DNA from: Methylobacterium sp. AMS5
GTDB taxonomy: Bacteria; Pseudomonadota; Alphaproteobacteria; Rhizobiales; Beijerinckiaceae
Length of the DNA: 64,000 nt
Direction: 5' to 3'
NCBI RefSeq assembly: GCF_001542815.1
Contig: NZ_CP006992.1
Coordinates: forward strand, 3,849,501-3,913,500
The notes under the pieces were generated by a model. The model worked only from the letters and a program-made list of their open reading frames with translations. It was not told where the DNA came from and ran no database searches. This document shows, one piece after another, positions 1-64,000 of the stretch. The translations under genes were made by a program, and so were the position numbers. Position 1 is the stretch's first letter; each line of letters starts with the position of its first letter.

Positions 1-390
1 CTCGCCATGCGGGTCGAGCGCCACGATCCGGAGGCCGGCCTGACACGCCTGACCGGCCCGGCCGGCCCCCTCGACCTGCCGCTGATCGACGCGCCGCAAG
101 GCCGCCGCCTCAACCTGCGGGTGCCCGCCCGCGACGTGCTGCTGGCGCTCGCCCGGCCCGAGACCCTGAGCGCCCGCAACGTCCTGCCGGGCCGTGTCGC
201 CGCCCTTCGGGAGGAGGGGACGGCCTGCCTCGTCGAGGTGACCTGCGGCGGGGCGACGCTCGCCGCCCGCCTCACCCGCGCCTCCGCCCGCGATCTGGGG
301 CTCACGGTCGGGCGCCCGGTCTTCGCCATCGTGAAGAGCGTGGCGCTCGATGCGGGCGGGGCGCCGGGGGGCGGGCGGATCGAGATTTGA
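1..390 (+). CDS. modC: ModC, molybdate ABC transporter ATPase, C-terminal part
   Basis: The reading frame is open from the first base, so the gene starts to the left of the window and only about 129 C-terminal residues are visible. The visible part lacks the Walker motifs. It carries the C-terminal molybdate-binding TOBE (Mop-like) domain, seen in LNLRVPARDVLLALARPE, the SARNVLPG motif and the ending GRPVFAIVKSVALD, all typical of ModC. In the family this domain follows the nucleotide-binding domain and senses molybdate or oxyanion at the cytoplasmic face of the ModBC importer. A molybdenum-dependent oxidoreductase operon lies 42 kb downstream, so molybdate supply is relevant here. The ATPase half cannot be judged from this window. 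Confidence 0.88.
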   Translation, partial: LAMRVERHDPEAGLTRLTGPAGPLDLPLIDAPQGRRLNLRVPARDVLLALARPETLSARNVLPGRVAALREEGTACLVEVTCGGATLAARLTRASARDLGLTVGRPVFAIVKSVALDAGGAPGGGRIEI

Positions 391-498
391 GGGGAGAGCC
401 GGCGCACGGAAAACGGATGCTCGTCGCGGGTCAGCCCATCGGAACCGGACAACCCGTCGCAGCCAAGCTGAACTGAGCATCGATGACGATGCGGGCCT

Positions 499-678
499 TC
501 ACTCGGCCAGTTTCGTCTGGTTGTCGTTCAGAGCCGGAACGTAGGCTTCTGTATTGCGCTGCGCCGACTTTTCTCGCGCCGACAAAATTGCCTTGGCGAT
601 TGCCGGAGAGCGCCGATTGATCCAGGCCTCTTGACGGGCGCGCGGCTCGCGAGGCGAACGTTGTTGGCGCGACTTCAT
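499..678 (-). CDS. small basic hypothetical protein
   Basis: This is a 59-residue, arginine- and alanine-rich protein starting MKSRQQRSPREP and ending NDNQTKLAE. A longer frame extends upstream, but the ATG at 678 is preceded by a strong purine-rich ribosome site (AAGGGGGGTGAG). The longer version would run antisense through the neighbouring nucleotidyltransferase gene. No domain is recognised. The many charged residues and the lack of a hydrophobic stretch suggest a soluble, possibly nucleic-acid-binding peptide. It is divergent from the nucleotidyltransferase gene and shares its upstream region. It could be a chance ORF; the ribosome site is the main support. Confidence 0.42.
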   Translation of the reverse strand: MKSRQQRSPREPRARQEAWINRRSPAIAKAILSAREKSAQRNTEAYVPALNDNQTKLAE

Positions 679-792
679 CTCACCCCCCTTCACCATACAG
701 TCCGGTCTTCTAAGAATGCGCGCAGCGGCGGCAACGGCAATTTTTGCGACGATCGCCTCCCAGCCGCTCCGCCAAATCGCCTCGGCGATCCG

Positions 793-923
793 TGAAAGCG
801 CGCTATACGCTCGCCCATGGCCCTTGCCGACAGACCGCTCGCCCTCGGCGATCCCGAAATCCCGGACCCCGCCGCCGACCGGCTCAGCCTGTCGGTGCCC
901 GTGGCCGAGGTCGAACCCGACGA
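793..923 (+). repeat. partial, internally deleted duplicate of the pdxA 5' region
   Basis: This stretch aligns with the start of pdxA at about 1572-1795. Shared blocks are the segment before the ATG (ctatacg versus gtatacg), the coding start ATGGCC..GACAGACCGCTCGCCC, the block CTCGGCGATCCC, and the distal block coding for LSVPVAEVE. About 85 bp present in pdxA between these blocks are missing here. The copy keeps the pdxA reading frame and now forms the first ~38 codons of the nucleotidyltransferase gene. Confidence 0.85.
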
Positions 924-1569
924 CGGCAGCGATGGAGCGGTCGCCACAAGCGGAACCGCCCATCGACACAACGCCGGCGCACCGCCGGAGGACGACTGGT
1001 CGCCCTGGCATCCGGGCGAACTGGCGCGGCGGCTGGACGCGGTGGCGCGGCCCTGGTGCGTCGTCGGCGGCTGGGCCCTCGACCTGTGGCACGGGCACCA
1101 GACCCGCGACCACGAGGATCTCGAATTCACGGTGCTGCGCGACGATGTCGGGGTCTTCCGCCAAGCCCTATCGGACATGACGCTCTACACGGTGGCCGAC
1201 GGTCGCTTCGAGATCCTGCCGGAAGGCGCAGAGCCGCCGCCTCATATTCTCCAGATCTGGTGCTTCGATGCCCGCGCCGCCCGCTGGCGGGTCGATCTGA
1301 TGATCGAGCCGGGCGAGCCGGACGCCTGGGTCTGCCGGCGCTGCCCGGCCATCCGGCATCCCCGCGCGGGGATGGTGGCATCGACGCCCGAGGGCATCCC
1401 CTATCTCAGGCCGGCCGCCGTCCTGCTGTTCAAGGCCAAGCATCGGCGCGACAAGGACGAGGCCGATTTCGAGCGGGCCCTGCCGCATCTGACCCCCGCA
1501 GAACGGCGCTGGCTGCGGGAGGGTCTCGACCGCTTGCATCCCGGACATGCCTGGGCGCAGGCATTGTAG
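817..1569 (+). CDS. nucleotidyltransferase-like protein with a PdxA-derived N-terminus
   Basis: This is a 250-residue protein. From about residue 65 it matches the nucleotidyltransferase fold of the aminoglycoside-resistance/AadB-LinA type: VVGGWALDLWHG, then RDHEDLEFTVLRDD with the acidic DLE residues expected for metal binding, and a C-terminal FKAKHRRDKDEADFERALPHL segment common in this family. The usual reaction is transfer of a nucleotide to a small molecule; the substrate here is unknown and resistance should not be assumed. Residues 1-38 (MALADRPLALGDP ... LSVPVAEVE) are a scrambled copy of the PdxA N-terminus encoded 776 bp downstream. The gene seems to have borrowed the pdxA start region. 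A native start inside the gene cannot be excluded. It ends 23 bp before pdxA, so the two may be co-transcribed. Confidence 0.75.
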   Translation: MALADRPLALGDPEIPDPAADRLSLSVPVAEVEPDDGSDGAVATSGTAHRHNAGAPPEDDWSPWHPGELARRLDAVARPWCVVGGWALDLWHGHQTRDHEDLEFTVLRDDVGVFRQALSDMTLYTVADGRFEILPEGAEPPPHILQIWCFDARAARWRVDLMIEPGEPDAWVCRRCPAIRHPRAGMVASTPEGIPYLRPAAVLLFKAKHRRDKDEADFERALPHLTPAERRWLREGLDRLHPGHAWAQAL

Positions 1570-1592
1570 GCGAAACGCTGTATACGTCCCGC

Positions 1593-2642
1593 ATGGCCTC
1601 CGACGACAGACCGCTCGCCCTGACCCTCGGCGATCCCTCCGGGATCGGGCCGGAGATCGCGCTCGCCGCGTGGCGGCTGCGGGGCGAGCGGGAGGTGCCG
1701 CCGTTCCAGCTCATCGGCGATCCGGATTTTCTGGAGGCCACCGCCTACCGGCTCGGCCTGTCGGTGCCGGTGGCCGAGGTCGAGTCCGACGATGCCTGCG
1801 AGGTGTTTCCCCGCGCCCTGCCGGTGCTACCGCTGCCGAGCGGGGCCAAGGTGATCGCCACCCCCGGCGCGCCGGATTCGGCCAATGCCGGCGCGATCGT
1901 CGAGTCGATCACCGCCGCCGTCGATCTGGTGCGCTCCGGCGCGGCCTCGGCCGTGGTGACCAACCCCATCGCCAAGTTCGTGCTGACGCGGGTCGGCTTC
2001 GCCCATCCCGGCCATACCGAGTTTTTGGCCGCACTCGCCGCCAAGGAGGGGCGCGAGCCGCCGCTGCCGGTGATGATGATCTGGAGCGACGCCCTCGCCG
2101 TGGTGCCGGTGACGATCCACGTCGCCCTGCGCCGCGTGCCGGACTTGCTGACGCAAGATCTGGTCGAGCGCACCGCGCGCATCGTCCACGCCGACCTGCG
2201 CGCCCGCTTCGGCCTCGAACGGCCCCGCCTCGTCCTGTCGGGCCTCAACCCGCATGCGGGTGAATCCGGCACCATCGGCACCGAGGACCGCGACGTGCTG
2301 GCCCCCGCCGTCGCGGCTTTACGCAGCGAGGGCATCGACATCCGCGGGCCGCTGCCGGCCGACACCCTGTTCCACGAACGCGCGCGGGCGACCTACGACG
2401 TGGCCCTCACCCCCACCCACGATCAGGCGCTGATCCCGGTCAAGACGCTGGCCTTCGACGAGGGCGTGAACGTGACGCTGGGGCTGCCCTTCGTGCGCAC
2501 CTCGCCCGACCACGGCACCGCCTTCGACATCGCCGGCAAAGGGATCGCCAAGCCGGACAGCCTGATCGCCGCCCTGCGGCTGGCGCATCGCCTCGCGCAC
2601 CGCCCGGCGGACACCGTCCTGCTCTTCCCCGTCCGCGCCTGA
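1593..2642 (+). CDS. pdxA: 4-hydroxythreonine-4-phosphate dehydrogenase PdxA
   Basis: This is a 349-residue protein of the usual family length. PdxA is the cytosolic NAD-dependent enzyme that oxidises 4-phosphohydroxy-L-threonine in the DXP-dependent pyridoxal phosphate pathway. Seen in the sequence are [12 protein letters not shown] at the N-terminus, the zinc-site region [27 protein letters not shown], and a C-terminal [12 protein letters not shown] followed by [15 protein letters not shown]. The start is the ATG at 1593; a much longer upstream frame exists but overlaps the nucleotidyltransferase gene. It lies 8 bp upstream of rsmA, the pairing found in many proteobacteria, where both follow lptD-surA. 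Here that upstream block is elsewhere (12.9-17.8 kb, opposite strand). Confidence 0.96.
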
Positions 2643-2650
2643 AGCGATCG

Positions 2651-3541
2651 ATGAGCACCGAAGCGTTGAGCACCGACGGCCTGCCGCCCCTGCGCGAGGT
2701 CGTGCGGCGGCACGGGCTGGAGCCGAAGAAGGCCCTCGGCCAGAATTTTTTGTTCGACCTCAACCTGACGGGCCGCATCGCCCGCTCGGCAGGCGCGCTC
2801 GAGGGCGTGACGGTGGTGGAGGTCGGCCCCGGCCCCGGCGGGCTGACGCGGGCGCTGCTGGCGGCGGGCGCCAAGCGCGTGGTGGCGATCGAGCGCGACC
2901 CCCGCGCGCTGCCGGCTTTGGCCGAGATCGCCGCGCATTACCCCGGCCGGCTCGACGTGATCGATGCCGACGCCGTCGGCTTCGACCCGCGCCCGCTGGT
3001 CGGCGACGGGCCGGTGCGGATCGTGGCCAACCTCCCCTACAACGTCGCCACCGTGCTGCTCACCGGCTGGCTCGGCGCCGACACGCGGGATGACGTCTGG
3101 CCGCCTTGGTGGGACTCGGCGACGCTGATGTTCCAGCGCGAGGTCGCCGAGCGCATCGTCGCCGACGAGTCGGACCGGGCCAATTACGGCCGGCTCGGCG
3201 TGCTCTGCGGCTGGCGCACACAGGCGACCATCCTGTTCGACGTGGCCCCCTCCGCCTTCGTGCCGCCGCCAAAAGTCACCTCCAGCGTCGTCCACCTGCG
3301 CCCGCGCCCCGAGCCGCTGCGCTGCCGGATCGCCGACCTGGAGCGGATCACCCGCGCCGCCTTCGGCCAGCGCCGCAAGATGCTGCGCCAGAGCCTGAAG
3401 GCCGCCACCCCCGACCCCCTCCGCCTGCTCGCCGCCGCCGGGCTGCCGGAGACGGCGCGGGCGGAGGAGATCCCGGTCGCGGGGTTCGTGGCGCTGGCGC
3501 GGGCGCTGGAGGCGGGGGAAGCGTGTGAAAGCGCCCGGTAA
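2651..3541 (+). CDS. rsmA: 16S rRNA dimethyladenosine transferase RsmA (KsgA)
   Basis: This is a 296-residue enzyme that dimethylates two adjacent adenines (A1518/A1519, E. coli numbering) in the 3' hairpin of 16S rRNA during small-subunit maturation, using S-adenosylmethionine. Visible motifs are [11 protein letters not shown] near the N-terminus, the SAM-binding [15 protein letters not shown], the catalytic NLPY at residues 127-130, and the C-terminal [14 protein letters not shown] typical of KsgA. The gene follows pdxA by 8 bp, which fits co-transcription and probably translational coupling. A hairpin overlapping the stop codon and followed by a T-run may end the transcript. Confidence 0.97.
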
Positions 3542-3572
3542 CCGAGCTTCCGGGGCCGGGCGACGTCTTTTT
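3532..3572 (+). terminator. possible terminator after rsmA
   Basis: CGCCCGG at 3532-3538 pairs with CCGGGCG at 3556-3562. Five bases later comes a T-run (CTTTTTA). The 5' arm lies inside the last codons of rsmA. The stem is short and the T-run is offset, so this is only a moderate call. Confidence 0.4.
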
Positions 3573-3887
3573 ATAGTGTTGGCGACCATTCTCTGACATG
3601 GCCGCCCGTCACGAACTTTGTTCTGGCCGCCGGCCATGTCCGCGGCTGCCGATGGGCTCGTCTTTCATCAGGGCCCGATCATGGGCCGGTCCTCGTGCCG
3701 AAACACGGATGGAAGCCAGGAGCCCCGCGGGTGCGAAACCATCAATGTGATGCATGCCCCTCGATCGCGTCTTAACGCGACCGGAAGTGCAAACTTCCGA
3801 CCCGAAGCGGAACATGTGTTCGCCCCCTCTACAATTCTTTGATGTAAACACACTGAATATTAAGATCGAGGGCGCACTTAGGCCACC
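3573..3887. other. intergenic region, lower GC, no supported gene
   Basis: About 315 bp separate rsmA from the first hypothetical gene of the lower-GC patch. Only short overlapping frames on both strands occur, without ribosome sites. The right half (from about 3790) becomes AT-rich (ACAATTCTTTGATGTAAACACACTG) and probably holds the promoter of the gene at 3888; no exact -35/-10 pair can be assigned. Confidence 0.5.
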
Positions 3888-4355
3888 ATGGCGGAGCTTT
3901 CTGAAAGTGAATTCCTCAAGGTGCTCCTTGGCTGGGCGCTGATACCAGCCGTGATCTTGTTCTCATATCTTTATCTCGGCATCGTTCCTTCTAGAAGTGG
4001 GATTGGTTACAGGCCTTGCCAGCCGATCGTCGTATATGACGATGAGAATGTCTGTATTTCCGAAGCAATCGTTGGTCGCGCAGAGTGCGAGGCGGGCTTC
4101 TCCATATTAGCTGAACGCAGGCGTCTGAATGCTGAAGTTGAAGGTTTAGCATTTCACTTACGTCTTGCGCGGCGACCGGCTCCGAGCGCTGTTGTTGTGC
4201 AAGACCGTTCTGCGCGCCTTGATGATGGCTCGTTGATCCACTTGCGAGAAAACTGTAACTTCAAGACCATGGTCGAGAAGGGGCGGGCCGTCAAACAGTT
4301 GCGCGCGCATTTGCGCGACCACAAGTATCTTTACGCCCACCGTGGTCAGCGCTGA
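3888..4355 (+). CDS. hypothetical protein with one N-terminal membrane segment
   Basis: This is a 155-residue protein of unrecognised family. Residues 11-31 (VLLGWALIPAVILFSYLYLGI) form one clear transmembrane helix. The rest is a soluble, charged domain with three cysteines near residues 43-66 and a C-terminal KYLYAHRGQR tail. The topology suggests a membrane-anchored protein. Base composition is clearly less GC-rich than the flanking core genes and codon use is relaxed, which points to an accessory, probably transferred, gene. It is the first of several orphan genes between 3.9 and 6.9 kb. No function is proposed. Confidence 0.6.
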   Translation: MAELSESEFLKVLLGWALIPAVILFSYLYLGIVPSRSGIGYRPCQPIVVYDDENVCISEAIVGRAECEAGFSILAERRRLNAEVEGLAFHLRLARRPAPSAVVVQDRSARLDDGSLIHLRENCNFKTMVEKGRAVKQLRAHLRDHKYLYAHRGQR

Positions 4356-4437
4356 TTACCACAGTGACTTGCCCCGCTGATCTCGCCCTCTACAATCGAT
4401 ATGTGGCGGCTATCGCCCGCGAGGCCCGTTCAGCCGC

Positions 4438-4548
4438 ATGCCCGCTACCATGTTCCTCGTATTTCTCCTCCTAGGGCCGCCGATTGGCTTCGCCGCTTTC
4501 GCAATCGAGATGAATTACGCACAAATCGGATTTGAGTGCGCAATTTAA
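4438..4548 (+). CDS. possible 36-residue membrane peptide
   Basis: A short ATG frame encodes MPATMFLVFLLLGPPIGFAAF followed by a short polar tail ending in FECAI. The hydrophobic stretch would span a membrane once. It lies between two hypothetical genes in the same direction within the lower-GC patch. No strong ribosome site precedes it, so it may be a chance ORF. Confidence 0.28.
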   Translation: MPATMFLVFLLLGPPIGFAAFAIEMNYAQIGFECAI

Positions 4549-4594
4549 CTCGACGTCGTGATCTTTGGCCCAAGATGCGCATCAGGAGATACGC

Positions 4595-5023
4595 GTGAAT
4601 AGTGCTGCAAAGAAAATTATCATACTCACTGGTGCCATGGTCGGTCTTGCAAGCGGGACATCGTGGGTGAGGCCCCCGCAACCTGTGACGGCCGGACAGC
4701 CTCACGTAATAGGCGTCGCCCCTACGGCATTCATTGAGACGAAGATTAGTGGCGAGCGCATCTCGCATCCAATGATCCATGCCAAGATACGAGTGCCGGA
4801 GCAGTCGGATTTAGCTGTCTTGGCAATGTTCGCAAACCAGTTCTTCCATTCACGAGTACAAGGCGAGGCCGAGGCGTCTTCGAAAAATATGGTCTGGATC
4901 ACATTTTATTTCGCAGACAAACCCGAGAAACTTGACGGCAAAGTAAGGACGTATCGGGAGATTTTTGTTCGTGAGGCGTCGGCTTGGTATCGTCTCTACC
5001 AGGGCGGCAAACAACTCCTCTAA
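4595..5023 (+). CDS. hypothetical secreted or anchored protein
   Basis: This is a 142-residue protein of no recognised family. The GTG start at 4595 is preferred over an upstream in-frame codon because AGGAG sits 6 bases before it. The N-terminus NSAAKKIIILTGAMVGLASG has a lysine pair followed by a hydrophobic core, as in a Sec signal peptide or anchor. The remaining domain contains ISHPMIHAKIRVPEQSD and a tyrosine/tryptophan-rich end (REASAWYRLYQGGKQLL). GC content is below that of the core genes. It may act with the membrane protein at 3888, but nothing links them beyond proximity and direction. Confidence 0.6.
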   Translation: MNSAAKKIIILTGAMVGLASGTSWVRPPQPVTAGQPHVIGVAPTAFIETKISGERISHPMIHAKIRVPEQSDLAVLAMFANQFFHSRVQGEAEASSKNMVWITFYFADKPEKLDGKVRTYREIFVREASAWYRLYQGGKQLL

Positions 5024-5193
5024 GTCGGCTTCCTGCCCTTCGCAGACCCTCAGAAGGTCCGCTTCGCGTCAGTTTGATGAGCGGCACCCACGGCCGGGGT
5101 GGGTGGATTTCGGTCGGTCTGCTTACGAGCGAAAAAGCATTGAAGCGGAAGTAGCTGCGCCGCACGCTCCTGAATCATAGTAGATCTTCTGGT

Positions 5194-5745
5194 TTAGCTG
5201 CGCACTGCAGCAAACAACTTGCAGGCCCTTGGCTCTGACGAGATGTTGGGGTGCGTGGCGAAGCGGCGAACGGCTCCCTCGAACTGCATCCCGGCCTGGG
5301 TCATAACCAGGGCCGATGCCTCGTTCGCCTCGTCGCAGTAGCCCCAGACGCGCCAGATTGCGGTTTGATCGAGCAACCAACCTGTCACGCTGGTTATAAT
5401 TTCGCTGCTGTAGCCATTGCCCCAATGCCTTCGAGCGAGCCCGAAGCCGAGCGATACACCATGGTCTCCATCAGACAGGTTGAGCAAGCCTATGGGGTTA
5501 TCGTGTGCCCGTAGGACGATGGCAAGAAGATAGGCGGACCCGCTCGCTGCAAGATCCTCGCCGTATCGGATCATCGCCTCCGTCTCGGCCAGCGTGTGAT
5601 GTCGCCGCCAGGGCAGATAGCGAGCCACGTCGGCATCGCTCGTGTAGGTCGCGAAGAGCGGCTCTGCATCTTCAAGCCTGAGGGCACGCAACCCAAGGCG
5701 ATCAGTTTTAAGTCCGACGGGAGGTGCGAACGGCAGCATCACCAA
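5194..5745 (-). CDS. GNAT-family N-acetyltransferase (RimJ/RimL-like)
   Basis: This 183-residue protein matches the GNAT acetyltransferases that modify ribosomal or other protein N-termini or small amines using acetyl-CoA. The N-terminus shows TDRLGLRALRLEDAEPLF, followed by the strand and helix VARYLPWRRH. The acetyl-CoA region is LGFGLARRHWGNGYSSEI, where RxxWGNGY replaces the commoner QxxGxGxG/A pyrophosphate loop but keeps its shape. The end (ALVMTQAGMQFEGAVRRF) is the usual helix and strand pair of the RimJ/RimL group. It is encoded against its neighbours in the accessory patch. The substrate cannot be predicted. Confidence 0.85.
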   Translation of the reverse strand: MVMLPFAPPVGLKTDRLGLRALRLEDAEPLFATYTSDADVARYLPWRRHHTLAETEAMIRYGEDLAASGSAYLLAIVLRAHDNPIGLLNLSDGDHGVSLGFGLARRHWGNGYSSEIITSVTGWLLDQTAIWRVWGYCDEANEASALVMTQAGMQFEGAVRRFATHPNISSEPRACKLFAAVRS

Positions 5746-5984
5746 AGCCTACATCAAGCCCCGAGACGCGACTACGTATATCCACCTCCCACACCGAGCC
5801 GAGGTCGTTGGAAGGCTGACAAACGGCAGCTTTGGAGAAGCGCCGACAGCGGCCTGGGTGGCCGGGTTGGGTCGGAGGCGGAACGTCCGTTTCAAGGCGA
5901 AGGGTCAGGGTCCGCTCGCCACCCTTTACGGACTTACCCTGTGGCACCAGAATGGCTCACCAGCACACAAACACGAAGGGTTTG

Positions 5985-6389
5985 ATGCCAACCCTTCAGA
6001 TACACGACCTGTTGCCATCAAAGGATGTCGTCGTTGATCCCCGCGCCGTACTCGCGGTGCTTGGCGAACGAGCGATCCGCGCTTCGTGGGAGGTTGCTGG
6101 GGTCGCTCGCTACAATGAAGCCGTCATGATCGCCGGGGGTGAAGCTGCGGATCGTCTCGAAGCATCGTCCGGCTCGCGGAGCCGAGTATCAGGTGCCCTG
6201 CTAAGCGAACTCGTTCATCAAACCACACAGGTCATCTGGGGCGAGTTCGCCGCCTACGAGGAGGGCGAAGAAGCGCCCTGGGTGACGGTCCGAGCGATCG
6301 ATAGTTCGTGGTGCGAGGTCGAGACCGACGACGAGGAGGGTCTGGATCATGTGCGCAGGACATTCACGGACGTGTGGGTGGCCGCCTGA
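5985..6389 (+). CDS. hypothetical acidic protein
   Basis: This is a 134-residue protein starting MPTLQIHDLLPSKDVVV, with no recognised domain. It has a soluble, mixed alpha/beta look and a strongly acidic second half (EEGEEAPWVTVRAIDSSW, then ETDDEEGLDHV). The start at 5985 follows GAAGGG by 4 bases. Earlier in-frame starts at 5953 and upstream overlap a region with no ribosome site. It converges with the gene at 6418-6867, only 28 bp away. The acidic character resembles small immunity or DNA-mimic proteins, but this is only an impression. Confidence 0.55.
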   Translation: MPTLQIHDLLPSKDVVVDPRAVLAVLGERAIRASWEVAGVARYNEAVMIAGGEAADRLEASSGSRSRVSGALLSELVHQTTQVIWGEFAAYEEGEEAPWVTVRAIDSSWCEVETDDEEGLDHVRRTFTDVWVAA

Positions 6390-6417
6390 AGGTCGGAATT
6401 TCACCCGTAGTAGGCCC

Positions 6418-6867
6418 TCATACTTCCTCGGTGATCGTTCCAGATCGAGAGCCTATCGTGATCGGTTTCGGGCCGCGCCGATCGAACAGCGACCACTCGG
6501 GGTCGCCCTCAGCCGTCATGAATGAAACGACGTGGAGATCACCGGAGAGGGACAACATGACCTCAGGCAGGCGACCGAACGTCGTCAGGTCGATGACCTC
6601 TCGACCGACGAGACGATCGAAGCTCGGCTGCCACAGCGCGTCGTCGCTCCAACTGCCGCATGCGATCGAACGAGCGTCCTCGATCCGCCAACTCCACTCG
6701 ATCATCAGGCCGATCTCGCCCTCTGGCTGACCGGGGGAGCCAACGCGGCGTGTCGTTGATGTCAGCGCGCCAAGCTCAACGAACAGCGCCGAGCCATGCC
6801 CACGCCAGACGTGTGCCACGGCCAACCCACAAGCTGCCGTGCGGAAGTGCTCGATCAAGTCGTTCAT
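6418..6867 (-). CDS. hypothetical protein, scattered proteobacterial type
   Basis: This is a 149-residue soluble protein. It contains IGLMIEWSWRIEDARSIACG, then SWSDDALWQPSFDRLVGREV and MLSLSGDLHVVSFMTAEGDP. From memory this layout occurs in small hypothetical proteins of unrelated bacteria; no function is known to me. The many beta-strand-like stretches and the conserved tryptophans suggest a compact beta-rich fold. It converges with the acidic protein gene at 5985-6389. The call as a real gene rests on codon use, length and the familiar sequence pattern. Confidence 0.65.
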   Translation of the reverse strand: MNDLIEHFRTAACGLAVAHVWRGHGSALFVELGALTSTTRRVGSPGQPEGEIGLMIEWSWRIEDARSIACGSWSDDALWQPSFDRLVGREVIDLTTFGRLPEVMLSLSGDLHVVSFMTAEGDPEWSLFDRRGPKPITIGSRSGTITEEV

Positions 6868-7068
6868 AGGGGGATCATGACCAACTCCACAGGGTCCGCC
6901 CCCCTATGCGAACCTCCCAGCAAGCGCGGTGACATATTACCCCTTGTGGGCGGACGCCCGATCTTCAGAAGGCTCCGATCGGCCCCCGTGTGACCCTCGA
7001 CGAGAACAAATCCCGGCGCCCGGCGATCCGGGGCGCTGCGGGGCCGGATCGGGCCCCTGGGGTCGCAC

Positions 7069-8196
7069 CTATCCGCGCTTCATCAGATCGTCGATCGCGC
7101 GCTCCACCTTCAGCCGCGCGCCGTAATGGATCATGTGGCCGAGGCCGGGCAGGAGCCGCAGCGTGCTTCCGGGGATCGTCGTGTGCAGCCGCACCGAGTG
7201 CTCGCCGGCCTTGACGATCGCGTCCGCATCCCCCGCCAGGATCGACACCGGCAGCGTCAGGCCGGGGTAGCGGCGCTGGAGCCCCGTGACGGCGGAATTC
7301 ATCGAGGCGGCATCCTCCGAGACGGCCCGCAACTGCGTCGCCGCCGCCGCGATCTCGATCGGGAAGCGCGCCGTGAAGCGGGCCGGCACGGGTTGAGGCC
7401 AGAACACCTGCCGGAACGATTGCCCGGTGAGCGACGCGCTCACCTTCGCCGGCACCATGGCCCGCACCGCGTCGCCGAAGCCCGGCACGGCGAGCGGTGC
7501 GATCAGGGCCGCGTCGGTGCGATGCCCCGGAAAATAGGAGCCCGACAAGAGCACGAGCCCGCGCATCGGGCGCCGCCCGTCGGCGGCGAGCGCGAGGGCG
7601 ACGATCGTGCCCCAGGAATGCCCGACCACGAGGGGACGCTCGACGGAAAGCTGTTCCAGCACCCGGTGCAGCAGCACGGCCTGCCCTTGAGCGGTCCAGA
7701 TGCGGTGGCGGGGGCGGGCCGTGTAGCCGAAGCCGGGCCGGTCGATCGCGATGACCCGGTAGCGCGCCGCCAGCCGGTCGATCAGGCCGCAGATCGCGAA
7801 ATCCTCGGCCATGGTGCCGTTGCCGTGGACGAGCACCACCGGCCTTCCGCGGCCGCGGACGATGACGTGCACGGGCAGGCCATCGACCGTCACGAACTGG
7901 CCGGGCGGCTTGCGGGCGACCTTGGCCCCTTGCTCGGCCCCTTGCTTGGCCCCTTGCGCGGTGAAGGCGGCCGCGACCGCCTTCTCGGTGTCCCGGACCG
8001 TCCGCTTCACCGATCGGACCGTGGCCTTGCGCGTCTCCCGGATCGCCTTCTCGGTCGAGCGGGTCACGGCCTTGGTGGCGGCCTTGGTGACAGATTTGGC
8101 GGCGCTCTCGAGGGAGCGCGTCATTTGCCGCGTCGTGCGGGTGAGGCTGCGGCTCGCGCGGCGCCGGCTCTGACGGGAGGGGTCGAAGGGAAACAC
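7069..8196 (-). CDS. alpha/beta-fold hydrolase with a basic helical N-terminal extension
   Basis: This is a 375-residue protein in two parts. Residues 1-98 are an unusual arginine/lysine/alanine/threonine-rich region (TKAATKAVTRSTEKA and similar) with helix-forming repeats and three GAKQGAE-type units at 81-92. Residues 99-375 are an alpha/beta hydrolase: oxyanion HGNGT at 124-128, the nucleophile elbow GHSWG with Ser194, an acid in LAGDADAIVKAG and the catalytic histidine in GLGHMIHYGA. Such enzymes hydrolyse esters, epoxides, haloalkanes or lactones; the substrate is unknown. The N-terminus resembles histone H1-like or phasin-like tails and could bind nucleic acid, polyphosphate or PHB granules. 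A copy of the 79-bp dispersed repeat lies 51 bp upstream. Confidence 0.85.
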   Translation of the reverse strand: MFPFDPSRQSRRRASRSLTRTTRQMTRSLESAAKSVTKAATKAVTRSTEKAIRETRKATVRSVKRTVRDTEKAVAAAFTAQGAKQGAEQGAKVARKPPGQFVTVDGLPVHVIVRGRGRPVVLVHGNGTMAEDFAICGLIDRLAARYRVIAIDRPGFGYTARPRHRIWTAQGQAVLLHRVLEQLSVERPLVVGHSWGTIVALALAADGRRPMRGLVLLSGSYFPGHRTDAALIAPLAVPGFGDAVRAMVPAKVSASLTGQSFRQVFWPQPVPARFTARFPIEIAAAATQLRAVSEDAASMNSAVTGLQRRYPGLTLPVSILAGDADAIVKAGEHSVRLHTTIPGSTLRLLPGLGHMIHYGARLKVERAIDDLMKRG

Positions 8197-8247
8197 GGCG
8201 CCTCGCAGGGCAACGGGCCGGCTCGGCCTCAGGGTTGGCCATCCTTA

Positions 8248-8326
8248 AGTGTTTCTCGCAAAACGCCCGCCGCGCTGTCATCGCCAGAACGAGAACGCTC
8301 AGAGACCGGGAGTTTTGCGAGGCACT
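8248..8326 (-). repeat. 79-bp dispersed hairpin repeat, copy A
   Basis: The reverse complement of this element matches 34672-34750 at more than 85 percent by eye, over the same 79-bp length; a diverged third copy lies at 51542-51617. Its ends are inverted (AGTGTTTCTCGCAAAAC and GTTTTGCGAGGCACT), so the transcript would fold into a long hairpin. It sits just upstream of the hydrolase start at 8196. Confidence 0.85.
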
Positions 8327-8471
8327 CCAAGCATCGTCCGGGCGACACCGCACCGCGACGCTCCGGAGGGTCGCGCGCCGACACTACCGAGTTTTTACCG
8401 CAGCGCACAACCAGGACTGGAACGGGAACGCGCCGACCGGCCCTCGCGATCCCTCGACCGCGCCGTGCCCC

Positions 8472-9989
8472 TCAATGCGCCGGCAGCGAGGCGTCCGCCT
8501 TGTCGTGCTGGCCGAAGCGCTCGACCAGGGTGGCGCTGGCCTCGTTGAGGCCCACGACCTCGACGGCCCTGCCGGCGGCGCGGGCCTTCATCACCACGCG
8601 GTCGAGGGCGCCCACCGCCGAGATGTCCCAGAAATGCGCCGCGTGCACGTCGATGACGAGCCGCTCCACCGGCTCGCGGACGTCGATACCCTCGGCGAAG
8701 GTGCCGGCGGAGGCGAAGAACACCTGGCCCGCCACCCGGTAGGTGCGGGTGCGCCCGTCCGGCGACAGCTCGGCGGTGATCCGGCTCATCCGCGCGACCT
8801 TGTCCGCGAAGAACACGCCCGAGAGCAGAACGCCAACGAGCACGCCGATGGCCAGGTCGCGGGTGGCGACCACCACGGCGACGGTGGCGAGCATCACCAG
8901 GGAGGAGGGCAGCGGGTTGGTGCGAAGCTGTCGCAGCGAGCGCCAGGAGAAGGTGTTGAGCGAGACCATGATCATCACCGCCGTCAGTGCCGCGACGGGG
9001 ACGATGGCCAGGAGATCCTGCAACAGGACCAGCAGCGCGAGGAGGAAGCTGCCGGCCACCAGGGTCGAGAGCCGGCCGCGGGCGCCGGACGACACGTTGA
9101 TGACCGATTGCCCGATCATGGCGCAGCCGCCCATGCCGCCGAACACGGCCGAACTCATGTTGGCGAGCCCCTGGCCCATGCATTCCCGGTTCTTGGAGCT
9201 GCCGGTATCGGTCATGTCGTCGACGATCTGCGCCGTGAGCAGGCTCTCCAACAGGCCGACCGCGGCGAGCGTGGCGGAATAGGGCAGGATGATGCGCAGG
9301 GTCTCGAAGGTCAGCGGCACCTGCGGCAGGGCAAAGCTCGGCAGGGCCGTCGGCAGTTCGCCGAGATGGGCGACGGTGCGCACGTCGAGCCCGAGATACG
9401 CGGTCAGCGCGGTCAGCACGGCGATGGCGACGAGCGGCGAGGGCACCGCGCGGGTGATCCTGGGGAAGCCGTAGATGATGGCGAGCCCCAGCGCGATCAG
9501 GCCGTAGGTGGCCGGTGTCACCCCGGTGAGTTCGGGAAGCTGCGCCAGGAAGATCAGGATCGCCAGCGCGTTGACGAAGCCGGTCATCACCGAGCGCGAG
9601 ACGAAGCGCATCAGCCGCCCGAGCCGGGCGAGCCCGGCGAGGATCTGGAACACCCCCATCAGGATGGTGGCGGCGAAGAGATACTGCACACCGTGGTCGC
9701 GCACGAGATCGACCATCACCACCGCGGTCGCGGCGGTCGCGGCCGAGATCATGGCCGGGCGCCCGCCGGCAAAGGCGATGACGCAGGCGATCACGACGGA
9801 GGCGTAGAGCCCGACCTTCGGATCGACCCCGGCGATCACCGAAAAGCCGATCGCCTCCGGGATCAGGGCCAGCGCGACGACGATGCCGGAGAGGATGTCG
9901 GCCCAAGGGTTGGCAAACCAGTTGGCAAACCAGTTGGCGAACCAAGTCGAGCCGAACCGCCCGCGGGCGGTTGAAACAGTCGATGACAT
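8472..9989 (-). CDS. SulP-family anion transporter with STAS domain
   Basis: This is a 505-residue inner-membrane protein of the SulP/SLC26 family (sulfate, bicarbonate or other anion uptake). The N-terminal half shows the family hallmark [20 protein letters not shown] followed by ten or more hydrophobic helices. The Sulfate_transp signature region is near [20 protein letters not shown]. After about residue 400 comes a cytoplasmic STAS domain ([17 protein letters not shown], then [19 protein letters not shown]). An unusual N-terminal stretch carries three tandem W-F-A-N units just before the first membrane helix, encoded by a 12-bp repeat. It has no accessory gene; the substrate is undecided between sulfate and bicarbonate. 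Confidence 0.9.
9910..9945 (-). repeat. three tandem 12-bp units in the transporter gene
   Basis: Two exact units TTGGCAAACCAG and a third with two changes lie head to tail and encode W-F-A-N three times near the start of the SulP protein. The period is a multiple of three, so copy-number changes would keep the frame. Confidence 0.95.
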
Positions 9990-10165
9990 TGCAAAAGATT
10001 CCGCAGAGGGACGCCAGGCTCCGCCGGCTGGGCGGGCGTGAGGAACAGCGTCGCGAATGCGTGGTCCGGCGGATCGGCGGCCGGAAGAGCCACCCGGGCT
10101 TGCACCGGGTCCGAGCGATTGCGGTGGGGTTTACGGCGGGCCGCGCCGCAGCGCAATGCGGAGGT

Positions 10166-10882
10166 TCAGCGCAAGAAACTCACCGCCACAGGCACCAGAA
10201 CCGCCGTCAGGAACGCGTTGAGCCCCATGGCGATGCCGGCGAAGGTGCCGGCGACCTCGCTGACCTGGAAGGCGCGGGCGGTGCCGAGCCCGTGGGCGGC
10301 GAGCCCCGCCGCGAAGCCGCGGGCGCGCATGTCCTCGACGCGCAGGGCCCGCATCAGCGGCGTGACGATCACCGCGCCGGCCATGCCGGTCAGCATCACC
10401 AGCACGGCGGCGAGCGTCGGGTCGCCGCCGAGCGCCTCGACGATGCCCATGGCCACGCCCGTGGTCACGGATTTCGGGGCCATGGCGAGGCGCACGTCGG
10501 AGGGGATGCCCGCGAGCTTGGCGAAGACGAGCGCGGAGGTCATCGCCGTGACGCAGCCGACGGCGAGTGCGGCGAGCATCGGCAGCAGCGCGCGCATCAC
10601 CGTCGCCCGGCGCTCGTAGAGCGGCACGGCGAGCGCCACCGTGGCCGGGCCGAGGAGGAAGTGCACGAACTGCGCGCCCTCGAAATAGGCGCGGTAGGGC
10701 GTGCCGGTGAGCGTCAGCACGAGGCCGATCATCCAAATCGCGTGGATCACCGGGTTGGCGATCGGGTGGCGCCCGGCCGCCTGGAAGAAGCGGTCGGCCA
10801 CCGCGTAGGCCAGCAGCGTCACGGTGAGCCACAGCAGCGGCGTGTGGCTGAGATAGACCCAGAGCGCGAACTCGCCGGTCAT
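10166..10882 (-). CDS. lrgB: LrgB/CidB-family membrane protein
   Basis: This is a 238-residue polytopic membrane protein. The family hallmarks are seen: PKSVTTGVAMGIVEALGG in the middle and LAAHGLGTARAFQVSEVAG near the C-terminus. LrgB/CidB proteins work with LrgA/CidA proteins; in Gram-positive bacteria they affect murein hydrolase export and cell lysis, and plant relatives (PLGG1) carry glycolate/glycerate. In Gram-negative bacteria the role is less clear, and carboxylate transport is a fair guess. The start overlaps the stop of the upstream lrgA-like gene by 4 bases, so the two are translationally coupled. Confidence 0.92.
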   Translation of the reverse strand: MTGEFALWVYLSHTPLLWLTVTLLAYAVADRFFQAAGRHPIANPVIHAIWMIGLVLTLTGTPYRAYFEGAQFVHFLLGPATVALAVPLYERRATVMRALLPMLAALAVGCVTAMTSALVFAKLAGIPSDVRLAMAPKSVTTGVAMGIVEALGGDPTLAAVLVMLTGMAGAVIVTPLMRALRVEDMRARGFAAGLAAHGLGTARAFQVSEVAGTFAGIAMGLNAFLTAVLVPVAVSFLR

Positions 10883-11265
10883 CGGCGGTCCATGAGCTTG
10901 GAGACCGCGACGAAGGTGAGCACGGTCGCCGCCAGCGTCAGGGTCACGGACAGGGTGAGCACCGCCGCGAGCGCGAACCCGTGGCTCGCCAGCACGTCGA
11001 GCTTGCCGACGATGCCGACGCCCGCCGGCACGAACAGGATCGAGAGATGCGCGAGCATCCCCTTGGCCGTGCCCTCCAGCCCGCCATCGACCAGCGGCGG
11101 CGGCAACCAGCGGGTCGAGGCCGGCTGCGTCCGGTCGCGCAGCACGAGGAAGCCGAGGAGCAGCGCCATGCCGATCACCGGGCCCGGCACCGGCAGGCCG
11201 GCGGCGCGCGCGGCGACCTCGCCGAGGAGCTGGGCGAGCAGGATCAGGGTGAGGCTGACGATCAT
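10879..11265 (-). CDS. lrgA: LrgA/CidA-family membrane protein
   Basis: This is a 128-residue protein with four hydrophobic helices, the usual LrgA/CidA (holin-like) layout. Seen are LTLILLAQLLGEVAARAAGLPVPGPVIGMALLL and PLVDGGLEGTAKGMLAHLSILFVPAGVGI, in short pieces that match the family signature (LPVPGPVIGM and LFVPAGVGI). The ATG at 11265 is chosen; a longer frame to 11544 only runs through an intergenic palindromic repeat and the terB-like gene. It is the first gene of a two-gene unit with lrgB. Confidence 0.92.
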   Translation of the reverse strand: MIVSLTLILLAQLLGEVAARAAGLPVPGPVIGMALLLGFLVLRDRTQPASTRWLPPPLVDGGLEGTAKGMLAHLSILFVPAGVGIVGKLDVLASHGFALAAVLTLSVTLTLAATVLTFVAVSKLMDRR

Positions 11266-11275
11266 CGAAGGATCC

Positions 11276-11386
11276 GGGATCCCACAGGGATCATCCCTTT
11301 GGCGGGGTCTCGGGGCGGCGCCCCGGCCTTCTCCCAGGGTTCCGCCCTGGGCCCGCGAAAGGGCCTGCCCTTTCGAAACCCGTGAC
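11276..11386. repeat. composite palindromic intergenic element
   Basis: Three nested inverted repeats follow each other: GGGGCGGCGCCCC, CCCAGGGttccGCCCTGGG and CGAAAGGGCctGCCCTTTCG. The element fills the gap between the TerB-like gene and lrgA. GC-rich mosaics of this kind (paired GAAAGGGC and CCCAGGG stems) are a familiar repeat style in Methylobacterium-type genomes. It may act as a terminator or RNA-stability element. Confidence 0.75.
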
Positions 11387-11392
11387 CGGCCG

Positions 11393-11869
11393 TCACGCGC
11401 CGGCGGGCTCGCGGGAGCCGCGGTCGCGGGCGGCCGCGATCGCCGGCTCGTCGAAGCCGAGCAGCTTGCCCAGGCGCCAGACCAGGGCCTCCTCGAACTC
11501 GTGCACCTCGCCGTCGGCGCCCGCCACCGACCATGCCATGGCAAGCAGCCGTCCCCGCTCTTCCGGACTGCTGCCGTCGCTGCCGATCAGCTCGACGAGG
11601 CTCGTCATGTCGCGGGTCTGCGCCTCGAAGGTGGCGGCGCGCTCGATCAGGCTCTCGGCTTCCGCGTCGCTGGCCGCGTAGCGGCGGCGCACGAGCCGCA
11701 CCAGCCGCTCGGATTCCGCCGGGTCGAGCACGCCGTCGGCGCGGGCGACGTGGACGAGGAGCGCGGTCGCCGCGAGATGCTCCTCGCTGCCGTCGGGCAC
11801 CGTCTCGGCCGGGGCCGGCAGGCCGAAGGCCGAGGAGGCGTAGGAGAGGAGCCGCTGAAGGAGGGCCAT
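11393..11869 (-). CDS. TerB-family (tellurite-resistance-like) protein
   Basis: This is a 158-residue soluble, all-helical protein. The TerB-like (DjlA N-terminal-like) domain is seen from about residue 30: TALLVHVARADGVLDPAESERLVRL, and later AMAWSVAGADGEVHEFEEALVWRL, each with the acidic ADG...D/E metal-binding-like loop. Proteins of this type are common in alphaproteobacteria, where they bind divalent metal and seem to serve membrane-stress functions; the exact role is unknown and there are no other ter genes here. The ATG at 11869 is chosen over longer frames because the protein core starts right after it (MALLQRLLSYASSAFGLP). Confidence 0.8.
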   Translation of the reverse strand: MALLQRLLSYASSAFGLPAPAETVPDGSEEHLAATALLVHVARADGVLDPAESERLVRLVRRRYAASDAEAESLIERAATFEAQTRDMTSLVELIGSDGSSPEERGRLLAMAWSVAGADGEVHEFEEALVWRLGKLLGFDEPAIAAARDRGSREPAGA

Positions 11870-12121
11870 GTCCGTTCCCGTCCGATTTTGCGCGCCACCG
11901 TCGGGGGCGCGCCGGGCGGGGTCAAGCGCGGAGCGCGCCGAAGCCCGCCCCATCACAGGATTTGCGGCCTCGCCGTGGCGCGGCTGCACAGGCGAAGCGT
12001 CCACGTATGGGAGGGCCAGCGAGCGCATCGCGCCCGTCGCCCTTCGTCGCGCTCCCGGTGCCCTTGCGGGCAATCCGTGGGACGAGGCCGCGGGCCGCCT
12101 CAACCCGACGGCGTTTCACCC

Positions 12122-12850
12122 TCACCGACTCGGCGCCGGGTAGCGCGTGCCGTCGACGATGGCGTCGAGGGGGATGCGGGTCCAGTCGAAGCCCGCCGGC
12201 TCGGCGCGCTTGCGGCACAGGATCTCGCTGTGGCCGTACATCTCGGTGATCGGCGCGAAGCGCAGGCCCGGCCGCGCCCGGTCGGTGAAGTAGCCGGCGA
12301 TCGGGCTGCTCATGCCCTTGTCGATCAGCTCGAAGCCGAGGGCGTCGTTGAACAGGGCGCGCAGGCCCATGTCCGAGAACTGGAAGAAATTCCACGGCCG
12401 CTCGTGCGAGCGAAACGAGAAGTGCGTCTCGACGAAGACGTGGCCGCCGACCTTCAGGAGCTTGGCGATCTCGACCGCCGCCACCCACGGCGCGGCGAGA
12501 TGCTCGAACACCGCCGAGGAGAAGATCAGGTCAAAGCGCTCGTCTTCCCCGAAATAGTGGGAAAGCCGGTGGGCGTCGCCGACCACATCGACGTTCTCGC
12601 CCGCGTAGAGGTCGAAGCCGACATACTGTGCCCGGGCGAAGCGATGGCGGAAGTTGGCGCCGGTGACATTGCGCGAGCCCACCTCCAGCACGCGCAGGCC
12701 CGGCTTGTCGAAGCGCTCCGACAGGGTGTCGATCCAGGCGCCGTGCGCCAGGTCCTTCGGCGGGGCGATACAGTCCCGGCGGAACCTGAACGGGAGCGTC
12801 GCCAGGGCGCCGTAGGCGCGGATCAGCGAGCCGGCCGCCACCTTCAGCAT
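12122..12850 (-). CDS. class I SAM-dependent methyltransferase
   Basis: This is a 242-residue protein. The SAM-binding motif I is LRVLEVGSRNVTGANF, motif II is QYVGFDLYAGENVDVVGDA, and the post-motif strand is FDLIFSSAVFEHLAAPWVA, as in the Methyltransf_11/25 type. A later stretch (GGHVFVETHFSFRSHERPWNFFQFS) resembles methyltransferases acting on glycans or lipids. The gene begins 27 bp after the lptD stop, in the same direction, and so may be co-transcribed with lptFGD. A role in modifying an envelope glycolipid would fit the context but is inferred only. Confidence 0.85.
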   Translation of the reverse strand: MLKVAAGSLIRAYGALATLPFRFRRDCIAPPKDLAHGAWIDTLSERFDKPGLRVLEVGSRNVTGANFRHRFARAQYVGFDLYAGENVDVVGDAHRLSHYFGEDERFDLIFSSAVFEHLAAPWVAAVEIAKLLKVGGHVFVETHFSFRSHERPWNFFQFSDMGLRALFNDALGFELIDKGMSSPIAGYFTDRARPGLRFAPITEMYGHSEILCRKRAEPAGFDWTRIPLDAIVDGTRYPAPSR

Positions 12851-12877
12851 CGTTGTATCCCGGCGCCGACGACCATC

Positions 12878-15523
12878 TCAGCGCACCGAGGCGATGCCGT
12901 CGGCGGTGGTCGAGCTGCTGACGTTCTGGCGCAGATCCGCCTCGCCCAGCGTCTTCAATTCCAGGCGCAGCAGCACGGTCTGGTTGCGCTCGCGCACGCC
13001 GATCGCCGTGGCGATGGGCGAGACGATGTAGTTCAGCGAGACCGTGGTGCACTCGTCCTGATAGCCGCCGCCGAGGCTCAGGCCGGAGAGGTAGGTCAGG
13101 CCCGGGCTGCTGTAGACCGGGGCGAGGCCGACCGGGTTGGCGAGATAGGCGGTGTAGAGGTCGGCGAAGGTGTCGCGGGTGTCGAGGTAGCGGGTGAAGT
13201 CGACGAGCGCCGAGCCGGTGACGAACCAGTTCGGGGTGATGCGGTAGGTGGCCGAGGCCGTCACGCCCTCGCGGCGATGGGCGAAGCCGAGCGCCGGCTG
13301 CGCCTCGTAGTACGAGTAGAACAGCGAGGTCTCGAGCGGCAGGAACGGCGAGAACCGCGCGGTCACGCCGGTCTCGAACCGGTTCACGGCGAAATCGCGC
13401 TGGTCGAAACGGGCGCGGCTGATGAAGCTGATGTTCTGGTTGGGCGAGAGCTGGAAGCGGCCGACGAAATCCGAGCGGCGGTTCTCGAGGCCGGAATCGA
13501 GGCCGACATTGGCCAGATCCCCGCGGCGGAACGAGTTCACGCCGGCGATCTGGATCGACTCGCCGAACATCAGGTTGGCGTACCAGCCCGACGGGGTCAC
13601 GACGGAATACTGCGCGCCGAGATTGGCCCGCACGCCGCCCTCGACCCGGTCGTAGCCGGAGAACTTGTCCCACTCGAACAGGGAGGTGTCGTCGAAGACG
13701 AGGCTCTGCGCGTCCTCGTTGGGCAGCCGGCCGATCCGGGTCTCGGAGGGCCGGGCGATCACCTGGCCGATCGGCTCCAGGGTGTGGACGCCGAGCGCGC
13801 CGAAATCGGCGACGAAGGGATAGCGGTAGTCGAGGCCGATCGCCGGCATGACGCGGCCGGAGAATCCGTCATCGACGGTGGTGATGTTGTTCACCAGCGC
13901 GTTCTGGAAGCCCGAGCGGCTCGGGTTCACGAAGAAGGCGTCGGTGCGCAGATAGGTGAAGGGCGTGAAGACCTGGCCGAAATCGTCGATGAAGCTGCGG
14001 CGCCAGGAGACCTGGGCCGAGAGCCGCGTGTCGACGCCGCCGAGGCCCCGCACGATGCAGCGGTCGCGCACGAAGGTGGTGCAGGTCTCGTAGAGCGGAT
14101 AGCTGATCCCGTTGACGCTCGGGGCGAACAGGTAGCTGCCGGTGCGCGGGATGCCCTGGAAGTCGGTCGCCTCGCGGCTCAGGCTCGTGACGTTGGCCTC
14201 GAATCGCACCTCGCCGCCGAGCTTGCCCGGCCCGTCGATGCGCTTGTCGTAGTCGATCACCGGCAGGACGACGGGCTGCTCCTTCTGCCAGTCGAAGCTC
14301 GACAGGGCCTTGAAGTAGTAGCCGCGCGCCTCGAACCACGAGCGGTCGCCCTGGCCGATCAGGTAGGCGCTCGACACCGCTTCGCGGAAATAGTCGGTGG
14401 TGATGCTCTGGTTGCGGATGCGGTAATTGTCGAGGAACCACTTGTCGGTCACGCCGACGAGATCCCAGCCCGTGCGCCAGTGCTCGTTGATGAAGAAGCG
14501 CCCGCGCGACTCGACCGAACCGCGGAACTCGCGGTCGGCGGCCCCCAGCGGCCCCGGCAGGAAGGCCGAGGGCGTCGATTGGAAGATGCCCGACAGGCGC
14601 AGATTGTAGCTGCCGTTGTCGAGGCGCTGGCGGAACTCGGCCTGGCCCAGCACGCCCTGGCGCGAGACGAAGGCCGGCGTGATCGTCAGGTCGTAGCTCG
14701 GATCGAGGTTGATGAAATACGGGGTCGCGACACCGCTGCCGAGCGGGGTCGAGGTGATGAAGCGCGGCGTCAGGAAGCCGCTCTTGCGCTTCACCGTCGG
14801 GTCGGCGGACTCGAAATAGGGCAGGTAGGCGACCGGGATCCCACCGATTTCGAGGCTCGAATCCTCGTAACTGATCGTGTGGGTCTCATTGTTGTGGATG
14901 ATCTTGGCCGCCTTGATCTGCCAGAGCGGCGGCGTCTCTGGATGGTCCTTGCACGGCTCGCAGGCGGTGTAGGTCGCGTAGTCGAAGCTCGATTGCTCGC
15001 CCGCGATTCGCTCCGCCCGCGGGGCGGAGATGCGGGTGCGCACCGTCTCGCCCTTCATCACGACGGTCTGCTGGATGCGCAGGGCCTCGACGAAGCCGTT
15101 CTTGAAGTCGTCGGTCAGCTCCATCCGCTCGCCGGTGACCAGCGCCCCGGTCTCGTCGGTGAGGCGGACATTGCCCTCGGCGAAGACGCGGCTCGTGCCG
15201 CGGTCGTAGCGCACCCGGTCGGCCTGGAGCGTGCGCGCGCCGTAATGCAGCTCGGCATTGCCGCGCGCGGTCACGGTGTTGCGGTCGTTGTCGTAGATCA
15301 GCTCGTCGGCCTCGACGAGCAGGCGCTGGCCCTTCTCGCCTCCCTTGGCGCCGGCGAGCTTCTCCAGTCCGGCCTGGGCATGGGCGCGCGGCGCGGCGAG
15401 CCCGTAGGCTGCCGTCAGCAGTGCGGCCATGGAGACCGTGATCGCGATGTCGGCGACCTTACGCAACGCGTCCCTCGAACCCTGTGCAGCCCCCTGCACG
15501 CCGATCACGATAGTCCCTTGCAC
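12878..15523 (-). CDS. lptD: LPS-assembly protein LptD
   Basis: This is an 881-residue outer-membrane protein. LptD with LptE forms the final translocon that places lipopolysaccharide in the outer leaflet. There is an N-terminal hydrophobic signal (TVSMAALLTAAYGLAAPRAHAQA) and a periplasmic OstA/LptA-like jellyroll from about residue 65 (LLVEADELIYDNDRNTVTARGNAEL). A TACEPCKDHPETPPLWQIKA segment follows, as in alphaproteobacterial LptD, and then a long beta-barrel domain with aromatic-rich alternating strands. It follows lptG by 33 bp in an lptF-lptG-lptD operon. The usual downstream partner surA is absent from this window. Confidence 0.95.
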   Translation of the reverse strand: MQGTIVIGVQGAAQGSRDALRKVADIAITVSMAALLTAAYGLAAPRAHAQAGLEKLAGAKGGEKGQRLLVEADELIYDNDRNTVTARGNAELHYGARTLQADRVRYDRGTSRVFAEGNVRLTDETGALVTGERMELTDDFKNGFVEALRIQQTVVMKGETVRTRISAPRAERIAGEQSSFDYATYTACEPCKDHPETPPLWQIKAAKIIHNNETHTISYEDSSLEIGGIPVAYLPYFESADPTVKRKSGFLTPRFITSTPLGSGVATPYFINLDPSYDLTITPAFVSRQGVLGQAEFRQRLDNGSYNLRLSGIFQSTPSAFLPGPLGAADREFRGSVESRGRFFINEHWRTGWDLVGVTDKWFLDNYRIRNQSITTDYFREAVSSAYLIGQGDRSWFEARGYYFKALSSFDWQKEQPVVLPVIDYDKRIDGPGKLGGEVRFEANVTSLSREATDFQGIPRTGSYLFAPSVNGISYPLYETCTTFVRDRCIVRGLGGVDTRLSAQVSWRRSFIDDFGQVFTPFTYLRTDAFFVNPSRSGFQNALVNNITTVDDGFSGRVMPAIGLDYRYPFVADFGALGVHTLEPIGQVIARPSETRIGRLPNEDAQSLVFDDTSLFEWDKFSGYDRVEGGVRANLGAQYSVVTPSGWYANLMFGESIQIAGVNSFRRGDLANVGLDSGLENRRSDFVGRFQLSPNQNISFISRARFDQRDFAVNRFETGVTARFSPFLPLETSLFYSYYEAQPALGFAHRREGVTASATYRITPNWFVTGSALVDFTRYLDTRDTFADLYTAYLANPVGLAPVYSSPGLTYLSGLSLGGGYQDECTTVSLNYIVSPIATAIGVRERNQTVLLRLELKTLGEADLRQNVSSSTTADGIASVR

Positions 15524-15556
15524 GCCCGAACCCGTCCCGACCCGGACAACCGCACA

Positions 15557-16645
15557 TCAGCCGTCCTCCTGGTAGAGAAGCGTGAGCGTACCGAGCAAGC
15601 TTCCTACCACGGCCGGGAACCAGGCCGCCACTGTCGGCGCGACCATCCCCGACGCGCCGAGGCCCTCCATGACCTGCCGCGCGACGTAGAGCACGAAGCC
15701 CGCGCTCACCCCGCCCAGCACCAGTTTTCCGACACCACCAAAGCGGAAGAACCTTAAGGAAACCGTTGCCGCCACAAGGACCATCGCGAGGTAGAGCAGG
15801 GGCGTTGCCAGCAGCACATCGTACTGGAGCCGGTAGCGCGTGGCATCCAGCCCGGCCCGCTCGTGGCGTGCGATGGTCTCCGGAAGTTGCCAGAAGGGCA
15901 CAGATTCCGGAGGGGTGAAGCGCTGGCGGATCTGGCTCGGATCGAGTGTCGAGGCGACGAGGTAGACCTCGTGGCTCTCGGGCGGTTCATCGCGTGTGAG
16001 AACGCGCACATCGCGCAATTCCCACCAGCCGTCGTGCAGGGTCGCCCGCGCCGCCTCGATCTGCGCGGCGAAGGCGCCGGCCTCGTCGAACTGGAAGACG
16101 GTGACGCCGGCCAGCGTGGTCGTGCCCTCGACCGCCGTCTCGGCGCGGATGATCGCCTGTCCGTCGATGCTGCGCTGGCGCAGCCACAGGTCCTTGCCGG
16201 TGCCGGCCTTGGTGGATTTGGCGAAGATCTTCGCCTCGATCTCGCTGGAGCGCTGCTTGAGCGCGGCGGAGAGGGGATTGTAGGCGCCGATCGCCAGCGC
16301 GCCGATCGCCAGCGCGACGAAGGCGCCGGGCTGGAGGAACTGCCAGGCCGAGATGCCGGCGGCCCGCGCCACCACGAGTTCGAGCTTGCGCGAGAGCTGG
16401 AGCAGGGCGGCCATGGAGCCGAACAGCACCGCGAAGGGCAGCACGCTCTCGGCCACGGCGGGCGTGCGGTAGAGCGCGAGCTGCGCCATCAGCCCCGGCG
16501 AGGCGCCCTCCGCGTCGCCCGCTCGCCGCAGCAGCTCGACGAAGTCGAGGGTGTAGACCAGGGCGAAGACGGTGAGGAACACGCCGAGGATGGTGCGCAC
16601 GAAGCGCCACGCGAAGTAGCGGCCGAGGGTCGCTCCGATCAGCAT
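15557..16645 (-). CDS. lptG: LPS export ABC transporter permease LptG
   Basis: This is a 362-residue inner-membrane protein of the YjgP/YjgQ family. LptF and LptG form the permease of the LptB2FG transporter, which extracts lipopolysaccharide from the inner membrane and passes it to LptC. The N-terminus has the family pattern GRYFAWRFVRTILGVFLTVF, then a coupling-helix region (VARAAGISAWQFLQPG), a large periplasmic beta-jellyroll (residues about 140-260) and three C-terminal helices (LYLAMVLVAATVSLRF). It is 10 bp downstream of lptF and 33 bp upstream of lptD, so the three form one unit. Confidence 0.94.
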   Translation of the reverse strand: MLIGATLGRYFAWRFVRTILGVFLTVFALVYTLDFVELLRRAGDAEGASPGLMAQLALYRTPAVAESVLPFAVLFGSMAALLQLSRKLELVVARAAGISAWQFLQPGAFVALAIGALAIGAYNPLSAALKQRSSEIEAKIFAKSTKAGTGKDLWLRQRSIDGQAIIRAETAVEGTTTLAGVTVFQFDEAGAFAAQIEAARATLHDGWWELRDVRVLTRDEPPESHEVYLVASTLDPSQIRQRFTPPESVPFWQLPETIARHERAGLDATRYRLQYDVLLATPLLYLAMVLVAATVSLRFFRFGGVGKLVLGGVSAGFVLYVARQVMEGLGASGMVAPTVAAWFPAVVGSLLGTLTLLYQEDG

Positions 16646-16655
16646 GCCGGTTCCC

Positions 16656-17825
16656 TCAGGCCCGACCGGCGAGCGGGCGCCGCCGCAGGCTGCCGGCGAG
16701 CCTTCGGCCGAGCCGGCCGAGGCGCTCGTTCATCGCGCGGGTGCGGGCGCCGCCGAAGATCAGCAGGCAGGAGAGGGCGATCGCCCCGAGCGGCGCGGCG
16801 TAGATCGCCACCACCGCGCCGGGGCTGCGCACGGCCGCACTGCTGGCGGCAAAGCCCGCGATGCGCAGTGCGATCACGCCCACGACCGCGCCGGCCACGG
16901 CCAAGCCCCGGCCCTGGCGGGTGGTGCGCGGATCGCCCAGAGCAGCGAACGCGATGAAGGCCAGCGCCAGCGGGTAGAGCCAAGCCGAGAGCCGGTCGTG
17001 GAGTTCGGCCCGGAAGCGGCCCTTCTGCAGGCGGTAATAGCCCTCGCCCGTATCGGGGAAGAGCAGGGCCAGGGTCGAGCGCTCGCGCGGCTTGTAGACC
17101 GTCTCGGAATCCGGCGGCGTGAAGGCGGCGAGATCGACGGCGTAGCGCTCGTAGCTCACGATCGAGGAATCGCGGCTGTCCTTCTGCTGGCGGTGGATGC
17201 TGCCCTTCTCCAGCACGAGGTAGGTCTGCCCGTCGACCTCGGTGACGCGCCCCCGCTCGGCGAGGTAGACCACCGCCTTGCCGGGCTCGCGCTTGTCCTG
17301 GATGAACAGGCCCTGGAGCGAGCCGTCGGCGCCGCGCTCGCGGAAATGGAAGGTGATGCCGTTGTCGAGCGCCGTGAACTGGCCCTCCTTGACGACGTTG
17401 GCGACGAAATCCCCCCGCACCCGGGTCAGCACGTCGCGCAGTTCCTGGAAGGAGGAGGGCATCACCTGGATCGTCAGGAAGGCGACGACGATGCTGATCG
17501 CGAAGGCCAGCGTCGCGAAGGGCCGCAGCAACTGGCGCGGCGGCATGCCGGCCGCCGACATCACGATGAGTTCTGAATCGCCGTTGAGCTTGTTCAGCGC
17601 GTAGACGCAGGCGATGAACAGGGCGACCGGGGCGATCACCGTGATCAGCGTCGGCAGCGACAGGGCGGTGATGAACAGGAAGACGAGGAGCGTCTGCCCC
17701 TTGGCCGTGACGAGGTCGAGTTCGCGCAGGGCCTGCGTCACCCAGATCGTGCCGGTCAGGCCGATCAGGCAGGTGAGGAAGGCCCCGAGCGCGATCCTGA
17801 ATATGTAGCGCTCGATCTGCGTCAT
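16656..17825 (-). CDS. lptF: LPS export ABC transporter permease LptF
   Basis: This is a 389-residue YjgP/YjgQ-family permease, partner of LptG. The start chosen is the ATG at 17825 (MTQIERYIFRIALGAFL), because AGAAGG lies 5 bases before it. An in-frame GTG at 17861 would add 12 polar residues not usual in the family. Six membrane segments flank a periplasmic domain; SELIVMSAAGMPPRQLLRPF is the cytoplasmic coupling loop that contacts LptB. The C-terminus is arginine-rich. It is the promoter-proximal gene of lptF-lptG-lptD, divergent from pepA across a 599-bp gap. Confidence 0.94.
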   Translation of the reverse strand: MTQIERYIFRIALGAFLTCLIGLTGTIWVTQALRELDLVTAKGQTLLVFLFITALSLPTLITVIAPVALFIACVYALNKLNGDSELIVMSAAGMPPRQLLRPFATLAFAISIVVAFLTIQVMPSSFQELRDVLTRVRGDFVANVVKEGQFTALDNGITFHFRERGADGSLQGLFIQDKREPGKAVVYLAERGRVTEVDGQTYLVLEKGSIHRQQKDSRDSSIVSYERYAVDLAAFTPPDSETVYKPRERSTLALLFPDTGEGYYRLQKGRFRAELHDRLSAWLYPLALAFIAFAALGDPRTTRQGRGLAVAGAVVGVIALRIAGFAASSAAVRSPGAVVAIYAAPLGAIALSCLLIFGGARTRAMNERLGRLGRRLAGSLRRRPLAGRA

Positions 17826-18424
17826 CTGCGCCTTCTGACCCTCGAACCCCTTCCTCGCCACCGGTCACGGCGCCGCGCATTCTCGCCGGTCGCGGCGTCC
17901 AGGCCAAGCTGTCCCGAATGCCGCGTCTGCGGGCGCTGAGAGGCGCGTGGCTCCAAGGGTCTCGGGGCGCCCGGATTGAGGCCGTTTCGCGGCGCCGCCA
18001 GCGGGGCTCACGGGCCGCGCGCGACCAGGCGTTTCCGGGCCGGCTGCCACGGGATGCAGCCTCGACCGATCAGGCCGGGGACGTACCGCGCCGAACGACC
18101 GGCCGAACGCGCCGGATACGCTGGGCAACATCCCGATCCTGACCGGCTTGCGGCCCCAGGGCCATCCCTCGAAACCGCAAGCCCGGCCGCGCGACGCTGA
18201 CGAGCGCCGCGCGGAGCGGAGCCCAAGGAACCGAGACCGTCCGCGCAGGCGGGCGCCGGCGACGGAGGCCCACGAGACGTCAGGATCAATCGCCTTCGCG
18301 CGATTGCCCCGGCTGCGGCCCGTCCCCGCGTTGCGTTCTGCGTTTCAGCGGGTACACAGGTTCGCCGGTTTTCGCGGGGGACGCGGAGGAGCCGGCGGAA
18401 GACGGGTTGAGAGCGAAGAGCATC
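17826..18424. other. divergent intergenic region between lptF and pepA
   Basis: About 600 bp carry no supported gene. The segment presumably holds the promoters of the lptFGD operon (left) and of pepA (right). It contains a 43-bp dispersed repeat at 18221-18263. Short frames on both strands are arginine-rich shadows. No confident -35/-10 boxes can be named in this GC-rich DNA. Confidence 0.5.
18221..18263 (+). repeat. 43-bp dispersed repeat, copy 1
   Basis: The sequence from GCCCAAGGAACCGAGAC to GGCGGGCGCCGGCGAC recurs at 34625-34667 with only three base differences, in the same orientation. Both copies are intergenic. In the second copy the 79-bp hairpin repeat follows directly; here it does not. 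Confidence 0.85.
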
Positions 18425-19918
18425 ATGGCCGGTGGGATCGAAATCGCCTTTGAGCCGCTGTCGTCGCGCGGTCGCGGGGGCGACCTCGTGGTGTTCGTGG
18501 GCGACGATCTCGCCCTGTCCGGTGCCGCCTCCGAGGCGCTCGGCCAGCCCGGCGTCGAGCTGGTCGCCCGCGCCGCCGCGAGCGAGCGCTTCAAGGGCAA
18601 GGCGCAGAGCGCGCTGGTCCTCCCGGCCCCGGCGGGCGTGGAGGCCGACCGGCTCGTGGTGATCGGGCTGGGATCGGAGAAGGACCGGGCCAAGATCGAC
18701 TGGACCGTGCTGGGCGGCTTCACCGCCGGCAAGGTCGGTGCACGCAGCGCCCGCGTCGTGATCGACGGGACCGGTTTCGCCGCCGGCGCCCGCGATGTCG
18801 CCGACTTCACCCTCGGCGCGCGCCTGCGCAGCTACCGCTTCGACCGGTACAAGACCAAGAAGAAGGACGAGGACGAGGGGGGTGCCGCGCTGACCCTGCT
18901 GGTCGCCGACCCGTCCGGGGCGCAAGCCGCCGCGCGCAGCGCCGAGGCGGTCGCCGAGGGCGTGATCCTCGCCCGCAACCTCGTCAACGAGCCGCCGAAT
19001 GTCCTCTACCCCGAGGAATATGCCCGCCGCGTCTCCGAGTTGACGAGCCTCGGCGTCGAGGTCGAGATCCTCGACGTGGCGCGGATGAAGGAGATCGGCA
19101 TGGGCGCCCTGCTCGCCGTGGCCCAGGGCTCGGCCCGCGAGCCGCGCGTGGCGATCATGCGCTGGAACGGGGCGGACGACGCCGCAGAGCCGCCGCTGGC
19201 CCTGATCGGCAAGGGCGTGGTGTTCGATTCCGGCGGCGTCTCGATCAAGTCGGCCGGCGGCATGGAGGACATGAAGGGCGACATGGGCGGCTCGGCCGCG
19301 GTCGTCGGCACCCTGCACGCGCTGGCCTCGCGCAAGGCCAAGGCCAACGTGATCGGCGCCATCGGCATCGTCGAGAACATGCCCGACGGCGCGGCCTACC
19401 GCCCCTCCGACATCGTCACCTCGCTCTCAGGGCAAACCATCGAGGTCATCAACACCGACGCGGAAGGCCGCCTCGTGCTCGCCGACGTGCTCTGGCACGT
19501 CCAGGCGACCTACAAGCCCAAGGCGATGATCGATCTGGCCACGCTCACCGGCGCGATCATCGTCGCGCTCGGCCAGGACATCGCCGGCCTGTTCTCCAAC
19601 GACGACGCGCTCTCAAGCCAGATCACCGCGGCCGGCGAGGCGGCGGGCGAGAAGGTGTGGCGGATGCCGCTGATCCCGGCCTTCGACAAGGCGATCGACT
19701 CGAAGTTCGCCGACATGAAGAACACCGGCGGGCGCCACGGCGGCGCGGCCACGGCGGCCGCCTTCCTCAAGCGCTACGTCAACGACGTGCCGTGGGCCCA
19801 TCTCGACATCGCGGGCGTCGGCATGTCCGCCACCCCCTCCGAGATCAACCGGAGCTGGGGCGCGGGCTGGGGCGTGCGCCTGCTCGACCGGCTCGTGCGC
19901 GAACACTACGAGCGGTGA
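18425..19918 (+). CDS. pepA: leucyl aminopeptidase PepA (M17)
   Basis: This is a 497-residue cytosolic two-metal aminopeptidase that removes N-terminal residues from peptides; hexameric PepA proteins also bind DNA in some bacteria. The M17 catalytic region is present: [19 protein letters not shown] with the lysine and aspartate ligands, [15 protein letters not shown], and the signature NTDAEGRL at residues 343-350. The N-terminal macro-like domain covers about residues 1-160. The ATG at 18425 is chosen over one 18 bases upstream because it follows GAGCGAAGAG. It is divergent from lptF, a neighbourhood conserved in many proteobacteria. Confidence 0.97.
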
Positions 19919-20715
19919 GCCGCACCGGAGCGCTCTCCGCCGGCCCGGAGGTCGGCTCGGCGCAGGCGCGTGCATCGCGCTCGGAACGGGGCCGCCTGGC
20001 GATCGCCGCAGCGCCGCTGCTGGCAGCGCTGACCGCCCTGTTCGCCGTCTTCCTCACCGGCTTCGATCAACGCAGCGCGATGCCGCCGGACGTGGCGACC
20101 CGGTTCTACGGCTTCTTCCTCGATCGCTACCCGCTCTTCGCCTTCGCGCTGGTCTACGGACTCACCCGCATCCTGACCGTCATGCTGGCGCCGGGCTCCG
20201 CTTCGCTGGTCCGGCGGGTCGTCGGCGGGCTCATCGGCCTCGCGCTGCTGCTGGGGGTGAGCCTGCACCCGACCTTCGGCGGCCTCGTGCTGCGGGCCGG
20301 CTTCGGCACCGGCAGCGGCGCCTTCCTCAACGGCACGCCGATGCTGATCGCCTATGCAATGGGGGCAGGGGCCGCCGCGGGCCTGTTCGGGCTGGCCATG
20401 GGGCTCGGCGCGCGTCTGGCCGGCCGGCCGGGTCCGAAGCCCAACGGAAGCCGCTGGCGCAGGGCCGGGCGGGCGCTGCTGGGATGGGTCGCGGGCTTCC
20501 TGGCCCTGTGGTTCGCCGCCGCCGTGATCGGGCTCGCCCGCGATGCCGGGTTCGGCCCGTGGCCGCGCCGCCCGCTCGATGCCCGTGACCTCGTCGCCGC
20601 CGCCCTGGTGCTGACGCTCGCTGCCCTGCCGCACGGGCTGCTCGTGGCCGCCCGCCTGCGGCCGCAGCGGACGACTCGGGCGGCCCCTCAAGCCGCGCGG
20701 GTGGGCGTGGCTTGA
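19915..20715 (+). CDS. hypothetical polytopic membrane protein
   Basis: This is a 266-residue protein of unknown family. The GTG start overlaps the pepA stop (GTGA), so it is probably translated by coupling. After a polar N-terminus of ~30 residues, about six hydrophobic segments are visible ([89 protein letters not shown] and a last one near [17 protein letters not shown]). The loops are arginine-rich. The tight coupling to pepA suggests co-regulation but gives no clear function. Confidence 0.8.
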
Positions 20716-20814
20716 TCGAACGCGCCGGAAACGCTTAAGCCACGACGGGAAGCGGTGGAGCCGGCGTGAGGCCGGCCCTCATAAGCCGCGGGCCACAGGG
20801 CAGGAGAGACGAGG

Positions 20815-22551
20815 ATGGCGCAGGACCGGAGCGCGGAGCGTCCTTGGCTGGCCGCCTATCCCCCCGGCATTCCCGCCGACATCGACGTCGATTCCGTCGG
20901 CACGGTGGTCGATCTGTTCGACCGCAGCGTGCTGCGCTTCGCCGAGCGCCCGGCGATCACCTGCTTCGGCGCGAGCCTGCGCTATCGCGAGATCGGTGCC
21001 GCGGCGCAGGCGGTGGCGGCGTGGCTCGCCGCCAACGGCTACGGCAAGGCCGGCAAAGGCAGCGAGAAGGGTGCGGACGGCATCGGCGACCGCGTCGCGG
21101 TGATGATGCCCAACGTCCCGGCCTGTCCCGTCGCGCTGCTCGGCGTGCTGGTGGCGGGCTGCACCGTCGTCAACGTCAACCCGCTCTACACCCCGCGCGA
21201 ACTCGCCGCCCAGATCAACGATTCCGGCGCCCGCGTCCTCTTCGTGCTGGAGAATTTCTGCCACACGGTCGGGCAGGCGCTGCCGCAGATGCCGAGCCTG
21301 GAGCGGATCGTCGTGGCGGGCCCGGGCGACCTGCTGGGGCTGAAGGGACGGATCGTCGATCTCGTCTCGCGGCGGCTGAAGCGGGCGGTACCGCCCTACA
21401 CCCTGCCGGCCGGGCGGACCCTCCGGTTCGAAGCGGTGGTGCGGGCGGGCCGCGGCCTCAAGCGGCCCTCGGTCCTGATCGAGCCCGGCGACGTCGCCTT
21501 CCTGCAATATACCGGCGGCACCACCGGCATCGCCAAGGCGGCGATGCTGACCCACCGCAACATCATGGCCAATGTCGAGCAGAGCCGGGCCTGGTTCCGC
21601 GCCCCGGCGGCGGATGGGGACGGGCACGTGGCGGTGACGGCGCTGCCGCTCTACCACATCTTCGCGCTGACGGCCTGCTTCCTGTTCTTCTTCCGGCTCG
21701 GCGGCTGCTGCCTCCTGATCCCGAACCCGCGCGACCTCGACGGCTTCGTGAAGACGCTCAGCCGCACCCGCTTCACCAACTTCGCCGGGGTGAACACGCT
21801 GTTCAACGCCCTCAACAACCACCCGAAGATCGGCACGGTCGACTTTTCGCAGGTCGAGTACGTGGTCGGCGGCGGCATGGCGGTGCAATCGGCAGTGGCC
21901 GCCCGCTGGAAGGCGATCACCGGCCAGACCATCCTCGAAGGCTACGGCCTGTCGGAGACCTCGCCGGTGGTGAGCGTCAACCCGCTCGGACTCGCCGACT
22001 GGACCGGGACGATCGGCTATCCGCTGCCCTCGACCGAGGTGACGATCCGGGCCGAGGACGGCACGGTGCTGCCCTTCGGCGTGCCGGGCGAACTCTGCGT
22101 GCGCGGGCCCCAGGTGATGGCCGGCTACTGGAACCGCCCGGAGGAGACGCGGGCGGCGATGACCGTCGACGGCTTCTTCCGCACCGGCGACGTGGCGGTG
22201 ATGACGCCGGACGGGCAGATCCGCATCGTCGATCGGATGAAGGACATGATCCTCGTCTCCGGATTCAACGTCTACCCGAACGAGGTCGAGGACGTGCTCG
22301 CCACCCATCCGGCGGTGGTCGAATGCGCCGTGGTCGGCGCGCCCTGCGGCGAGAGCGGCGAGATGGTCGTCGCCCACGTGGTCTTGCGCGATCCTTCGGT
22401 GGAGCCGGACGCGCTCCGGGCCCATGCCCGCGCGAGCCTCACCGGCTACAAGGTGCCCCGCCGGATCGTGATCCAAGATAGCCTGCCCAAGACCAATGTC
22501 GGCAAGGTGCTGCGCCGGGCGCTGCGGGAGGAGAGTATTCCCGGTCGGTGA
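20815..22551 (+). CDS. fadD: long-chain fatty-acid--CoA ligase (FadD-like)
   Basis: This is a 578-residue member of the ANL adenylate-forming superfamily. It activates fatty acids to acyl-AMP and then acyl-CoA at the inner face of the membrane. The ATP-binding P-loop is YTGGTTGIAKAAMLTH (an alanine follows the usual lysine position where most FadD have glycine). Next come the A5-like EGYGLSETSPVVSVNP, the ATP motif TGDVAVMTPDGQIRIVDRMKD and the C-terminal catalytic lysine region PKTNVGKVLRRALR. The N-terminal YPPGIPADIDVD opening is typical of proteobacterial FadD. It stands alone, converging on the AT-rich repeat-protein gene. Confidence 0.93.
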   Translation: MAQDRSAERPWLAAYPPGIPADIDVDSVGTVVDLFDRSVLRFAERPAITCFGASLRYREIGAAAQAVAAWLAANGYGKAGKGSEKGADGIGDRVAVMMPNVPACPVALLGVLVAGCTVVNVNPLYTPRELAAQINDSGARVLFVLENFCHTVGQALPQMPSLERIVVAGPGDLLGLKGRIVDLVSRRLKRAVPPYTLPAGRTLRFEAVVRAGRGLKRPSVLIEPGDVAFLQYTGGTTGIAKAAMLTHRNIMANVEQSRAWFRAPAADGDGHVAVTALPLYHIFALTACFLFFFRLGGCCLLIPNPRDLDGFVKTLSRTRFTNFAGVNTLFNALNNHPKIGTVDFSQVEYVVGGGMAVQSAVAARWKAITGQTILEGYGLSETSPVVSVNPLGLADWTGTIGYPLPSTEVTIRAEDGTVLPFGVPGELCVRGPQVMAGYWNRPEETRAAMTVDGFFRTGDVAVMTPDGQIRIVDRMKDMILVSGFNVYPNEVEDVLATHPAVVECAVVGAPCGESGEMVVAHVVLRDPSVEPDALRAHARASLTGYKVPRRIVIQDSLPKTNVGKVLRRALREESIPGR

Positions 22552-22697
22552 CGACCTCGCGGGGGAACCGCCGGGCATCCTCAGCATCAGCCGCTGGAGG
22601 CACCGTCGGCGGCGCTACCCAGCCCTCGGATTTTGCCAGCACGACCGAGGCTCGGCGCAACGGCTCTCTCCGCGCCAGGCCTGGCTATCCTGACAGC

Positions 22698-23744
22698 TTA
22701 TGACGAGCCCTTCTTCCGCCGTATCCGGTGACCAGGGGCAGCACGCAGAAGCATTCGAACGATGCCCATCGTCAGGGAGCGCACGAGCGGATTGCTCCCC
22801 CCCGCGCCGGGACGCAGATCCAAATAGTGATCCGGCTCGAAAAAAGCGTGGGGCTGCCTTTTCTCCCGGTAACCTATCCTCATATAGTGCTCAAAAGGAT
22901 CCAGACCGGAAGATCCAACATCTTTATACCGATCATAATAATATTTTTTCGAGAACAACGGGTGCGGATCTATGTCGCATATCTTACTAGATTCTACGTA
23001 TTGTACAAAATTAGGGACTTTATCACTAACTTTTTCAGAAAATGCCCTCTCGTATTGGCTCGCAAAATAATCGGCATCGAACAAAATGCAAGGATCGATA
23101 CCCGTTCGCTCTGTTAAATAATGCTCCAGGGGACTTACGGCATCACACGACACGACGGAACGATAATACGCCGAGTTGAACATCACATGGGGATCACGCA
23201 TCTCGTGACCACCATAAACATAGTTCTTCAAAGCGTTTTCATTAGATGGAATGCCATACCTGTCCCGATACCATTTGGTGTCGAAAAGTGGATTTGGATT
23301 GAAATCGCTTCGATCCCCTTTTGTAATAAAATGGTAGAATGGATCCATATCACTATTTTTCGGCATATATCTCCATCGATACCAATCCGCCCAAAACAAA
23401 GGGTGAGGCTTCGCGCCGTTTCGCCATCCTATCGAGAGATAGTGAATGAGCGGCGGAAGATTCGATTCCTCACCACCCATATACGTCCACTTGTACCATT
23501 TTGTATTGAAAAGAGGGTGCGGATCGCAAAGCGACGCACCGCCGAATTCGATGAAATGCGCGAGTGGATTTTCGATTTTATCGAGCGTTATGCCTGCACC
23601 CGCAACGTACCAACTCGTATCGAAGTACGGAGATGGCGAAAAACCTCTAAATTTACCGGATTTACGATAGTGGTCGAGCATATCAGTCGATATTGTACTG
23701 TCGCCGATCTGTGATGCGTACCAACGACTATCAAAAAGCTCCAT
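22698..23744 (-). CDS. nine-unit F-x3-W-Y tandem-repeat protein
   Basis: This is a 348-residue protein built almost wholly of a 33-42 residue repeat. Each unit has an aromatic motif F-x-x-x-W/Y-Y at residues 4, 41, 79, 117, 154, 189, 222, 264 and 302. It is usually preceded by D-P-H-P-L (DPHPLFNTKWY, KPHPLFWADWY) and followed after about 18 residues by P-L-x-H-Y-x-x-x-G. Such repeats are, in my memory, found in or beside bacterial glycosyltransferases, but no catalytic domain is present here. There is no signal peptide. The gene is far more AT-rich than its neighbours except for the last ~45 codons, which are GC-rich. That suggests a junction and possible loss of a downstream domain. Function unknown; a role in surface-glycan synthesis is inferred. 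Confidence 0.82.
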   Translation of the reverse strand: MELFDSRWYASQIGDSTISTDMLDHYRKSGKFRGFSPSPYFDTSWYVAGAGITLDKIENPLAHFIEFGGASLCDPHPLFNTKWYKWTYMGGEESNLPPLIHYLSIGWRNGAKPHPLFWADWYRWRYMPKNSDMDPFYHFITKGDRSDFNPNPLFDTKWYRDRYGIPSNENALKNYVYGGHEMRDPHVMFNSAYYRSVVSCDAVSPLEHYLTERTGIDPCILFDADYFASQYERAFSEKVSDKVPNFVQYVESSKICDIDPHPLFSKKYYYDRYKDVGSSGLDPFEHYMRIGYREKRQPHAFFEPDHYLDLRPGAGGSNPLVRSLTMGIVRMLLRAAPGHRIRRKKGSS

Positions 23745-24117
23745 TTCATTACCTTTTCAGGAGTGGCGTCGGCAAGCTGCGCAATCATACCTCAGGTTTT
23801 ATTTTCCTCAAATTCGACGATTAAACAACCTATAAGATAGCTATCTGAGTCGGGGCAAGGGATCCCCAGGGAGCGGACGTTGCTTCGGCAGAGCACCGAT
23901 GATGGCAGCCCGGCGCGCCCTGCCATGAGCCGTGAGCGCGACGATCCTTCTGTCACGACAGCAGTCGGGACGAAGACACCGCGAACATCGTCGCCTGCGG
24001 GCCGGCGAACCGGCGGACGGCCGCCCGGCTTGCAAAAAACTACGTCCTCTCGGGCTGTCTTCCAGGCCTATTGTGCAGTGCGGAACCGTGCCCGGCAGCG
24101 ATCATTGCTCCCTGACG
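23745..24117. other. intergenic region upstream of the repeat-protein and MscS genes
   Basis: About 370 bp carry no supported gene. The left 80 bp are AT-rich like the adjacent repeat-protein gene and probably hold its promoter; AAAAGG lies 7 bases before its ATG on the minus strand. The right part is GC-rich and holds the leader of the mechanosensitive-channel gene. Confidence 0.5.
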
Positions 24118-24128
24118 AGGAGGTGATC
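24118..24128 (+). promoter_or_regulatory. extended ribosome-binding site of the MscS-family gene
   Basis: AGGAGGTGATC is fully complementary to the conserved 3' end of 16S rRNA (GATCACCTCCT). It ends two bases before the ATG, with 6 bases between AGGAGG and the start. It fixes the start at 24130 and predicts strong initiation. Confidence 0.85.
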
Positions 24129-24129
24129 G

Positions 24130-25311
24130 ATGGCGGAAGTTCGCGCATTCTTCGATCAGTTGATCGGCTGGATCGTGCAGTTGCCCTGGTGGGTCGCGAG
24201 CCCGATCCTGCTGGCCGGCTGCTGCGTGCTGGTGCTGCCCCTGCACGGGGTGGCCTACCGCTTCGCGCAAAGGGCTGTGAGCGGGAAGAGCCTGTTCTGG
24301 CGCTCGCTGGCGTCACGCACCCGGGGGCCGAGCCGGCTCGCGCTGCTGGTCATCAGTCTGGCGCTCGCGGTCTCCACCGCGCCGCTGACGTGGCAGATCC
24401 GGCTCGTCCTCAATCAGGTGCTGCTCGTCGCCTTCGTGACGCTGGCGGGCTGGACCTGCGCCACCGCGATCCACATCGCCACGGTGATCTACCTGCGCCG
24501 GTTCAAGCTCGATGCGGAAGACAACCTGCTCGCCCGCAAGCACTTCACGCAGATGCGCATCCTCGAACGGGCGGCGTTGACGCTGGTCGCCCTCGTCACC
24601 ACCGCCATCGTGCTGATGACCTTCGAGCCGGTGCGGCAATACGGGGTGAGCCTGCTCGCCTCGGCGGGCGCGGCCGGGTTGATCCTCGGGCTGGCGATGC
24701 AGCCGGTGCTCTCCAACCTCGTGGCGGGCATCCAGATCGCCATCACCCAGCCGATCCGGATCGAGGACGCGGTCATCGTCGAGAACGAGTGGGGCTGGGT
24801 CGAGGAGATCAACGCGACCTATGTCGTCGTGCGGCTGTGGGACTGGCGCCGCCTCGTCCTGCCGCTGACCGACTTCATCCAGAAGCCGTTCCAGAACTGG
24901 ACCCGAGAGGGCGCCTCGCTGATCGGCTCCGTGTTCCTCTACGTCGATCACAGGGCGCCGATCGAGGCGATGCGCACGGAATTGCGGCGGATCGCCGGGG
25001 CGTCCCGGCTCTGGGACGGCAACGTGGTCAACCTGCAGGTCTCGGACGCGCGCGAGGGCGTGATCGAGCTGCGGATGCTGGTGAGCGCCCGCAACGCGCC
25101 GCAGACCTGGGACCTGCGCTGCGAGGTGCGCGAGAAGATGATCGGCTTCCTGCAGAAGGAGCACCCTTGCGCCCTGCCGCGCCAGCGGGCGGAGTGGGTG
25201 AACCCCGATCCGCCCTATCCCGGCGGCCAGGCACGGCCCGAGGCCGGCAACGAGCCCGGCATCCGCGGCGAGCGCCCGCTCCGGAGCGATCCCCGCCCCG
25301 CGGCGGCCTGA
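24130..25311 (+). CDS. MscS-family mechanosensitive ion channel
   Basis: This is a 393-residue inner-membrane protein. About four hydrophobic helices occupy residues 1-190. The pore-lining helix region is GVSLLASAGAAGLILGLAMQ, rich in glycine and alanine as in TM3 of MscS, and it is followed by the beta-domain sequence GIQIAITQPIRIEDAVIVENEWGWVEEI, the hallmark of the family. A C-terminal alpha/beta domain and a proline/arginine-rich tail of ~50 residues follow. Such channels release solutes on hypo-osmotic shock; some alphaproteobacterial members have other gating roles. A strong hairpin lies just after the stop. It appears monocistronic. Confidence 0.92.
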   Translation: MAEVRAFFDQLIGWIVQLPWWVASPILLAGCCVLVLPLHGVAYRFAQRAVSGKSLFWRSLASRTRGPSRLALLVISLALAVSTAPLTWQIRLVLNQVLLVAFVTLAGWTCATAIHIATVIYLRRFKLDAEDNLLARKHFTQMRILERAALTLVALVTTAIVLMTFEPVRQYGVSLLASAGAAGLILGLAMQPVLSNLVAGIQIAITQPIRIEDAVIVENEWGWVEEINATYVVVRLWDWRRLVLPLTDFIQKPFQNWTREGASLIGSVFLYVDHRAPIEAMRTELRRIAGASRLWDGNVVNLQVSDAREGVIELRMLVSARNAPQTWDLRCEVREKMIGFLQKEHPCALPRQRAEWVNPDPPYPGGQARPEAGNEPGIRGERPLRSDPRPAAA

Positions 25312-25313
25312 CG

Positions 25314-25349
25314 AAAAAGGGCCCGGTGCGGTCGATCCGCACCGGGCCC
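25314..25349 (-). terminator. strong intrinsic terminator between convergent genes
   Basis: A perfect 13-bp stem (GGGCCCGGTGCGG and its complement, loop TCGAT) spans 25319-25349. On the minus strand it is followed by a run of five T, the layout of an intrinsic terminator for the dsbA-like gene. On the plus strand the stem begins 7 bases after the MscS stop, so it may serve both genes. Confidence 0.85.
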
Positions 25350-25462
25350 AGGAATCGCTCGGGAGCGGTTGCCCTGATCGCGCCCGACGAACGGCACGAT
25401 CCCCGTTTGGGTGATCGCCCCTTCGCCAGCCCCGCTTCACGCGCCCAACCGAGTCGGTCGGC

Positions 25463-26242
25463 TCAGCAGCTCGCGTGGCCGCATTGGCGGATGTCGCTGA
25501 TGGTCTTGCGCATCGGCTCGACGCCGACCGCGCCGGGCAGGATCTCGTCGCCGATGACGAAGGCGGGGGTGCCCGAGAGGCTGAGCTTGTCGCCGAGGCC
25601 GACGTTCTCGGTGAGGGCGGCCTTCACCTCCGGCCCCTGCGCGTCCTTCTTCAGGCGCTCCACGTCGGCACCGAATTCCTTGGCCACGGCGATCGCCCGC
25701 TCGCCGTTGATGCGGCCCTTGGTCTCGAGCAGCTTGGCGTGGAAGTCGAACATCTTCTCCGGCTTGAGCTGCAGCTTGGCCGCGAGCGCGATCCGGCTCG
25801 CCTCCAGCGATTCGGCGCCGAGCACGGGGAAGTCCTTGAGCACCACGCGCAGCTTCGGATCGGACTTGATCAGGGTCTGCACGTCGGTGAAGGCCTTGCG
25901 GCAATAGCCGCAATTGTAGTCGAAGAACTCGACCACGGTGACGTCGCCGTTCGGGTTGCCGGCGACGATGCCGTGGGGCGAGTTCGTCAGCGCCTCGCGC
26001 GACTCCTTCAGCGCGGCGGCCTGAGCGAGCTTCTGCGTCTCCTGAGCGCGGCGCTCGCCCTCGGCGATCGCCTCCTGCAGCACGTCGGGGTTCTTGACGA
26101 GGTAGTCCTTGACGATCCCCTCGATCGCCTTGCGCTGGGCGTCGGTGAAGGGGGCGGCATCCTCCGCGCGGGCGCCGACGGCCGCACCGAGCGCAAGGCC
26201 GCCGGCGAGGGCGAAGACGGAAACGGAGCGGAAGAGCTTCAT
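25463..26242 (-). CDS. DsbA-family periplasmic thiol oxidoreductase
   Basis: This is a 259-residue exported protein. A Sec signal (MKLFRSVSVFALAGGLALGAAVGARA) is followed by a helical N-terminal segment (FTDAQRKAIEGIVKDYLVKNPDVLQEAI), typical of the DsbA/BdbD/Com1-type family. The thioredoxin fold then carries an active site C-G-Y-C at residues 111-114 within VVEFFDYNCGYCRKAF and a cis-proline loop (LSGTPAFVIGDEILPGAVG). It ends with an extra C-terminal cysteine pair region (RQCGHASC). It probably introduces or isomerises disulfides in envelope proteins. The start at 26242 follows GAGG; the upstream in-frame ATG is less likely. Confidence 0.92.
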   Translation of the reverse strand: MKLFRSVSVFALAGGLALGAAVGARAEDAAPFTDAQRKAIEGIVKDYLVKNPDVLQEAIAEGERRAQETQKLAQAAALKESREALTNSPHGIVAGNPNGDVTVVEFFDYNCGYCRKAFTDVQTLIKSDPKLRVVLKDFPVLGAESLEASRIALAAKLQLKPEKMFDFHAKLLETKGRINGERAIAVAKEFGADVERLKKDAQGPEVKAALTENVGLGDKLSLSGTPAFVIGDEILPGAVGVEPMRKTISDIRQCGHASC

Positions 26243-26539
26243 CGATACCTCGAAATGCATGTCGGGGACGACATCCCGGCCGGGACCATCGACAAGGCGT
26301 TCCCACCGGCCCCGCCGACGAAACTATGGCACGGCGCATCCGTCGCGCCGACCCGAATCTGATCCGGACGGGAACGCCCTGAAGGGCCTCGCGCCGTTCC
26401 TGCTCCCGGGCTGCGGCGATTTCGCGGCGACCGCCCCGTCCTGCGGCTCAACCGAAAGTCGTTCGATCTTAGTAATTTGCTAAATGATGCAATTCAAATT
26501 CCGGGAAAGCTAGGATGCGGCCGGAACGGGGAGGGCAGC

Positions 26540-27583
26540 GTGATCGTCGTGCTGAGCGACCGCCCGGATCGTAGCCAGGACTTGGTGGAGGCCGTGCGCG
26601 CGGTCACCGAGTGCCGGGTCGTGGGCACCGATGAGACCTGGGACCGGATCGGCCTCTTCCGCGGTGTGATCGCCGACATCACCCTGAACCGCCCCGAAGC
26701 CAAGCGCTGCCTGCGCTTGCTGGCGAACCGTCCCGGGCGCGCGCGTACCCCTCTGATCTGCCTGACCCGCGGCCACGAGCAATCCGCCTTCAACGAGGCG
26801 CGCAACCTCGGCGCCACCCTGTGCCTGTCGGCGCTGGCCGAGCCACGCATGATCGTCGGCTCGCTGGTGCGCGAGGTCTGGCCCGAGAAGTCGGTGGCCG
26901 ACCTCGTGGTGACCCGCGAGACCGAGCGGGCGGGCACGCTGATGACGCGCCTGTTCGAATCGGCGCAGTCCGGCCCGATCGACATGCCGAGCGTCGAGCG
27001 GGGCATCGCCCCGGTGCTCGACGCGATCCACGAGGGCGGCCTGTCGCGCTGGCTCGACGAGGTGTGGGCGCATGACGACGTGACCTTCCAGCACTGCCTG
27101 CTGGTCTCCGGCGTCGTCGCCGCCTTCGCCCACAGCCTCGGCCTCTCCGCCGCGGACAAACAGCTCATGACCCGCGCCGCGCTGGTGCATGACGTGGGCA
27201 AGTCGCGCATCCCGCTCGCCGTCCTCAACAAGCCCGGCCGGCTCGACGACGACGAGAGGGCCGTGATGCAGACCCATGCGCCGATCGGCCACGAGATTCT
27301 GACGGAGTCCGGCGGCTGCGACGCGGTCACGCTCGCGGTGACGCGCCACCATCACGAGATGCTCGACGGTTCGGGCTACCCGGACAAGCTCTGCGCCGAC
27401 GCGATCGGCGACCCCGTGCGGCTGCTGACGATCTGCGACATCTATGCCGCCCTGATCGAGCGACGCCCCTACAAGGCGCCGATGTCGAGCCGCGACGCGC
27501 TCTCGATCCTGTCGGGCATGCAGGGCAAGCTCGAGGGCGGGCTGGTGCAGGCCTTCGGCCGGGCGGTGCAGACGGTGCCCTGA
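26540..27583 (+). CDS. HD-GYP domain protein with a degenerate receiver-like N-terminus
   Basis: This is a 347-residue protein. Residues 1-120 fold like a response-regulator receiver (VIVVLSDRPDRSQDLVEAV ... PLICLTRGHEQSAFNEARNLGATLCLS) but lack the normal phosphoacceptor aspartate pattern. The C-terminal half is an HD-GYP phosphodiesterase domain: AALVHDVGKSRIPLAVLNKPG with the HD pair, then HHHEMLDGSGYPDKL, a variant of HHExxDGxGYP. HD-GYP enzymes degrade cyclic-di-GMP, so it may control motility or biofilm. The GTG at 26540 is chosen because GGGGAGGG precedes it; a TTG 63 bases upstream lacks a ribosome site. It is divergent from the dsbA-like gene. Confidence 0.87.
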   Translation: MIVVLSDRPDRSQDLVEAVRAVTECRVVGTDETWDRIGLFRGVIADITLNRPEAKRCLRLLANRPGRARTPLICLTRGHEQSAFNEARNLGATLCLSALAEPRMIVGSLVREVWPEKSVADLVVTRETERAGTLMTRLFESAQSGPIDMPSVERGIAPVLDAIHEGGLSRWLDEVWAHDDVTFQHCLLVSGVVAAFAHSLGLSAADKQLMTRAALVHDVGKSRIPLAVLNKPGRLDDDERAVMQTHAPIGHEILTESGGCDAVTLAVTRHHHEMLDGSGYPDKLCADAIGDPVRLLTICDIYAALIERRPYKAPMSSRDALSILSGMQGKLEGGLVQAFGRAVQTVP

Positions 27584-27871
27584 AGCGGAGCTCCCGCGCG
27601 GCGGATCCGGCCCGCTTCACAGGGCGCCCACACGCGGCCCCGTCCGCCATCGGCCTCGAATCGGGGGATGTGCGCGGCGGCATCCAGAGCGCATTCCGAC
27701 GAAGTGGCGCCCGGTTCGTCGAAAGGATGCGCGTCAAAATAAAGAGCTGGAGACGCCGGCCTCGTCATCGGCCGGGCGCAGCTCACTTGGCAGACGCCTC
27801 CCGCGGTTGAGCGGGGCGCCGGCAGGGTCTACCTGACCGGGGTCCCGCCTCTCCCGTGAGGAGCCTCGCCT

Positions 27872-29035
27872 TTGAGCCCCGATCCCGTCCTCTCGCGCCG
27901 CGCCCAGGCCGTGGCGCCCTTCCTGGCGATGGACGTGATGGCCGCCGCCGGCGCCCGCGAGCGGCGCGGGGAGGGCGTCGTCCACATGGAGGTCGGCCAG
28001 CCCTCGGCGCCCGCGCCCCGCGCGGTGATCGCGGCGGCGCAAGGAGCGCTCGCCGACGGGCGCATCCCCTACACCGAAGCGCTCGGGCTTCCGCGCCTAC
28101 GCGAGCGTATCGCCCGGCACTACGCCGAAACCTACGGCGTCAGCCTCTCGCCGGAGCGGGTGGTGGTGACGACGGGCTCCTCGGCGGGTTTCGTGCTGGC
28201 CTTCCTCGCCCTGTTCGATGCGGGCGCCCGGATCGGCGTGCCGCGCCCCGGCTACCCGGCCTATGACGGCATCCTGCGCGCCCTCGACCTGATCCCGCAG
28301 CCGCTGACCCTGCGCGCGGAGGACCGCTACGCCCCGACCCCCGCACTGCTGCGCGCGGTCCATGCGGCGCAGCCCCTCTCCGGCCTGCTGGTGATGAGCC
28401 CGGCCAACCCGTCCGGCACGGTGATCGAGCCGACCCGGCTTGCCGAACTCTGCGCCACGGCGCGGGCGCTCTCGCTGCCCTTTATCTCCGACGAGATCTA
28501 TCACGGCCTCAGCTACGGCGTGCCGACGGCGACCGCGCTGCAATTCGATGCGAACGCGCTGGTCATCAACTCCTTCTCGAAATTCTACTGCATGACCGGC
28601 TGGCGGGTCGGCTGGATGGTGGTGCCCGAGGCGCTGGTCCGCGGGATCGAGCGGCTGGCGCAGAACCTCTACATCTCGGCGCCCTATCTCTCGCAGGTCG
28701 CGGCGCTCGCCGCCTTCGACACGCTCGACGAGATCGTCGCGATCCGCGAGGGCTACGCGGCCAACCGCGCCCTGCTCCTCGACGCGCTGCCATCCCTCGG
28801 CTTCAGCGACATCCACCCGGTGGACGGGGCCTTCTATCTCTACGCCGACATCGCCCGGCACACCGACGACGCGAGCGCCTTCTGCCGGCGGATGCTGGAG
28901 GAGGCGGGCGTCGCCGCGACGCCGGGCCTCGACTTCGACCCGGAGGAGGGCGGCCACCACATCCGCTTCTCCTTCGCCGGCTCGAACGCCGAATGCGCCG
29001 AGGCGGTGGCGCGGCTGAAGGGTTGGCTGGGCTGA
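27872..29035 (+). CDS. PLP-dependent class I/II aminotransferase
   Basis: This is a 387-residue protein of aminotransferase fold type I. Seen are HMEVGQPSAPAPRAVIAAA near the N-terminus, TTGSSAGFVLAFLALFDAGARI for the cofactor phosphate site, SPANPSGTVIEPTRLAEL, the pyridine-pairing aspartate in FISDEIYHGLSYG, and the Schiff-base lysine K237 in INSFSKFYCMTGWRVGW. The C-terminal arginine that binds substrate carboxylate is in GHHIRFSFAGS. The start is TTG at 27872, supported by an upstream GAGGAG and by conserved residues reaching the N-terminus. Substrate unknown; aspartate/alanine-like transamination is typical. Confidence 0.9.
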   Translation: MSPDPVLSRRAQAVAPFLAMDVMAAAGARERRGEGVVHMEVGQPSAPAPRAVIAAAQGALADGRIPYTEALGLPRLRERIARHYAETYGVSLSPERVVVTTGSSAGFVLAFLALFDAGARIGVPRPGYPAYDGILRALDLIPQPLTLRAEDRYAPTPALLRAVHAAQPLSGLLVMSPANPSGTVIEPTRLAELCATARALSLPFISDEIYHGLSYGVPTATALQFDANALVINSFSKFYCMTGWRVGWMVVPEALVRGIERLAQNLYISAPYLSQVAALAAFDTLDEIVAIREGYAANRALLLDALPSLGFSDIHPVDGAFYLYADIARHTDDASAFCRRMLEEAGVAATPGLDFDPEEGGHHIRFSFAGSNAECAEAVARLKGWLG

Positions 29036-29144
29036 GCCGCCGGCTCCGGTATCGTGCAGCACCCGGCCTTTCCGAACGCCTGCGCACCGCAGACCTATCC
29101 GTCGGAAGGCCCGTGGAACGCACCGGATCATACCCCCCTGATAC

Positions 29145-29181
29145 GCGAAGCGGGGCCCGGCTGAGCCGGACCCCGCTTCGC
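29145..29181. terminator. hairpin between convergent aminotransferase and rne
   Basis: A 17-bp stem with one mismatch (GCGAAGCGGGG..CCGGC with loop TGA) lies 110 bp after the aminotransferase stop and 56 bp before the rne stop. There is no long T-run on either side. Its place between two converging genes suggests a bidirectional terminator. Confidence 0.6.
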
Positions 29182-29236
29182 AAGCGTCAAGATGCGTCCG
29201 GAGCCGTGCGCGGGATCGGCGATCCCGCGCCTTACC

Positions 29237-32200
29237 TCACTCGCCCGACAGCGCCGCCTTGGTGCGCGACCACCAGCCGGCCCGCTTGGGACGGTTCGGG
29301 TCCGGCGGCGTCAGCACCACCGCGACGGGCTCCGGCGCGGGCTCGGCGGCGGCCGGAGCGGGCGCTGCCGCTTCGGTCGCGGCGTCCGCGAAGTACTCGG
29401 CCTGGATCGGCTCGACCTCCGACGCGCGGACGACCGGCGGCAGCTCGGCCGCGGCGCCGTTCTCGGCGGCGAGAGAGACCGTGCTCACGTCGGCATCGCT
29501 GAACGGCTCCTCGGGGCCGACCGGCAGGGTATCGGTGGCCGTCTCCTCGGGATGCGCCTCGGAATCCTCCGTGGCCCGCACCGCTCCGGCCTCGTCCGCC
29601 TCGGAATCCTGCTCGGAATCCGAACGGCCGTTGCGCTCGGTCCGGCCGCGGCCGCGACCGCCCCGGCGCCCGCGGCGACGGCGGCGTCCATTGGCGTCCT
29701 CGCCGTTGGCGTCGGCGTCCGATGCGGTCTCGTCCGGCTCGGCCGCGGCGCCGAGAGCCGCCTCGGCGGTCTCCGGCCCGGAATCGGGCACATCGTCGCC
29801 GTCTTCCACGCCGTCCTCGCTGTCGGTCCCGTCCTCGCTGTCGGTCCCGTCCTCGCTGTTGGTCCCGTCCTCGTCCCGCGCGCGGGCCTCGCCCTCACCG
29901 GAGGTGCGACCACCGCGACGGCGACGGCGACGGCGGCGACGGCCACCGCCCTCCTCGGACGCATCGGCGGCCGGGCGCTCCTCGGATGCGCCCTCGGCCT
30001 CCGCTTCGACCTCGGTCTCGACCTCTTCGGTCTCCTGGCTCTCGATCGCCTCGTCCTCGAACTCCTCGGCCTCGTAGACCGGCGAGATCGCCACGGCGCG
30101 CACGCCCGTCACCGGGCCCTCGTGCTTGACCGCCGGCTCACCGCGTTCGAGCTGGAAGGCGGAGGTCGCCACGAGCCGGTCGTCGGCGGAGATGGTGATC
30201 GTCACCGAGAAGCGCTGCTCGAGATCGAACAGGTGCGCCCGCTTCTGGTTGAGGATGTAGAGCGCGGTTTCGGTGCGGGTGCGCAGCACGACGTTGTGGC
30301 TCGCCGACTTGAGCAGCACCTCCTCGATCGAGCGCAGGATGTGCAGCGCCACCGAGGAGGTCGCCCGCACGAAACCCGAGCCGCCGCAATGGGCGCAGGG
30401 GATCGAGGAGGATTCGAGCACGCCGGTGCGGATGCGCTGGCGGCTCATCTCCAGGAGGCCGAAGGGCGAGATCCGCCCGACCTGGATGCGCGCCCGGTCG
30501 TTCTTGAGCGCCTCGTTGAGCCGCTTCTCGACCGCCCGGTTGTTGCGCTTCTCCTCCATGTCGATGAAGTCGATCACGACGAGGCCGGCGAGATCGCGCA
30601 GGCGCACCTGTCGGGCGACCTCTTCGGCCGCCTCGAGGTTCGTCTTGAGCGCGGTGTCCTCGATGTCGTGCTCGCGGGTGGCGCGGCCCGAGTTCACGTC
30701 GATCGAGACCAGCGCCTCGGTCGGGTTGATGACGAGGTAGCCGCCGGAACGCAGGGCGACGTGGGTGGAGAACATCGCGTCGAGCTGCTGCTCGACACCG
30801 TAGCGGGCGAAGATCGGCGTCGGATCGCGGTAGGGCTTCACGACCTTGGACTGGCCGGGCATCAGCATCCGCATGAAGTCCTTGGCCTCGCGGTAGGCGT
30901 CCTCGCCCGAGACCAGAACCTCGTCGAGATCCTTGTTGTAGAGGTCGCGGATCGCCCGCTTGATCAGCGAGCCCTCCTCGTAGACGAGCGCCGGGGCGGT
31001 CGAGGACAGCGTCAGCTCGCGCACGCTCTCCCACAGGCGCATCAGGTACTCGAAGTCGCGCTTGATCTCGGGCTTGGTGCGCGAGGCGCCGGCCGTGCGC
31101 AGGATGATCCCCATCCCGTCCGGCACGTCGAGGTCGGCGACCACTTCCTTGAGGCGCTTGCGGTCGGCGGCCGAGGTGATCTTGCGCGAGATGCCGCCGC
31201 CCCGGCCGGTATTGGGCATCAGCACCGAGTAGCGGCCGGCCAGCGACAGGTAGGTGGTGAGCGCCGCGCCCTTGGTGCCGCGCTCTTCCTTGACGACCTG
31301 GACGAGGATGATCTGGCGGCGCTTGATCACCTCCTGGATCTTGTAGTGGCGGCGATAGGCGCGCGGACGCTCGGGGATCTCGGCGAGCGCATCGCCCGAG
31401 CCGCCGACCTGCGCGACGCGCGGCTCGCCGTCCTCGGATTCCTCGTCGTCATCCTCGTCGTCCGAATCCTCGTCCTCGGACTCGTCGTCGTCCTCATCCT
31501 CGTCGTCGTCGGACTCGTCGTCCTCCGCATCCTCGTCGTCCGATTCGTCGCTCTCTCCGTCCTCGTCGGACTCGGCTTCGGCCTCTTCGGCCTCTTCGGC
31601 CTCGGCCTGGGAGAGCGGCGCGGTGGCGGCGACCGGCTGCGGCTCGACCGTCTCGGCCTCGGCCGACGGCTCGGCATCCGCGACGGGCGGGTTCGGCGCC
31701 TCGGAGATCGCGGCGATGTCGGACGGCTCGACCCCGGTGTCCTGCGCGGGAGCGGCGTCGGCGGCCGGCGCCTCCTCGGCGGGCGCGCCGGGCTCCAGCG
31801 CCGCCTCGGGCAGGCTCGCGGAGGCATCGCCCCCGGCCTCGACCGGGGCGGAGGCCGCGTCGCCCTCGCCGCGTTCCTCCACGAGGGCGGCGCGCACGGC
31901 CTCGATCGCCTCCGGCGCGGGCGCGTCGGCGGACCGGCCCTCACCGGTGATCGCGTCGTTCTCGGAGACCGCCTCGGACCCCGCGTCCTGCGACTTCACC
32001 GTGTCGTCGTGGCGCGAGCCGCGGGCCTCGGCCCGGCGCCCGCGCGAGCGGCGGCCCCGCGGCGGACGGCGCTCCTCGCGCTCGCGGTGCTCCTCTTCCT
32101 CGCGCGCCTCGGCCTCGATCAGCGCGAGGCGGTCGGCCATCGGGATCTGGTAGTAGTCGGGGTGGATCTCGTTGAAGGCGAGGAAGCCGTGGCGGTTGCC

Positions 32201-32389
32201 GCCATACTCGACGAAGGCCGCCTGGAGCGAGGGCTCCACGCGGGTGACCTTGGCGAGATAGATGTTGCCCCTCAGAGGCCGGCGGTTGGCCGCCTCGAAA
32301 TCAAATTCCTCGACCCGCGAGCCTTGGACTGTGACGACCCGGGTCTCCTCCGGATGCATCGCATCGATGAGCATCTTGTTGTTGGCCAT
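29237..32389 (-). CDS. rne: ribonuclease E (Rne/Rng family)
   Basis: This is a 1050-residue endoribonuclease that starts mRNA decay and processes rRNA and tRNA precursors. The S1 RNA-binding domain begins at about residue 36 (RRPLRGNIYLAKVTRVEPSL) but is split by an insertion of about 255 residues (88-343). This insertion ends in a run of aspartate, glutamate and serine at 262-321. The S1 domain resumes with YKIQEVIKRRQIILVQV. The catalytic DNase I-like region has VSIDVNSGRATREHDIE and IDFIDMEEKRNNRAVEKRL with metal-binding aspartates, and the Zn-link is CAHCGGSG. The C-terminal scaffold is acidic and arginine-rich (GGGRRRRRRRRRGGRT), fits a degradosome assembly region, and ends with WWSRTKAALSGE. 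The insertion style is known from alphaproteobacterial RNase E. Confidence 0.96.
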   Translation of the reverse strand: MANNKMLIDAMHPEETRVVTVQGSRVEEFDFEAANRRPLRGNIYLAKVTRVEPSLQAAFVEYGGNRHGFLAFNEIHPDYYQIPMADRLALIEAEAREEEEHREREERRPPRGRRSRGRRAEARGSRHDDTVKSQDAGSEAVSENDAITGEGRSADAPAPEAIEAVRAALVEERGEGDAASAPVEAGGDASASLPEAALEPGAPAEEAPAADAAPAQDTGVEPSDIAAISEAPNPPVADAEPSAEAETVEPQPVAATAPLSQAEAEEAEEAEAESDEDGESDESDDEDAEDDESDDDEDEDDDESEDEDSDDEDDDEESEDGEPRVAQVGGSGDALAEIPERPRAYRRHYKIQEVIKRRQIILVQVVKEERGTKGAALTTYLSLAGRYSVLMPNTGRGGGISRKITSAADRKRLKEVVADLDVPDGMGIILRTAGASRTKPEIKRDFEYLMRLWESVRELTLSSTAPALVYEEGSLIKRAIRDLYNKDLDEVLVSGEDAYREAKDFMRMLMPGQSKVVKPYRDPTPIFARYGVEQQLDAMFSTHVALRSGGYLVINPTEALVSIDVNSGRATREHDIEDTALKTNLEAAEEVARQVRLRDLAGLVVIDFIDMEEKRNNRAVEKRLNEALKNDRARIQVGRISPFGLLEMSRQRIRTGVLESSSIPCAHCGGSGFVRATSSVALHILRSIEEVLLKSASHNVVLRTRTETALYILNQKRAHLFDLEQRFSVTITISADDRLVATSAFQLERGEPAVKHEGPVTGVRAVAISPVYEAEEFEDEAIESQETEEVETEVEAEAEGASEERPAADASEEGGGRRRRRRRRRGGRTSGEGEARARDEDGTNSEDGTDSEDGTDSEDGVEDGDDVPDSGPETAEAALGAAAEPDETASDADANGEDANGRRRRRGRRGGRGRGRTERNGRSDSEQDSEADEAGAVRATEDSEAHPEETATDTLPVGPEEPFSDADVSTVSLAAENGAAAELPPVVRASEVEPIQAEYFADAATEAAAPAPAAAEPAPEPVAVVLTPPDPNRPKRAGWWSRTKAALSGE
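29813..29866 (-). repeat. three tandem 18-bp units in the RNase E C-terminus
   Basis: GTCCTCGCTGTCGGTCCC is repeated three times (one base change in the third unit). On the coding strand it gives D-G-T-N/D-S-E units within the acidic scaffold. Being in-frame, copy number could vary between strains. Confidence 0.9.
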
Positions 32390-33236
32390 GACGTGCTTTC
32401 GACATGGCGGCCGACGTCGTTCTCCTCACGCTCGCGCCGCTTGGTCCCGGCGGCGCCGCCCCCGGCCTGCGGGCCGGAAGGAGATGGGCGCGTGCCGGCC
32501 TCGTCGCCGAGGTCGCGGTGGATGCGGGGAGGGGATTGCCGTCAACCGCCTTGACGCGCCGGGCATCGGCGCGGTGGGGGTTGAACAGGGCCGGGGCGAC
32601 GGAAGGGGCGAGGCGACGCGAAAACCGCGCGCCTTCGGCACGAGCAGCGGCAACCGATGCTGTGCGTCCTCCCATCCTGATCCGGCCTCGCGAAGATGGT
32701 GGGCCGGCAAGCGGCCCGTACAGATTTCATGGGCACGACCGCCCCGGATGATCGGGAGGCCGCGAATGCCGTGACACCCGCCCGGATGCCGGGAGGCGCC
32801 GACTGACGCTGCTGATTCGAGCGAGGTGGGCGCCGACATGCCCCGGGCGCGCCCAGGGGCCGCCGAAGCGCCAACCCGGGAATGGGGTCGGTATCATTAC
32901 AGAGTGTCGCGGGAGAATTGCAAGGGTTCCGTATGACGGCCATCGCCACTTCGTCACGAGCGCGCGCCATCGCGCGCACGTTCCCGTGAACCGGCAGACC
33001 ACAACCGGAGACCGCCCCACGGGCTTGAACCCGGCGAAATCCGTCGGGACGGCGGAACATCCCGTCGGGATGGCAGGGGAGGGGGAGGGGGAGGGGAAGG
33101 GCAGGACACGGGTGGCGACAGGCAGTGTCGCTCCGGCACAACAGCGGCGCCGGGATCGGCGGGGGCGAAGTGAGGAACGGTTAACCATCTCGGCCGTATC
33201 TCGTATCGGAGGCTTCCCCGGACCCTTGGCCGCCCG
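32390..33236. other. large divergent intergenic region between rne and amiC
   Basis: About 850 bp lack a supported gene. It must contain the rne promoter and a long 5' leader, as expected for an RNase E gene, whose leader is the target of autoregulation in E. coli. It also contains the amiC promoter on the other side. A G-rich tract lies at 33076-33101. Frames on both strands read as arginine/proline-rich shadows. A regulatory RNA could be hidden here, but I see no clear one. Confidence 0.5.
33076..33101 (+). promoter_or_regulatory. possible G-quadruplex tract upstream of amiC
   Basis: Five runs of three to five G are separated by one or two A (GGGG A GGGGG A GGGGG A GGGG AA GGG) on the plus strand, 136 bp upstream of the amidase start. 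This meets the usual rule for intramolecular G-quadruplex formation in DNA or RNA. Confidence 0.5.
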
Positions 33237-34556
33237 ATGCCGCACAGCACCCGCCTGCCCCGCACCGGACTCGTCCGCCCCATCGCCGTCCTCGCGCTCG
33301 CGGGCGGCCTGGTGCTGGCCGCCGGCCCCGCGCCGGCTCAAGACGGCCCCGGCAGCCAGCAGCCCGGCGGCGCGGCGGTGGCGATCGCCGCCGAGACCGC
33401 GACCCGGGACGGCACGACCCGGCTCACCCTCACCCTGTCGAAGGCGGTCGAGGCCCGCGCCTTCGTGATGGAGCGGCCGGACCGGGCGGTGATCGACCTG
33501 CCCGAGGTCAATTTCCAGCTCGATCAGGAGCCGGGCAAGATGAGCGGCCGCAAGCGCGACGGCGCCATCGCCTCGTTCCGCTACGGCCTGTTCGCCCCGG
33601 GCCGCTCGCGCATCGTGGTCGACCTCGCCGGGCCCGCCGTGGTCGAGCCGATCGAGACGGTCAAGACCCGCGAGGGCGCGGTGCTGGTCTCGATTCCCTT
33701 CCGCAAGGTCGATCGCGACACCTTCCGCAAGGCGGCGGTGGCGGGCGATCCGAGCCCGGCCGCCGCGGGCAAGGCCGCGCCCGTGCGCGAGACCGCCGAC
33801 ACGCGCCCGCTCATCGTCATCGATGCCGGCCACGGCGGCACCGATCCCGGCGCCATCGCCGCCACGGGGGTGTTCGAGAAGGACATCGTGTTCGGCTTCG
33901 CCCAATCCTTTGCCGAGCGCCTGGAACAGACCGGCCGCTACCGCCTGCTGATGACCCGCGACCGCGACGTGTTCGTGCCCCTGGCCGAGCGGGTGCGCAT
34001 CGCCCGCGAGGCGAAGGCCGACCTGTTCGTCTCGATCCATGCCGATTCGATCTCGGCCGCACCCCAGGTGAAGGGCGCCACGATCTATACCGGCTCGGAG
34101 CGGGCGACCGACAACGAGTCCGCTAAGCTCGCCGAGCGCGAGAACCGGGCCGACGCCGCCGCCGGCACCGAATCCGGCGAGGCCCCGGCGGAGGTCGCCG
34201 ACATCCTCCAGGAACTGACCCTGCGCGAGACCCGCGGCTTCTCCTCGGGCTTTGCCGGCCGGCTGATGGGCCAGCTCTCCCCGGTGATGGAGATGAGCAC
34301 GAAGCCCCACCGCGAGGCCGGCTTCAAGGTTTTGCGCTCCCCCGACGTGCCCTCCGTGCTGATCGAACTCGGCTACCTGTCGAGCAAGAGCGACCTCGAG
34401 AAGCTGCAATCGGAAGAGTGGCGCATGCGGGTGACGGGTTCGATGGCCAAGGCCGTGGACCTGTTCTTCTCCGGCCGGGCCACGCTTTCGCGTCCGGCGG
34501 CGTTCGGAGCGCGCTCCGCCGAGAACGGGAAAAGCGCGATCGCGTTCCGACCCTGA
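33237..34556 (+). CDS. amiC: N-acetylmuramoyl-L-alanine amidase, AmiC-type
   Basis: This is a 439-residue exported zinc amidase that cuts the bond between muramic acid and the peptide stem, acting at cell separation. It has a signal peptide (LVRPIAVLALAGGLVLAAGPAPAQ) and then an AMIN domain (about 50-160; LTLTLSKAVEARAFVMERPDRAVIDL), which targets the septum. The Amidase_3 domain from about 190 has VIDAGHGGTDPGAI with zinc ligand H199, the second histidine in FVSIHADSI and the catalytic glutamate in VLIELGYLSSKSD. The insertion near 270-310 (TDNESAKLAERENRADA) is the self-inhibitory helix region. It is followed 406 bp later by the PBP1A gene, in the same direction. Confidence 0.95.
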   Translation: MPHSTRLPRTGLVRPIAVLALAGGLVLAAGPAPAQDGPGSQQPGGAAVAIAAETATRDGTTRLTLTLSKAVEARAFVMERPDRAVIDLPEVNFQLDQEPGKMSGRKRDGAIASFRYGLFAPGRSRIVVDLAGPAVVEPIETVKTREGAVLVSIPFRKVDRDTFRKAAVAGDPSPAAAGKAAPVRETADTRPLIVIDAGHGGTDPGAIAATGVFEKDIVFGFAQSFAERLEQTGRYRLLMTRDRDVFVPLAERVRIAREAKADLFVSIHADSISAAPQVKGATIYTGSERATDNESAKLAERENRADAAAGTESGEAPAEVADILQELTLRETRGFSSGFAGRLMGQLSPVMEMSTKPHREAGFKVLRSPDVPSVLIELGYLSSKSDLEKLQSEEWRMRVTGSMAKAVDLFFSGRATLSRPAAFGARSAENGKSAIAFRP

Positions 34557-34624
34557 GGAGCCGGACACGGCTCCACGGCGCGAAGAGCGCCTCGGCCTTT
34601 GCCGAGGCGTCGAGCGGAGCGAGA

Positions 34625-34667
34625 GCCCAAGGAACCGAGACGGCCCGCGGAGGCGGGCGCCGGCGAC
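34625..34667 (+). repeat. 43-bp dispersed repeat, copy 2
   Basis: This copy matches 18221-18263 with three base changes, in the same orientation. It abuts the 79-bp hairpin repeat at 34672 and is itself able to form a GGCGGGCGCCGGCG-centred fold. Confidence 0.85.
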
Positions 34668-34671
34668 TGAG

Positions 34672-34750
34672 AGTGCCTCACAAAACTCCCGGTCTCTGAC
34701 CGTTCCCGTTCTGGCGATGACAGCGCGGCGGGCGTTTCGTGAGAAACACT
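34672..34750 (+). repeat. 79-bp dispersed hairpin repeat, copy B
   Basis: It is the same length as copy A at 8248-8326 and reads as its reverse complement with about six base changes. Inverted ends AGTGCCTCACAAAAC and GTTTCGTGAGAAACACT pair. It lies 116 bp after the amidase stop, in the gap before the PBP1A gene. Confidence 0.88.
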
Positions 34751-34767
34751 GAGGCGGACAAAAGCTT

Positions 34768-34795
34768 AAGGGGATCGCTTTCGAGCGGTCCCCTT
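34768..34795 (+). terminator. hairpin with TTCG tetraloop after the amidase gene
   Basis: AAGGGGATCGCT pairs with AGCGGTCCCCTT (one G-T wobble) around the very stable tetraloop TTCG. A T-run (AAGCTTTTG) follows on the minus strand but not on the plus strand. It may stabilise or end the amiC transcript, or block antisense transcription. Confidence 0.5.
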
Positions 34796-34962
34796 GCATC
34801 GCCCCAGTTTCACCATAGAGCCGGTGTCGATACGGGGCTCGACGAGCCCCCCGTCCGCCTGACAAGAGGCGCGGCCACGCGGGGCCTCACCAGTGCCCGC
34901 GGCAGGCCCTCGCGCTTGGCCTTCATCGGCGCGCAGCGGACGAGCGACGGAACGGACCCCGG

Positions 34963-37380
34963 ATGCGTTTCATCCTGCGATTCTTCGCCTTCCTGTTCTC
35001 GGCCGGCGCGGTGGTGTTCTGCCTCGCCGCCGCGGTCGGCGCGTTCTTCTACTGGAAGTACAGCCAGGACCTGCCCGACCACGCCGCGCTCGCCAATTAC
35101 GAGCCGCCGGTGATGACCCGCGTCCACGCCGCGGACGGCTCGCTTCTGGCCGAGTACGCCCACGAGCGCCGGCTCTACCTGCCGATCCAGGCGATGCCGA
35201 AGATCGTCGTCGCCGCCTTCCTCTCGGCCGAGGACAAGAACTTCTACAAGCACGGCGGCATCGACCCCGAGGGCATCGTCCGCGCGATCCTCACCAACGC
35301 CCAGTCCGGCAAGAAGCAGGGCGCCTCGACCATCACCCAGCAGGTGGCCAAGAACTTCCTGCTCTCGGCCGAGCAGACCTACGACCGCAAGATCAAGGAA
35401 GCGCTGATCGCGCTGCGGATCGAGTCGGCCTATTCGAAGGACAAGATCCTCGAACTCTACCTCAACGAGATTTTTCTCGGCACCATCGTCCCCGGCCGCA
35501 ACCTGCACGGCGTCGCGGCGGCGGCCCTGGATTACTTCGGCAAGTCCGTCCACGAGCTGACGATCAACGAGGCGGCCTATCTCGCCGCGCTGCCCAAGGG
35601 GCCGAACAACTACCACCCCTACCGGCGCACGCAGCAGGCGCTGGCGCGGCGCAACGAGATCATCGGCCTGATGGCCCAGAACGGCTACATCACCGCCGAG
35701 GAGGGCACCGAGGCCAAGAAGCAGCCGCTCGGCGTCAACCCGCGCGTCGCCTTCCCGAACGCGGCCAACGCCAACTACTTCACCGAGGAGGTCCGCCGCG
35801 AGATCTCCGAGCGCTACGGCCAGAGCAAGCTCTACGAGGGCGGCCTCTCGGTGCGCGCCACCCTCGACCCGAAGATGCAGGCGCTCGCGCGCAAGGCGTT
35901 CATCGACGGCCTCGTGCGCTACGATCAGGGCCGCGGCTGGCGCGGGGCCGAGCATAAGGTCGATCTCACCGGCCGCGACTGGGGCCTGGCGGTGGCCGAG
36001 ATGCCCGCGCTCGGCGACATCGCCCCCTGGCGGCTCGCCGTGGTGCTGAACACCAATGGCGGCGTGGCGCAGATCGGGCTCCAGCCCAAGCGCGAGGCCG
36101 GCGGCGCCCTCTCGAAGGAGCGCGAGACCGGCGCGATCACCGCCGAGGGCGTGAAGTGGACCGGCCGCGCCGTCGCCACCGCGGTCAAGCCCGGCGACGT
36201 GGTCTATGTCGAGGCGATCGATCCGGCCAAGGGCACCTACCGCCTGCGCCAGAAGCCCGAAGTGTCGGGCGCCATCGTCGCGATGGACCCGTATACGGGG
36301 CGCGTCCACGCCATGGTCGGCGGCTTCTCGTATGAGGAATCCGAGTTCAACCGCGCGACGCAGGCGATGCGCCAGCCCGGCTCGTCGTTCAAGCCGATCG
36401 TCTACTCGGCGGCGCTCGACAACGGCTACACCCCGTCCTCGGTGGTGCAGGATGCGCCGATCACCATCGAGGCCGGCCCCGGCCAGGAGGCGTGGTCGCC
36501 CTCGAACTACGATGGCAAGTCCGGCGGTCCGCACACCCTGCGCTACGGCATCGAGCACTCGAAGAACCTGATGACGGTGCGGCTGGCCAAGGATATCGGC
36601 ATGCCGCTGATCGCCGAGTATTCCCGCCGCTTCGGCGTCTACGACGACCTGCTGCCGGTGCTGCCGATGTCGCTGGGCGCCGGCGAGACCACGGTGATGC
36701 GCATGGTCACCGCCTACTCGATGCTCGCCAACGGGGGGCGCCGCATCCGCCCGACCCTGATCGACCGCATCCAGGACCGCACCGGCGAGACGATCTACCG
36801 CCACGACAACCGCAAATGCGTCGGCTGCGACGCGGAGAAGTGGTCGGGCCAGGACGAGCCCAAGCTCGTGGACGAGTCCGAGCAGGTGCTCGACCCGCTC
36901 ACCGCCTACCAGATGGTCTCGATCATGGAGGGCGTGGTCCAGCGCGGCACCGCAACCCTGCTCAAGCAGATCGGCAAGCCGCTCGCGGGCAAGACCGGCA
37001 CGACGAACGACGCCAAGGATGCGTGGTTCGTGGGCTTCTCCCCCGATCTCGCGGTCGGCGTCTATCTCGGCTTCGACAAGCCGCGCTCGCTCGGCGACCG
37101 GGCGACCGGTGGCGGGCTCGCCGCCCCCATCGTCCTCGACTTCCTGAAGGTGGCGCTCAAGGACAAGCCGCCGACCCCGTTCCGCGTGCCGGCGGGGATC
37201 AAGCTGATCCGCGTCAATGCGTCGTCCGGCACCCGCGCCGGCTCGGGCGAGGGCGGCGGCACGATTCTGGAGGCGTTCAAGCCCGGCACCGCCCCGCCGG
37301 ACTCCTACGTCGCCCCGGCCGCCCCCGCCGCGGTGCCGCCCGATGCCGGCGCCGCCGCCCAGGCCGGCGGCGTCTACTGA
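34963..37380 (+). CDS. mrcA: penicillin-binding protein 1A, bifunctional
   Basis: This is an 805-residue class A PBP that polymerises and cross-links peptidoglycan in the periplasm. It has an N-terminal membrane anchor (residues 3-30), then a glycosyltransferase domain with catalytic E90 in SAEDKNFYKHGGIDPEG and QGASTITQQVAKNF. A PBP1A-type OB-like insertion domain follows at about 310-430. The transpeptidase has S474-x-x-K477 in QPGSSFKP, the SKN motif in EHSKNLMTV, and KTGT at 677-680. A CVGCDAE segment near 625 and a proline/alanine-rich tail are also seen. It is downstream of the amidase in the same direction and ends in a good terminator. Confidence 0.96.
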   Translation: MRFILRFFAFLFSAGAVVFCLAAAVGAFFYWKYSQDLPDHAALANYEPPVMTRVHAADGSLLAEYAHERRLYLPIQAMPKIVVAAFLSAEDKNFYKHGGIDPEGIVRAILTNAQSGKKQGASTITQQVAKNFLLSAEQTYDRKIKEALIALRIESAYSKDKILELYLNEIFLGTIVPGRNLHGVAAAALDYFGKSVHELTINEAAYLAALPKGPNNYHPYRRTQQALARRNEIIGLMAQNGYITAEEGTEAKKQPLGVNPRVAFPNAANANYFTEEVRREISERYGQSKLYEGGLSVRATLDPKMQALARKAFIDGLVRYDQGRGWRGAEHKVDLTGRDWGLAVAEMPALGDIAPWRLAVVLNTNGGVAQIGLQPKREAGGALSKERETGAITAEGVKWTGRAVATAVKPGDVVYVEAIDPAKGTYRLRQKPEVSGAIVAMDPYTGRVHAMVGGFSYEESEFNRATQAMRQPGSSFKPIVYSAALDNGYTPSSVVQDAPITIEAGPGQEAWSPSNYDGKSGGPHTLRYGIEHSKNLMTVRLAKDIGMPLIAEYSRRFGVYDDLLPVLPMSLGAGETTVMRMVTAYSMLANGGRRIRPTLIDRIQDRTGETIYRHDNRKCVGCDAEKWSGQDEPKLVDESEQVLDPLTAYQMVSIMEGVVQRGTATLLKQIGKPLAGKTGTTNDAKDAWFVGFSPDLAVGVYLGFDKPRSLGDRATGGGLAAPIVLDFLKVALKDKPPTPFRVPAGIKLIRVNASSGTRAGSGEGGGTILEAFKPGTAPPDSYVAPAAPAAVPPDAGAAAQAGGVY

Positions 37381-37410
37381 AGACCCGCCACCACGATCGG
37401 CGATCGACCG

Positions 37411-37438
37411 AGAGCCGCCCCGACCGGGCGGCTCTTTT
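37411..37438 (+). terminator. intrinsic terminator of the PBP1A gene
   Basis: AGAGCCGCCC pairs perfectly with GGGCGGCTCT across a 5-base loop and is followed directly by TTTCGTTT. It begins 31 bp after the stop codon. Confidence 0.9.
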
Positions 37439-37661
37439 CGTTTCGGAGGGGTCTCGATGGCGGATCGTATTCAACGACAACGTTCTTCGCCCGGATGCCG
37501 TACGATGAAGAACGAGCTTTCGCGATGAGCTGAAAAAACGCCCAATCATTCCTTTGACGATAGCTTGTTCCGCAGCAATGATCCGACACAACAAGATGAT
37601 GAAGCCGAAAAAACCGCATTCATCTCGAACTGTTCCAGATCAAAGCGAGCGCCGCGCCACC

Positions 37662-38774
37662 ATGTCGCTTCAAAACCCGTCCTCCGCCTCCGAACCGATC
37701 CGCTTCGCCTACTGGGTGCCCAACGTCTCGGGCGGCCTCGTCATCAGCAAGATCGCGCAGCGCACGAGCTGGGACGCGGACTATAATCGCAAGCTCGCGC
37801 AGATCGCGGAGGCGGCGGGCTTCGACTACGCGCTGACCCAGATCCGCTTCACCGCCGGCTACGGTGCCGAGTACCAGCACGAATCGGTCGCCTTCAGCCA
37901 CGCGCTGGCCGCCGCCACGACCCGGCTGACGGTGATCGCCGCGATCCTGCCCGGCCCCTGGAACCCGACGCTCGCGGCCAAGCAGATCGCCACGATCGCC
38001 CAGCTCACGGAAGGACGGATCGCGGTCAACATCGTCTCGGGCTGGTTCTCCGGCGAGTTCCGGGCGATCGGCGAGCCCTGGCTCGACCACGACGAGCGCT
38101 ACCGCCGCTCGGAGGAGTTCATCCGGTCCTTGCGCGGGATCTGGACGCAGGACGCCTTCAGCTTCCGCGGCGACTTCTACCGCTACACGAACTACACCCT
38201 GAAGCCGAAGCCGGGGCCGAACCTGCCGGAGATCTTCCAGGGCGGCTCCTCGCGCGCCGCCCGCGACATGGCCGCCCGCGTCTCCGACTGGTATTTTACG
38301 AATGGCAACACGCCCGATGGCGTGCGGGCGCAGGTCGAGGATCTGCGCGCCAAGGCCCAGGCGAACGGCCATTCCGTGAAGGTCGGCGTCAACGCCTTCG
38401 TCATCGCCCGCGAGACGGAGGAGGAGGCCCGCGCCGTCCTTCAGGAGATCATCGAGAATGCCGATCCGGACGCGGTGAAGGCCTTCGGCCACGAGGTGAA
38501 GAACGCCGGTAAGGCCTCCCCCGAAGGCGAGGGCAACTGGGCAAAATCCAGCTTCGAGGATCTCGTCCAGTACAACGACGGCTTCAAGACCAACCTGATC
38601 GGCACGCCCGACCAGATCGCCGAGCGCATCCTCGCCCTCAAGGATGCCGGCGTCGATCTCGCCCTGCTCGCCTTCCTGCACTTCCAGGAGGAGGTGCAAT
38701 ATTTCGGCGAGCACGTGATCCCGCGGGTCCGCGCGCTGGAAGCCGCCCGCGAGCGCCGGGCCGAGGCAGCCTGA
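37662..38774 (+). CDS. sfnG: dimethyl-sulfone monooxygenase SfnG
   Basis: This is a 370-residue luciferase-like FMNH2-dependent monooxygenase. SfnG converts dimethyl sulfone to methanesulfinate and formaldehyde, an early step in using sulfone sulfur. Family features seen are IRFAYWVPNVSGGLVISKI at the N-terminus, the LLM signature ATIAQLTEGRIAVNIVSGW, NLPEIFQGGSSRAARDMAA and the C-terminal GTPDQIAERILALKDAGVDL. The start at 37662 matches the family N-terminus; a TTG 108 bases upstream is unlikely. SfnB follows after 198 bp. A flavin reductase partner is not in this window. Formaldehyde release would suit a methylotroph. Confidence 0.9.
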   Translation: MSLQNPSSASEPIRFAYWVPNVSGGLVISKIAQRTSWDADYNRKLAQIAEAAGFDYALTQIRFTAGYGAEYQHESVAFSHALAAATTRLTVIAAILPGPWNPTLAAKQIATIAQLTEGRIAVNIVSGWFSGEFRAIGEPWLDHDERYRRSEEFIRSLRGIWTQDAFSFRGDFYRYTNYTLKPKPGPNLPEIFQGGSSRAARDMAARVSDWYFTNGNTPDGVRAQVEDLRAKAQANGHSVKVGVNAFVIARETEEEARAVLQEIIENADPDAVKAFGHEVKNAGKASPEGEGNWAKSSFEDLVQYNDGFKTNLIGTPDQIAERILALKDAGVDLALLAFLHFQEEVQYFGEHVIPRVRALEAARERRAEAA

Positions 38775-38798
38775 CCTTCACGCTCGTCCCACCCGCAT

Positions 38799-38906
38799 CC
38801 TCATCCTGAGGTGCTGCGCAGCCGCTTCGAAGGATCCTCCGGATCCCGCGCGATCCCCGGAGGATCCTTCGAGGGCGACGCTCCGCGCCGCCACCTCAGG
38901 ATGAGG
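38799..38906. repeat. large interrupted palindrome between sfnG and sfnB
   Basis: CCTCATCCTGAGGTG at the left pairs with CACCTCAGGATGAGG at the right. Inside, GAAGGATCCTCCGG pairs with CCGGAGGATCCTTC. Even the outer flanks (CGTCCCACCC, GGGTGGGACG) are inverted. CTCATCCTGAGG-type elements are a common dispersed repeat in Hyphomicrobiales genomes. The transcript would form a very long hairpin within the sfn unit. Confidence 0.9.
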
Positions 38907-38972
38907 GGAGAGGGTGGGACGCGGCTCTTCCGATCACCTCCCACTTCCCTCTCAACCGACGGAGACCGCTCC

Positions 38973-40232
38973 ATGACCATTGCCGTCAATCCCACCACGG
39001 CCGAGGCCGGCAGCCGGCCGCAGGGCGTGCCGGGGCCTGCCCGCCCCGCGACCCCGGCCCATGTCATCCGCGACGACGCCGAGGCGATCCGCATCGCCCA
39101 CGAACTGGCGAAAGAATTCCGCGAGGGCGCTTCGGAGCGCGACCGCACCAACGCCCGCCCGCTCGCCGAGCTCGACGCCTTCTCCCAGAGCGGCCTGTGG
39201 TCGATCAACGTGCCGCGGGCCTATGGCGGGCCGGAGGTCTCCTACAAGACGCTGGCGCAGGTGATCGCGATCATCGCCGCCGCCGACCCCTCCATCGCGC
39301 AGATCGCGCAGAACCATCTCGGCATCGTCGCGGCGGTCCGCACGGTCTCCGATCCGGAGCAGCAGGCGCTTCTCTTCGGGCAAGTCCTGAAGGGCACCCG
39401 CTTCGGCAACGCCTTCTCCGAGCGCGGCACCAAGCGCGCCGCCGAGTTCGAGACCCGCTTCACCGATCACGGCGACCACGTCATCGTGCGCGGCCAGAAG
39501 TTCTACTCGTCGGGCGCGCTCCTCGCTCATCTCGTGCCGATCGTCGCTCTCGATGCGGAGGGCCGCGCCTGGTACGCCATCGCCGAGCGCGATGCGCCAG
39601 GCCTCACCGTGATCGACGACTGGTCGGCCTTCGGCCAGCGGGGCACGGCCAGCGGCACCGTCATCATCGAGGATGTGCGGGTGGAAAAAAGCCACCTCGT
39701 GCCGGGCTACCGCGCCTATGAAGCACCGCGGGCCGATGGCGCCATCTTCCAGATCATCCAGGCCGCCGTCGATGCCGGGATCGGCCGCGAGGCGCTCGAC
39801 GACACCATCGACTTCGTGCGCGAGAAGGCGCGCCCCTGGATCGACAGCGGCGGGGAGCGGGCCTCCGACGACCCCTACACCATCCGCAGCATCGGCGACC
39901 TGACGATCCGCCAGCACGCGGCCGAAGCCCTGCTCGACCGGGCGGGACTGGCCATCGACGCCGCGCTGGCAAACCCGACGGCCGAGAGCGTGGCCGCGGC
40001 CCAGATCGCGGTCGCCGAGGCCAAGGTGCTGACCACCGAGACCGCGCTCGCCGCCGCCAACACCCTGTTCGAACTCTCCGGCACCCGCTCGACGCTGGCC
40101 GAGCACAACCTCGACCGCCACTGGCGCAACGCCCGCACCCACACGCTTCACGATCCCGTGCGCTGGAAATACGCGATCATCGGCAACCACGCGCTGAACG
40201 GGGTGAACCCGCCGCTCCACGCCTGGAGCTGA
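38973..40232 (+). CDS. sfnB: SfnB-family sulfur-acquisition oxidoreductase
   Basis: This is a 419-residue flavoprotein of the acyl-CoA dehydrogenase / DszC-like monooxygenase fold. SfnB family members are induced under sulfate limitation and cluster with sfnG. Seen are SQSGLWSINVPRAYGGPEVSY, QIAQNHLGIVAAVRTVSDPEQQ, GTRFGNAFSERGTKRAAEFE, the flavin and substrate site GQKFYSSGALLAHLVPIVAL, and the C-terminal HNLDRHWRNARTHTLHDP that marks the DszC-like group. The precise substrate is unknown, perhaps a sulfone, sulfonate or thioether. The start at 38973 follows GGAG and fits the family. Confidence 0.88.
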   Translation: MTIAVNPTTAEAGSRPQGVPGPARPATPAHVIRDDAEAIRIAHELAKEFREGASERDRTNARPLAELDAFSQSGLWSINVPRAYGGPEVSYKTLAQVIAIIAAADPSIAQIAQNHLGIVAAVRTVSDPEQQALLFGQVLKGTRFGNAFSERGTKRAAEFETRFTDHGDHVIVRGQKFYSSGALLAHLVPIVALDAEGRAWYAIAERDAPGLTVIDDWSAFGQRGTASGTVIIEDVRVEKSHLVPGYRAYEAPRADGAIFQIIQAAVDAGIGREALDDTIDFVREKARPWIDSGGERASDDPYTIRSIGDLTIRQHAAEALLDRAGLAIDAALANPTAESVAAAQIAVAEAKVLTTETALAAANTLFELSGTRSTLAEHNLDRHWRNARTHTLHDPVRWKYAIIGNHALNGVNPPLHAWS

Positions 40233-40307
40233 GAACCGCGGCGGGCAGCTTGGCGTGCCGTCCGCTCGTTCGATCCTCGGGGCCGGACGACGGACGGAGC
40301 CGGAACC

Positions 40308-40727
40308 ATGGCGCGCCACACCCACCGGACATGGCTTCCCACCCTGGCGAAGCCGAAGCCGGCCTTGCCCGGCGAGGAGGAGAAGCGGACGATCGTCTCC
40401 GCCTGCGAGACGTTCATCCGCGACGTGCTCAAGCCCCGCTTCCTGCCGGAGATCCGGCCGAGCGAATTCAACGATGTCGTCGATCTCCGCGGCGCTTGGT
40501 CCAGGGGCCGCTACCGCTTCCTGATGCGCTATCGCGTCGGATCGGGGGCGAATGCGAGCGAGGCATTCGACGCACCCTTCGCCCGCATCGTCCGGACGGG
40601 CCGCGACCGCTTCGACATCGACGGGATGCGCCACACCGGGCAGTGGTGGCCGCTCCACGAGGGCAAGACCCTGGCGGAAGCCTTGCACATTCTCGAAACC
40701 GATGGCGTCCTGTTCCCCCATTGCTGA
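40308..40727 (+). CDS. DUF3024-type protein
   Basis: This is a 139-residue protein with the DUF3024 pattern: ACETFIRDVLKPRFLPEIRP, then VVDLRGAWSRGRYRFLMRYR, and an ending with ARIVRTGRDRFDIDGMRHTGQWWPL. The function is unknown in the family. It is followed 19 bp later by a hypothetical gene with which it appears to be paired, and both may form one transcript. From memory, DUF3024 genes often sit beside genes for SWIM zinc-finger proteins, but none is seen here. Confidence 0.78.
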   Translation: MARHTHRTWLPTLAKPKPALPGEEEKRTIVSACETFIRDVLKPRFLPEIRPSEFNDVVDLRGAWSRGRYRFLMRYRVGSGANASEAFDAPFARIVRTGRDRFDIDGMRHTGQWWPLHEGKTLAEALHILETDGVLFPHC

Positions 40728-40746
40728 AGAGCACGGAGGCGGAGCG

Positions 40747-41865
40747 GTGAGCGAATACCAGTACTACGCCTTCCAGGCGGTGGACCGGCCGCTCTCGAAG
40801 GGCGACCGGGCGGCCCTTCGCGCGATCTCGACGCGGGCCGAGATCACCGCCACGACCTTCGAGAACCATTACGAGTGGGGCGACCTCAAGGGCGATCCCA
40901 AGGCGTTCATGGACCGCTGGTTCGACGTCCACCTCTACCTCGCGAACTGGGGCACCCGCCGGCTGATGCTGCGCCTGCCCAGGCGGCTGATCGACCGGGC
41001 CACGCTGGCGCACTTCGTCGGCGCGTACGACGGCGCCACGCTGCACGCCTCTGGCGACACCCTGATCCTCGACATCACGCACGATCCCGAAGAGCCCGAC
41101 GACGAATGGCTCGACGACGGCAGCGGCCGGCTCGGCGAGTTGGCGCCCCTACGGGCCGACCTCCTCGCGGGCGACCTGCGGATGCTCTACCTCGTCTGGC
41201 TGATGGCGGCGGAAGCGGGCGCGCTCACCGACGACACGCCCGAGCCGCTGCCCGGCCTTCGCCCACTGACCGGGGCGCTCGCCGCCTTCGCGCAGTTCTT
41301 CGGGATCGACGCGGATCTCGTCGCGGCCGCGGCCGAGCGGAAGCCGGCCGCTTCCGACGCCGCACCGACGGCCGCGCGGGCGGCGGTCGAGGCCCTACCG
41401 GAGGCCGAGAAGACCGCGCTGCTCCTGCGGGTTCTGGACGGTGACGGGCTGGTCGGCACGGAACTGCGCCGCCTCGCCCGCGTCCCGGCCGACGAAGACG
41501 GCCCCCGGCGCACGCTGGGAACGCTGCGGGCGCGGGCGGCGGCGATCCGCGCGGCGCGGGCGAAGGCGGAGGCCGAACGGCGCGAGGCCGAGCGGCAGCG
41601 TCAGGCGAAGGAGGCCGAGAAGGCCCGCCGGGCCCGCGTCGCCGCGGTGATGGAGCGGGGCGAGCGGGCATGGCAGGAGGTCGAGGACGAGGCGGAACGG
41701 CGCAACGCCTCCGGCTACGACCGGGCGGCCCAACTCCTCGGCGACCTGAAGAGCATCGCCGAGGACGCCGGCACCTCGGATGCGTTCCGTAAGCGCATCG
41801 CCGGGATCCGCGAGCGCCACGCCCGCAAGCCGCGCTTCATCGAGCGGCTCGACGCGCTCCGATAG
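40747..41865 (+). CDS. hypothetical protein with a charged coiled-coil tail
   Basis: This is a 372-residue protein with no named domain. The GTG start follows GGAGGCGGAGCG. The N-terminal domain (residues 1-130) opens with SEYQYYAFQAVDRPLSKGD and contains TTFENHYEWGDLKGDPKAFM and WFDVHLYLANWGTRRLMLRL, a pattern I recognise from widely distributed hypothetical proteins. Residues 260-330 are alanine-, glutamate- and arginine-rich with heptads (AKAEAERREAERQRQAKEAE), predicting a long coiled coil. The protein is soluble. The tight spacing after the DUF3024 gene suggests a two-protein unit. Confidence 0.78.
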   Translation: MSEYQYYAFQAVDRPLSKGDRAALRAISTRAEITATTFENHYEWGDLKGDPKAFMDRWFDVHLYLANWGTRRLMLRLPRRLIDRATLAHFVGAYDGATLHASGDTLILDITHDPEEPDDEWLDDGSGRLGELAPLRADLLAGDLRMLYLVWLMAAEAGALTDDTPEPLPGLRPLTGALAAFAQFFGIDADLVAAAAERKPAASDAAPTAARAAVEALPEAEKTALLLRVLDGDGLVGTELRRLARVPADEDGPRRTLGTLRARAAAIRAARAKAEAERREAERQRQAKEAEKARRARVAAVMERGERAWQEVEDEAERRNASGYDRAAQLLGDLKSIAEDAGTSDAFRKRIAGIRERHARKPRFIERLDALR

Positions 41866-41999
41866 CGAGCCTGCGCCATAGGGGCGCGGCGCTAGATCGG
41901 ATCAACTTGAGCGCTGTCGCGTTCCGCCTGTCAGATTTCGATCCATTCCAGACTGGCCGCCACAAGCGGCCGGTCCGGATGCGCGGGACGGCAGGCCTG

Positions 42000-42650
42000 A
42001 TGACGGACCATTCGACGAGAGACCGGCGCTTCGATCCATCGCGCCGCACGGTGATGGGAAGCTGCGCCGCGCTGGCGACACTGGGGGCTTCCCTGCGCGG
42101 CCGGGCGGAGGCCGCCCCGGTGGCGGTCGATCCGCAGCCGCAGACCATGCCGGTCTCGCTGGAGATCAACGGCACCCGGCACAATCTCACCCTCGACACC
42201 CGCACGACCCTGCTCGACGCGCTGCGCGAGCATCTCGACCTCAACGGCTCGAAGAAGGGCTGCGACCACGGCCAGTGCGGCGCCTGCACGGTGCTGGTGA
42301 ACGGCCGGCGCATCAATTCCTGCCTCTCCCTCGCCGTGATGCACGAGGGCGACAGCGTCACCACGATCGAGGGGCTGGCGGATGGGGACAGCCTGCACCC
42401 GCTCCAGGCCGCCTTCCTGCACCATGACGGCTACCAGTGCGGCTACTGCACGCCGGGCCAGATCTGCTCGGCCAAGGGCATGCTCTCCGAGCTCGAGGCC
42501 GGCTGGCCGAGCCACGTGACGGGCGACCTGACGCAGAAGGCCTCGCTCACGGACGAAGAGATCCGCGAGCGGATGAGCGGCAACATCTGCCGCTGCTCGG
42601 CCTATCCCAACATCGTCGCGGCGATCCGCGACGCCAGCACCAAGATCTGA
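42000..42650 (+). CDS. paoA: aldehyde/xanthine oxidoreductase [2Fe-2S] subunit (PaoA-like)
   Basis: This is a 216-residue iron-sulfur subunit. A twin-arginine signal is seen ([20 protein letters not shown]), so the complex is probably exported folded to the periplasm like E. coli PaoABC. The plant-type [2Fe-2S] cluster motif is [15 protein letters not shown] with a first cysteine in KKGCDHG, and the second cluster is [14 protein letters not shown] and ICRCSAYP. The start at 42000 is chosen; longer frames to 41979 and 41907 are possible. It is the first gene of a three-gene operon with the FAD and molybdenum subunits; modC at the window start belongs to molybdate uptake. Confidence 0.93.
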
Positions 42651-42663
42651 GGAGGCGAACCCC

Positions 42664-43638
42664 ATGAAGGCTTTCGCCTATGAGCGTCCCGCCACGGTTC
42701 AGGACGCCGCGCGCCTTGCCGCCGAGCGGCCCGGCGCCCGCTTCATCGCCGGCGGCACCAACCTGCTCGACCTGATGAAGCTTCAGATCGAGACGCCCGC
42801 CACCCTGATCGACGTCAACCGCCTGCCGCTCGCCGAGGTGACCGATACCGACGACGGCGGCCTGCGCATCGGCGCGCTGGTGCGCAATTCCGATCTCGCC
42901 GCGCATCCGCGGGTGCGCAAGGATTACGCGGTGCTGGGCAAAGCCCTGCTCGCGGGCGCCTCGGGCCAGTTGCGCAACAAGGCGACGACCGCCGGCAACC
43001 TGCTCCAGCGGACCCGTTGCTACTATTTCTACGACACGACCAAGCCCTGCAACAAGCGCGAGCCGGGCTCGGGCTGCGCGGCCATCGGCGGGTTCAACCG
43101 GATCATGGCGGTGCTGGGGGCGAGCGACGCCTGCATCGCCACCAACCCCTCCGACATGAACGTGGCGATGCGCGTCCTCGACGCCACCGTCGAGACGGTC
43201 GATCCGCAGGGCGCGCGGCGCAGCATCGCCATGGCAGACTTCCACCGCCTGCCCGGCGACACGCCGCAGATCGAGACCGACCTGAAGGCCGGCGAACTCA
43301 TCACCGCCGTGACGCTCCCCAAGCCGGTCGAGGGCGTGCACCTCTATCGCAAGGTCCGCGATCGGGCTTCTTATGCCTTCGCCACGGTCTCGGTCGCCGC
43401 GATCATCGCGAAGGGCGAGGGCGACAAGCCGAAGCTGGCCAAGCTCGCCTTCGGTGGGCTGGCGCACAAGCCCTGGCGGGTCGCGGCGGCGGAGGCCGCC
43501 TTGGTCGAGACCGGCTCGGCCGATGCCGCTTCTGAGCGGGTGCTGGACGGCGCCCGCGGCCAGGGCTCCAACGACTTCAAGATCCCGCTCACCCGCCGGA
43601 CGCTCCGCGCCACCATCGCCGAAGCCCTGCGCGCCTGA
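42664..43638 (+). CDS. paoB: aldehyde/xanthine oxidoreductase FAD subunit (PaoB-like)
   Basis: This is a 324-residue FAD-binding medium subunit. The FAD motif is [17 protein letters not shown], and a second motif is [23 protein letters not shown]. Next comes a cysteine-containing loop ([21 protein letters not shown], with further Cys in ASDACI) that in E. coli PaoB binds an extra [4Fe-4S] cluster. This supports the Pao-type assignment over plain xanthine dehydrogenase. It carries electrons between the [2Fe-2S] clusters and the acceptor. It starts 13 bp after paoA and ends 13 bp before paoC, so the genes are in one operon. Confidence 0.93.
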
Positions 43639-43651
43639 GGATTCTCGCTCC

Positions 43652-45886
43652 ATGGATATGAACCAGCCGATCGGCGCGACGCCCCTCGACGGCAAGCCGG
43701 ACGGGCTCGTCGGCCGTCCCATCGACCGCATCGACGGGCGCCTCAAGGTCACGGGCGCGGCGCCCTACGCCTACGAGACCCGCGACCTGAAGAACCCCGC
43801 CTACGGCTTCCTCGTCGAAGCCGGCATCGCCAAGGGCCGCATCCGCAGCCTCGACGTCTCCGCGGCCAAGCGCGCGCCGGGCGTGCTGCTCGTGATGACC
43901 CACGAGAACGTGCCGGAGCAGGGCGAGAAGAAGGAGCAGGTCTACCCGCAATTGCAGGGCACCGAGATCCGCTTCCACGGCCAGCCCATCGCCTTCGTCG
44001 TCGCGCAGAGCTTCGAGCAGGCCCGCGCGGCGGCCGCCCTCGTGCGGGCCGAGTACGACGTCGAGAAGCCGGAAGCCTCGCTGAAGGCGGCCCGGCCCGC
44101 GGCGATCGAACCGAAGCCGGCGCAGACGCCGCCCGATTCCAAGCTCGGCGATTTCGACGGCGCCTTCGCCGGCGCCCCGGTGAAGCTCGACGTGGAATAC
44201 ACCACCCCGGTGCAGATCCACGCGCAGATGGAGCCGCACGCCACCATCGCCTCGTGGGAGGCGGGGCCGGACGGCGAGCGGGTGACGCTCTACACCGCCA
44301 ACCAGATGCTCAACCGTGGCCAGGCCTCGCTGGCCTCGGTCTTGAAGCTCAAGCCCGAGAACGTGCGGCTCGTCTCGCACTATATCGGCGGCGGCTTCGG
44401 CTCGAAGCTCCAGCCGCAGCCCGAGGCGACGCTCGCCGCGCTGGCCTCCAAGAGCCTCAAGCGCCCGGTGAAGGTGGCCCTGACCCGCCAGCAGGAATTC
44501 CACGTCGCGACGCACCGCACGGACACGATCCAGCGCATTCGGCTCGGTGCCGACGAGAACGGGCGGCTGACCGCGATCGCCCACGAATCCTGGTCGGCGA
44601 CCGCGCCGGGCGACGTCTTCTACGAGACCTCCGCCGTCGTCACCCGCTCGCTCTACGCGGCGCAGAACCGCCTGACCCGGCACCGGCTCGCCAACCTCAA
44701 CGTGCCCATCGCCTCCGCCATGCGGGCGCCGGGCGAGGCGGTCGGCCAGCTCGCCTTCGAATGCGCCATGGACGAGTTGGCCGAGCAGCTGAAGATCGAC
44801 CCGATCGAGCTGCGCATCCGCAACGAACCGGAGCAGGACCCGGAGAAGAAGGTGCCCTTCTCCACCCGCCAGCTCGTCGCCTGCATGCGCGAGGGTGCCC
44901 AGCGTTTCGGCTGGGACAAGCGCGGCGCTGTCGGCGCCAGCCGCGACGGGCAGTGGCTCGTCGGCATGGGCATGGCCGCGGCCTCGCGCCTCAACCCGCT
45001 GATGCCCTCCCAGGCGAGCGTGCGGCTCAACCCCGACGGCACCCTCACCGTACGGATGGCGATGACCGATATCGGCACCGGCACCTACACCATCCTGGCC
45101 CAGATCGCGGGCGAGATGATGGGGCTGCCGATCGAGCGCATCCGCGTCGAGATCGGCGACACCGCCTATCCGAAGGCGGCGGGCTCGGGCGGTTCGTTCG
45201 GCGCGGGCTCGGCCGGCTCGGCCCTGTTCGTGGCCTGCGACAACCTCCGTCAGGCCCTGGTGCAATCGGCCGGCATGAGTTCCGAGGCCGTTTTCGCCGA
45301 CGGCCGCGTCACCGCCGGCAACCGCTCGGAGGACCTGACGTCCCTGGCCGGGGCGCAGGGCGTCGAGGCCAAGGGCGAGATCAAGCCGGGCGCGATGAAG
45401 GAGAAGTATTCCCAGCACTCCTTCGGTGCGCATTTCGCCGAGGTCGGGGTCGACGCCGACACCGGCGAGATCCGCCTGCGGCGGATGCTCGGCGTGTTCA
45501 CCGGCGGGCGCATCCTCAACCTGAAGACCGCCCGTTCCCAGGCGCTCGGCGGCATGATCTTCGGCATCGGCGCCGCCCTCATGGAGGCGGCCGAGACCGA
45601 CACCCGCTACGGCTATTTCGTGAATCACGATCTGGCCGAGTACCACGTGCCGGCCCACGCCGACGTGCCGGCCATCGACGCGGTGTTCCTGCCCGAACTC
45701 GACGACAAGGCGAACCCGCTCAAGAGCAAGGGGCTCGGCGAGGTCAGCATCTGCGGCGCCGGGGCTGCGCTCGCCAATGCCGTCTACAACGCCACGGGCC
45801 TGCGCATCCGCGACTACCCGCTGACGCTCGACAAGGTGCTCGACGGCTGGAACGAGCGGGAGGGCGCGGTCCAGCGCCGGACCTGA
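43652..45886 (+). CDS. paoC: aldehyde/xanthine oxidoreductase molybdopterin subunit (PaoC-like)
   Basis: This is a 744-residue catalytic subunit, close to the E. coli PaoC length. It binds molybdopterin cytosine dinucleotide and oxidises aromatic or aliphatic aldehydes to acids in PaoABC. Seen are RPIDRIDGRLKVTGAAPYAYE, the conserved GGGFGSKLQPQPEATLAALA, SAMRAPGEAVGQLAFE, MTDIGTGTYTILAQIAGEM, GSGGSFGAGSAGSALF and the catalytic glutamate in SKGLGEVSICGAGAAL. The start ATG at 43652 matches the family. A hairpin follows the stop. A PaoD-like XdhC chaperone is not in the window and must be elsewhere. Confidence 0.94.
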   Translation: MDMNQPIGATPLDGKPDGLVGRPIDRIDGRLKVTGAAPYAYETRDLKNPAYGFLVEAGIAKGRIRSLDVSAAKRAPGVLLVMTHENVPEQGEKKEQVYPQLQGTEIRFHGQPIAFVVAQSFEQARAAAALVRAEYDVEKPEASLKAARPAAIEPKPAQTPPDSKLGDFDGAFAGAPVKLDVEYTTPVQIHAQMEPHATIASWEAGPDGERVTLYTANQMLNRGQASLASVLKLKPENVRLVSHYIGGGFGSKLQPQPEATLAALASKSLKRPVKVALTRQQEFHVATHRTDTIQRIRLGADENGRLTAIAHESWSATAPGDVFYETSAVVTRSLYAAQNRLTRHRLANLNVPIASAMRAPGEAVGQLAFECAMDELAEQLKIDPIELRIRNEPEQDPEKKVPFSTRQLVACMREGAQRFGWDKRGAVGASRDGQWLVGMGMAAASRLNPLMPSQASVRLNPDGTLTVRMAMTDIGTGTYTILAQIAGEMMGLPIERIRVEIGDTAYPKAAGSGGSFGAGSAGSALFVACDNLRQALVQSAGMSSEAVFADGRVTAGNRSEDLTSLAGAQGVEAKGEIKPGAMKEKYSQHSFGAHFAEVGVDADTGEIRLRRMLGVFTGGRILNLKTARSQALGGMIFGIGAALMEAAETDTRYGYFVNHDLAEYHVPAHADVPAIDAVFLPELDDKANPLKSKGLGEVSICGAGAALANAVYNATGLRIRDYPLTLDKVLDGWNEREGAVQRRT

Positions 45887-45913
45887 CCCCCTTCGCGATA
45901 ATCCGACGCGCAC

Positions 45914-45946
45914 GGCACCCGGATTGCGGAGCGTGATCCGGGTGCC
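45914..45946 (+). terminator. hairpin after the oxidoreductase operon
   Basis: GGCACCCGGAT pairs perfectly with ATCCGGGTGCC around an 11-base loop, 28 bp after the paoC stop. No T-run follows, so it is a weak or Rho-assisted terminator candidate. Confidence 0.5.
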
Positions 45947-46012
45947 CATGTCGGAATCACCGTTCCTGCGACCGTCCTCCGACGGGCTCGGGCCTGAATC
46001 TAAGTCCCCTCC

Positions 46013-46267
46013 ATGACCCGTTTTCCGATGCTCGGCGCGCTCGTCCTCAGCGGCCTCTGCCTTGCCGGCCCCGCGACGGCGCAGGCTTTCCCGAACGACG
46101 AGGCATCGGTGCGCTACCGGCAGCTCGTTCAGCAGCTTCCGCCCTCCGAGCGCCCGCGTCCGCACGATCCGCGCTGGACCACGAACGGGCTCAGCCCCAG
46201 CGTCGGACGCTTCGGCCTGCCCCTGTCGGGCCCGGCCGCCCGCGGCGGGATGACGGCCATTCGCTGA
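46013..46267 (+). CDS. small secreted hypothetical protein
   Basis: This is an 84-residue protein with a clear signal peptide (FPMLGALVLSGLCLAGPATAQA) and a probable cleavage after AQA. The mature part is about 60 residues, arginine- and proline-rich, with SERPRPHDPRWTTNGLSPS. It has no recognised domain. It lies between the oxidoreductase operon and the purine permease in the same direction. It is likely periplasmic. Confidence 0.62.
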   Translation: MTRFPMLGALVLSGLCLAGPATAQAFPNDEASVRYRQLVQQLPPSERPRPHDPRWTTNGLSPSVGRFGLPLSGPAARGGMTAIR

Positions 46268-46376
46268 GCGTTCGGGCGGGGCACGGCGCGCTGACGCGCG
46301 GCCGGTGACTGGATTGCTTCGCGGACCCTTGCGATGACGGTGCGGAACCGCTCATCCGGGAAGGGGCTGTGAGGCG

Positions 46377-47717
46377 ATGGACACCAAGCAGGACACGGCC
46401 GCCGCGCCGCCGAACCTGTTGGAGCGCCTGTTCAAGCTCCGCGCGCACGGCACCACAATCCGCACCGAACTGCTGGCGGGGCTGACCACCTTCCTCACCA
46501 TGGCCTACATCGTCTTCGTCAACCCGAGCATCCTCGCCGATGCCGGCATGCCGAAGGGCTCCGTCTTCGTGGCGACCTGTCTCATCGCCGCGCTCGGCTC
46601 AGCCGTGATGGCGTTCATCGCCAACTGGCCGGTGGCGCTGGCGCCGGGCATGGGACTCAACGCCTACTTCGCCTACGTCGTCGTGCAGGGCATGGGCTAT
46701 ACGTGGCAGGCAGCGCTCGGGGCGGTGTTCATCTCGGGCCTCTGCTTCCTCGTCGTGACGCTGACGGGCCTGCGCGGAATCATCGTCGCGGGCATCCCGC
46801 GCTCCATGCGCATCGCGCTCACCGTCGGCATCGGCCTGTTCCTGGCGATCATCGCGCTCAAGAACGCGGGCGTGGTGGCCGCCAACCCCGCCACCTTCGT
46901 GACGCTGGGTGATCTGCGCCAGCCGGGCACCGTGCTGGCCGCGCTCGGCTTCCTGATGGTGGCGGTGCTCTCGGCGCGGCGGATCAAGGCGGCGCTGCTC
47001 CTCACCATCCTGACGGTGACGGGCCTGAGCTTCGTCTTTGCCGGCAACGCCTTCCAGGGCGTCGTCTCGGCACCGCCCTCGCTGAGCCCGACGCTGTTCG
47101 CCCTCGACATCCCCGGCGCGCTGACCGGGGGGCTCGTCAACGTCATCCTCGTGCTGTTCCTGGTCGAACTGTTCGACGCCACCGGCACGCTGATGGCGGT
47201 GGCCAACCGCGCGGGGCTCCTGCCGGAGACGGGGCGCTCGGCCGCGCTCGACCGGGCGCTGATGGCCGATTCCGCCGCGATCTTCGCCGGCTCGCTGCTC
47301 GGCACGTCGAGCACCACCGCCTATCTCGAGAGCGCCGCCGGGGTCGAGGAGGGCGGACGCACCGGGCTCACCGCCGCGACCGTGGCCGTGCTGTTCCTGG
47401 CCTGCCTGTTCTTCGCGCCGCTCGCCGGCTCGGTGCCGGCCTACGCCACGGCGCCGGCCCTGTTCTACGTCGCCTGCCTGATGCTGCGCGACCTGACCGC
47501 GCTCGATTGGGACGACCTCACCGAGGTGATCCCGGCCTGCGTCACCGCCCTGCTGATGCCCTTCACCTATTCCATCGCCAACGGCGTCGCCTTCGGCTTC
47601 ATCACCTATGCGGTGCTCAAGGCCCTGACCGGCCGCGCCCGCGAGGTGAAGCCGGTGGTGTGGGTGATCGCCGCCGTGTTCCTGTTCAAGTTCGTCGAGA
47701 CCGGCGGCGCGCATTGA
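46377..47717 (+). CDS. NCS2-family purine permease (AzgA-type)
   Basis: This is a 446-residue inner-membrane transporter with about 12-14 helices. Members of the AzgA-like NCS2 branch import adenine, guanine or hypoxanthine with protons. Seen are TELLAGLTTFLTMAYIVFVNPSILADAGMP, the classic opening (in short: TFLTMAYIVFVNP), APGMGLNAYFAYVVVQGMGY, LFDATGTLMAVANRAGLL and LLGTSSTTAYLESAAGVEEGGRTGL. The substrate group follows from these motifs. It follows a xanthine-oxidase-family operon, which could suggest linked purine use, but the oxidoreductase looks Pao-like, so this link is weak. Confidence 0.93.
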   Translation: MDTKQDTAAAPPNLLERLFKLRAHGTTIRTELLAGLTTFLTMAYIVFVNPSILADAGMPKGSVFVATCLIAALGSAVMAFIANWPVALAPGMGLNAYFAYVVVQGMGYTWQAALGAVFISGLCFLVVTLTGLRGIIVAGIPRSMRIALTVGIGLFLAIIALKNAGVVAANPATFVTLGDLRQPGTVLAALGFLMVAVLSARRIKAALLLTILTVTGLSFVFAGNAFQGVVSAPPSLSPTLFALDIPGALTGGLVNVILVLFLVELFDATGTLMAVANRAGLLPETGRSAALDRALMADSAAIFAGSLLGTSSTTAYLESAAGVEEGGRTGLTAATVAVLFLACLFFAPLAGSVPAYATAPALFYVACLMLRDLTALDWDDLTEVIPACVTALLMPFTYSIANGVAFGFITYAVLKALTGRAREVKPVVWVIAAVFLFKFVETGGAH

Positions 47718-47905
47718 GCGTGTCGGCCGGCCCGCGCGGCGCTCGGGCGAAATTCCCATCCGCCCTTCCGACGGGATCGAGCGGACCGGGGATGGGACCA
47801 CGCGCCGCCGCGCGGGCGGTGGCACGATCCGTCAACGAATTCGCGCCACGATGGACGGCGTCCAGACCCGCCGGGTTCGGACGACACCGGCCCTGGATAC
47901 CGGCC

Positions 47906-48109
47906 ATGATCAAGCGCACCGGCCTCGCGATCCTTCTCGGCCTCGGTGGATTCGCCCTCGGCAGCCTCATCGCGCGGATGACGGAGAAGGAGGGTACACG
48001 CCCCGTCGCGGCCGCGGAGCCGCCGCCGGCCCTGCGTCACATCACCCAGATTCCCCCGCCGCCCGCTCCCGACAAGCCCGCGAGGGACATCGTCCGCTCA
48101 GGCCGCTGA
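47906..48109 (+). CDS. small single-pass membrane protein
   Basis: This is a 67-residue protein with one hydrophobic helix ([21 protein letters not shown]) after a basic start (MIKR), followed by a proline-rich soluble tail ([20 protein letters not shown]). Its 3' end overlaps the end of the convergent oxidoreductase gene by 12 bases. No family is recognised. The topology and composition support a real protein; the start at 47906 is the only good one. Confidence 0.55.
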
Positions 48110-49129
48110 GCGCGCGGGCAGGGCTTGCGCCGCCAGGGCGCCATGCGCCTCGGCGAGGATCGCGTAGGAAGCGAGCCGCGCCTCGTGGTCGTAGAGGGCC
48201 GAGGCCACCATCACCTCGTCGGCGCCGGTCTCGGCCACCAGCGCCTCCAGCCCGGCGCGCACGGTCTCGCGGGAGCCCACCAGAGCGCGCGCCAGCATCC
48301 GCGAGGCCTGCGCCTTCTCCGCCGGGCGCCAATACGCCTCGATGTCGTCGATCGGCGGGGGCAGGAGGCCGCGGGTGCCGCGCACCAGCCGGGTGAATTG
48401 CTGCTGCACCGTGGTGAACAGGTGCCGCGCCTCCGCATCGGTCTGTGCCGCGACGACGTTGACGCCGACCATGGCGTAGGGCCGCTGCAACTGCTCGGAC
48501 GGCTGGAAGCGGGCGCGGTAGGCCGCGAGTGCCGGCAGCAGCGCATCGGGCGCGAAATGCGAGGCGAAGGCGTAGGGCAGGCCGAGCATGCCGGCGAGTT
48601 CCGCCCCGAACAGGCTCGATCCGAGGATCCACAGCGGCACCTTGAGCCCCGCGCCGGGCACCGCCTGAACCGACTGCCCCTCCCGCACCGGGCCGAACAG
48701 AGCCTGCAATTCGAGCACGTCCTGGGGAAAGCGCTCCGCCGACTCGTAGTCGCGGCGCAGCGCGCGCAGCGTCAGACCGTCCGTGCCCGGCGCCCGGCCG
48801 AGCCCGAGATCGATCCGGCCCGGATACAGCGCTTCCAGCGTGCCGAACTGCTCGGCGATCACCAGCGGCGCGTGGTTGGGCAGCATGATCCCGCCCGCGC
48901 CGACCCGGATGCGATCCGTGCCCGCCGCCACGTGGCCGATCACCACCGCCGTGGCGGCGCTGGCGATGCCGACCATGTTGTGGTGCTCGGCGAGCCAGAA
49001 GCGGCGGTAGCCGAGCCCCTCCGCATGCCGGGCGAGGCTGACGCTGTTGGCGAGCGCCTGCCCCGGCGTGGCGCCCTCCGGGATGAAGGCGAGATCGAGG
49101 ACGGAGAGGGGAGGCAGGGAAGAGGACAT
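48098..49129 (-). CDS. LLM-class flavin-dependent oxidoreductase
   Basis: This is a 343-residue luciferase-like monooxygenase-fold protein. It shows the MsnO8/YhbW-type pattern: [22 protein letters not shown] at the start, [61 protein letters not shown] and [25 protein letters not shown]. It probably uses FMNH2 or F420-like flavin with oxygen; the substrate is unknown. The ATG at 49129 is taken; a GTG 15 bases upstream is in frame. It stands alone, convergent with a small membrane-protein gene. Confidence 0.9.
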
Positions 49130-49369
49130 CAGGCAGTCACGCACCTTCGCTTCGCGCCCGCGGGGGCGGAAAAATCTGTTTCCCCTCGTTGCGGACAGAT
49201 CGGGTGCAGGACGCCCCGGCGCAAGGAACGGGACCGCGCCAGGCCGCCGCGGCCCGCGGCGGGCGAGAGGGCGGATAAGAGAAAGAAAGGGGCTTGCGCG
49301 CGGTGCGCGAACCGTCCTAGCCTCTCGTCATCGGCGCTGCGGCGCCGCCCTGAGACAAGGAGGTCGGCC

Positions 49370-49456
49370 ATGAGACATCACGGCATCACCGGCTCCCCCA
49401 CGCGCACCGCCGACGCGGATCAGGACACGCCACCCAACCAAGATCGGCAGGGATAG
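49370..49456 (+). CDS. 28-residue ORF with a strong ribosome site
   Basis: AAGGAGG lies 6 bases before an ATG that opens a 28-codon frame (MRHHGITGSPTRTADAD and onward, ending QDRQG). It is hydrophilic, with no membrane or leader-peptide attenuator features. An intrinsic terminator follows about 95 bp downstream (49551-49581), with no other gene between, so a short transcript of about 200-250 nt is likely. It may encode a microprotein or be part of a small RNA. Confidence 0.5.
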   Translation: MRHHGITGSPTRTADADQDTPPNQDRQG

Positions 49457-49550
49457 TGGCTCCCTGAACGCTGCGACAGGTCGAGTTCCCCCGCCGGTCC
49501 GAGGGCGAGGCGGCAGCTCCCATCGCGCGCGAGAGTGTGGCCCCTGCAAA

Positions 49551-49581
49551 AGCCCGTCGGCGAAAGCCGGCGGGTTTTTTT
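49551..49581 (+). terminator. strong intrinsic terminator
   Basis: AGCCCGTCGGC pairs with GCCGGCGGGT (one G-T wobble) around GAAA and is followed by seven T. It ends the short transcript that carries the 28-residue ORF. Confidence 0.9.
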
Positions 49582-49712
49582 CATGCCAGAACGGAACGCC
49601 TGCCCAATCGCCCGGCAGGCAAGCGAAATTTCCACCACATCGCGTTGTCTTCACCATCGCGGCTCAAGGCTTGCACGAGGTGCTCCGAACTCTGCTCGGA
49701 GACCGGCACCGG

Positions 49713-49937
49713 ATGCCTCTCTTTCATTTCGAGCTATGCCGGAACGGCCGGACGGTCGGCCGGACGGAAACGCGCGACTGCCCGGATTGCGGCATGGCCT
49801 TCCGCGCCGCCCGCGACATGATCCGCACGTTGCGCGAGGGCGAGACCCTGCCCGACGGCGCCCGCGAGCACACCCTGCGGGTCAGCTACGTCGATCACTC
49901 GACGCTGTTCGACCTGCCGTTGAACCTGGGGATCTGA
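49713..49937 (+). CDS. small hypothetical protein, possibly DUF6894-like
   Basis: This is a 74-residue soluble protein starting MPLFHFELCRNGRTVG. The opening (MPxFxFxxxxNGxxx) and the mid-protein alanine-rich helix (AFRAARDMIRTLREGE) resemble small DUF6894-type proteins common in Methylobacterium. The pair of cysteines in DCPDCGMAF is not typical of that family and could bind a metal. A longer frame begins 42 bases upstream; 49713 is preferred because of the family-like opening. The family call is tentative. Confidence 0.55.
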   Translation: MPLFHFELCRNGRTVGRTETRDCPDCGMAFRAARDMIRTLREGETLPDGAREHTLRVSYVDHSTLFDLPLNLGI

Positions 49938-49969
49938 GAGCATTTTCGGTTGATCGGTTCGGCCGGCTG

Positions 49970-50008
49970 GTGCCCCCCTCTCCCCGCCGGGCGGGGAGAG
50001 GGGGGCAC
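49970..50008. terminator. perfect 19-bp stem hairpin between convergent genes
   Basis: GTGCCCCCCTCTCCCCGCC is followed, after one base, by its exact complement. The 39-bp palindrome lies 33 bp after the small gene at 49713 and 67 bp before the DHH gene end. There is no T-run. It may be a bidirectional terminator or a mobile palindromic repeat of the CCCCTCTCCCCG type. Confidence 0.75.
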
Positions 50009-50074
50009 GCAGACACAGCCGACGTGATCGGCCGAAACGGTATGAGACGGCACCCTGTACCTGAGAGCTGGCAG

Positions 50075-51256
50075 TCACCCCTTCCAGTTCTTCAGCGCGG
50101 CGAACGGGCTGCCGGACAGGTCGGGGGGCGGGGGGTTGAGCACCGGCTCGACCTGGGCGACCGCGTCCTCGCGGGAATGCGCGCTGCCCTGGGGCAGCTT
50201 GCCGCCGGCCGCGTCGCGGTGGCCGCCGCCGCGGAAGGCGCGGGCGCCGTCGAGCGCCGTGCCGTCGACGGAGCGGAACGAGAGCGTGCCCGCCCGCTGC
50301 ACGTTGACGACCCGCTTGGCCCGGCCCGCCTCCATCACCTGATCGGAGACCCGCTGGAAGGTGCCGGAATCGAGGCCGAAGGAGAGCAGCGTGCCGTCCG
50401 ACAGGCGGTGGAACAGCGCGTCCGAGCGGGCGAGCGCCCGGGCGAGGCGCTGGCGCGCGGTCAAGGTCGGATCGTCGCCGGCCTCACCGGCAAGGAGGCC
50501 ATCGACGAGGCGGGCGCGCAACTCGCCCGAGCGGCGCTCCAGCTCCGCCGGGGTGGAGCCCGCCCGCAGCAGGCCGGCCGCCGCCATCAGCAGATCGGAG
50601 ACGAAGCGGTCGTGCCAGGGGTGGCTCGCCGGCACCAGGGTCGAGACGCTGTCCCAGAACATCTCGTCGAGGGCGAGCCCACCGGCGAAGGCGGGTTCGC
50701 CCTTCTTCCACAGGTCGAGCGCCTCGACCGACTCGATCAGCGCCGCGAGGTCGGCCGCCGCCGTCTCTCCGGGCACCTTCGGCTCGGGCGCGTAGAGGGC
50801 GCGCTGGTCATGGGTCATCCGCGTGGCGCAATGCGCCTCGTCGATGAGCACGAACACCTCCGGGTCGCCGAGATCCGCCCGCAGCAGCCCCGCGCGCTCC
50901 GGATCGGGCGCGGTCTCCAGGTTCTGGCGCTTGAGCTGATCGATCGAGGAGGCGTGGTGATCGAGCACGACGAGGCGGTGATGCGTGCCCTCCGCCCGGC
51001 CGCGGTTCATCGCGGCGAAGCGGCGCAGGAAGGCGATGGTCGGCTCCTCCAGCCCGAGATCGGTCATCAGCAGCGTCTCGGAAGCCGCCGCGCCGCGCAG
51101 GCGCTTCAGCTCGTCCTCCACCACCGGGCCGACATCGGAATAGCGGGCGACATGCACCACCCGCGTCACGTCCGCGAACGCGGCGGCCACCGTCGAGGCG
51201 CCGTAGCCGTCGAGGTCATGGTGGGTGATCTGCGTGACAATCATCGGCAGAATCAT
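50075..51256 (-). CDS. DHH-family phosphoesterase
   Basis: This is a 393-residue metal-dependent phosphoesterase of the DHH/DHHA1 superfamily. The N-terminal motif is THHDLDGYGASTVAAAF, the DHH motif is LVVLDHHASSIDQLK, and the DHHA1-type C-terminal glycine motif is FRGGGHRDAAGGKLPQ. Relatives hydrolyse nanoRNA, cyclic dinucleotide intermediates or pAp. The lengthened middle region with MTHDQRALYAPEPKV is not that of classic NrnA or RecJ, so the substrate is unclear. Start choices are 51256 and 51244; longer frames run into intergenic DNA. It is divergent from opgD across a gap containing a dispersed repeat. Confidence 0.87.
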   Translation of the reverse strand: MILPMIVTQITHHDLDGYGASTVAAAFADVTRVVHVARYSDVGPVVEDELKRLRGAAASETLLMTDLGLEEPTIAFLRRFAAMNRGRAEGTHHRLVVLDHHASSIDQLKRQNLETAPDPERAGLLRADLGDPEVFVLIDEAHCATRMTHDQRALYAPEPKVPGETAAADLAALIESVEALDLWKKGEPAFAGGLALDEMFWDSVSTLVPASHPWHDRFVSDLLMAAAGLLRAGSTPAELERRSGELRARLVDGLLAGEAGDDPTLTARQRLARALARSDALFHRLSDGTLLSFGLDSGTFQRVSDQVMEAGRAKRVVNVQRAGTLSFRSVDGTALDGARAFRGGGHRDAAGGKLPQGSAHSREDAVAQVEPVLNPPPPDLSGSPFAALKNWKG

Positions 51257-51631
51257 CGTCTCATAGGCTGGACAGGAGGCTCGCGGGACGCGAGACGGCG
51301 GGCACCGCTGACGCGGCGTGCGAGATCGCAAGCCTCTTACGCTGGCCGGCACCGGAAGGTCCACGGGCCTTCGTCTCGTCCGGGCTCGGTGCCTGCTTCG
51401 CCGCGGCGCATCGCCCGGAAACGCAAATGGCTGCAGACGTGCAGCGAAGTCTCAGGCAAAGCCGGCAACCTTAACGCCCGGTTCAGGCGTTGAGATCCTA
51501 TCTGCGACCGTTCTTCACCCCGAGAACGCTCCGAGACGAACAGTGCCTCACGAAACGACCGGTCTCCGATCGTCTCCCCTCCGGGCCCAGCGGCGCAGCA
51601 GGCGTTTCGTGAGAGACGCGATGACTTTGAG
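51257..51631. other. divergent intergenic region between the DHH gene and opgD
   Basis: About 375 bp without a supported gene. It holds a diverged copy of the 79-bp hairpin repeat at 51542-51617, just upstream of opgD, and presumably the promoters of both genes. Confidence 0.5.
51542..51617 (+). repeat. 79-bp dispersed hairpin repeat, diverged copy C
   Basis: Both ends match copy B (AGTGCCTCACGAAAC and GCGTTTCGTGAGA) while the centre has diverged. The terminal inverted arrangement is kept. It ends 14 bp upstream of the opgD start. Confidence 0.65.
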
Positions 51632-53317
51632 ATGATGACCGTGAGAGCCGACGAGGGAATGACGCATCCGACCGACCTTTCGACCCGCGTTTCGACCGGC
51701 AATGCGGGTCCGGCGCCGATCGACCGCCGCCGGCTCCTCGGCGGGGCCGCGGCCGGCGCCGCCCTGGCCCTGCTGCCCGGCCGGGCGGGGGCGCAGGCCG
51801 CACCGCCGGCCCTGCCCGCGGCGGGCTCGCCCTTCTCGGATGCCACCGTGCCCGACCTCGCCCGGGCGCTCGGCAACCGGCCCTTCGTGGCTCAGACCAC
51901 GAACGACGTCCCCGACGCGCTCAAGAACCTGTCGCGGGAAGCCTACGAGGCGATCCGCATCCGGCCCGAGGCGCTGATCTGGGGCGGCGAGCCGCACGGT
52001 TTCGCGGTCGAGCCGCTGGCGCGCGGCTTCTACTTCACCGACCGGGTCGCCCTGTTCCTCGTCGAGGACGGCGTGGTCCGTCCCGTCGTCTACGACCGTA
52101 CGCATTACGACGCGGGCACGGAGGCGGGGGCGGCGGCCCTGCCGGAGTCCGGTCGCGAGCCGGGCTTTTCCGGCCTGCGCATCCGCGCGCGCTTCGGCGA
52201 GCGGCATCAGGATTTCGCGGTGTTCCAGGGCGCCTGCTTCTACCGGCTGGTGGGGCAGGGCCAGGAATTCGGCGTCGATGGGCGCGCGCTGATGCTGCGA
52301 CCGGCCGACCCGCGCGGCGAGGAATTCCCCCGCTGGCGCGCCCTGTTCGTGGAGCGCCCGAAGACGCCCGACGGCCCGCTGGTGATCCATGCCCTGATCG
52401 ATTCCGACTCCCTCGCCGCCGCCCTGCGCCTGGAACTGCGCCCCGGCGAGACCTCGACGGCGTCGGTCACCGCCACCCTGGTCACCCGCAAGGCCGTCGA
52501 TCACCTGGGCTTAAGCGGCATGCAGGCACCGTTCCTGTTCGGCCCGCACGACCGGCGTGGCGCGGACGACGCCCGGGCCGCGGTCTACGCCGCGGGCGGG
52601 CTGCAGATCCGCAACGGCGGCGGGGAGGCGATCTGGCGCCCGGTGCGCAACCCGGAGACGCTCCAGATCTCGGGCTTCCTCGACAACCGCCCGCAGGGCT
52701 TCGGCCTGACGCAACGGGACCGGTCCTTCACGACCTTCGAGGATGACGGCCACCACTGGGAACGTTGCCCCTCGCTCTGGGTCGAGCCGGGCGAGGCCAC
52801 CGGCGGCGCCGAGGCAGGCGCCGAGGGCCTGTGGGGGGAGGGCGCCGTGACGCTCCTCGAGATCCCGAGCGATTCGGAAGTCAACGAGAACGTCATCGCC
52901 TATTGGCGGCCGAAGGCGGCCCTGCCCGCGGGCCAGGAGGTCCGCCTCGCCTACCGGCAGAACTGGGGCCGCGAGCAAGCCCCGACATCGCCGCAGGGCG
53001 GCCCGCTCGCGCGGGTCACGAGCACGCGCAGCGGCCGCGGCACCGCCAATCCCCGGCGCCTGTTCCTCGTCGACTTTACCGGCGACGGGCTGTTCGCCGC
53101 CGAGGGCGCCGTCGTGCCCGTCGAGACGGTGCTGATCGCCGGCCCCGGCCGGATCGTCGAGGGTGCGACCCGCTGGATCGCCCATCCGGAGACCCGTACC
53201 GTCCGCGTCGCTTTCGAACTCGATCCGGGCAGCGAGCGGGCCTGCGAGTTGCGTCTTGCCCTCAAGACGGAAGGGCGACAGATCACGGAAACGTGGCTGT
53301 ACCGCTGGACGCCGTGA
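51632..53317 (+). CDS. opgD: periplasmic glucan biosynthesis protein OpgD/OpgG
   Basis: This is a 561-residue exported protein of the MdoG family, needed to build the branched beta-glucan backbone of osmoregulated periplasmic glucans. A twin-arginine signal (DRRRLLGGAAAGAALALLPG) points to the OpgD type, which is Tat-exported. The mature domain shows ALIWGGEPHGFAVEPLARGFYFTD, YDRTHYDAGTEAG, the MdoG core PLFLFG-like APFLFGPHDRR, and LFLVDFTGDGLFA near the end. Start at 51632. It is 62 bp upstream of opgH; together they form the glucan operon, probably used in low-osmolarity growth and plant-surface life. Confidence 0.93.
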   Translation: MMTVRADEGMTHPTDLSTRVSTGNAGPAPIDRRRLLGGAAAGAALALLPGRAGAQAAPPALPAAGSPFSDATVPDLARALGNRPFVAQTTNDVPDALKNLSREAYEAIRIRPEALIWGGEPHGFAVEPLARGFYFTDRVALFLVEDGVVRPVVYDRTHYDAGTEAGAAALPESGREPGFSGLRIRARFGERHQDFAVFQGACFYRLVGQGQEFGVDGRALMLRPADPRGEEFPRWRALFVERPKTPDGPLVIHALIDSDSLAAALRLELRPGETSTASVTATLVTRKAVDHLGLSGMQAPFLFGPHDRRGADDARAAVYAAGGLQIRNGGGEAIWRPVRNPETLQISGFLDNRPQGFGLTQRDRSFTTFEDDGHHWERCPSLWVEPGEATGGAEAGAEGLWGEGAVTLLEIPSDSEVNENVIAYWRPKAALPAGQEVRLAYRQNWGREQAPTSPQGGPLARVTSTRSGRGTANPRRLFLVDFTGDGLFAAEGAVVPVETVLIAGPGRIVEGATRWIAHPETRTVRVAFELDPGSERACELRLALKTEGRQITETWLYRWTP

Positions 53318-53379
53318 CCTCTTCCCGGACCTTTGCCGGCCCCTTGCCAGCCCCTTGCTGACCCCTCGCCGGAGCCACG

Positions 53380-55542
53380 ATGCCCGATACCGCCGATAGC
53401 GCCTCGACCGTGATGGACCGCCCCGTGGCGCACCAGGCCGAGGCGCGGCCCGCCCCGGCCTCCATGCCGCCGCGCGCAAGGCTGGCGATGCCGGTGCAGG
53501 ATCTGCGCACCCCGCCCGCGACGCGCCGCGACGGCGGCGGCGGGCCGCTGGCGGCACGCCTGTTCGTGTTCGGCGGGGCTGCGGCCCTCACCGCCTACGG
53601 CGCGTGGCAGATGTACGAGGTGATCTCGGTCTCCGGCGGCGCGACCTGGCTTCAGTACGTGCTGCTGGTGCTGTTCGTCCTGAACTTTTCCTGGATCGCG
53701 CTGGCCTTCACCGGCGCGCTCCTCGGTTTCGCGACGCTGCTGCTGCGGGACAAGCCGGCGCCGCGTCCGGCGAGCCTTTCCACCCGCACCGCCATCGTCA
53801 TGCCGGTCTACAACGAGGGCAGCGCCCGGGTCTTCGCCGGGCTCCAGGCGATGCACGAGGAGGTCGAGGCCACCGGCCTCGGACGCCATTTCGACTGGTT
53901 CGTGCTCTCCGATTCGACCCAGGCCGACGCCTGGGTCGCCGAGGAGCGCGCGTTCCTGGATCTGCGCGCGGAGCTCGGCCCCGAAGCCCGGCTCTACTAC
54001 CGCCACCGGGCCAAGAACCATCACCGCAAGGCCGGCAATATCGGCGACTTCGTCACCGGCTGGGGTGCCGCCTACGACCACATGCTGGTGCTCGACGCCG
54101 ACAGCCTGCTCACCGGCGACTGCATCGTGCGGCTCGCCGCCGCGATGGAGGCCGACCCGCAGGCCGGCATCATCCAGAGCCTGCCGCTCATCATCAACCG
54201 CAACACCCTGTTCGCCCGGCTCCAGCAATTCGCCGCGCGCATCTACGGCCCCGTCATCGCCACCGGCCTCTCGGTCTGGTCGGGCCGCGACGGCAATTAC
54301 TGGGGCCACAACGCCATCATCCGGATGCAGGCCTTCGCCGAGGCCGCCGGCCTGCCGGACCTCAAGGGCCGCCCGCCCTTCGGCGGCCACATCCTCAGCC
54401 ACGATTTCGTCGAGGCGGCACTGATCCGCCGCGCCGGCTGGGGCGTCACCATGCTGCCGCGGCTGGAGGGCTCCTACGAGGAGAGCCCGCCCTCGCTGAT
54501 CGATCTCTCCGTGCGCGACCGGCGCTGGGCGCAGGGCAACCTCCAGCACGCCCGCGTCATCGGTGCGGCGGGCCTCGCGCCCGCCTCGCGCCAGCATTTC
54601 GCCACGGGCATCGCCGGCTACGTCGCCTCGCCGCTCTGGCTCGCCCAGCTCGTGATCGGCATCATCATCGTGCTGCAGACCGCCTGGGTGCGCCCGGAAT
54701 ACTTCTCCGCCGAGTTCGGCCTCTATCCGGTCTGGCCGCGCTTCGACCCGGTGCGCGCGCTCCAGCTCTTCGCCCTGACCATGGGCATCCTGCTCGCCCC
54801 GAAGTTTCTGGGACTGATCCTGGCGCTTCTGGACGGCGAGACCCGGCGGGCCAGCGGCGGGGCCGGGCGCCTGACCTTGTCCTTCCTGATCGAGATCCTG
54901 CTCTCGGCGCTGATCGCGCCGATCGCGATGCTGGTCCAGTCGGGCTCGGTGTTCCAGATCCTGGCCGGGCGCGACACCGGCTGGAACCCGCAGCGCCGCG
55001 ACGACGGCTCGATTCCCCTCTCGGACATCGTGCGCCGCCACCGCTGGCACACCGGCCTCGGCCTCGTCACCGGCGTCGCGGCCTTTGCCATCGCCACCTC
55101 CCTGTTCCTGTGGATGTCGCCGACGATCCTCGGCCTCGTGCTGGCGATCCCGCTCTCCTGGGCGAGCGGGCAACTGGCGTTCGGGCTCGCGCTGAAGCAC
55201 CGCGGCCTACTGGTGACGCCGGAGGAGCAGACCCAGCCGTCCATCGCCCGCCGCGCCGGCGAACTCGCCCGCCGCAACGAGGCCCGCGGCTTCGACGACA
55301 CGGACGCGCTCGCCGCGCTCCACGCCGACCCGCCCCTCGCCCGCGCCCACGCAATGATGCTGCCCGAAGGCACGCCCCGGCCGCGCGGGACCATCGACGC
55401 CGACCACACGCTCGCCCGCGCCAAGATCGTGGAAGCGGAAACCCTGACCGAGGCACAGGCCTGGCTCACGCCGAAGGAGCGCTTCGCCCTCCTCCACGAC
55501 CGTGCCCTCCTCGACCAGCTCACCCGCCTTCGGCCAGCCTGA
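53380..55542 (+). CDS. opgH: glucans biosynthesis glucosyltransferase OpgH
   Basis: This is a 720-residue inner-membrane GT2-family enzyme that polymerises beta-1,2-glucan from UDP-glucose and passes it across the membrane. Two N-terminal helices (about 50-120) precede the catalytic domain: TAIVMPVYNEGSARVFAGLQ, the acceptor DxD in VLDADSLLTGD, the catalytic base region ILSHDFVEAALIRRAG, and the QxxRW-like DRRWAQGNLQH. Five or more C-terminal helices follow, then a long arginine/alanine-rich tail. It has the family length. It follows opgD by 62 bp, with a short CCCCTTGCC repeat in the spacer. Confidence 0.95.
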   Translation: MPDTADSASTVMDRPVAHQAEARPAPASMPPRARLAMPVQDLRTPPATRRDGGGGPLAARLFVFGGAAALTAYGAWQMYEVISVSGGATWLQYVLLVLFVLNFSWIALAFTGALLGFATLLLRDKPAPRPASLSTRTAIVMPVYNEGSARVFAGLQAMHEEVEATGLGRHFDWFVLSDSTQADAWVAEERAFLDLRAELGPEARLYYRHRAKNHHRKAGNIGDFVTGWGAAYDHMLVLDADSLLTGDCIVRLAAAMEADPQAGIIQSLPLIINRNTLFARLQQFAARIYGPVIATGLSVWSGRDGNYWGHNAIIRMQAFAEAAGLPDLKGRPPFGGHILSHDFVEAALIRRAGWGVTMLPRLEGSYEESPPSLIDLSVRDRRWAQGNLQHARVIGAAGLAPASRQHFATGIAGYVASPLWLAQLVIGIIIVLQTAWVRPEYFSAEFGLYPVWPRFDPVRALQLFALTMGILLAPKFLGLILALLDGETRRASGGAGRLTLSFLIEILLSALIAPIAMLVQSGSVFQILAGRDTGWNPQRRDDGSIPLSDIVRRHRWHTGLGLVTGVAAFAIATSLFLWMSPTILGLVLAIPLSWASGQLAFGLALKHRGLLVTPEEQTQPSIARRAGELARRNEARGFDDTDALAALHADPPLARAHAMMLPEGTPRPRGTIDADHTLARAKIVEAETLTEAQAWLTPKERFALLHDRALLDQLTRLRPA

Positions 55543-55677
55543 GCCCGGTTCTCCGCCGCCGCCATGCGCACCCGCGCCGCCCCGATCCGCGCATCGATAC
55601 ATTGACGCTGATCCCCAGGGGGCCATAGACAAGCCTGTGACGCCACGGCGCGCATGATCGCGCGCCTTCGCGGATGG

Positions 55678-55767
55678 GGAAGGGTGGCCGAGTGGTTTAA
55701 GGCAGCGGTCTTGAAAACCGCCGTGGGGGCAACTCCACCGTGGGTTCGAATCCCACCCCTTCCGCCA
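55678..55767 (+). tRNA. tRNA-Ser (UGA)
   Basis: A 90-nt class II tRNA. The acceptor arms GGAAGGG and CCCTTCC pair, with G73 and an encoded CCA. The D-loop GGTTTAAGG, the anticodon stem GCGGT/ACCGC with loop CTTGAAA (anticodon TGA at 55712-55714), a long variable arm and the T-arm GTGGGTTCGAATCCCAC are all present. It reads UCA codons. A T-run follows. Its 3' end is the likely integration target for the downstream element. Confidence 0.97.
55742..55767 (+). other. candidate attachment site (attL core) at the tRNA 3' end
   Basis: P4-type tyrosine integrases commonly recombine at the T-arm and acceptor end of a tRNA gene and restore the gene. The integrase gene begins 165 bp after this tRNA. 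The matching direct repeat at the far end would be beyond 64 kb, so the exact core is inferred from position only. Confidence 0.42.
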
Positions 55768-55931
55768 GTTTTTTGATCTGCATGGCCATGCGTGGTTTTC
55801 CGGGTTGTCGAACCCGTTGATGCAGCACCATATTCTCCAGTGACGTGGTCGCACGGGGGTACGTCAGGACCGCCAAGGATACGCGTTGTGCTTGGGCAAC
55901 CGCTTGGGCACCCTCGTACCGGGATCGGACC

Positions 55932-57218
55932 ATGCCCGCCATCAACAAGCTGACCGCCAAGCAAATCGTGACCCTACCCCTCGGCCTGCACAGCGATGGC
56001 GGGAACCTCTACCTATCAGTGCGCCCGGGCGGATCACGCCAATGGGTAATGCGCTATCGATTCGGCGGGCGACAACGCGAACTAGGCCTCGGAGGAGCTG
56101 GACCCCATGCGTTGACGCTCGCTGCCGCGCGGACGGCGGCCGAGGAGATCCGCTCGCAACTCCGTCGGGGCGTCGATCCCTTAGCGAAGCGCGAAGCGGA
56201 CGCGAAGGTGTTGCGCATCCCAACATTCCGTGAAGCTATGGATGATTTCATCAAGCGTAGCGAGAGCACTTGGAAGAGCAAGAAGAGCGCCCCGCAGTGG
56301 CGAGCCAGCCTTGACACCCATGCTGCGGCTCTGATGAAGCGGCCTGTTGATCAAATCGACACGAGCGACGTCATCGCCGTCCTCGACCCGATCTGGAGTC
56401 GCCTCCCTGAGACCGCCAAGCGGGTTCGCGGACGGATCGAGGCGATCCTATCGATGGCCAAGACGTGCGGCTTCCGCTCCGGAGAGAACCCCGCCGCCTG
56501 GCGCGATAACCTTAAGAACGTTTTCCCGGCTAAGCCAAAGCTCGTGCGTGGCCATTTCAAGGCGATGGATCACGACGAGATCCCAGCCTTCATGATCCAA
56601 CTACGCACCACCGATTCGATGAGCGCACTGGCGCTGGAGTGGATCATCCTGACTGTCCTGCGCCCAAGCGTCGGCGTGAGCGCGCACTGGTCGGAAATCG
56701 ATAGGAAGACCGGAACCTGGACGATTAAGGCGGAGCGTATGAAGAGCCGTAAGGAAGCGGCTCTCGTCGGCGAAGATCACGTCGTGCCACTCTGCGACCG
56801 CGCCCTCGACCTCCTCGATCGGGTTGAAGCGCTCCGACTCACGAACAAGGGCGATGAGCTTCTCTTTCCGAGCCAGAAGCTCAAGCCACTCTCTTTGACG
56901 GCGCTCGAACACTGCCGTGAGCGGATGGGTGTTCATGTGACGACTCACGGCTTCCGCGCGACCTTCCGGACATGGGCCAGTTCCGCCACGTTCCACGAGG
57001 TGGAACTGGCTGAGAAGGCGCTCGGCCATCTGGTCGGGGACGAGACCGAACGCGCCTACAACCGTGGCCACCTGCTCGAAAAGCGACGACGGCTGATGGC
57101 CGATTGGGCAGACCACTTGGCCGGCACCCTGACCCCGAAGAAGAACCCGTTCGTCATCCAGGGCAGCGCGGTCCCACAGCAGGTCGTCAATGAGATGCGC
57201 AGACGCTGGGCACGTTGA
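55932..57218 (+). CDS. int: P4-type tyrosine recombinase (integrase)
   Basis: This is a 428-residue site-specific recombinase. The N-terminal DUF4102-like arm-binding domain is MPAINKLTAKQIVTLPLGLH followed by GNLYLSVRPGGSRQWVMRY. The core-binding domain lies around 100-200. The catalytic set is R244 (in VLRPS), H339 and R342 (THGFRATFRTWA), H366 (ALGHLVG) and tyrosine Y376 (RAYNRGH). The usual glutamate four residues after the first arginine is replaced in LRPSVGVSAHW. The start at 55932 matches the family; an earlier in-frame start lies closer to the tRNA. It reads away from the tRNA-Ser and would catalyse integration there. Confidence 0.93.
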   Translation: MPAINKLTAKQIVTLPLGLHSDGGNLYLSVRPGGSRQWVMRYRFGGRQRELGLGGAGPHALTLAAARTAAEEIRSQLRRGVDPLAKREADAKVLRIPTFREAMDDFIKRSESTWKSKKSAPQWRASLDTHAAALMKRPVDQIDTSDVIAVLDPIWSRLPETAKRVRGRIEAILSMAKTCGFRSGENPAAWRDNLKNVFPAKPKLVRGHFKAMDHDEIPAFMIQLRTTDSMSALALEWIILTVLRPSVGVSAHWSEIDRKTGTWTIKAERMKSRKEAALVGEDHVVPLCDRALDLLDRVEALRLTNKGDELLFPSQKLKPLSLTALEHCRERMGVHVTTHGFRATFRTWASSATFHEVELAEKALGHLVGDETERAYNRGHLLEKRRRLMADWADHLAGTLTPKKNPFVIQGSAVPQQVVNEMRRRWAR

Positions 57219-57719
57219 GGCCGGCAGAAGCGTCTACTCGGCAGGATTCGATGTCGCCGGGGACGACGAGATGCCGCCCGGAAGCGCGCACATCCTTCCT
57301 AGCTTGACAGCGAGCTTATGCGGCCTACCTTCGATTGCATGGAAGTGCACGCGGTGTTGTATCGGCGGCAGGGCAAAGCGGCTGGCACAACTTGGCGCCT
57401 GAGCCAGACCGTAAGCATGGCGGCCCCTCTGAGCGACTGTTCCGGACACGATTGCGGCTGACAGAAAAACCCGCCTAGCAAACAGAGAAGCGAACTGGAC
57501 CTGCGATTGAGCGTGACCGGATCAAAGGGTGTCCTCGCCAAGGGCACCTGGTGGCAATTGAGGATGAAATCGGCGGCGTGACCAAAGGCCTATGTCGCGC
57601 AGTCGAGGCAATTCTACGGGGCGGTCGGGCAGGACCGCAGCAGCCTTCCGTAGTCTGATGGCATTCACGCGACCGGAGCCCGTCTACGGGCAACGGCCGA
57701 ACGCTATCGGACCGACAAC
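57219..57719. other. gap between integrase and the small regulator, no gene supported
   Basis: About 500 bp with mixed composition. Only short overlapping frames without ribosome sites are present. It may hold the promoter of the regulator at 57720 and integrase or excisionase arm-binding sites near the element end. Confidence 0.45.
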
Positions 57720-57929
57720 ATGTCTGAAATCAATTCCAGCACTACCTCGATCAAATTCGTGACTATTGACGAGCTCGCTTCAATTTTTGGAGTGTCACGT
57801 TCAACGGTGAAAAATTGGCGCGCTCGCCGAATCATCAAACCGTGCATAGCGATTGGGGGCGTCGTTCGGTTCGATCCATCTGAATGCAAGCGCAAACTTG
57901 CGGACTTCGGAGGAAGCAGCCTCAAATAA
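57720..57929 (+). CDS. AlpA/excisionase-like helix-turn-helix protein
   Basis: This is a 69-residue DNA-binding protein. TIDELASIFGVSRSTVKNWRARRI is a MerR-type winged helix-turn-helix as in the HTH_17/AlpA family, followed by the short wing VRFDPSECKRKLADF. Small proteins of this type next to integrases act as excisionases or activate int transcription. It is AT-richer than the neighbours. Its place about 500 bp after int, in the same direction, supports a role in element excision. Confidence 0.8.
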   Translation: MSEINSSTTSIKFVTIDELASIFGVSRSTVKNWRARRIIKPCIAIGGVVRFDPSECKRKLADFGGSSLK

Positions 57930-58175
57930 AATGCTAAATAATTTTCTAGTCCAGCCTGATTTGATTCTCGCATGTCTACAGAGACTGCGTATTGTCCTAC
58001 AGTCTGGGCGGAGATTTACGATTTTTTGAGGGAAGCCTCGCGCACTCCATCCCCGGGGTGAGCCTGAACTCATACCTGTTCAGAAACAGTTCCGCACTCC
58101 TGGGATTTTGGAGCATGCTCATTCCTGTGCGGCAGGGGCTCCGCTAACTGGCCTCTCGGTGTGATTGCGCTCAAT

Positions 58176-58203
58176 CGCCGCCGATGAACTCTCATCGGCG
58201 GCG
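58176..58203 (-). terminator. hairpin after the exonuclease VII-like cassette
   Basis: CGCCGCCGATGA pairs perfectly with TCATCGGCGGCG around ACTC. On the minus strand it begins 13 bases after the stop of the small XseB-like gene. No T-run follows. It likely ends or protects the operon transcript. The rest of 57930-58216 shows no supported gene. Confidence 0.6.
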
Positions 58204-58216
58204 GCTGTGCTATCCG

Positions 58217-58402
58217 TCACGCGCTGCGGCGGCGTAACTCGGAGATCCGCGCGTTCAGTACGGCGCGTAGCTCCTGGATCTCGGCATAGGCGACTTCCGC
58301 CTTCTCGAATGCGGCCAGCCCATCGCGGCGGATCTCCTGCGTCAGCGCTTCGATGCGCTTGACCGCTGCCAGGAAGTTCGGGGTCTCAGGGGAATGGGTC
58401 AT
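58217..58402 (-). CDS. XseB-like small helical protein
   Basis: This is a 61-residue protein. The segment FLAAVKRIEALTQEIRRDGL followed by FEKAEVAYAEIQELRAVLNARISELR lines up without gaps, apart from one residue, with the two-helix hairpin of exonuclease VII small subunits (FEEALxRLE ... LYEEGxELxxxCxxxLxxAExxI). Canonical XseB is about 80 residues, so this is a short version. In Exo VII several XseB copies wrap the coiled coil of XseA. It starts 23 bp after a full-length XseA-like gene, which is the main support for the call. AAGGA precedes the ATG. Confidence 0.68.
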   Translation of the reverse strand: MTHSPETPNFLAAVKRIEALTQEIRRDGLAAFEKAEVAYAEIQELRAVLNARISELRRRSA

Positions 58403-58425
58403 GGTATCGGTGTCCTTGAGTGATG

Positions 58426-59850
58426 TCAGTGAGCGGTGGAAGTGAAGGGTTCGACCCGGACGGGTACGACGGCGCCGTCCGAGAATTGCAGCAGCAGCGG
58501 CAGACCCTCTGAGAGGTCACGGGCGCTGGTCACGATGCAGCCCGTGTCGGTCGCGATTACCAGCGCCAGAGCGTCACTCAGAGCTGTGTCGTCCGCGGTG
58601 TCACCGGGAGGACCCACCTCGACGGGATCGGTCTCCGAGTCATTCCGCGCTATCTCGCCGGTTGCCGCGCTCAATCCCAGCAGCAGGCTCTGCTCGACGG
58701 CCCGATCGAGCTGCCGCAGCCGGGCCTCGGCCCCGGTGACGAGATCCTGAAGCGCCGCGTCGAACGCGGTCGCGGCTCGCCCGAGGGCGATGCGGCCGGC
58801 TGCCCCGAGATCCTCCTCGATCACAGCGTCGAGGGCGGCGAGCGCGCGCTCGGCCCGGAGGCCTGTGCGCTCGACGAGGTGGCGCAGCAGCATCGCGGCC
58901 GCTGTCGGGGTCGGCTCCGAGCGCGCCGCCACCGCATCGAGGGCGGTGCGTGGCGTGCCGGCATGGCCTAGCCCCACGATCAGGTTCGGCACCCGACCAA
59001 CTGTCGCGGCACGCGCAACCGCGTGAGCGTTAAGCGGACGGAACGCCTCGACCGGCCCACCGCCGCGGCAGACCAGGGTTGTCGACAGGCCGTATTCGGC
59101 GTTCAGACTCGTCACATGGGCAAGCGCCTTGGCCAGCGCGCGTTCGGCCCCCGCCCCCTCAAAGCTTGCATATACCCGGTGGAGGCGGATGAGGCCGGCC
59201 CTTTCGAGCGGCTGCAGAACGTGCTCGACGTCGCGCCGCGCCTCCCCGTGCTCGGAGACCACGAGCGCGATGTGATGGGGATCCTCCGGCTCGATCCAAG
59301 TGTCCGGCCCGAAACGAGCGCCCTCCAGTCTGAGTTGCTGCAGCGTGCGTTCGCGCTCGAGTTCTGCTTCGAGCGGGGTTTGCCCGAGCGAGAGCAGGGC
59401 CATCAGCTTAGCCTGGACGCCAGCTCCGCGGCCGAACCGCTGACGCAGGCCGGTGCGCAACTGAACTTCGACGATGCGATTGACTAGGTCGGCCGGATCG
59501 AAGTCAACGCCACGCTCCGCTCGGATCTGAGCGAGCTCGGGTGCATCGAGGCGGACCTTCAAGCGCGGTGGATCGTGGCTGAGGCTTGCCTGCGCTTCGC
59601 CCAGCATGAGGAGATAGCGGTCGGGACCGGCGGCGTCGACTGTGAGGACGCAGGCCCGCACGTTGTGTTCGCCGCGCAGCCGCTGGCGCAGCCAGCCGAT
59701 CAGGTCGCGCAGTTCGTCCACGTCGGCGGCGGCTCGGGCAGGTTCAAGCGCGCTGCCTCGGCTGTGGCGGACGCCCGGTGGCGCGGCGCGGCCTGGCTGA
59801 AGCTGGAGTGGCGGTGTGTCCCTCCGACCGGGGAATCGGTGATGTCGCAT
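58426..59850 (-). CDS. exonuclease VII large-subunit-like protein (XseA-like)
   Basis: This is a 474-residue protein with the complete XseA domain order: a short helix and OB-fold (about 43-155, VDELRDLIGWLRQRLRGEHN), a catalytic domain (about 190-320), a helical coiled coil (about 320-400) and the C-terminal strand region (SDALALVIATDTGCIVTSA). Motifs aligned to E. coli XseA are: ALVVSEHGEARRDVEHVL with the conserved Asp (D207), CRGGGPVEAFRPLN with R262, and VGLGHAGT with H296, but the canonical GHETD is GHAGT, so the second catalytic Asp is missing. PTPTAAAMLL is kept. The enzyme may be active with altered chemistry or be DNA-binding only. The start at 59850 is chosen; an upstream extension is basic and unlike XseA. 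Mobile-element copy, not the chromosomal housekeeping gene. Confidence 0.8.
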   Translation of the reverse strand: MRHHRFPGRRDTPPLQLQPGRAAPPGVRHSRGSALEPARAAADVDELRDLIGWLRQRLRGEHNVRACVLTVDAAGPDRYLLMLGEAQASLSHDPPRLKVRLDAPELAQIRAERGVDFDPADLVNRIVEVQLRTGLRQRFGRGAGVQAKLMALLSLGQTPLEAELERERTLQQLRLEGARFGPDTWIEPEDPHHIALVVSEHGEARRDVEHVLQPLERAGLIRLHRVYASFEGAGAERALAKALAHVTSLNAEYGLSTTLVCRGGGPVEAFRPLNAHAVARAATVGRVPNLIVGLGHAGTPRTALDAVAARSEPTPTAAAMLLRHLVERTGLRAERALAALDAVIEEDLGAAGRIALGRAATAFDAALQDLVTGAEARLRQLDRAVEQSLLLGLSAATGEIARNDSETDPVEVGPPGDTADDTALSDALALVIATDTGCIVTSARDLSEGLPLLLQFSDGAVVPVRVEPFTSTAH

Positions 59851-59938
59851 TGTGTCCGTCTGTGTGTCGTCGTGTGAATGGCGGGGGCGAGCGGTCCGGC
59901 GGCCGTCATGCGGTCGCCGGACCGTGGACAAGAGTGCG

Positions 59939-60943
59939 TCAGTCGAAGAGCGCTCCGCCCTCGGCTGGCCGGTCCTCGGCCGCCGGTGCCAGTTCGAGCT
60001 CACGAGCAATCGCCTCGAGGCGGGGCCGGTCGACCTCACGCAGCTCGCGGTGCAAGATCTCGATCAGCAGCGCGGCGAGTTCGGGTGCGGTGTCGAAGCT
60101 GCGGAAAGCGAGCCCGTCGAGCAGCGTCACCGGCCGGGTCCGACGCGTCATGATCGGCACCGGGAACTCGCATAGCCGCTGCGCCAGCCCCGGATCCGAT
60201 AAGGCGCGGAAGGCGAAGCCGGAGCCCGGTTCGACGATCACCGCGTCGAGCGTGCCCCACTCGAGTTGTCCTTCTGCGGCATCGAGAGCGCGGTGAAGCG
60301 ACGCCACCGAACCCGGCTCTTCAAAAGCGAGCTGGTGGCGGATCAGCGCGATCATCCCGAGTTCGTGCCAGCGAGCGAGACCGTCCCCGATCGCGTGCGG
60401 CGCGCCGTCGTCCGGCTCGATCAGGAACACCCGGCGCAGCCGGCGCGGCATCGGCAGCTCGTGCTGCCGATTCCACAGGCCGTTGGCGTCGAGCGCCTCT
60501 CGCGCCCGTGCGTCCTGCTCGGCCCAGGCCCTGAGCATCAGGCCGCGATCCAGGCCGATGATCCGCCCGGTGAGGCCAAGCAGCGGATCGACGGTGAGGG
60601 TCAGGAGGACAGTATGGTCGCCGACGAGATCCTCCTCGTGCAGCAGGATCCCCGATGCTTCTTGGATACGCTGTGTGAAGTCGCCGGATAAGAAGGCGGT
60701 GAGCCGACCGCTGTGGGTCGGATCAAGCGCTTGGAGGTCGAACAGCCAGCCGTCACGGTGACGTCTGGGGCGGCTCGCCGTAGCCCGCACCCATAGGCCG
60801 GTAGGCTCGAGCGGGCAGGCGGCCGCGTCCGCACCGGCGGGCATGTCATGATGTGTCATTTGGGGAGGTCCATTGTCGGAGGAGAGGTCGAAGGAACCTC
60901 GCCGACGCGAAGCGGACGCTGTCTCAGCGCCGCCCTGCTTCAC
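59939..60943 (-). CDS. degenerate XseA-like protein lacking a coiled coil
   Basis: This is a 334-residue protein. Residues 48-140 look like the XseA OB-fold (GLWVRATASRPRRHRDGWLFDL, then LTVDPLLGLTGRIIGLDRG). Residues 145-295 follow the XseA catalytic-domain order: AREALDANGLWNRQHELPMP, RRVFLIEPDDGAPHAIGDGL, and LDAVIVEPGSGFAFRALSD in place of the RGGGS-EDL motif, then VPIMTRRTRPVTLLDGL in place of VGHETDxTxxD. The arginine and histidine needed for catalysis are therefore lost. The chain ends where the coiled coil would begin. It is a probable partner subunit of the next gene (88 bp downstream). The GTG at 60943 follows GGAAGGACG; ATG at 60859 is an alternative. Confidence 0.7.
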   Translation of the reverse strand: MKQGGAETASASRRRGSFDLSSDNGPPQMTHHDMPAGADAAACPLEPTGLWVRATASRPRRHRDGWLFDLQALDPTHSGRLTAFLSGDFTQRIQEASGILLHEEDLVGDHTVLLTLTVDPLLGLTGRIIGLDRGLMLRAWAEQDARAREALDANGLWNRQHELPMPRRLRRVFLIEPDDGAPHAIGDGLARWHELGMIALIRHQLAFEEPGSVASLHRALDAAEGQLEWGTLDAVIVEPGSGFAFRALSDPGLAQRLCEFPVPIMTRRTRPVTLLDGLAFRSFDTAPELAALLIEILHRELREVDRPRLEAIARELELAPAAEDRPAEGGALFD

Positions 60944-61366
60944 CCGTCCTTCCCGGGATTTTCAGCGAAGGTGCCTTCGCCCTTTCCCCTCTCGATCCCT
61001 GTTCTCCCAGCACCCGAGCAACGGCTTGGGTGCGCACGTCTTTTCCGTCTTTCGTGATATCCAACGCAGGCGCGTGTGCTGTCGGGAGCCTGTATCCAAG
61101 GCATCGCGGTGCCGAGCGACGAAGGCTGTTGCGTTCCGCCTCGAGCCGGCGCGGCCCTAGGGTGCAGCGCGTCCGCAATCTCCCTGAGCGCCGATCTCAC
61201 CGCCCCCCCGGGCCGTGTGGATCACCACCGCCGTTCCTCGATCTCCTGCTTGTCGTACCCACTTGGCTTCGCACCTCGGCGGACGAGGCACCGGTCCGGC
61301 GAACGGAGGCACAGCTTTGCGGGTCCGTGCTCGGTGTCGGGCGATAAGTGGGGGCTCATGGCAGCA
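60944..61366. other. gap between relaxase and XseA-like genes
   Basis: About 420 bp of mixed composition with no supported gene; frames on both strands lack ribosome sites and change composition along their length. It probably holds the minus-strand promoter of the exonuclease VII-like cassette. It could also contain the origin of transfer, which often lies near the relaxase gene, but no clear inverted repeat and nic site are recognised. Confidence 0.45.
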
Positions 61367-64000
61367 TCAGATGTCTAATCCGGAGCCCACTTTCGCACCC
61401 TGACGCCGCCTTGCCTGTTTGCGCCGCAGGCCCGCTTCTTCCGGCTCGACCATGAACTCGATCGATCGAGATATGTCTTCAACGGCCTGGCTGACCTCTC
61501 CGTTTCGAGGCTGCTTCGAGATCGCCGTGAGAATGGCGTGGGTCGTCCGGACCTGTGAATCCAGCCATTCGGTGAGTGAGTGCCCCCAACCGTCGAGGCG
61601 CTCCATGTCCCGCCGTCGGCCGAATTGCCGGGCGATAGGTCCCGGTCTCATCACGACATTGCGATCTGGGTCGGAAAGACCCCGCATTAGATCCATGATC
61701 TGGGCACGTTGCCGCTCGAGCAGTTCGCCGATCTCCTCCGCCCATTGCTCCAGACGCCGTAGAACCCGTCCTCGAGCGAAGCCTCCCAGTTCCAGTCCTT
61801 CGATAGCCTTGCGGGAAACCCCGCCTTCGTCCCGGCGGGACAGCGTATCCGCCATCACGGCCGTGTCGGCGAGTTGACGGGCAATCGGCTCTGCGATCGT
61901 CTCAGCCCAGTCCGTCAGCGCCGCAACCTCCCGGCCGCGCACGAAACCGCGCCTCAGGCTGACCCGCGTGAGGCCGCGCCGCGCGCACGCTTCAAGGGGT
62001 GCCAGCGCCAGAGGCAGCGTCCGCCGAGCGTCGGCGGCGACTTCTCGCGCCCGTGAGACCAGGGCCGTCGCCGTCACGACCGTAGGCTCTCGCGAGAGGT
62101 TGGCTGCCACACGGTCCCAGATCTCGTCGTCCGTCACGGGGCAACGGGCACCGATCGGGCGTCGGCCCGCGATCGCCACCCGCTCCGCAGTCTCACCGCA
62201 GATCAGGTAGCTCCGCGCCCGGTGCCGGCTGGCCGCGGTATAGCCGCGGAAGGCGTCGACGGGTGCCGAGCCGTTTGGCATCACGAAGAGGCTCTCTTCG
62301 CTCGTCACGCCTTGGATGCTGTCGATCGTCAGGACGTCGCCGTATCCCAGCCGGTAGCGAGGCTCGGCGGGATCGCCGTCGGGATGGAGCAGCGTCGTCC
62401 AGGCCACCAACCCCGATCGGCCGCCGATGTCGCGCAGGCGTATGCCCTCCGGCTCGATCGTCTCGACCTCCAGCACGCTGCCGTTGACCCCGATCTCGAC
62501 GGTCTGCCCGCTGGAACTCCGGGCCGGCGTGCGTGCGAACAGCCGAACCCGGTCGCCCACAGCCAGGGTGACCTCGAACTTGCGTCCGACGTTGTCGGTC
62601 GCCTGGACGCGATGATCTGGGCCGACGAGTTCGCCCGCCTTCCTCCTGCGGGCGCGGATCGCACCCGCCAGCATCAGCGCATCGGCGTTGGTCGGGGCGC
62701 TCACCGACAGGCTGTAGGTCGGATCGTCGACGTGCTCGGCCTGTCGCTCGGTCCACAGGTCGGCGACCACCTCCGCAACGGTGGCCGGCGAGCCGGGCAC
62801 GAGCCGCGCAGTTCCGTCGCGTCGCTTGCGCAACAACGCTTCTGCCGCCCGCCCCTGCCGGAACATGCCGGTCGTCTCACGCTCGTCCTGCTCTCTCTGA
62901 CGGACCGTCGTCAGGATCTCGGGGATCGCTTCCTGACCCAGCGCCTCCCGAAGCAACTCGATGACCGGGCCGGCCGCCACGGACGAGCACTGGCGCGGGT
63001 CCCCCACCGCCAGGATCCGGAACCTCCCGTTGGCGGTGCGTAACCGCATCAGCCGGAGCAGGTCGCGAGTGCCGACCTGCCCGAGCTCGTCGATGACGAC
63101 GACCGTGTCCGGCCCAAAAGCAATCTTGCCCCGCTCGCCATCCTGCAGGAGCTTGGCCAAGGCGAGACAGCGTCCCGTCGGGATGCCGGTTTCGGTCAAC
63201 GCGCGCGTCTGCTTCCATCCAAGCGACGTCCCGAACACATGGGCGCCTGCGGTGGTGTAGGCGTCGACCAGAGGCTGCAGCAAAGTCGTCTTGCCGCTGC
63301 CCGCAACGCCGATCACTGCGGTGAAGGCCGCACCGCTCCCAAGCCTGTCCATTGCCTCGCGCTGCGTGCGGCCATGCTCCGTCCCGGAAAAGTCCCGGCC
63401 CGACCGGGACACCGCTGTGGTGATCGCGTTCGCGCTGAGCGCCCCGCGCTGCTCCGCGGCCGCCTCGCGGACGAGATCGATCAACTCGCCTTCCCGCTCG
63501 ACGTGCAGTCCGGTGGTGTAGGACCGGGCCGCGCGCTGCCAGCCTGTCCCGTCTATGTCGGCGCCAGGAGCCCCGGGAAGGAGCGTGACGGTTCGGCCCT
63601 CCTGGCGGATGCCGCGGGTGTGGAGGAGCTCGAGGACCCCTTCGACCTCGTCCGCCCGCTCGATCCCGGCGGCGATCAACGAGCGGGCCGCAGCCAACCG
63701 CACCTGGCTCTCCGGCAGGACTGCCGTGTTCTCCAGCTTCGGCTCCAGCAAGTCGAGGGCGACCGCATAAGCTCGCTCCAAGCGATGCGCTCGGGTCGGT
63801 ATCGGCCGTGAAGGCTCGGTACCGAGCACGCTGAGATGTTCGTAACCCAGGCCGGCCGCTTCGGCCTGCCAGCTCGTACGGTCGCCGAGGTCGTCCCGCT
63901 TGGCCCCGCGCGGATCGCCCTGCACAGCTTGTTTCAGCAGCGCGATGCGAGAGCGCTCCTCGAGTTCATCCCAATCGAGCCCCAGCTTCCCAGCTTGAGC
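61367..64000 (-). CDS. MobF-type relaxase/helicase (TrwC/TraI family), 3' part
   Basis: The frame is open to the window edge, so the N-terminal part, including the HUH relaxase domain, lies beyond 64,000. About 877 residues are visible. A RecD/UvrD-like helicase (AAA_30) begins with QREAMDRLGSGAAFTAVIGV, the Walker A GVAGSGKTTLLQPL and Walker B VVVIDELGQVGTRDLLRL. Next come LAVGDPRQCSSVAAGPVIEL (motif III) and later TIDSIQGVTSEESLF and AASRHRARSYLI (motifs V and VI). The last ~200 residues are helical. In the family the relaxase nicks oriT and the helicase unwinds the transferred strand. It is transcribed toward the XseA-like genes. Confidence 0.9.
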   Translation of the reverse strand, partial: AQAGKLGLDWDELEERSRIALLKQAVQGDPRGAKRDDLGDRTSWQAEAAGLGYEHLSVLGTEPSRPIPTRAHRLERAYAVALDLLEPKLENTAVLPESQVRLAAARSLIAAGIERADEVEGVLELLHTRGIRQEGRTVTLLPGAPGADIDGTGWQRAARSYTTGLHVEREGELIDLVREAAAEQRGALSANAITTAVSRSGRDFSGTEHGRTQREAMDRLGSGAAFTAVIGVAGSGKTTLLQPLVDAYTTAGAHVFGTSLGWKQTRALTETGIPTGRCLALAKLLQDGERGKIAFGPDTVVVIDELGQVGTRDLLRLMRLRTANGRFRILAVGDPRQCSSVAAGPVIELLREALGQEAIPEILTTVRQREQDERETTGMFRQGRAAEALLRKRRDGTARLVPGSPATVAEVVADLWTERQAEHVDDPTYSLSVSAPTNADALMLAGAIRARRRKAGELVGPDHRVQATDNVGRKFEVTLAVGDRVRLFARTPARSSSGQTVEIGVNGSVLEVETIEPEGIRLRDIGGRSGLVAWTTLLHPDGDPAEPRYRLGYGDVLTIDSIQGVTSEESLFVMPNGSAPVDAFRGYTAASRHRARSYLICGETAERVAIAGRRPIGARCPVTDDEIWDRVAANLSREPTVVTATALVSRAREVAADARRTLPLALAPLEACARRGLTRVSLRRGFVRGREVAALTDWAETIAEPIARQLADTAVMADTLSRRDEGGVSRKAIEGLELGGFARGRVLRRLEQWAEEIGELLERQRAQIMDLMRGLSDPDRNVVMRPGPIARQFGRRRDMERLDGWGHSLTEWLDSQVRTTHAILTAISKQPRNGEVSQAVEDISRSIEFMVEPEEAGLRRKQARRRQGAKVGSGLDI

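Follow-up and report, generated by a model that had tools for sequence, protein, structure and literature searches.

The operon and its surroundings

The window analysed here, a stretch of 64,000 nucleotides from Methylobacterium sp. AMS5, contains three minus-strand open reading frames in a row, as an earlier note on this DNA had described, together with several features of a mobile element:

55678..55767, plus strand: tRNA-Ser(TGA), likely integration site
55845..57218, plus strand: tyrosine integrase of the element
58217..58402, minus strand: P3, XseB-like protein of 61 amino acids, named from weak similarity and its conserved third place in the operon
58426..59850, minus strand: P2, XseA-like protein of 474 amino acids, identified by profile and structure-numbered alignment
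59939..60859, minus strand: P1, XseA-like pseudo-subunit of 306 amino acids, with an OB-fold and a degenerate nuclease domain, without coiled coil
60887..60988, minus strand: conserved leader 5' of P1, candidate cis-regulatory element
61200..61343, minus strand: probable C-terminal remnant of a MobP relaxase, directly behind the MobF stop
61367..64000, minus strand, running past the window end: MobF relaxase/helicase gene, its TrwC domain mostly outside the window

Gaps of 88 bases (P1 to P2) and 23 bases (P2 to P3) separate the three genes. The start given earlier for P1, GTG 60943, is probably too early: sister copies share about 90% identity from ATG 60859 on and 70-72% further upstream, where one of them has a stop, and ATG 60859 is therefore preferred. 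The last 17 bases of the tRNA-Ser gene are repeated some 50.8 kb away (L189 3010-3026, E 0.002), forming a candidate att site. The initial view of an exonuclease VII-like cassette on mobile DNA is supported; we read the trio as an exonuclease VII variant carried on a mobile element of Methylobacterium.

Copies, classes and spread

The genome of strain AMS5 carries three trios, and P1 is present in 24 of the 111 genus genomes searched. With a threshold of at least 240 bits, 38 P1 matches were retained, 33 of them followed immediately by P2 in the same orientation; in 31 of these 33, P3 is present as well. The two pairs devoid of P3 lie at a contig end (L122) or have a P2 whose similarity stops early, with no P3 found (L127). 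As for the five P1 matches without P2, two are extra upstream copies, one sits on a short contig (G420:C653), one has a stop and one belongs to a contig without a listed P2. The earlier note would have abandoned its proposal had the three genes not occurred together elsewhere; since 31 of the 33 P1-P2 pairs form complete trios, that objection does not apply. Several elements are near-identical, so that locus counts do not represent independent events. The 31 trios divide into class I (22), class II (8) and class III (1), class II P1 and P2 being 24-28% identical to the window proteins. Four loci in three genomes (L124, L125, L126 and L095; G469, G417 and G466) contain P2 and P3 without P1, which indicates that P1 is not required in every case. 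Additional copies of P1, or fragments of it, are located 5' of complete sets in L032 (3097-3391), L105 (11981-12275), L133 (15454-16353) and L138 (3575-4477). In L005 (8446-9864) and L006 (8870-10288) the P2 genes are nearly identical (dS 0.05) while the adjoining P1 and P3 differ (dS 0.42 and 0.31), likely the outcome of gene conversion or recombination affecting P2 alone.

The family appears to be confined to a narrow group, with the proviso that distant relatives may be missed, search sensitivity being limited. P1 as a single query against 385 genomes of the class returned its own genome and one weak match; a P1 profile run on 397 genomes of the order returned its own genome, one other genome of the genus and one housekeeping-like match. 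In a scan of genome contigs, all 20 loci had titles naming Methylobacterium or Methylorubrum. Matches beyond the genus were a housekeeping-like xseA (G707) and a short one at 33-38% (G075). Among plasmid records, P1 found one trio and three distant XseA-like proteins, and P2 a single record. For P2, a phage gene was rejected: it had no match among phage records, and viral contigs yielded one locus for alignment A2 (the window protein with 25 of 72 search proteins), L194, with a match equal to that of L125. The L125 match agrees with that of an IMG/VR contig; in L125 an ISL3 transposase adjoins P2.

Two XseA-like proteins and an XseB-like one

P2 scores 77.5 bits against PF02601, above the gathering score of 35.9, and P1 is linked to the exonuclease VII large subunit by the profile of its own family and by its fold; the lack of any such match, which the earlier note had named as fatal to its reading, was thus not observed. 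The NCBIfam xseA equivalog (TIGR00237) has a cut-off of 180 bits, and P2 falls below it in the window (79.4 bits) as in class II (88.2) and class III (138.4). Beyond the nuclease domain, we infer the domain make-up of P2.

In E. coli XseA, residues D155, R205, H238 and D241 form what we take to be the active-site set. In the numbering of structure 8txr the first three correspond to D207, R262 and H296 of the window P2, while the counterpart of D241 is T299, bearing out the description of P2 as an XseA-like protein with GHAGT. According to PMC11077951, an xseA D155A mutant resembles the deletion in a persister assay. Alignment A3, made of the window P2, 13 of the same 72 search proteins and 11 locus proteins, holds 25 XseA-like sequences (22 P2, two plasmid proteins and one housekeeping protein), and all 25 retain the counterparts of D155, R205 and H238, which are also invariant across the 32 rows of alignment A5. 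Three places after the histidine, where E. coli has D241, there is a T in 15/15 class I P2 (motif GHAGT or GHAAT) and in the single class III P2, and a D in 6/6 class II P2, in the two plasmid proteins (from Microvirga and Variovorax) and in the housekeeping XseA; this residue was scored by the printed motif, since three rows outside class II are off by one column near D241. Because that counterpart is absent, the nuclease activity of class I P2, the window copy included, is uncertain as judged from sequence.

The predicted structure of P1 has the OB plus nuclease fold of the exonuclease VII large subunit, with the coiled coil missing. Alignment A4 consists of the window P1, 8 of 33 search proteins and 10 locus proteins (A1, of the window protein and 21 of the same 33). 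In all 19 A4 sequences the counterparts of H238 and D241 are missing at the aligned place, and that of R205 is missing in 16, being retained in P0020, P0026 and the L041 copy; in P0020 and L041 a GH is present four residues beyond the aligned place. Fold, profile and lost residues together support the identification of P1 as a degenerate large subunit. This protein is under purifying selection. Its dN/dS (NG86) is 0.10-0.17 in 12 close pairs and 0.36-0.51 in distant pairs, values which rule out a decaying pseudogene. In the same close pairs P2 gives 0.14-0.36 in ten and 0.46 and 1.01 in two with dS below 0.05, and P3 gives 0.12-0.38 in close pairs; in distant pairs, P1 is close to P2 (0.33-0.55), both exceeding P3 (0.12-0.27). 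P1 is broken in some copies: an in-frame stop interrupts it in G420 (the class I trio L115) and G442, and in G435 it is in pieces.

The case of P3 is mixed. A profile built from 26 XseB sequences gives weak scores, but above those of shuffles, and P3 is conserved as the third place of the operon, both of which agree with an XseB-like protein; PF02609 does not recognise it, with no match to P3 either in the Pfam scan or in the genome search, which found only one other place in the genome.

Relaxase neighbours

With tblastn, the flanking sequence retrieved for the 31 trios showed a relaxase gene in 22 cases, always on the strand of the trio: MobF in eight, MobP in seven and MobQ in seven, types being those of the Pfam families of the three query relaxases (the MobF matches of L129 and L131 are merely 32-35% identical). 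The location beside a relaxase gene is thereby confirmed, and other copies adjoin two further relaxase types. The association with MobF that had been suggested as a check exists for those eight trios, while fourteen carry the other types and nine (L106, L107, L108, L115, L118, L123, L132, L133 and L134) show none in the flanking sequence retrieved; five of these (L106, L107, L108, L118 and L123) sit within 5.5 kb of the upstream contig end. Class I trios are found 3' of the relaxase gene, separated from it in several loci by only about 200-520 bases; for classes II and III, five of six relaxases are positioned downstream of the trio. Both PF08751 (TrwC-domain) relaxase genes of the AMS5 genome adjoin a trio.

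To judge from the remnants they left, relaxases seem to have been swapped or to have disappeared from loci that kept the trio. Behind the MobF stop of L005 lies a MobP C-terminus (64% identity, E 9e-15), and L024 keeps a MobP remnant alone. The window counterpart, whose own match (50%, E 1.8e-5) does not stand out from the spurious rows in the same search, is called from its continuous DNA alignment with L005.

SprT-like proteases act in the repair of DNA-protein crosslinks. Of the 31 trios, 7 have genes of this kind nearby; on the strand of the trio, SprT-like metalloprotease genes occur some 0.3-7 kb downstream in L123, L129, L131, L132, L133, L134, L138 and L041. A Methylobacterium bullatum plasmid has a trio, an SprT-like gene and MobF, all on the same strand. 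Past the window end, L187 5428-19889 (genome C1 3918827-3933288) codes for a DrmD-like SNF2 helicase, a TmtA-like sacsin-domain protein, PDC-S68 and a type I restriction R subunit, and these defence-like genes are probably on the same element as the trio.

A conserved leader

About 100 nucleotides 5' of P1 are conserved in 18 aligned class I loci, whichever the relaxase, L040 being the most divergent, and the same leader follows MobF, MobP and MobQ genes. It is laid out as a hairpin-like stretch, AAAATCCCGGGAAGGAC, a second hairpin-like stretch and a GGCTCCTTCGA-like tail. A covariance model made from 15 class I leaders and run on 16 loci (271 kb) placed leaders 50-56 nucleotides before class II P1 in eight of nine loci (E 7e-5 to 0.08), seven more rows (E 0.26-0.82) falling elsewhere in the 16 loci; in the class II locus L131 the model found no leader. 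In L133 and L138 the class II match stands before the additional, upstream copy of P1. The scores of L132 and L133 are alike, and these two loci are probably not independent. Upstream of the class III P1 of L138 a similar stretch can be discerned by eye. Across the 111 genomes the model produced 24 matches with E at most 1.2e-18, each ending about 30 nucleotides before P1, although these elements also supplied the training sequences. A leader match is present in 20 of 23 loci tested, and the other three are P2-P3 loci lacking P1. Within the genus the model also gave nine weaker matches, with E from 1.5e-5 to 0.006; for eight of them the roughly 11 kb retrieved around each contain no trio protein, and these are regarded as chance hits.

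A known RNA family was ruled out, Rfam having no counterpart of the leader. Folding energies of 12 leaders, compared with shuffles, gave z from -3.1 to +0.3, just two being at or below -2.9; a stable structure is not proven, the energies being mostly no better than those of shuffles. We treat the leader as a probable cis-regulatory element.

What the trio may do

Our preferred reading, held tentatively and with slightly less than even confidence, is that of an element-borne exonuclease VII variant acting on single-stranded DNA of transfer. We infer its complex, nuclease activity, substrate and regulation as follows. P2 and P3 would build a core of the XseA-XseB type, which P1 would cap as a non-catalytic partner, creating an asymmetric, more open 'half-spindle'. 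P1 retains just the OB plus nuclease-domain part, which in the E. coli enzyme (structure 8txr) reportedly joins two halves of exonuclease VII head to head. The substrate would be single-stranded DNA arising during transfer of the element, the complex possibly trimming or releasing ends to which the relaxase remains attached, and the conserved leader would control expression of the trio. According to PMC12004951, exonuclease VII excises trapped gyrase-DNA complexes; a variant encoded beside relaxases can therefore reasonably be proposed to process transferred ends.

In favour of this reading stand the homology of P1 and P2 to the large subunit, the degenerate P1 active site under purifying selection, the co-occurrence of the three genes and the relaxase neighbourhood with its conserved leader. 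Against it count the missing D241 counterpart in class I P2, the weak kinship of P3 with XseB, the four P2-P3 loci devoid of P1, the five of 38 P1 matches with no P2 beside them, a P1 dN/dS in distant pairs that resembles that of P2 and exceeds that of P3, and the nine trios in whose flanks no relaxase was recognised. The interpretation of the earlier note is thus partly supported: a joint complex of the three proteins, a P1 that would take the place of XseA copies or recruit single-stranded DNA, and an influence on transfer or phages are its hypothetical parts.

The same three genes might work against the host enzyme, P1, alone or with P2 and P3, joining and blocking the heads of host XseA and thereby shielding the incoming single-stranded DNA of the element. 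The title of Kiyokawa 2020, a reference entry in PMC8174662, has recipient exonuclease VII and SbcCD attenuating the installation of exogenous plasmid DNA, and a stub with the predicted fold of the head domain and a degenerate active site, next to a class I P2 whose active site is changed too, would suit an antagonist. Yet P2 accompanies P1 in 33 of 38 matches and keeps D155, R205 and H238 in all 22 P2 sequences of A3, with D241 as well in class II, residues that a pure inhibitor would not need. We consider this antagonism improbable, and processing of the element's own DNA is preferred to it because of the usual P1-P2 pairing and the preserved P2 residues.

Proximity to relaxases could also be hitch-hiking, and many of the elements are close kin. 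The trio would then be cargo, for example a defence or DNA-repair module, with no functional tie to transfer, in keeping with the defence-like genes that probably share its element and with the SprT-like genes near 7 of 31 trios. However, PADLOC has no model fitting P1, P2 and P3 of the window (its sole row, P2 against REase_II, is weak, E 0.042) and no match to class II P1 and P2, and the strand shared with relaxases of three types in 22/22 cases also speaks against cargo, which we find unlikely. A non-catalytic complex coating single-stranded DNA in the manner of SSB on an exonuclease VII scaffold would explain the loss of H238 and D241 in 19/19 P1, the change of D241 to T in 15/15 class I P2 and the OB part within the P1 model, but it is very unlikely given that D155, R205 and H238 are invariant in P2 and D241 is kept in class II.

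The reading that we retain, a variant acting on the DNA of transfer, can be taken further. Mobile elements of Methylobacterium would have made exonuclease VII into a factor of DNA transfer, its complex split and asymmetric, in which an inactive stub opens the catalytic cage to process or release relaxase-DNA adducts on the incoming strand, or else blocks host exonuclease VII there, under a leader that survives replacement of the relaxase; in this extended form we deem it somewhat unlikely. To our knowledge, it is an open question why exonuclease VII is so elaborately multi-subunit, and so is the fate of covalent relaxase-DNA ends in the recipient. A separate, apparently inactive XseA 'head', kept by selection beside three kinds of relaxase, offers a natural test of both exonuclease VII assembly and the fate of relaxase ends.

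Comparison with known systems

Among the literature titles and abstract openings retrieved, none describes such a three-gene cassette. An analogy can be drawn with the leading-region genes preceded by Frpo, the single-stranded DNA promoters of conjugative plasmids. As presented in PMC7736820, these genes, like the trio, lie near transfer functions, could act on entering single-stranded DNA and have a conserved, hairpin-capable leader; this is no more than an analogy. The XseA-like proteins of Microvirga sp. VF16 pMVF16-5 and Variovorax sp. RA8 plasmid 2 are weakly similar to P1 (both) and to P2 (Microvirga). The Microvirga gene has genes for replication and for a MobA(P) relaxase in its vicinity, and the Variovorax gene is followed by xseB. 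Unlike the trio, these plasmids have a single large subunit with the motif GHATD or GHERD, and neither annotation nor tblastn placed a P1-type gene beside it. The two-gene form mentioned above has the gene order of the trio, with P1 not found.

Housekeeping exonuclease VII (8txr, PF02601, PF02609), whose canonical xseA and xseB are also encoded in the AMS5 genome, shares with the trio the nuclease domain of P2, the counterparts of D155, R205 and H238 and an invariant DG near the C-terminus, as well as the OB plus nuclease fold of P1 and a small protein coded beside the large one. The trio departs from it by the class I P2 motif (GHAGT or GHAAT), by a P2 under the NCBIfam xseA cut-off and by a P3 unseen by PF02609. 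It further differs in its extra degenerate large subunit without coiled coil, and in being mobile, often linked to a relaxase and endowed with a leader of its own.
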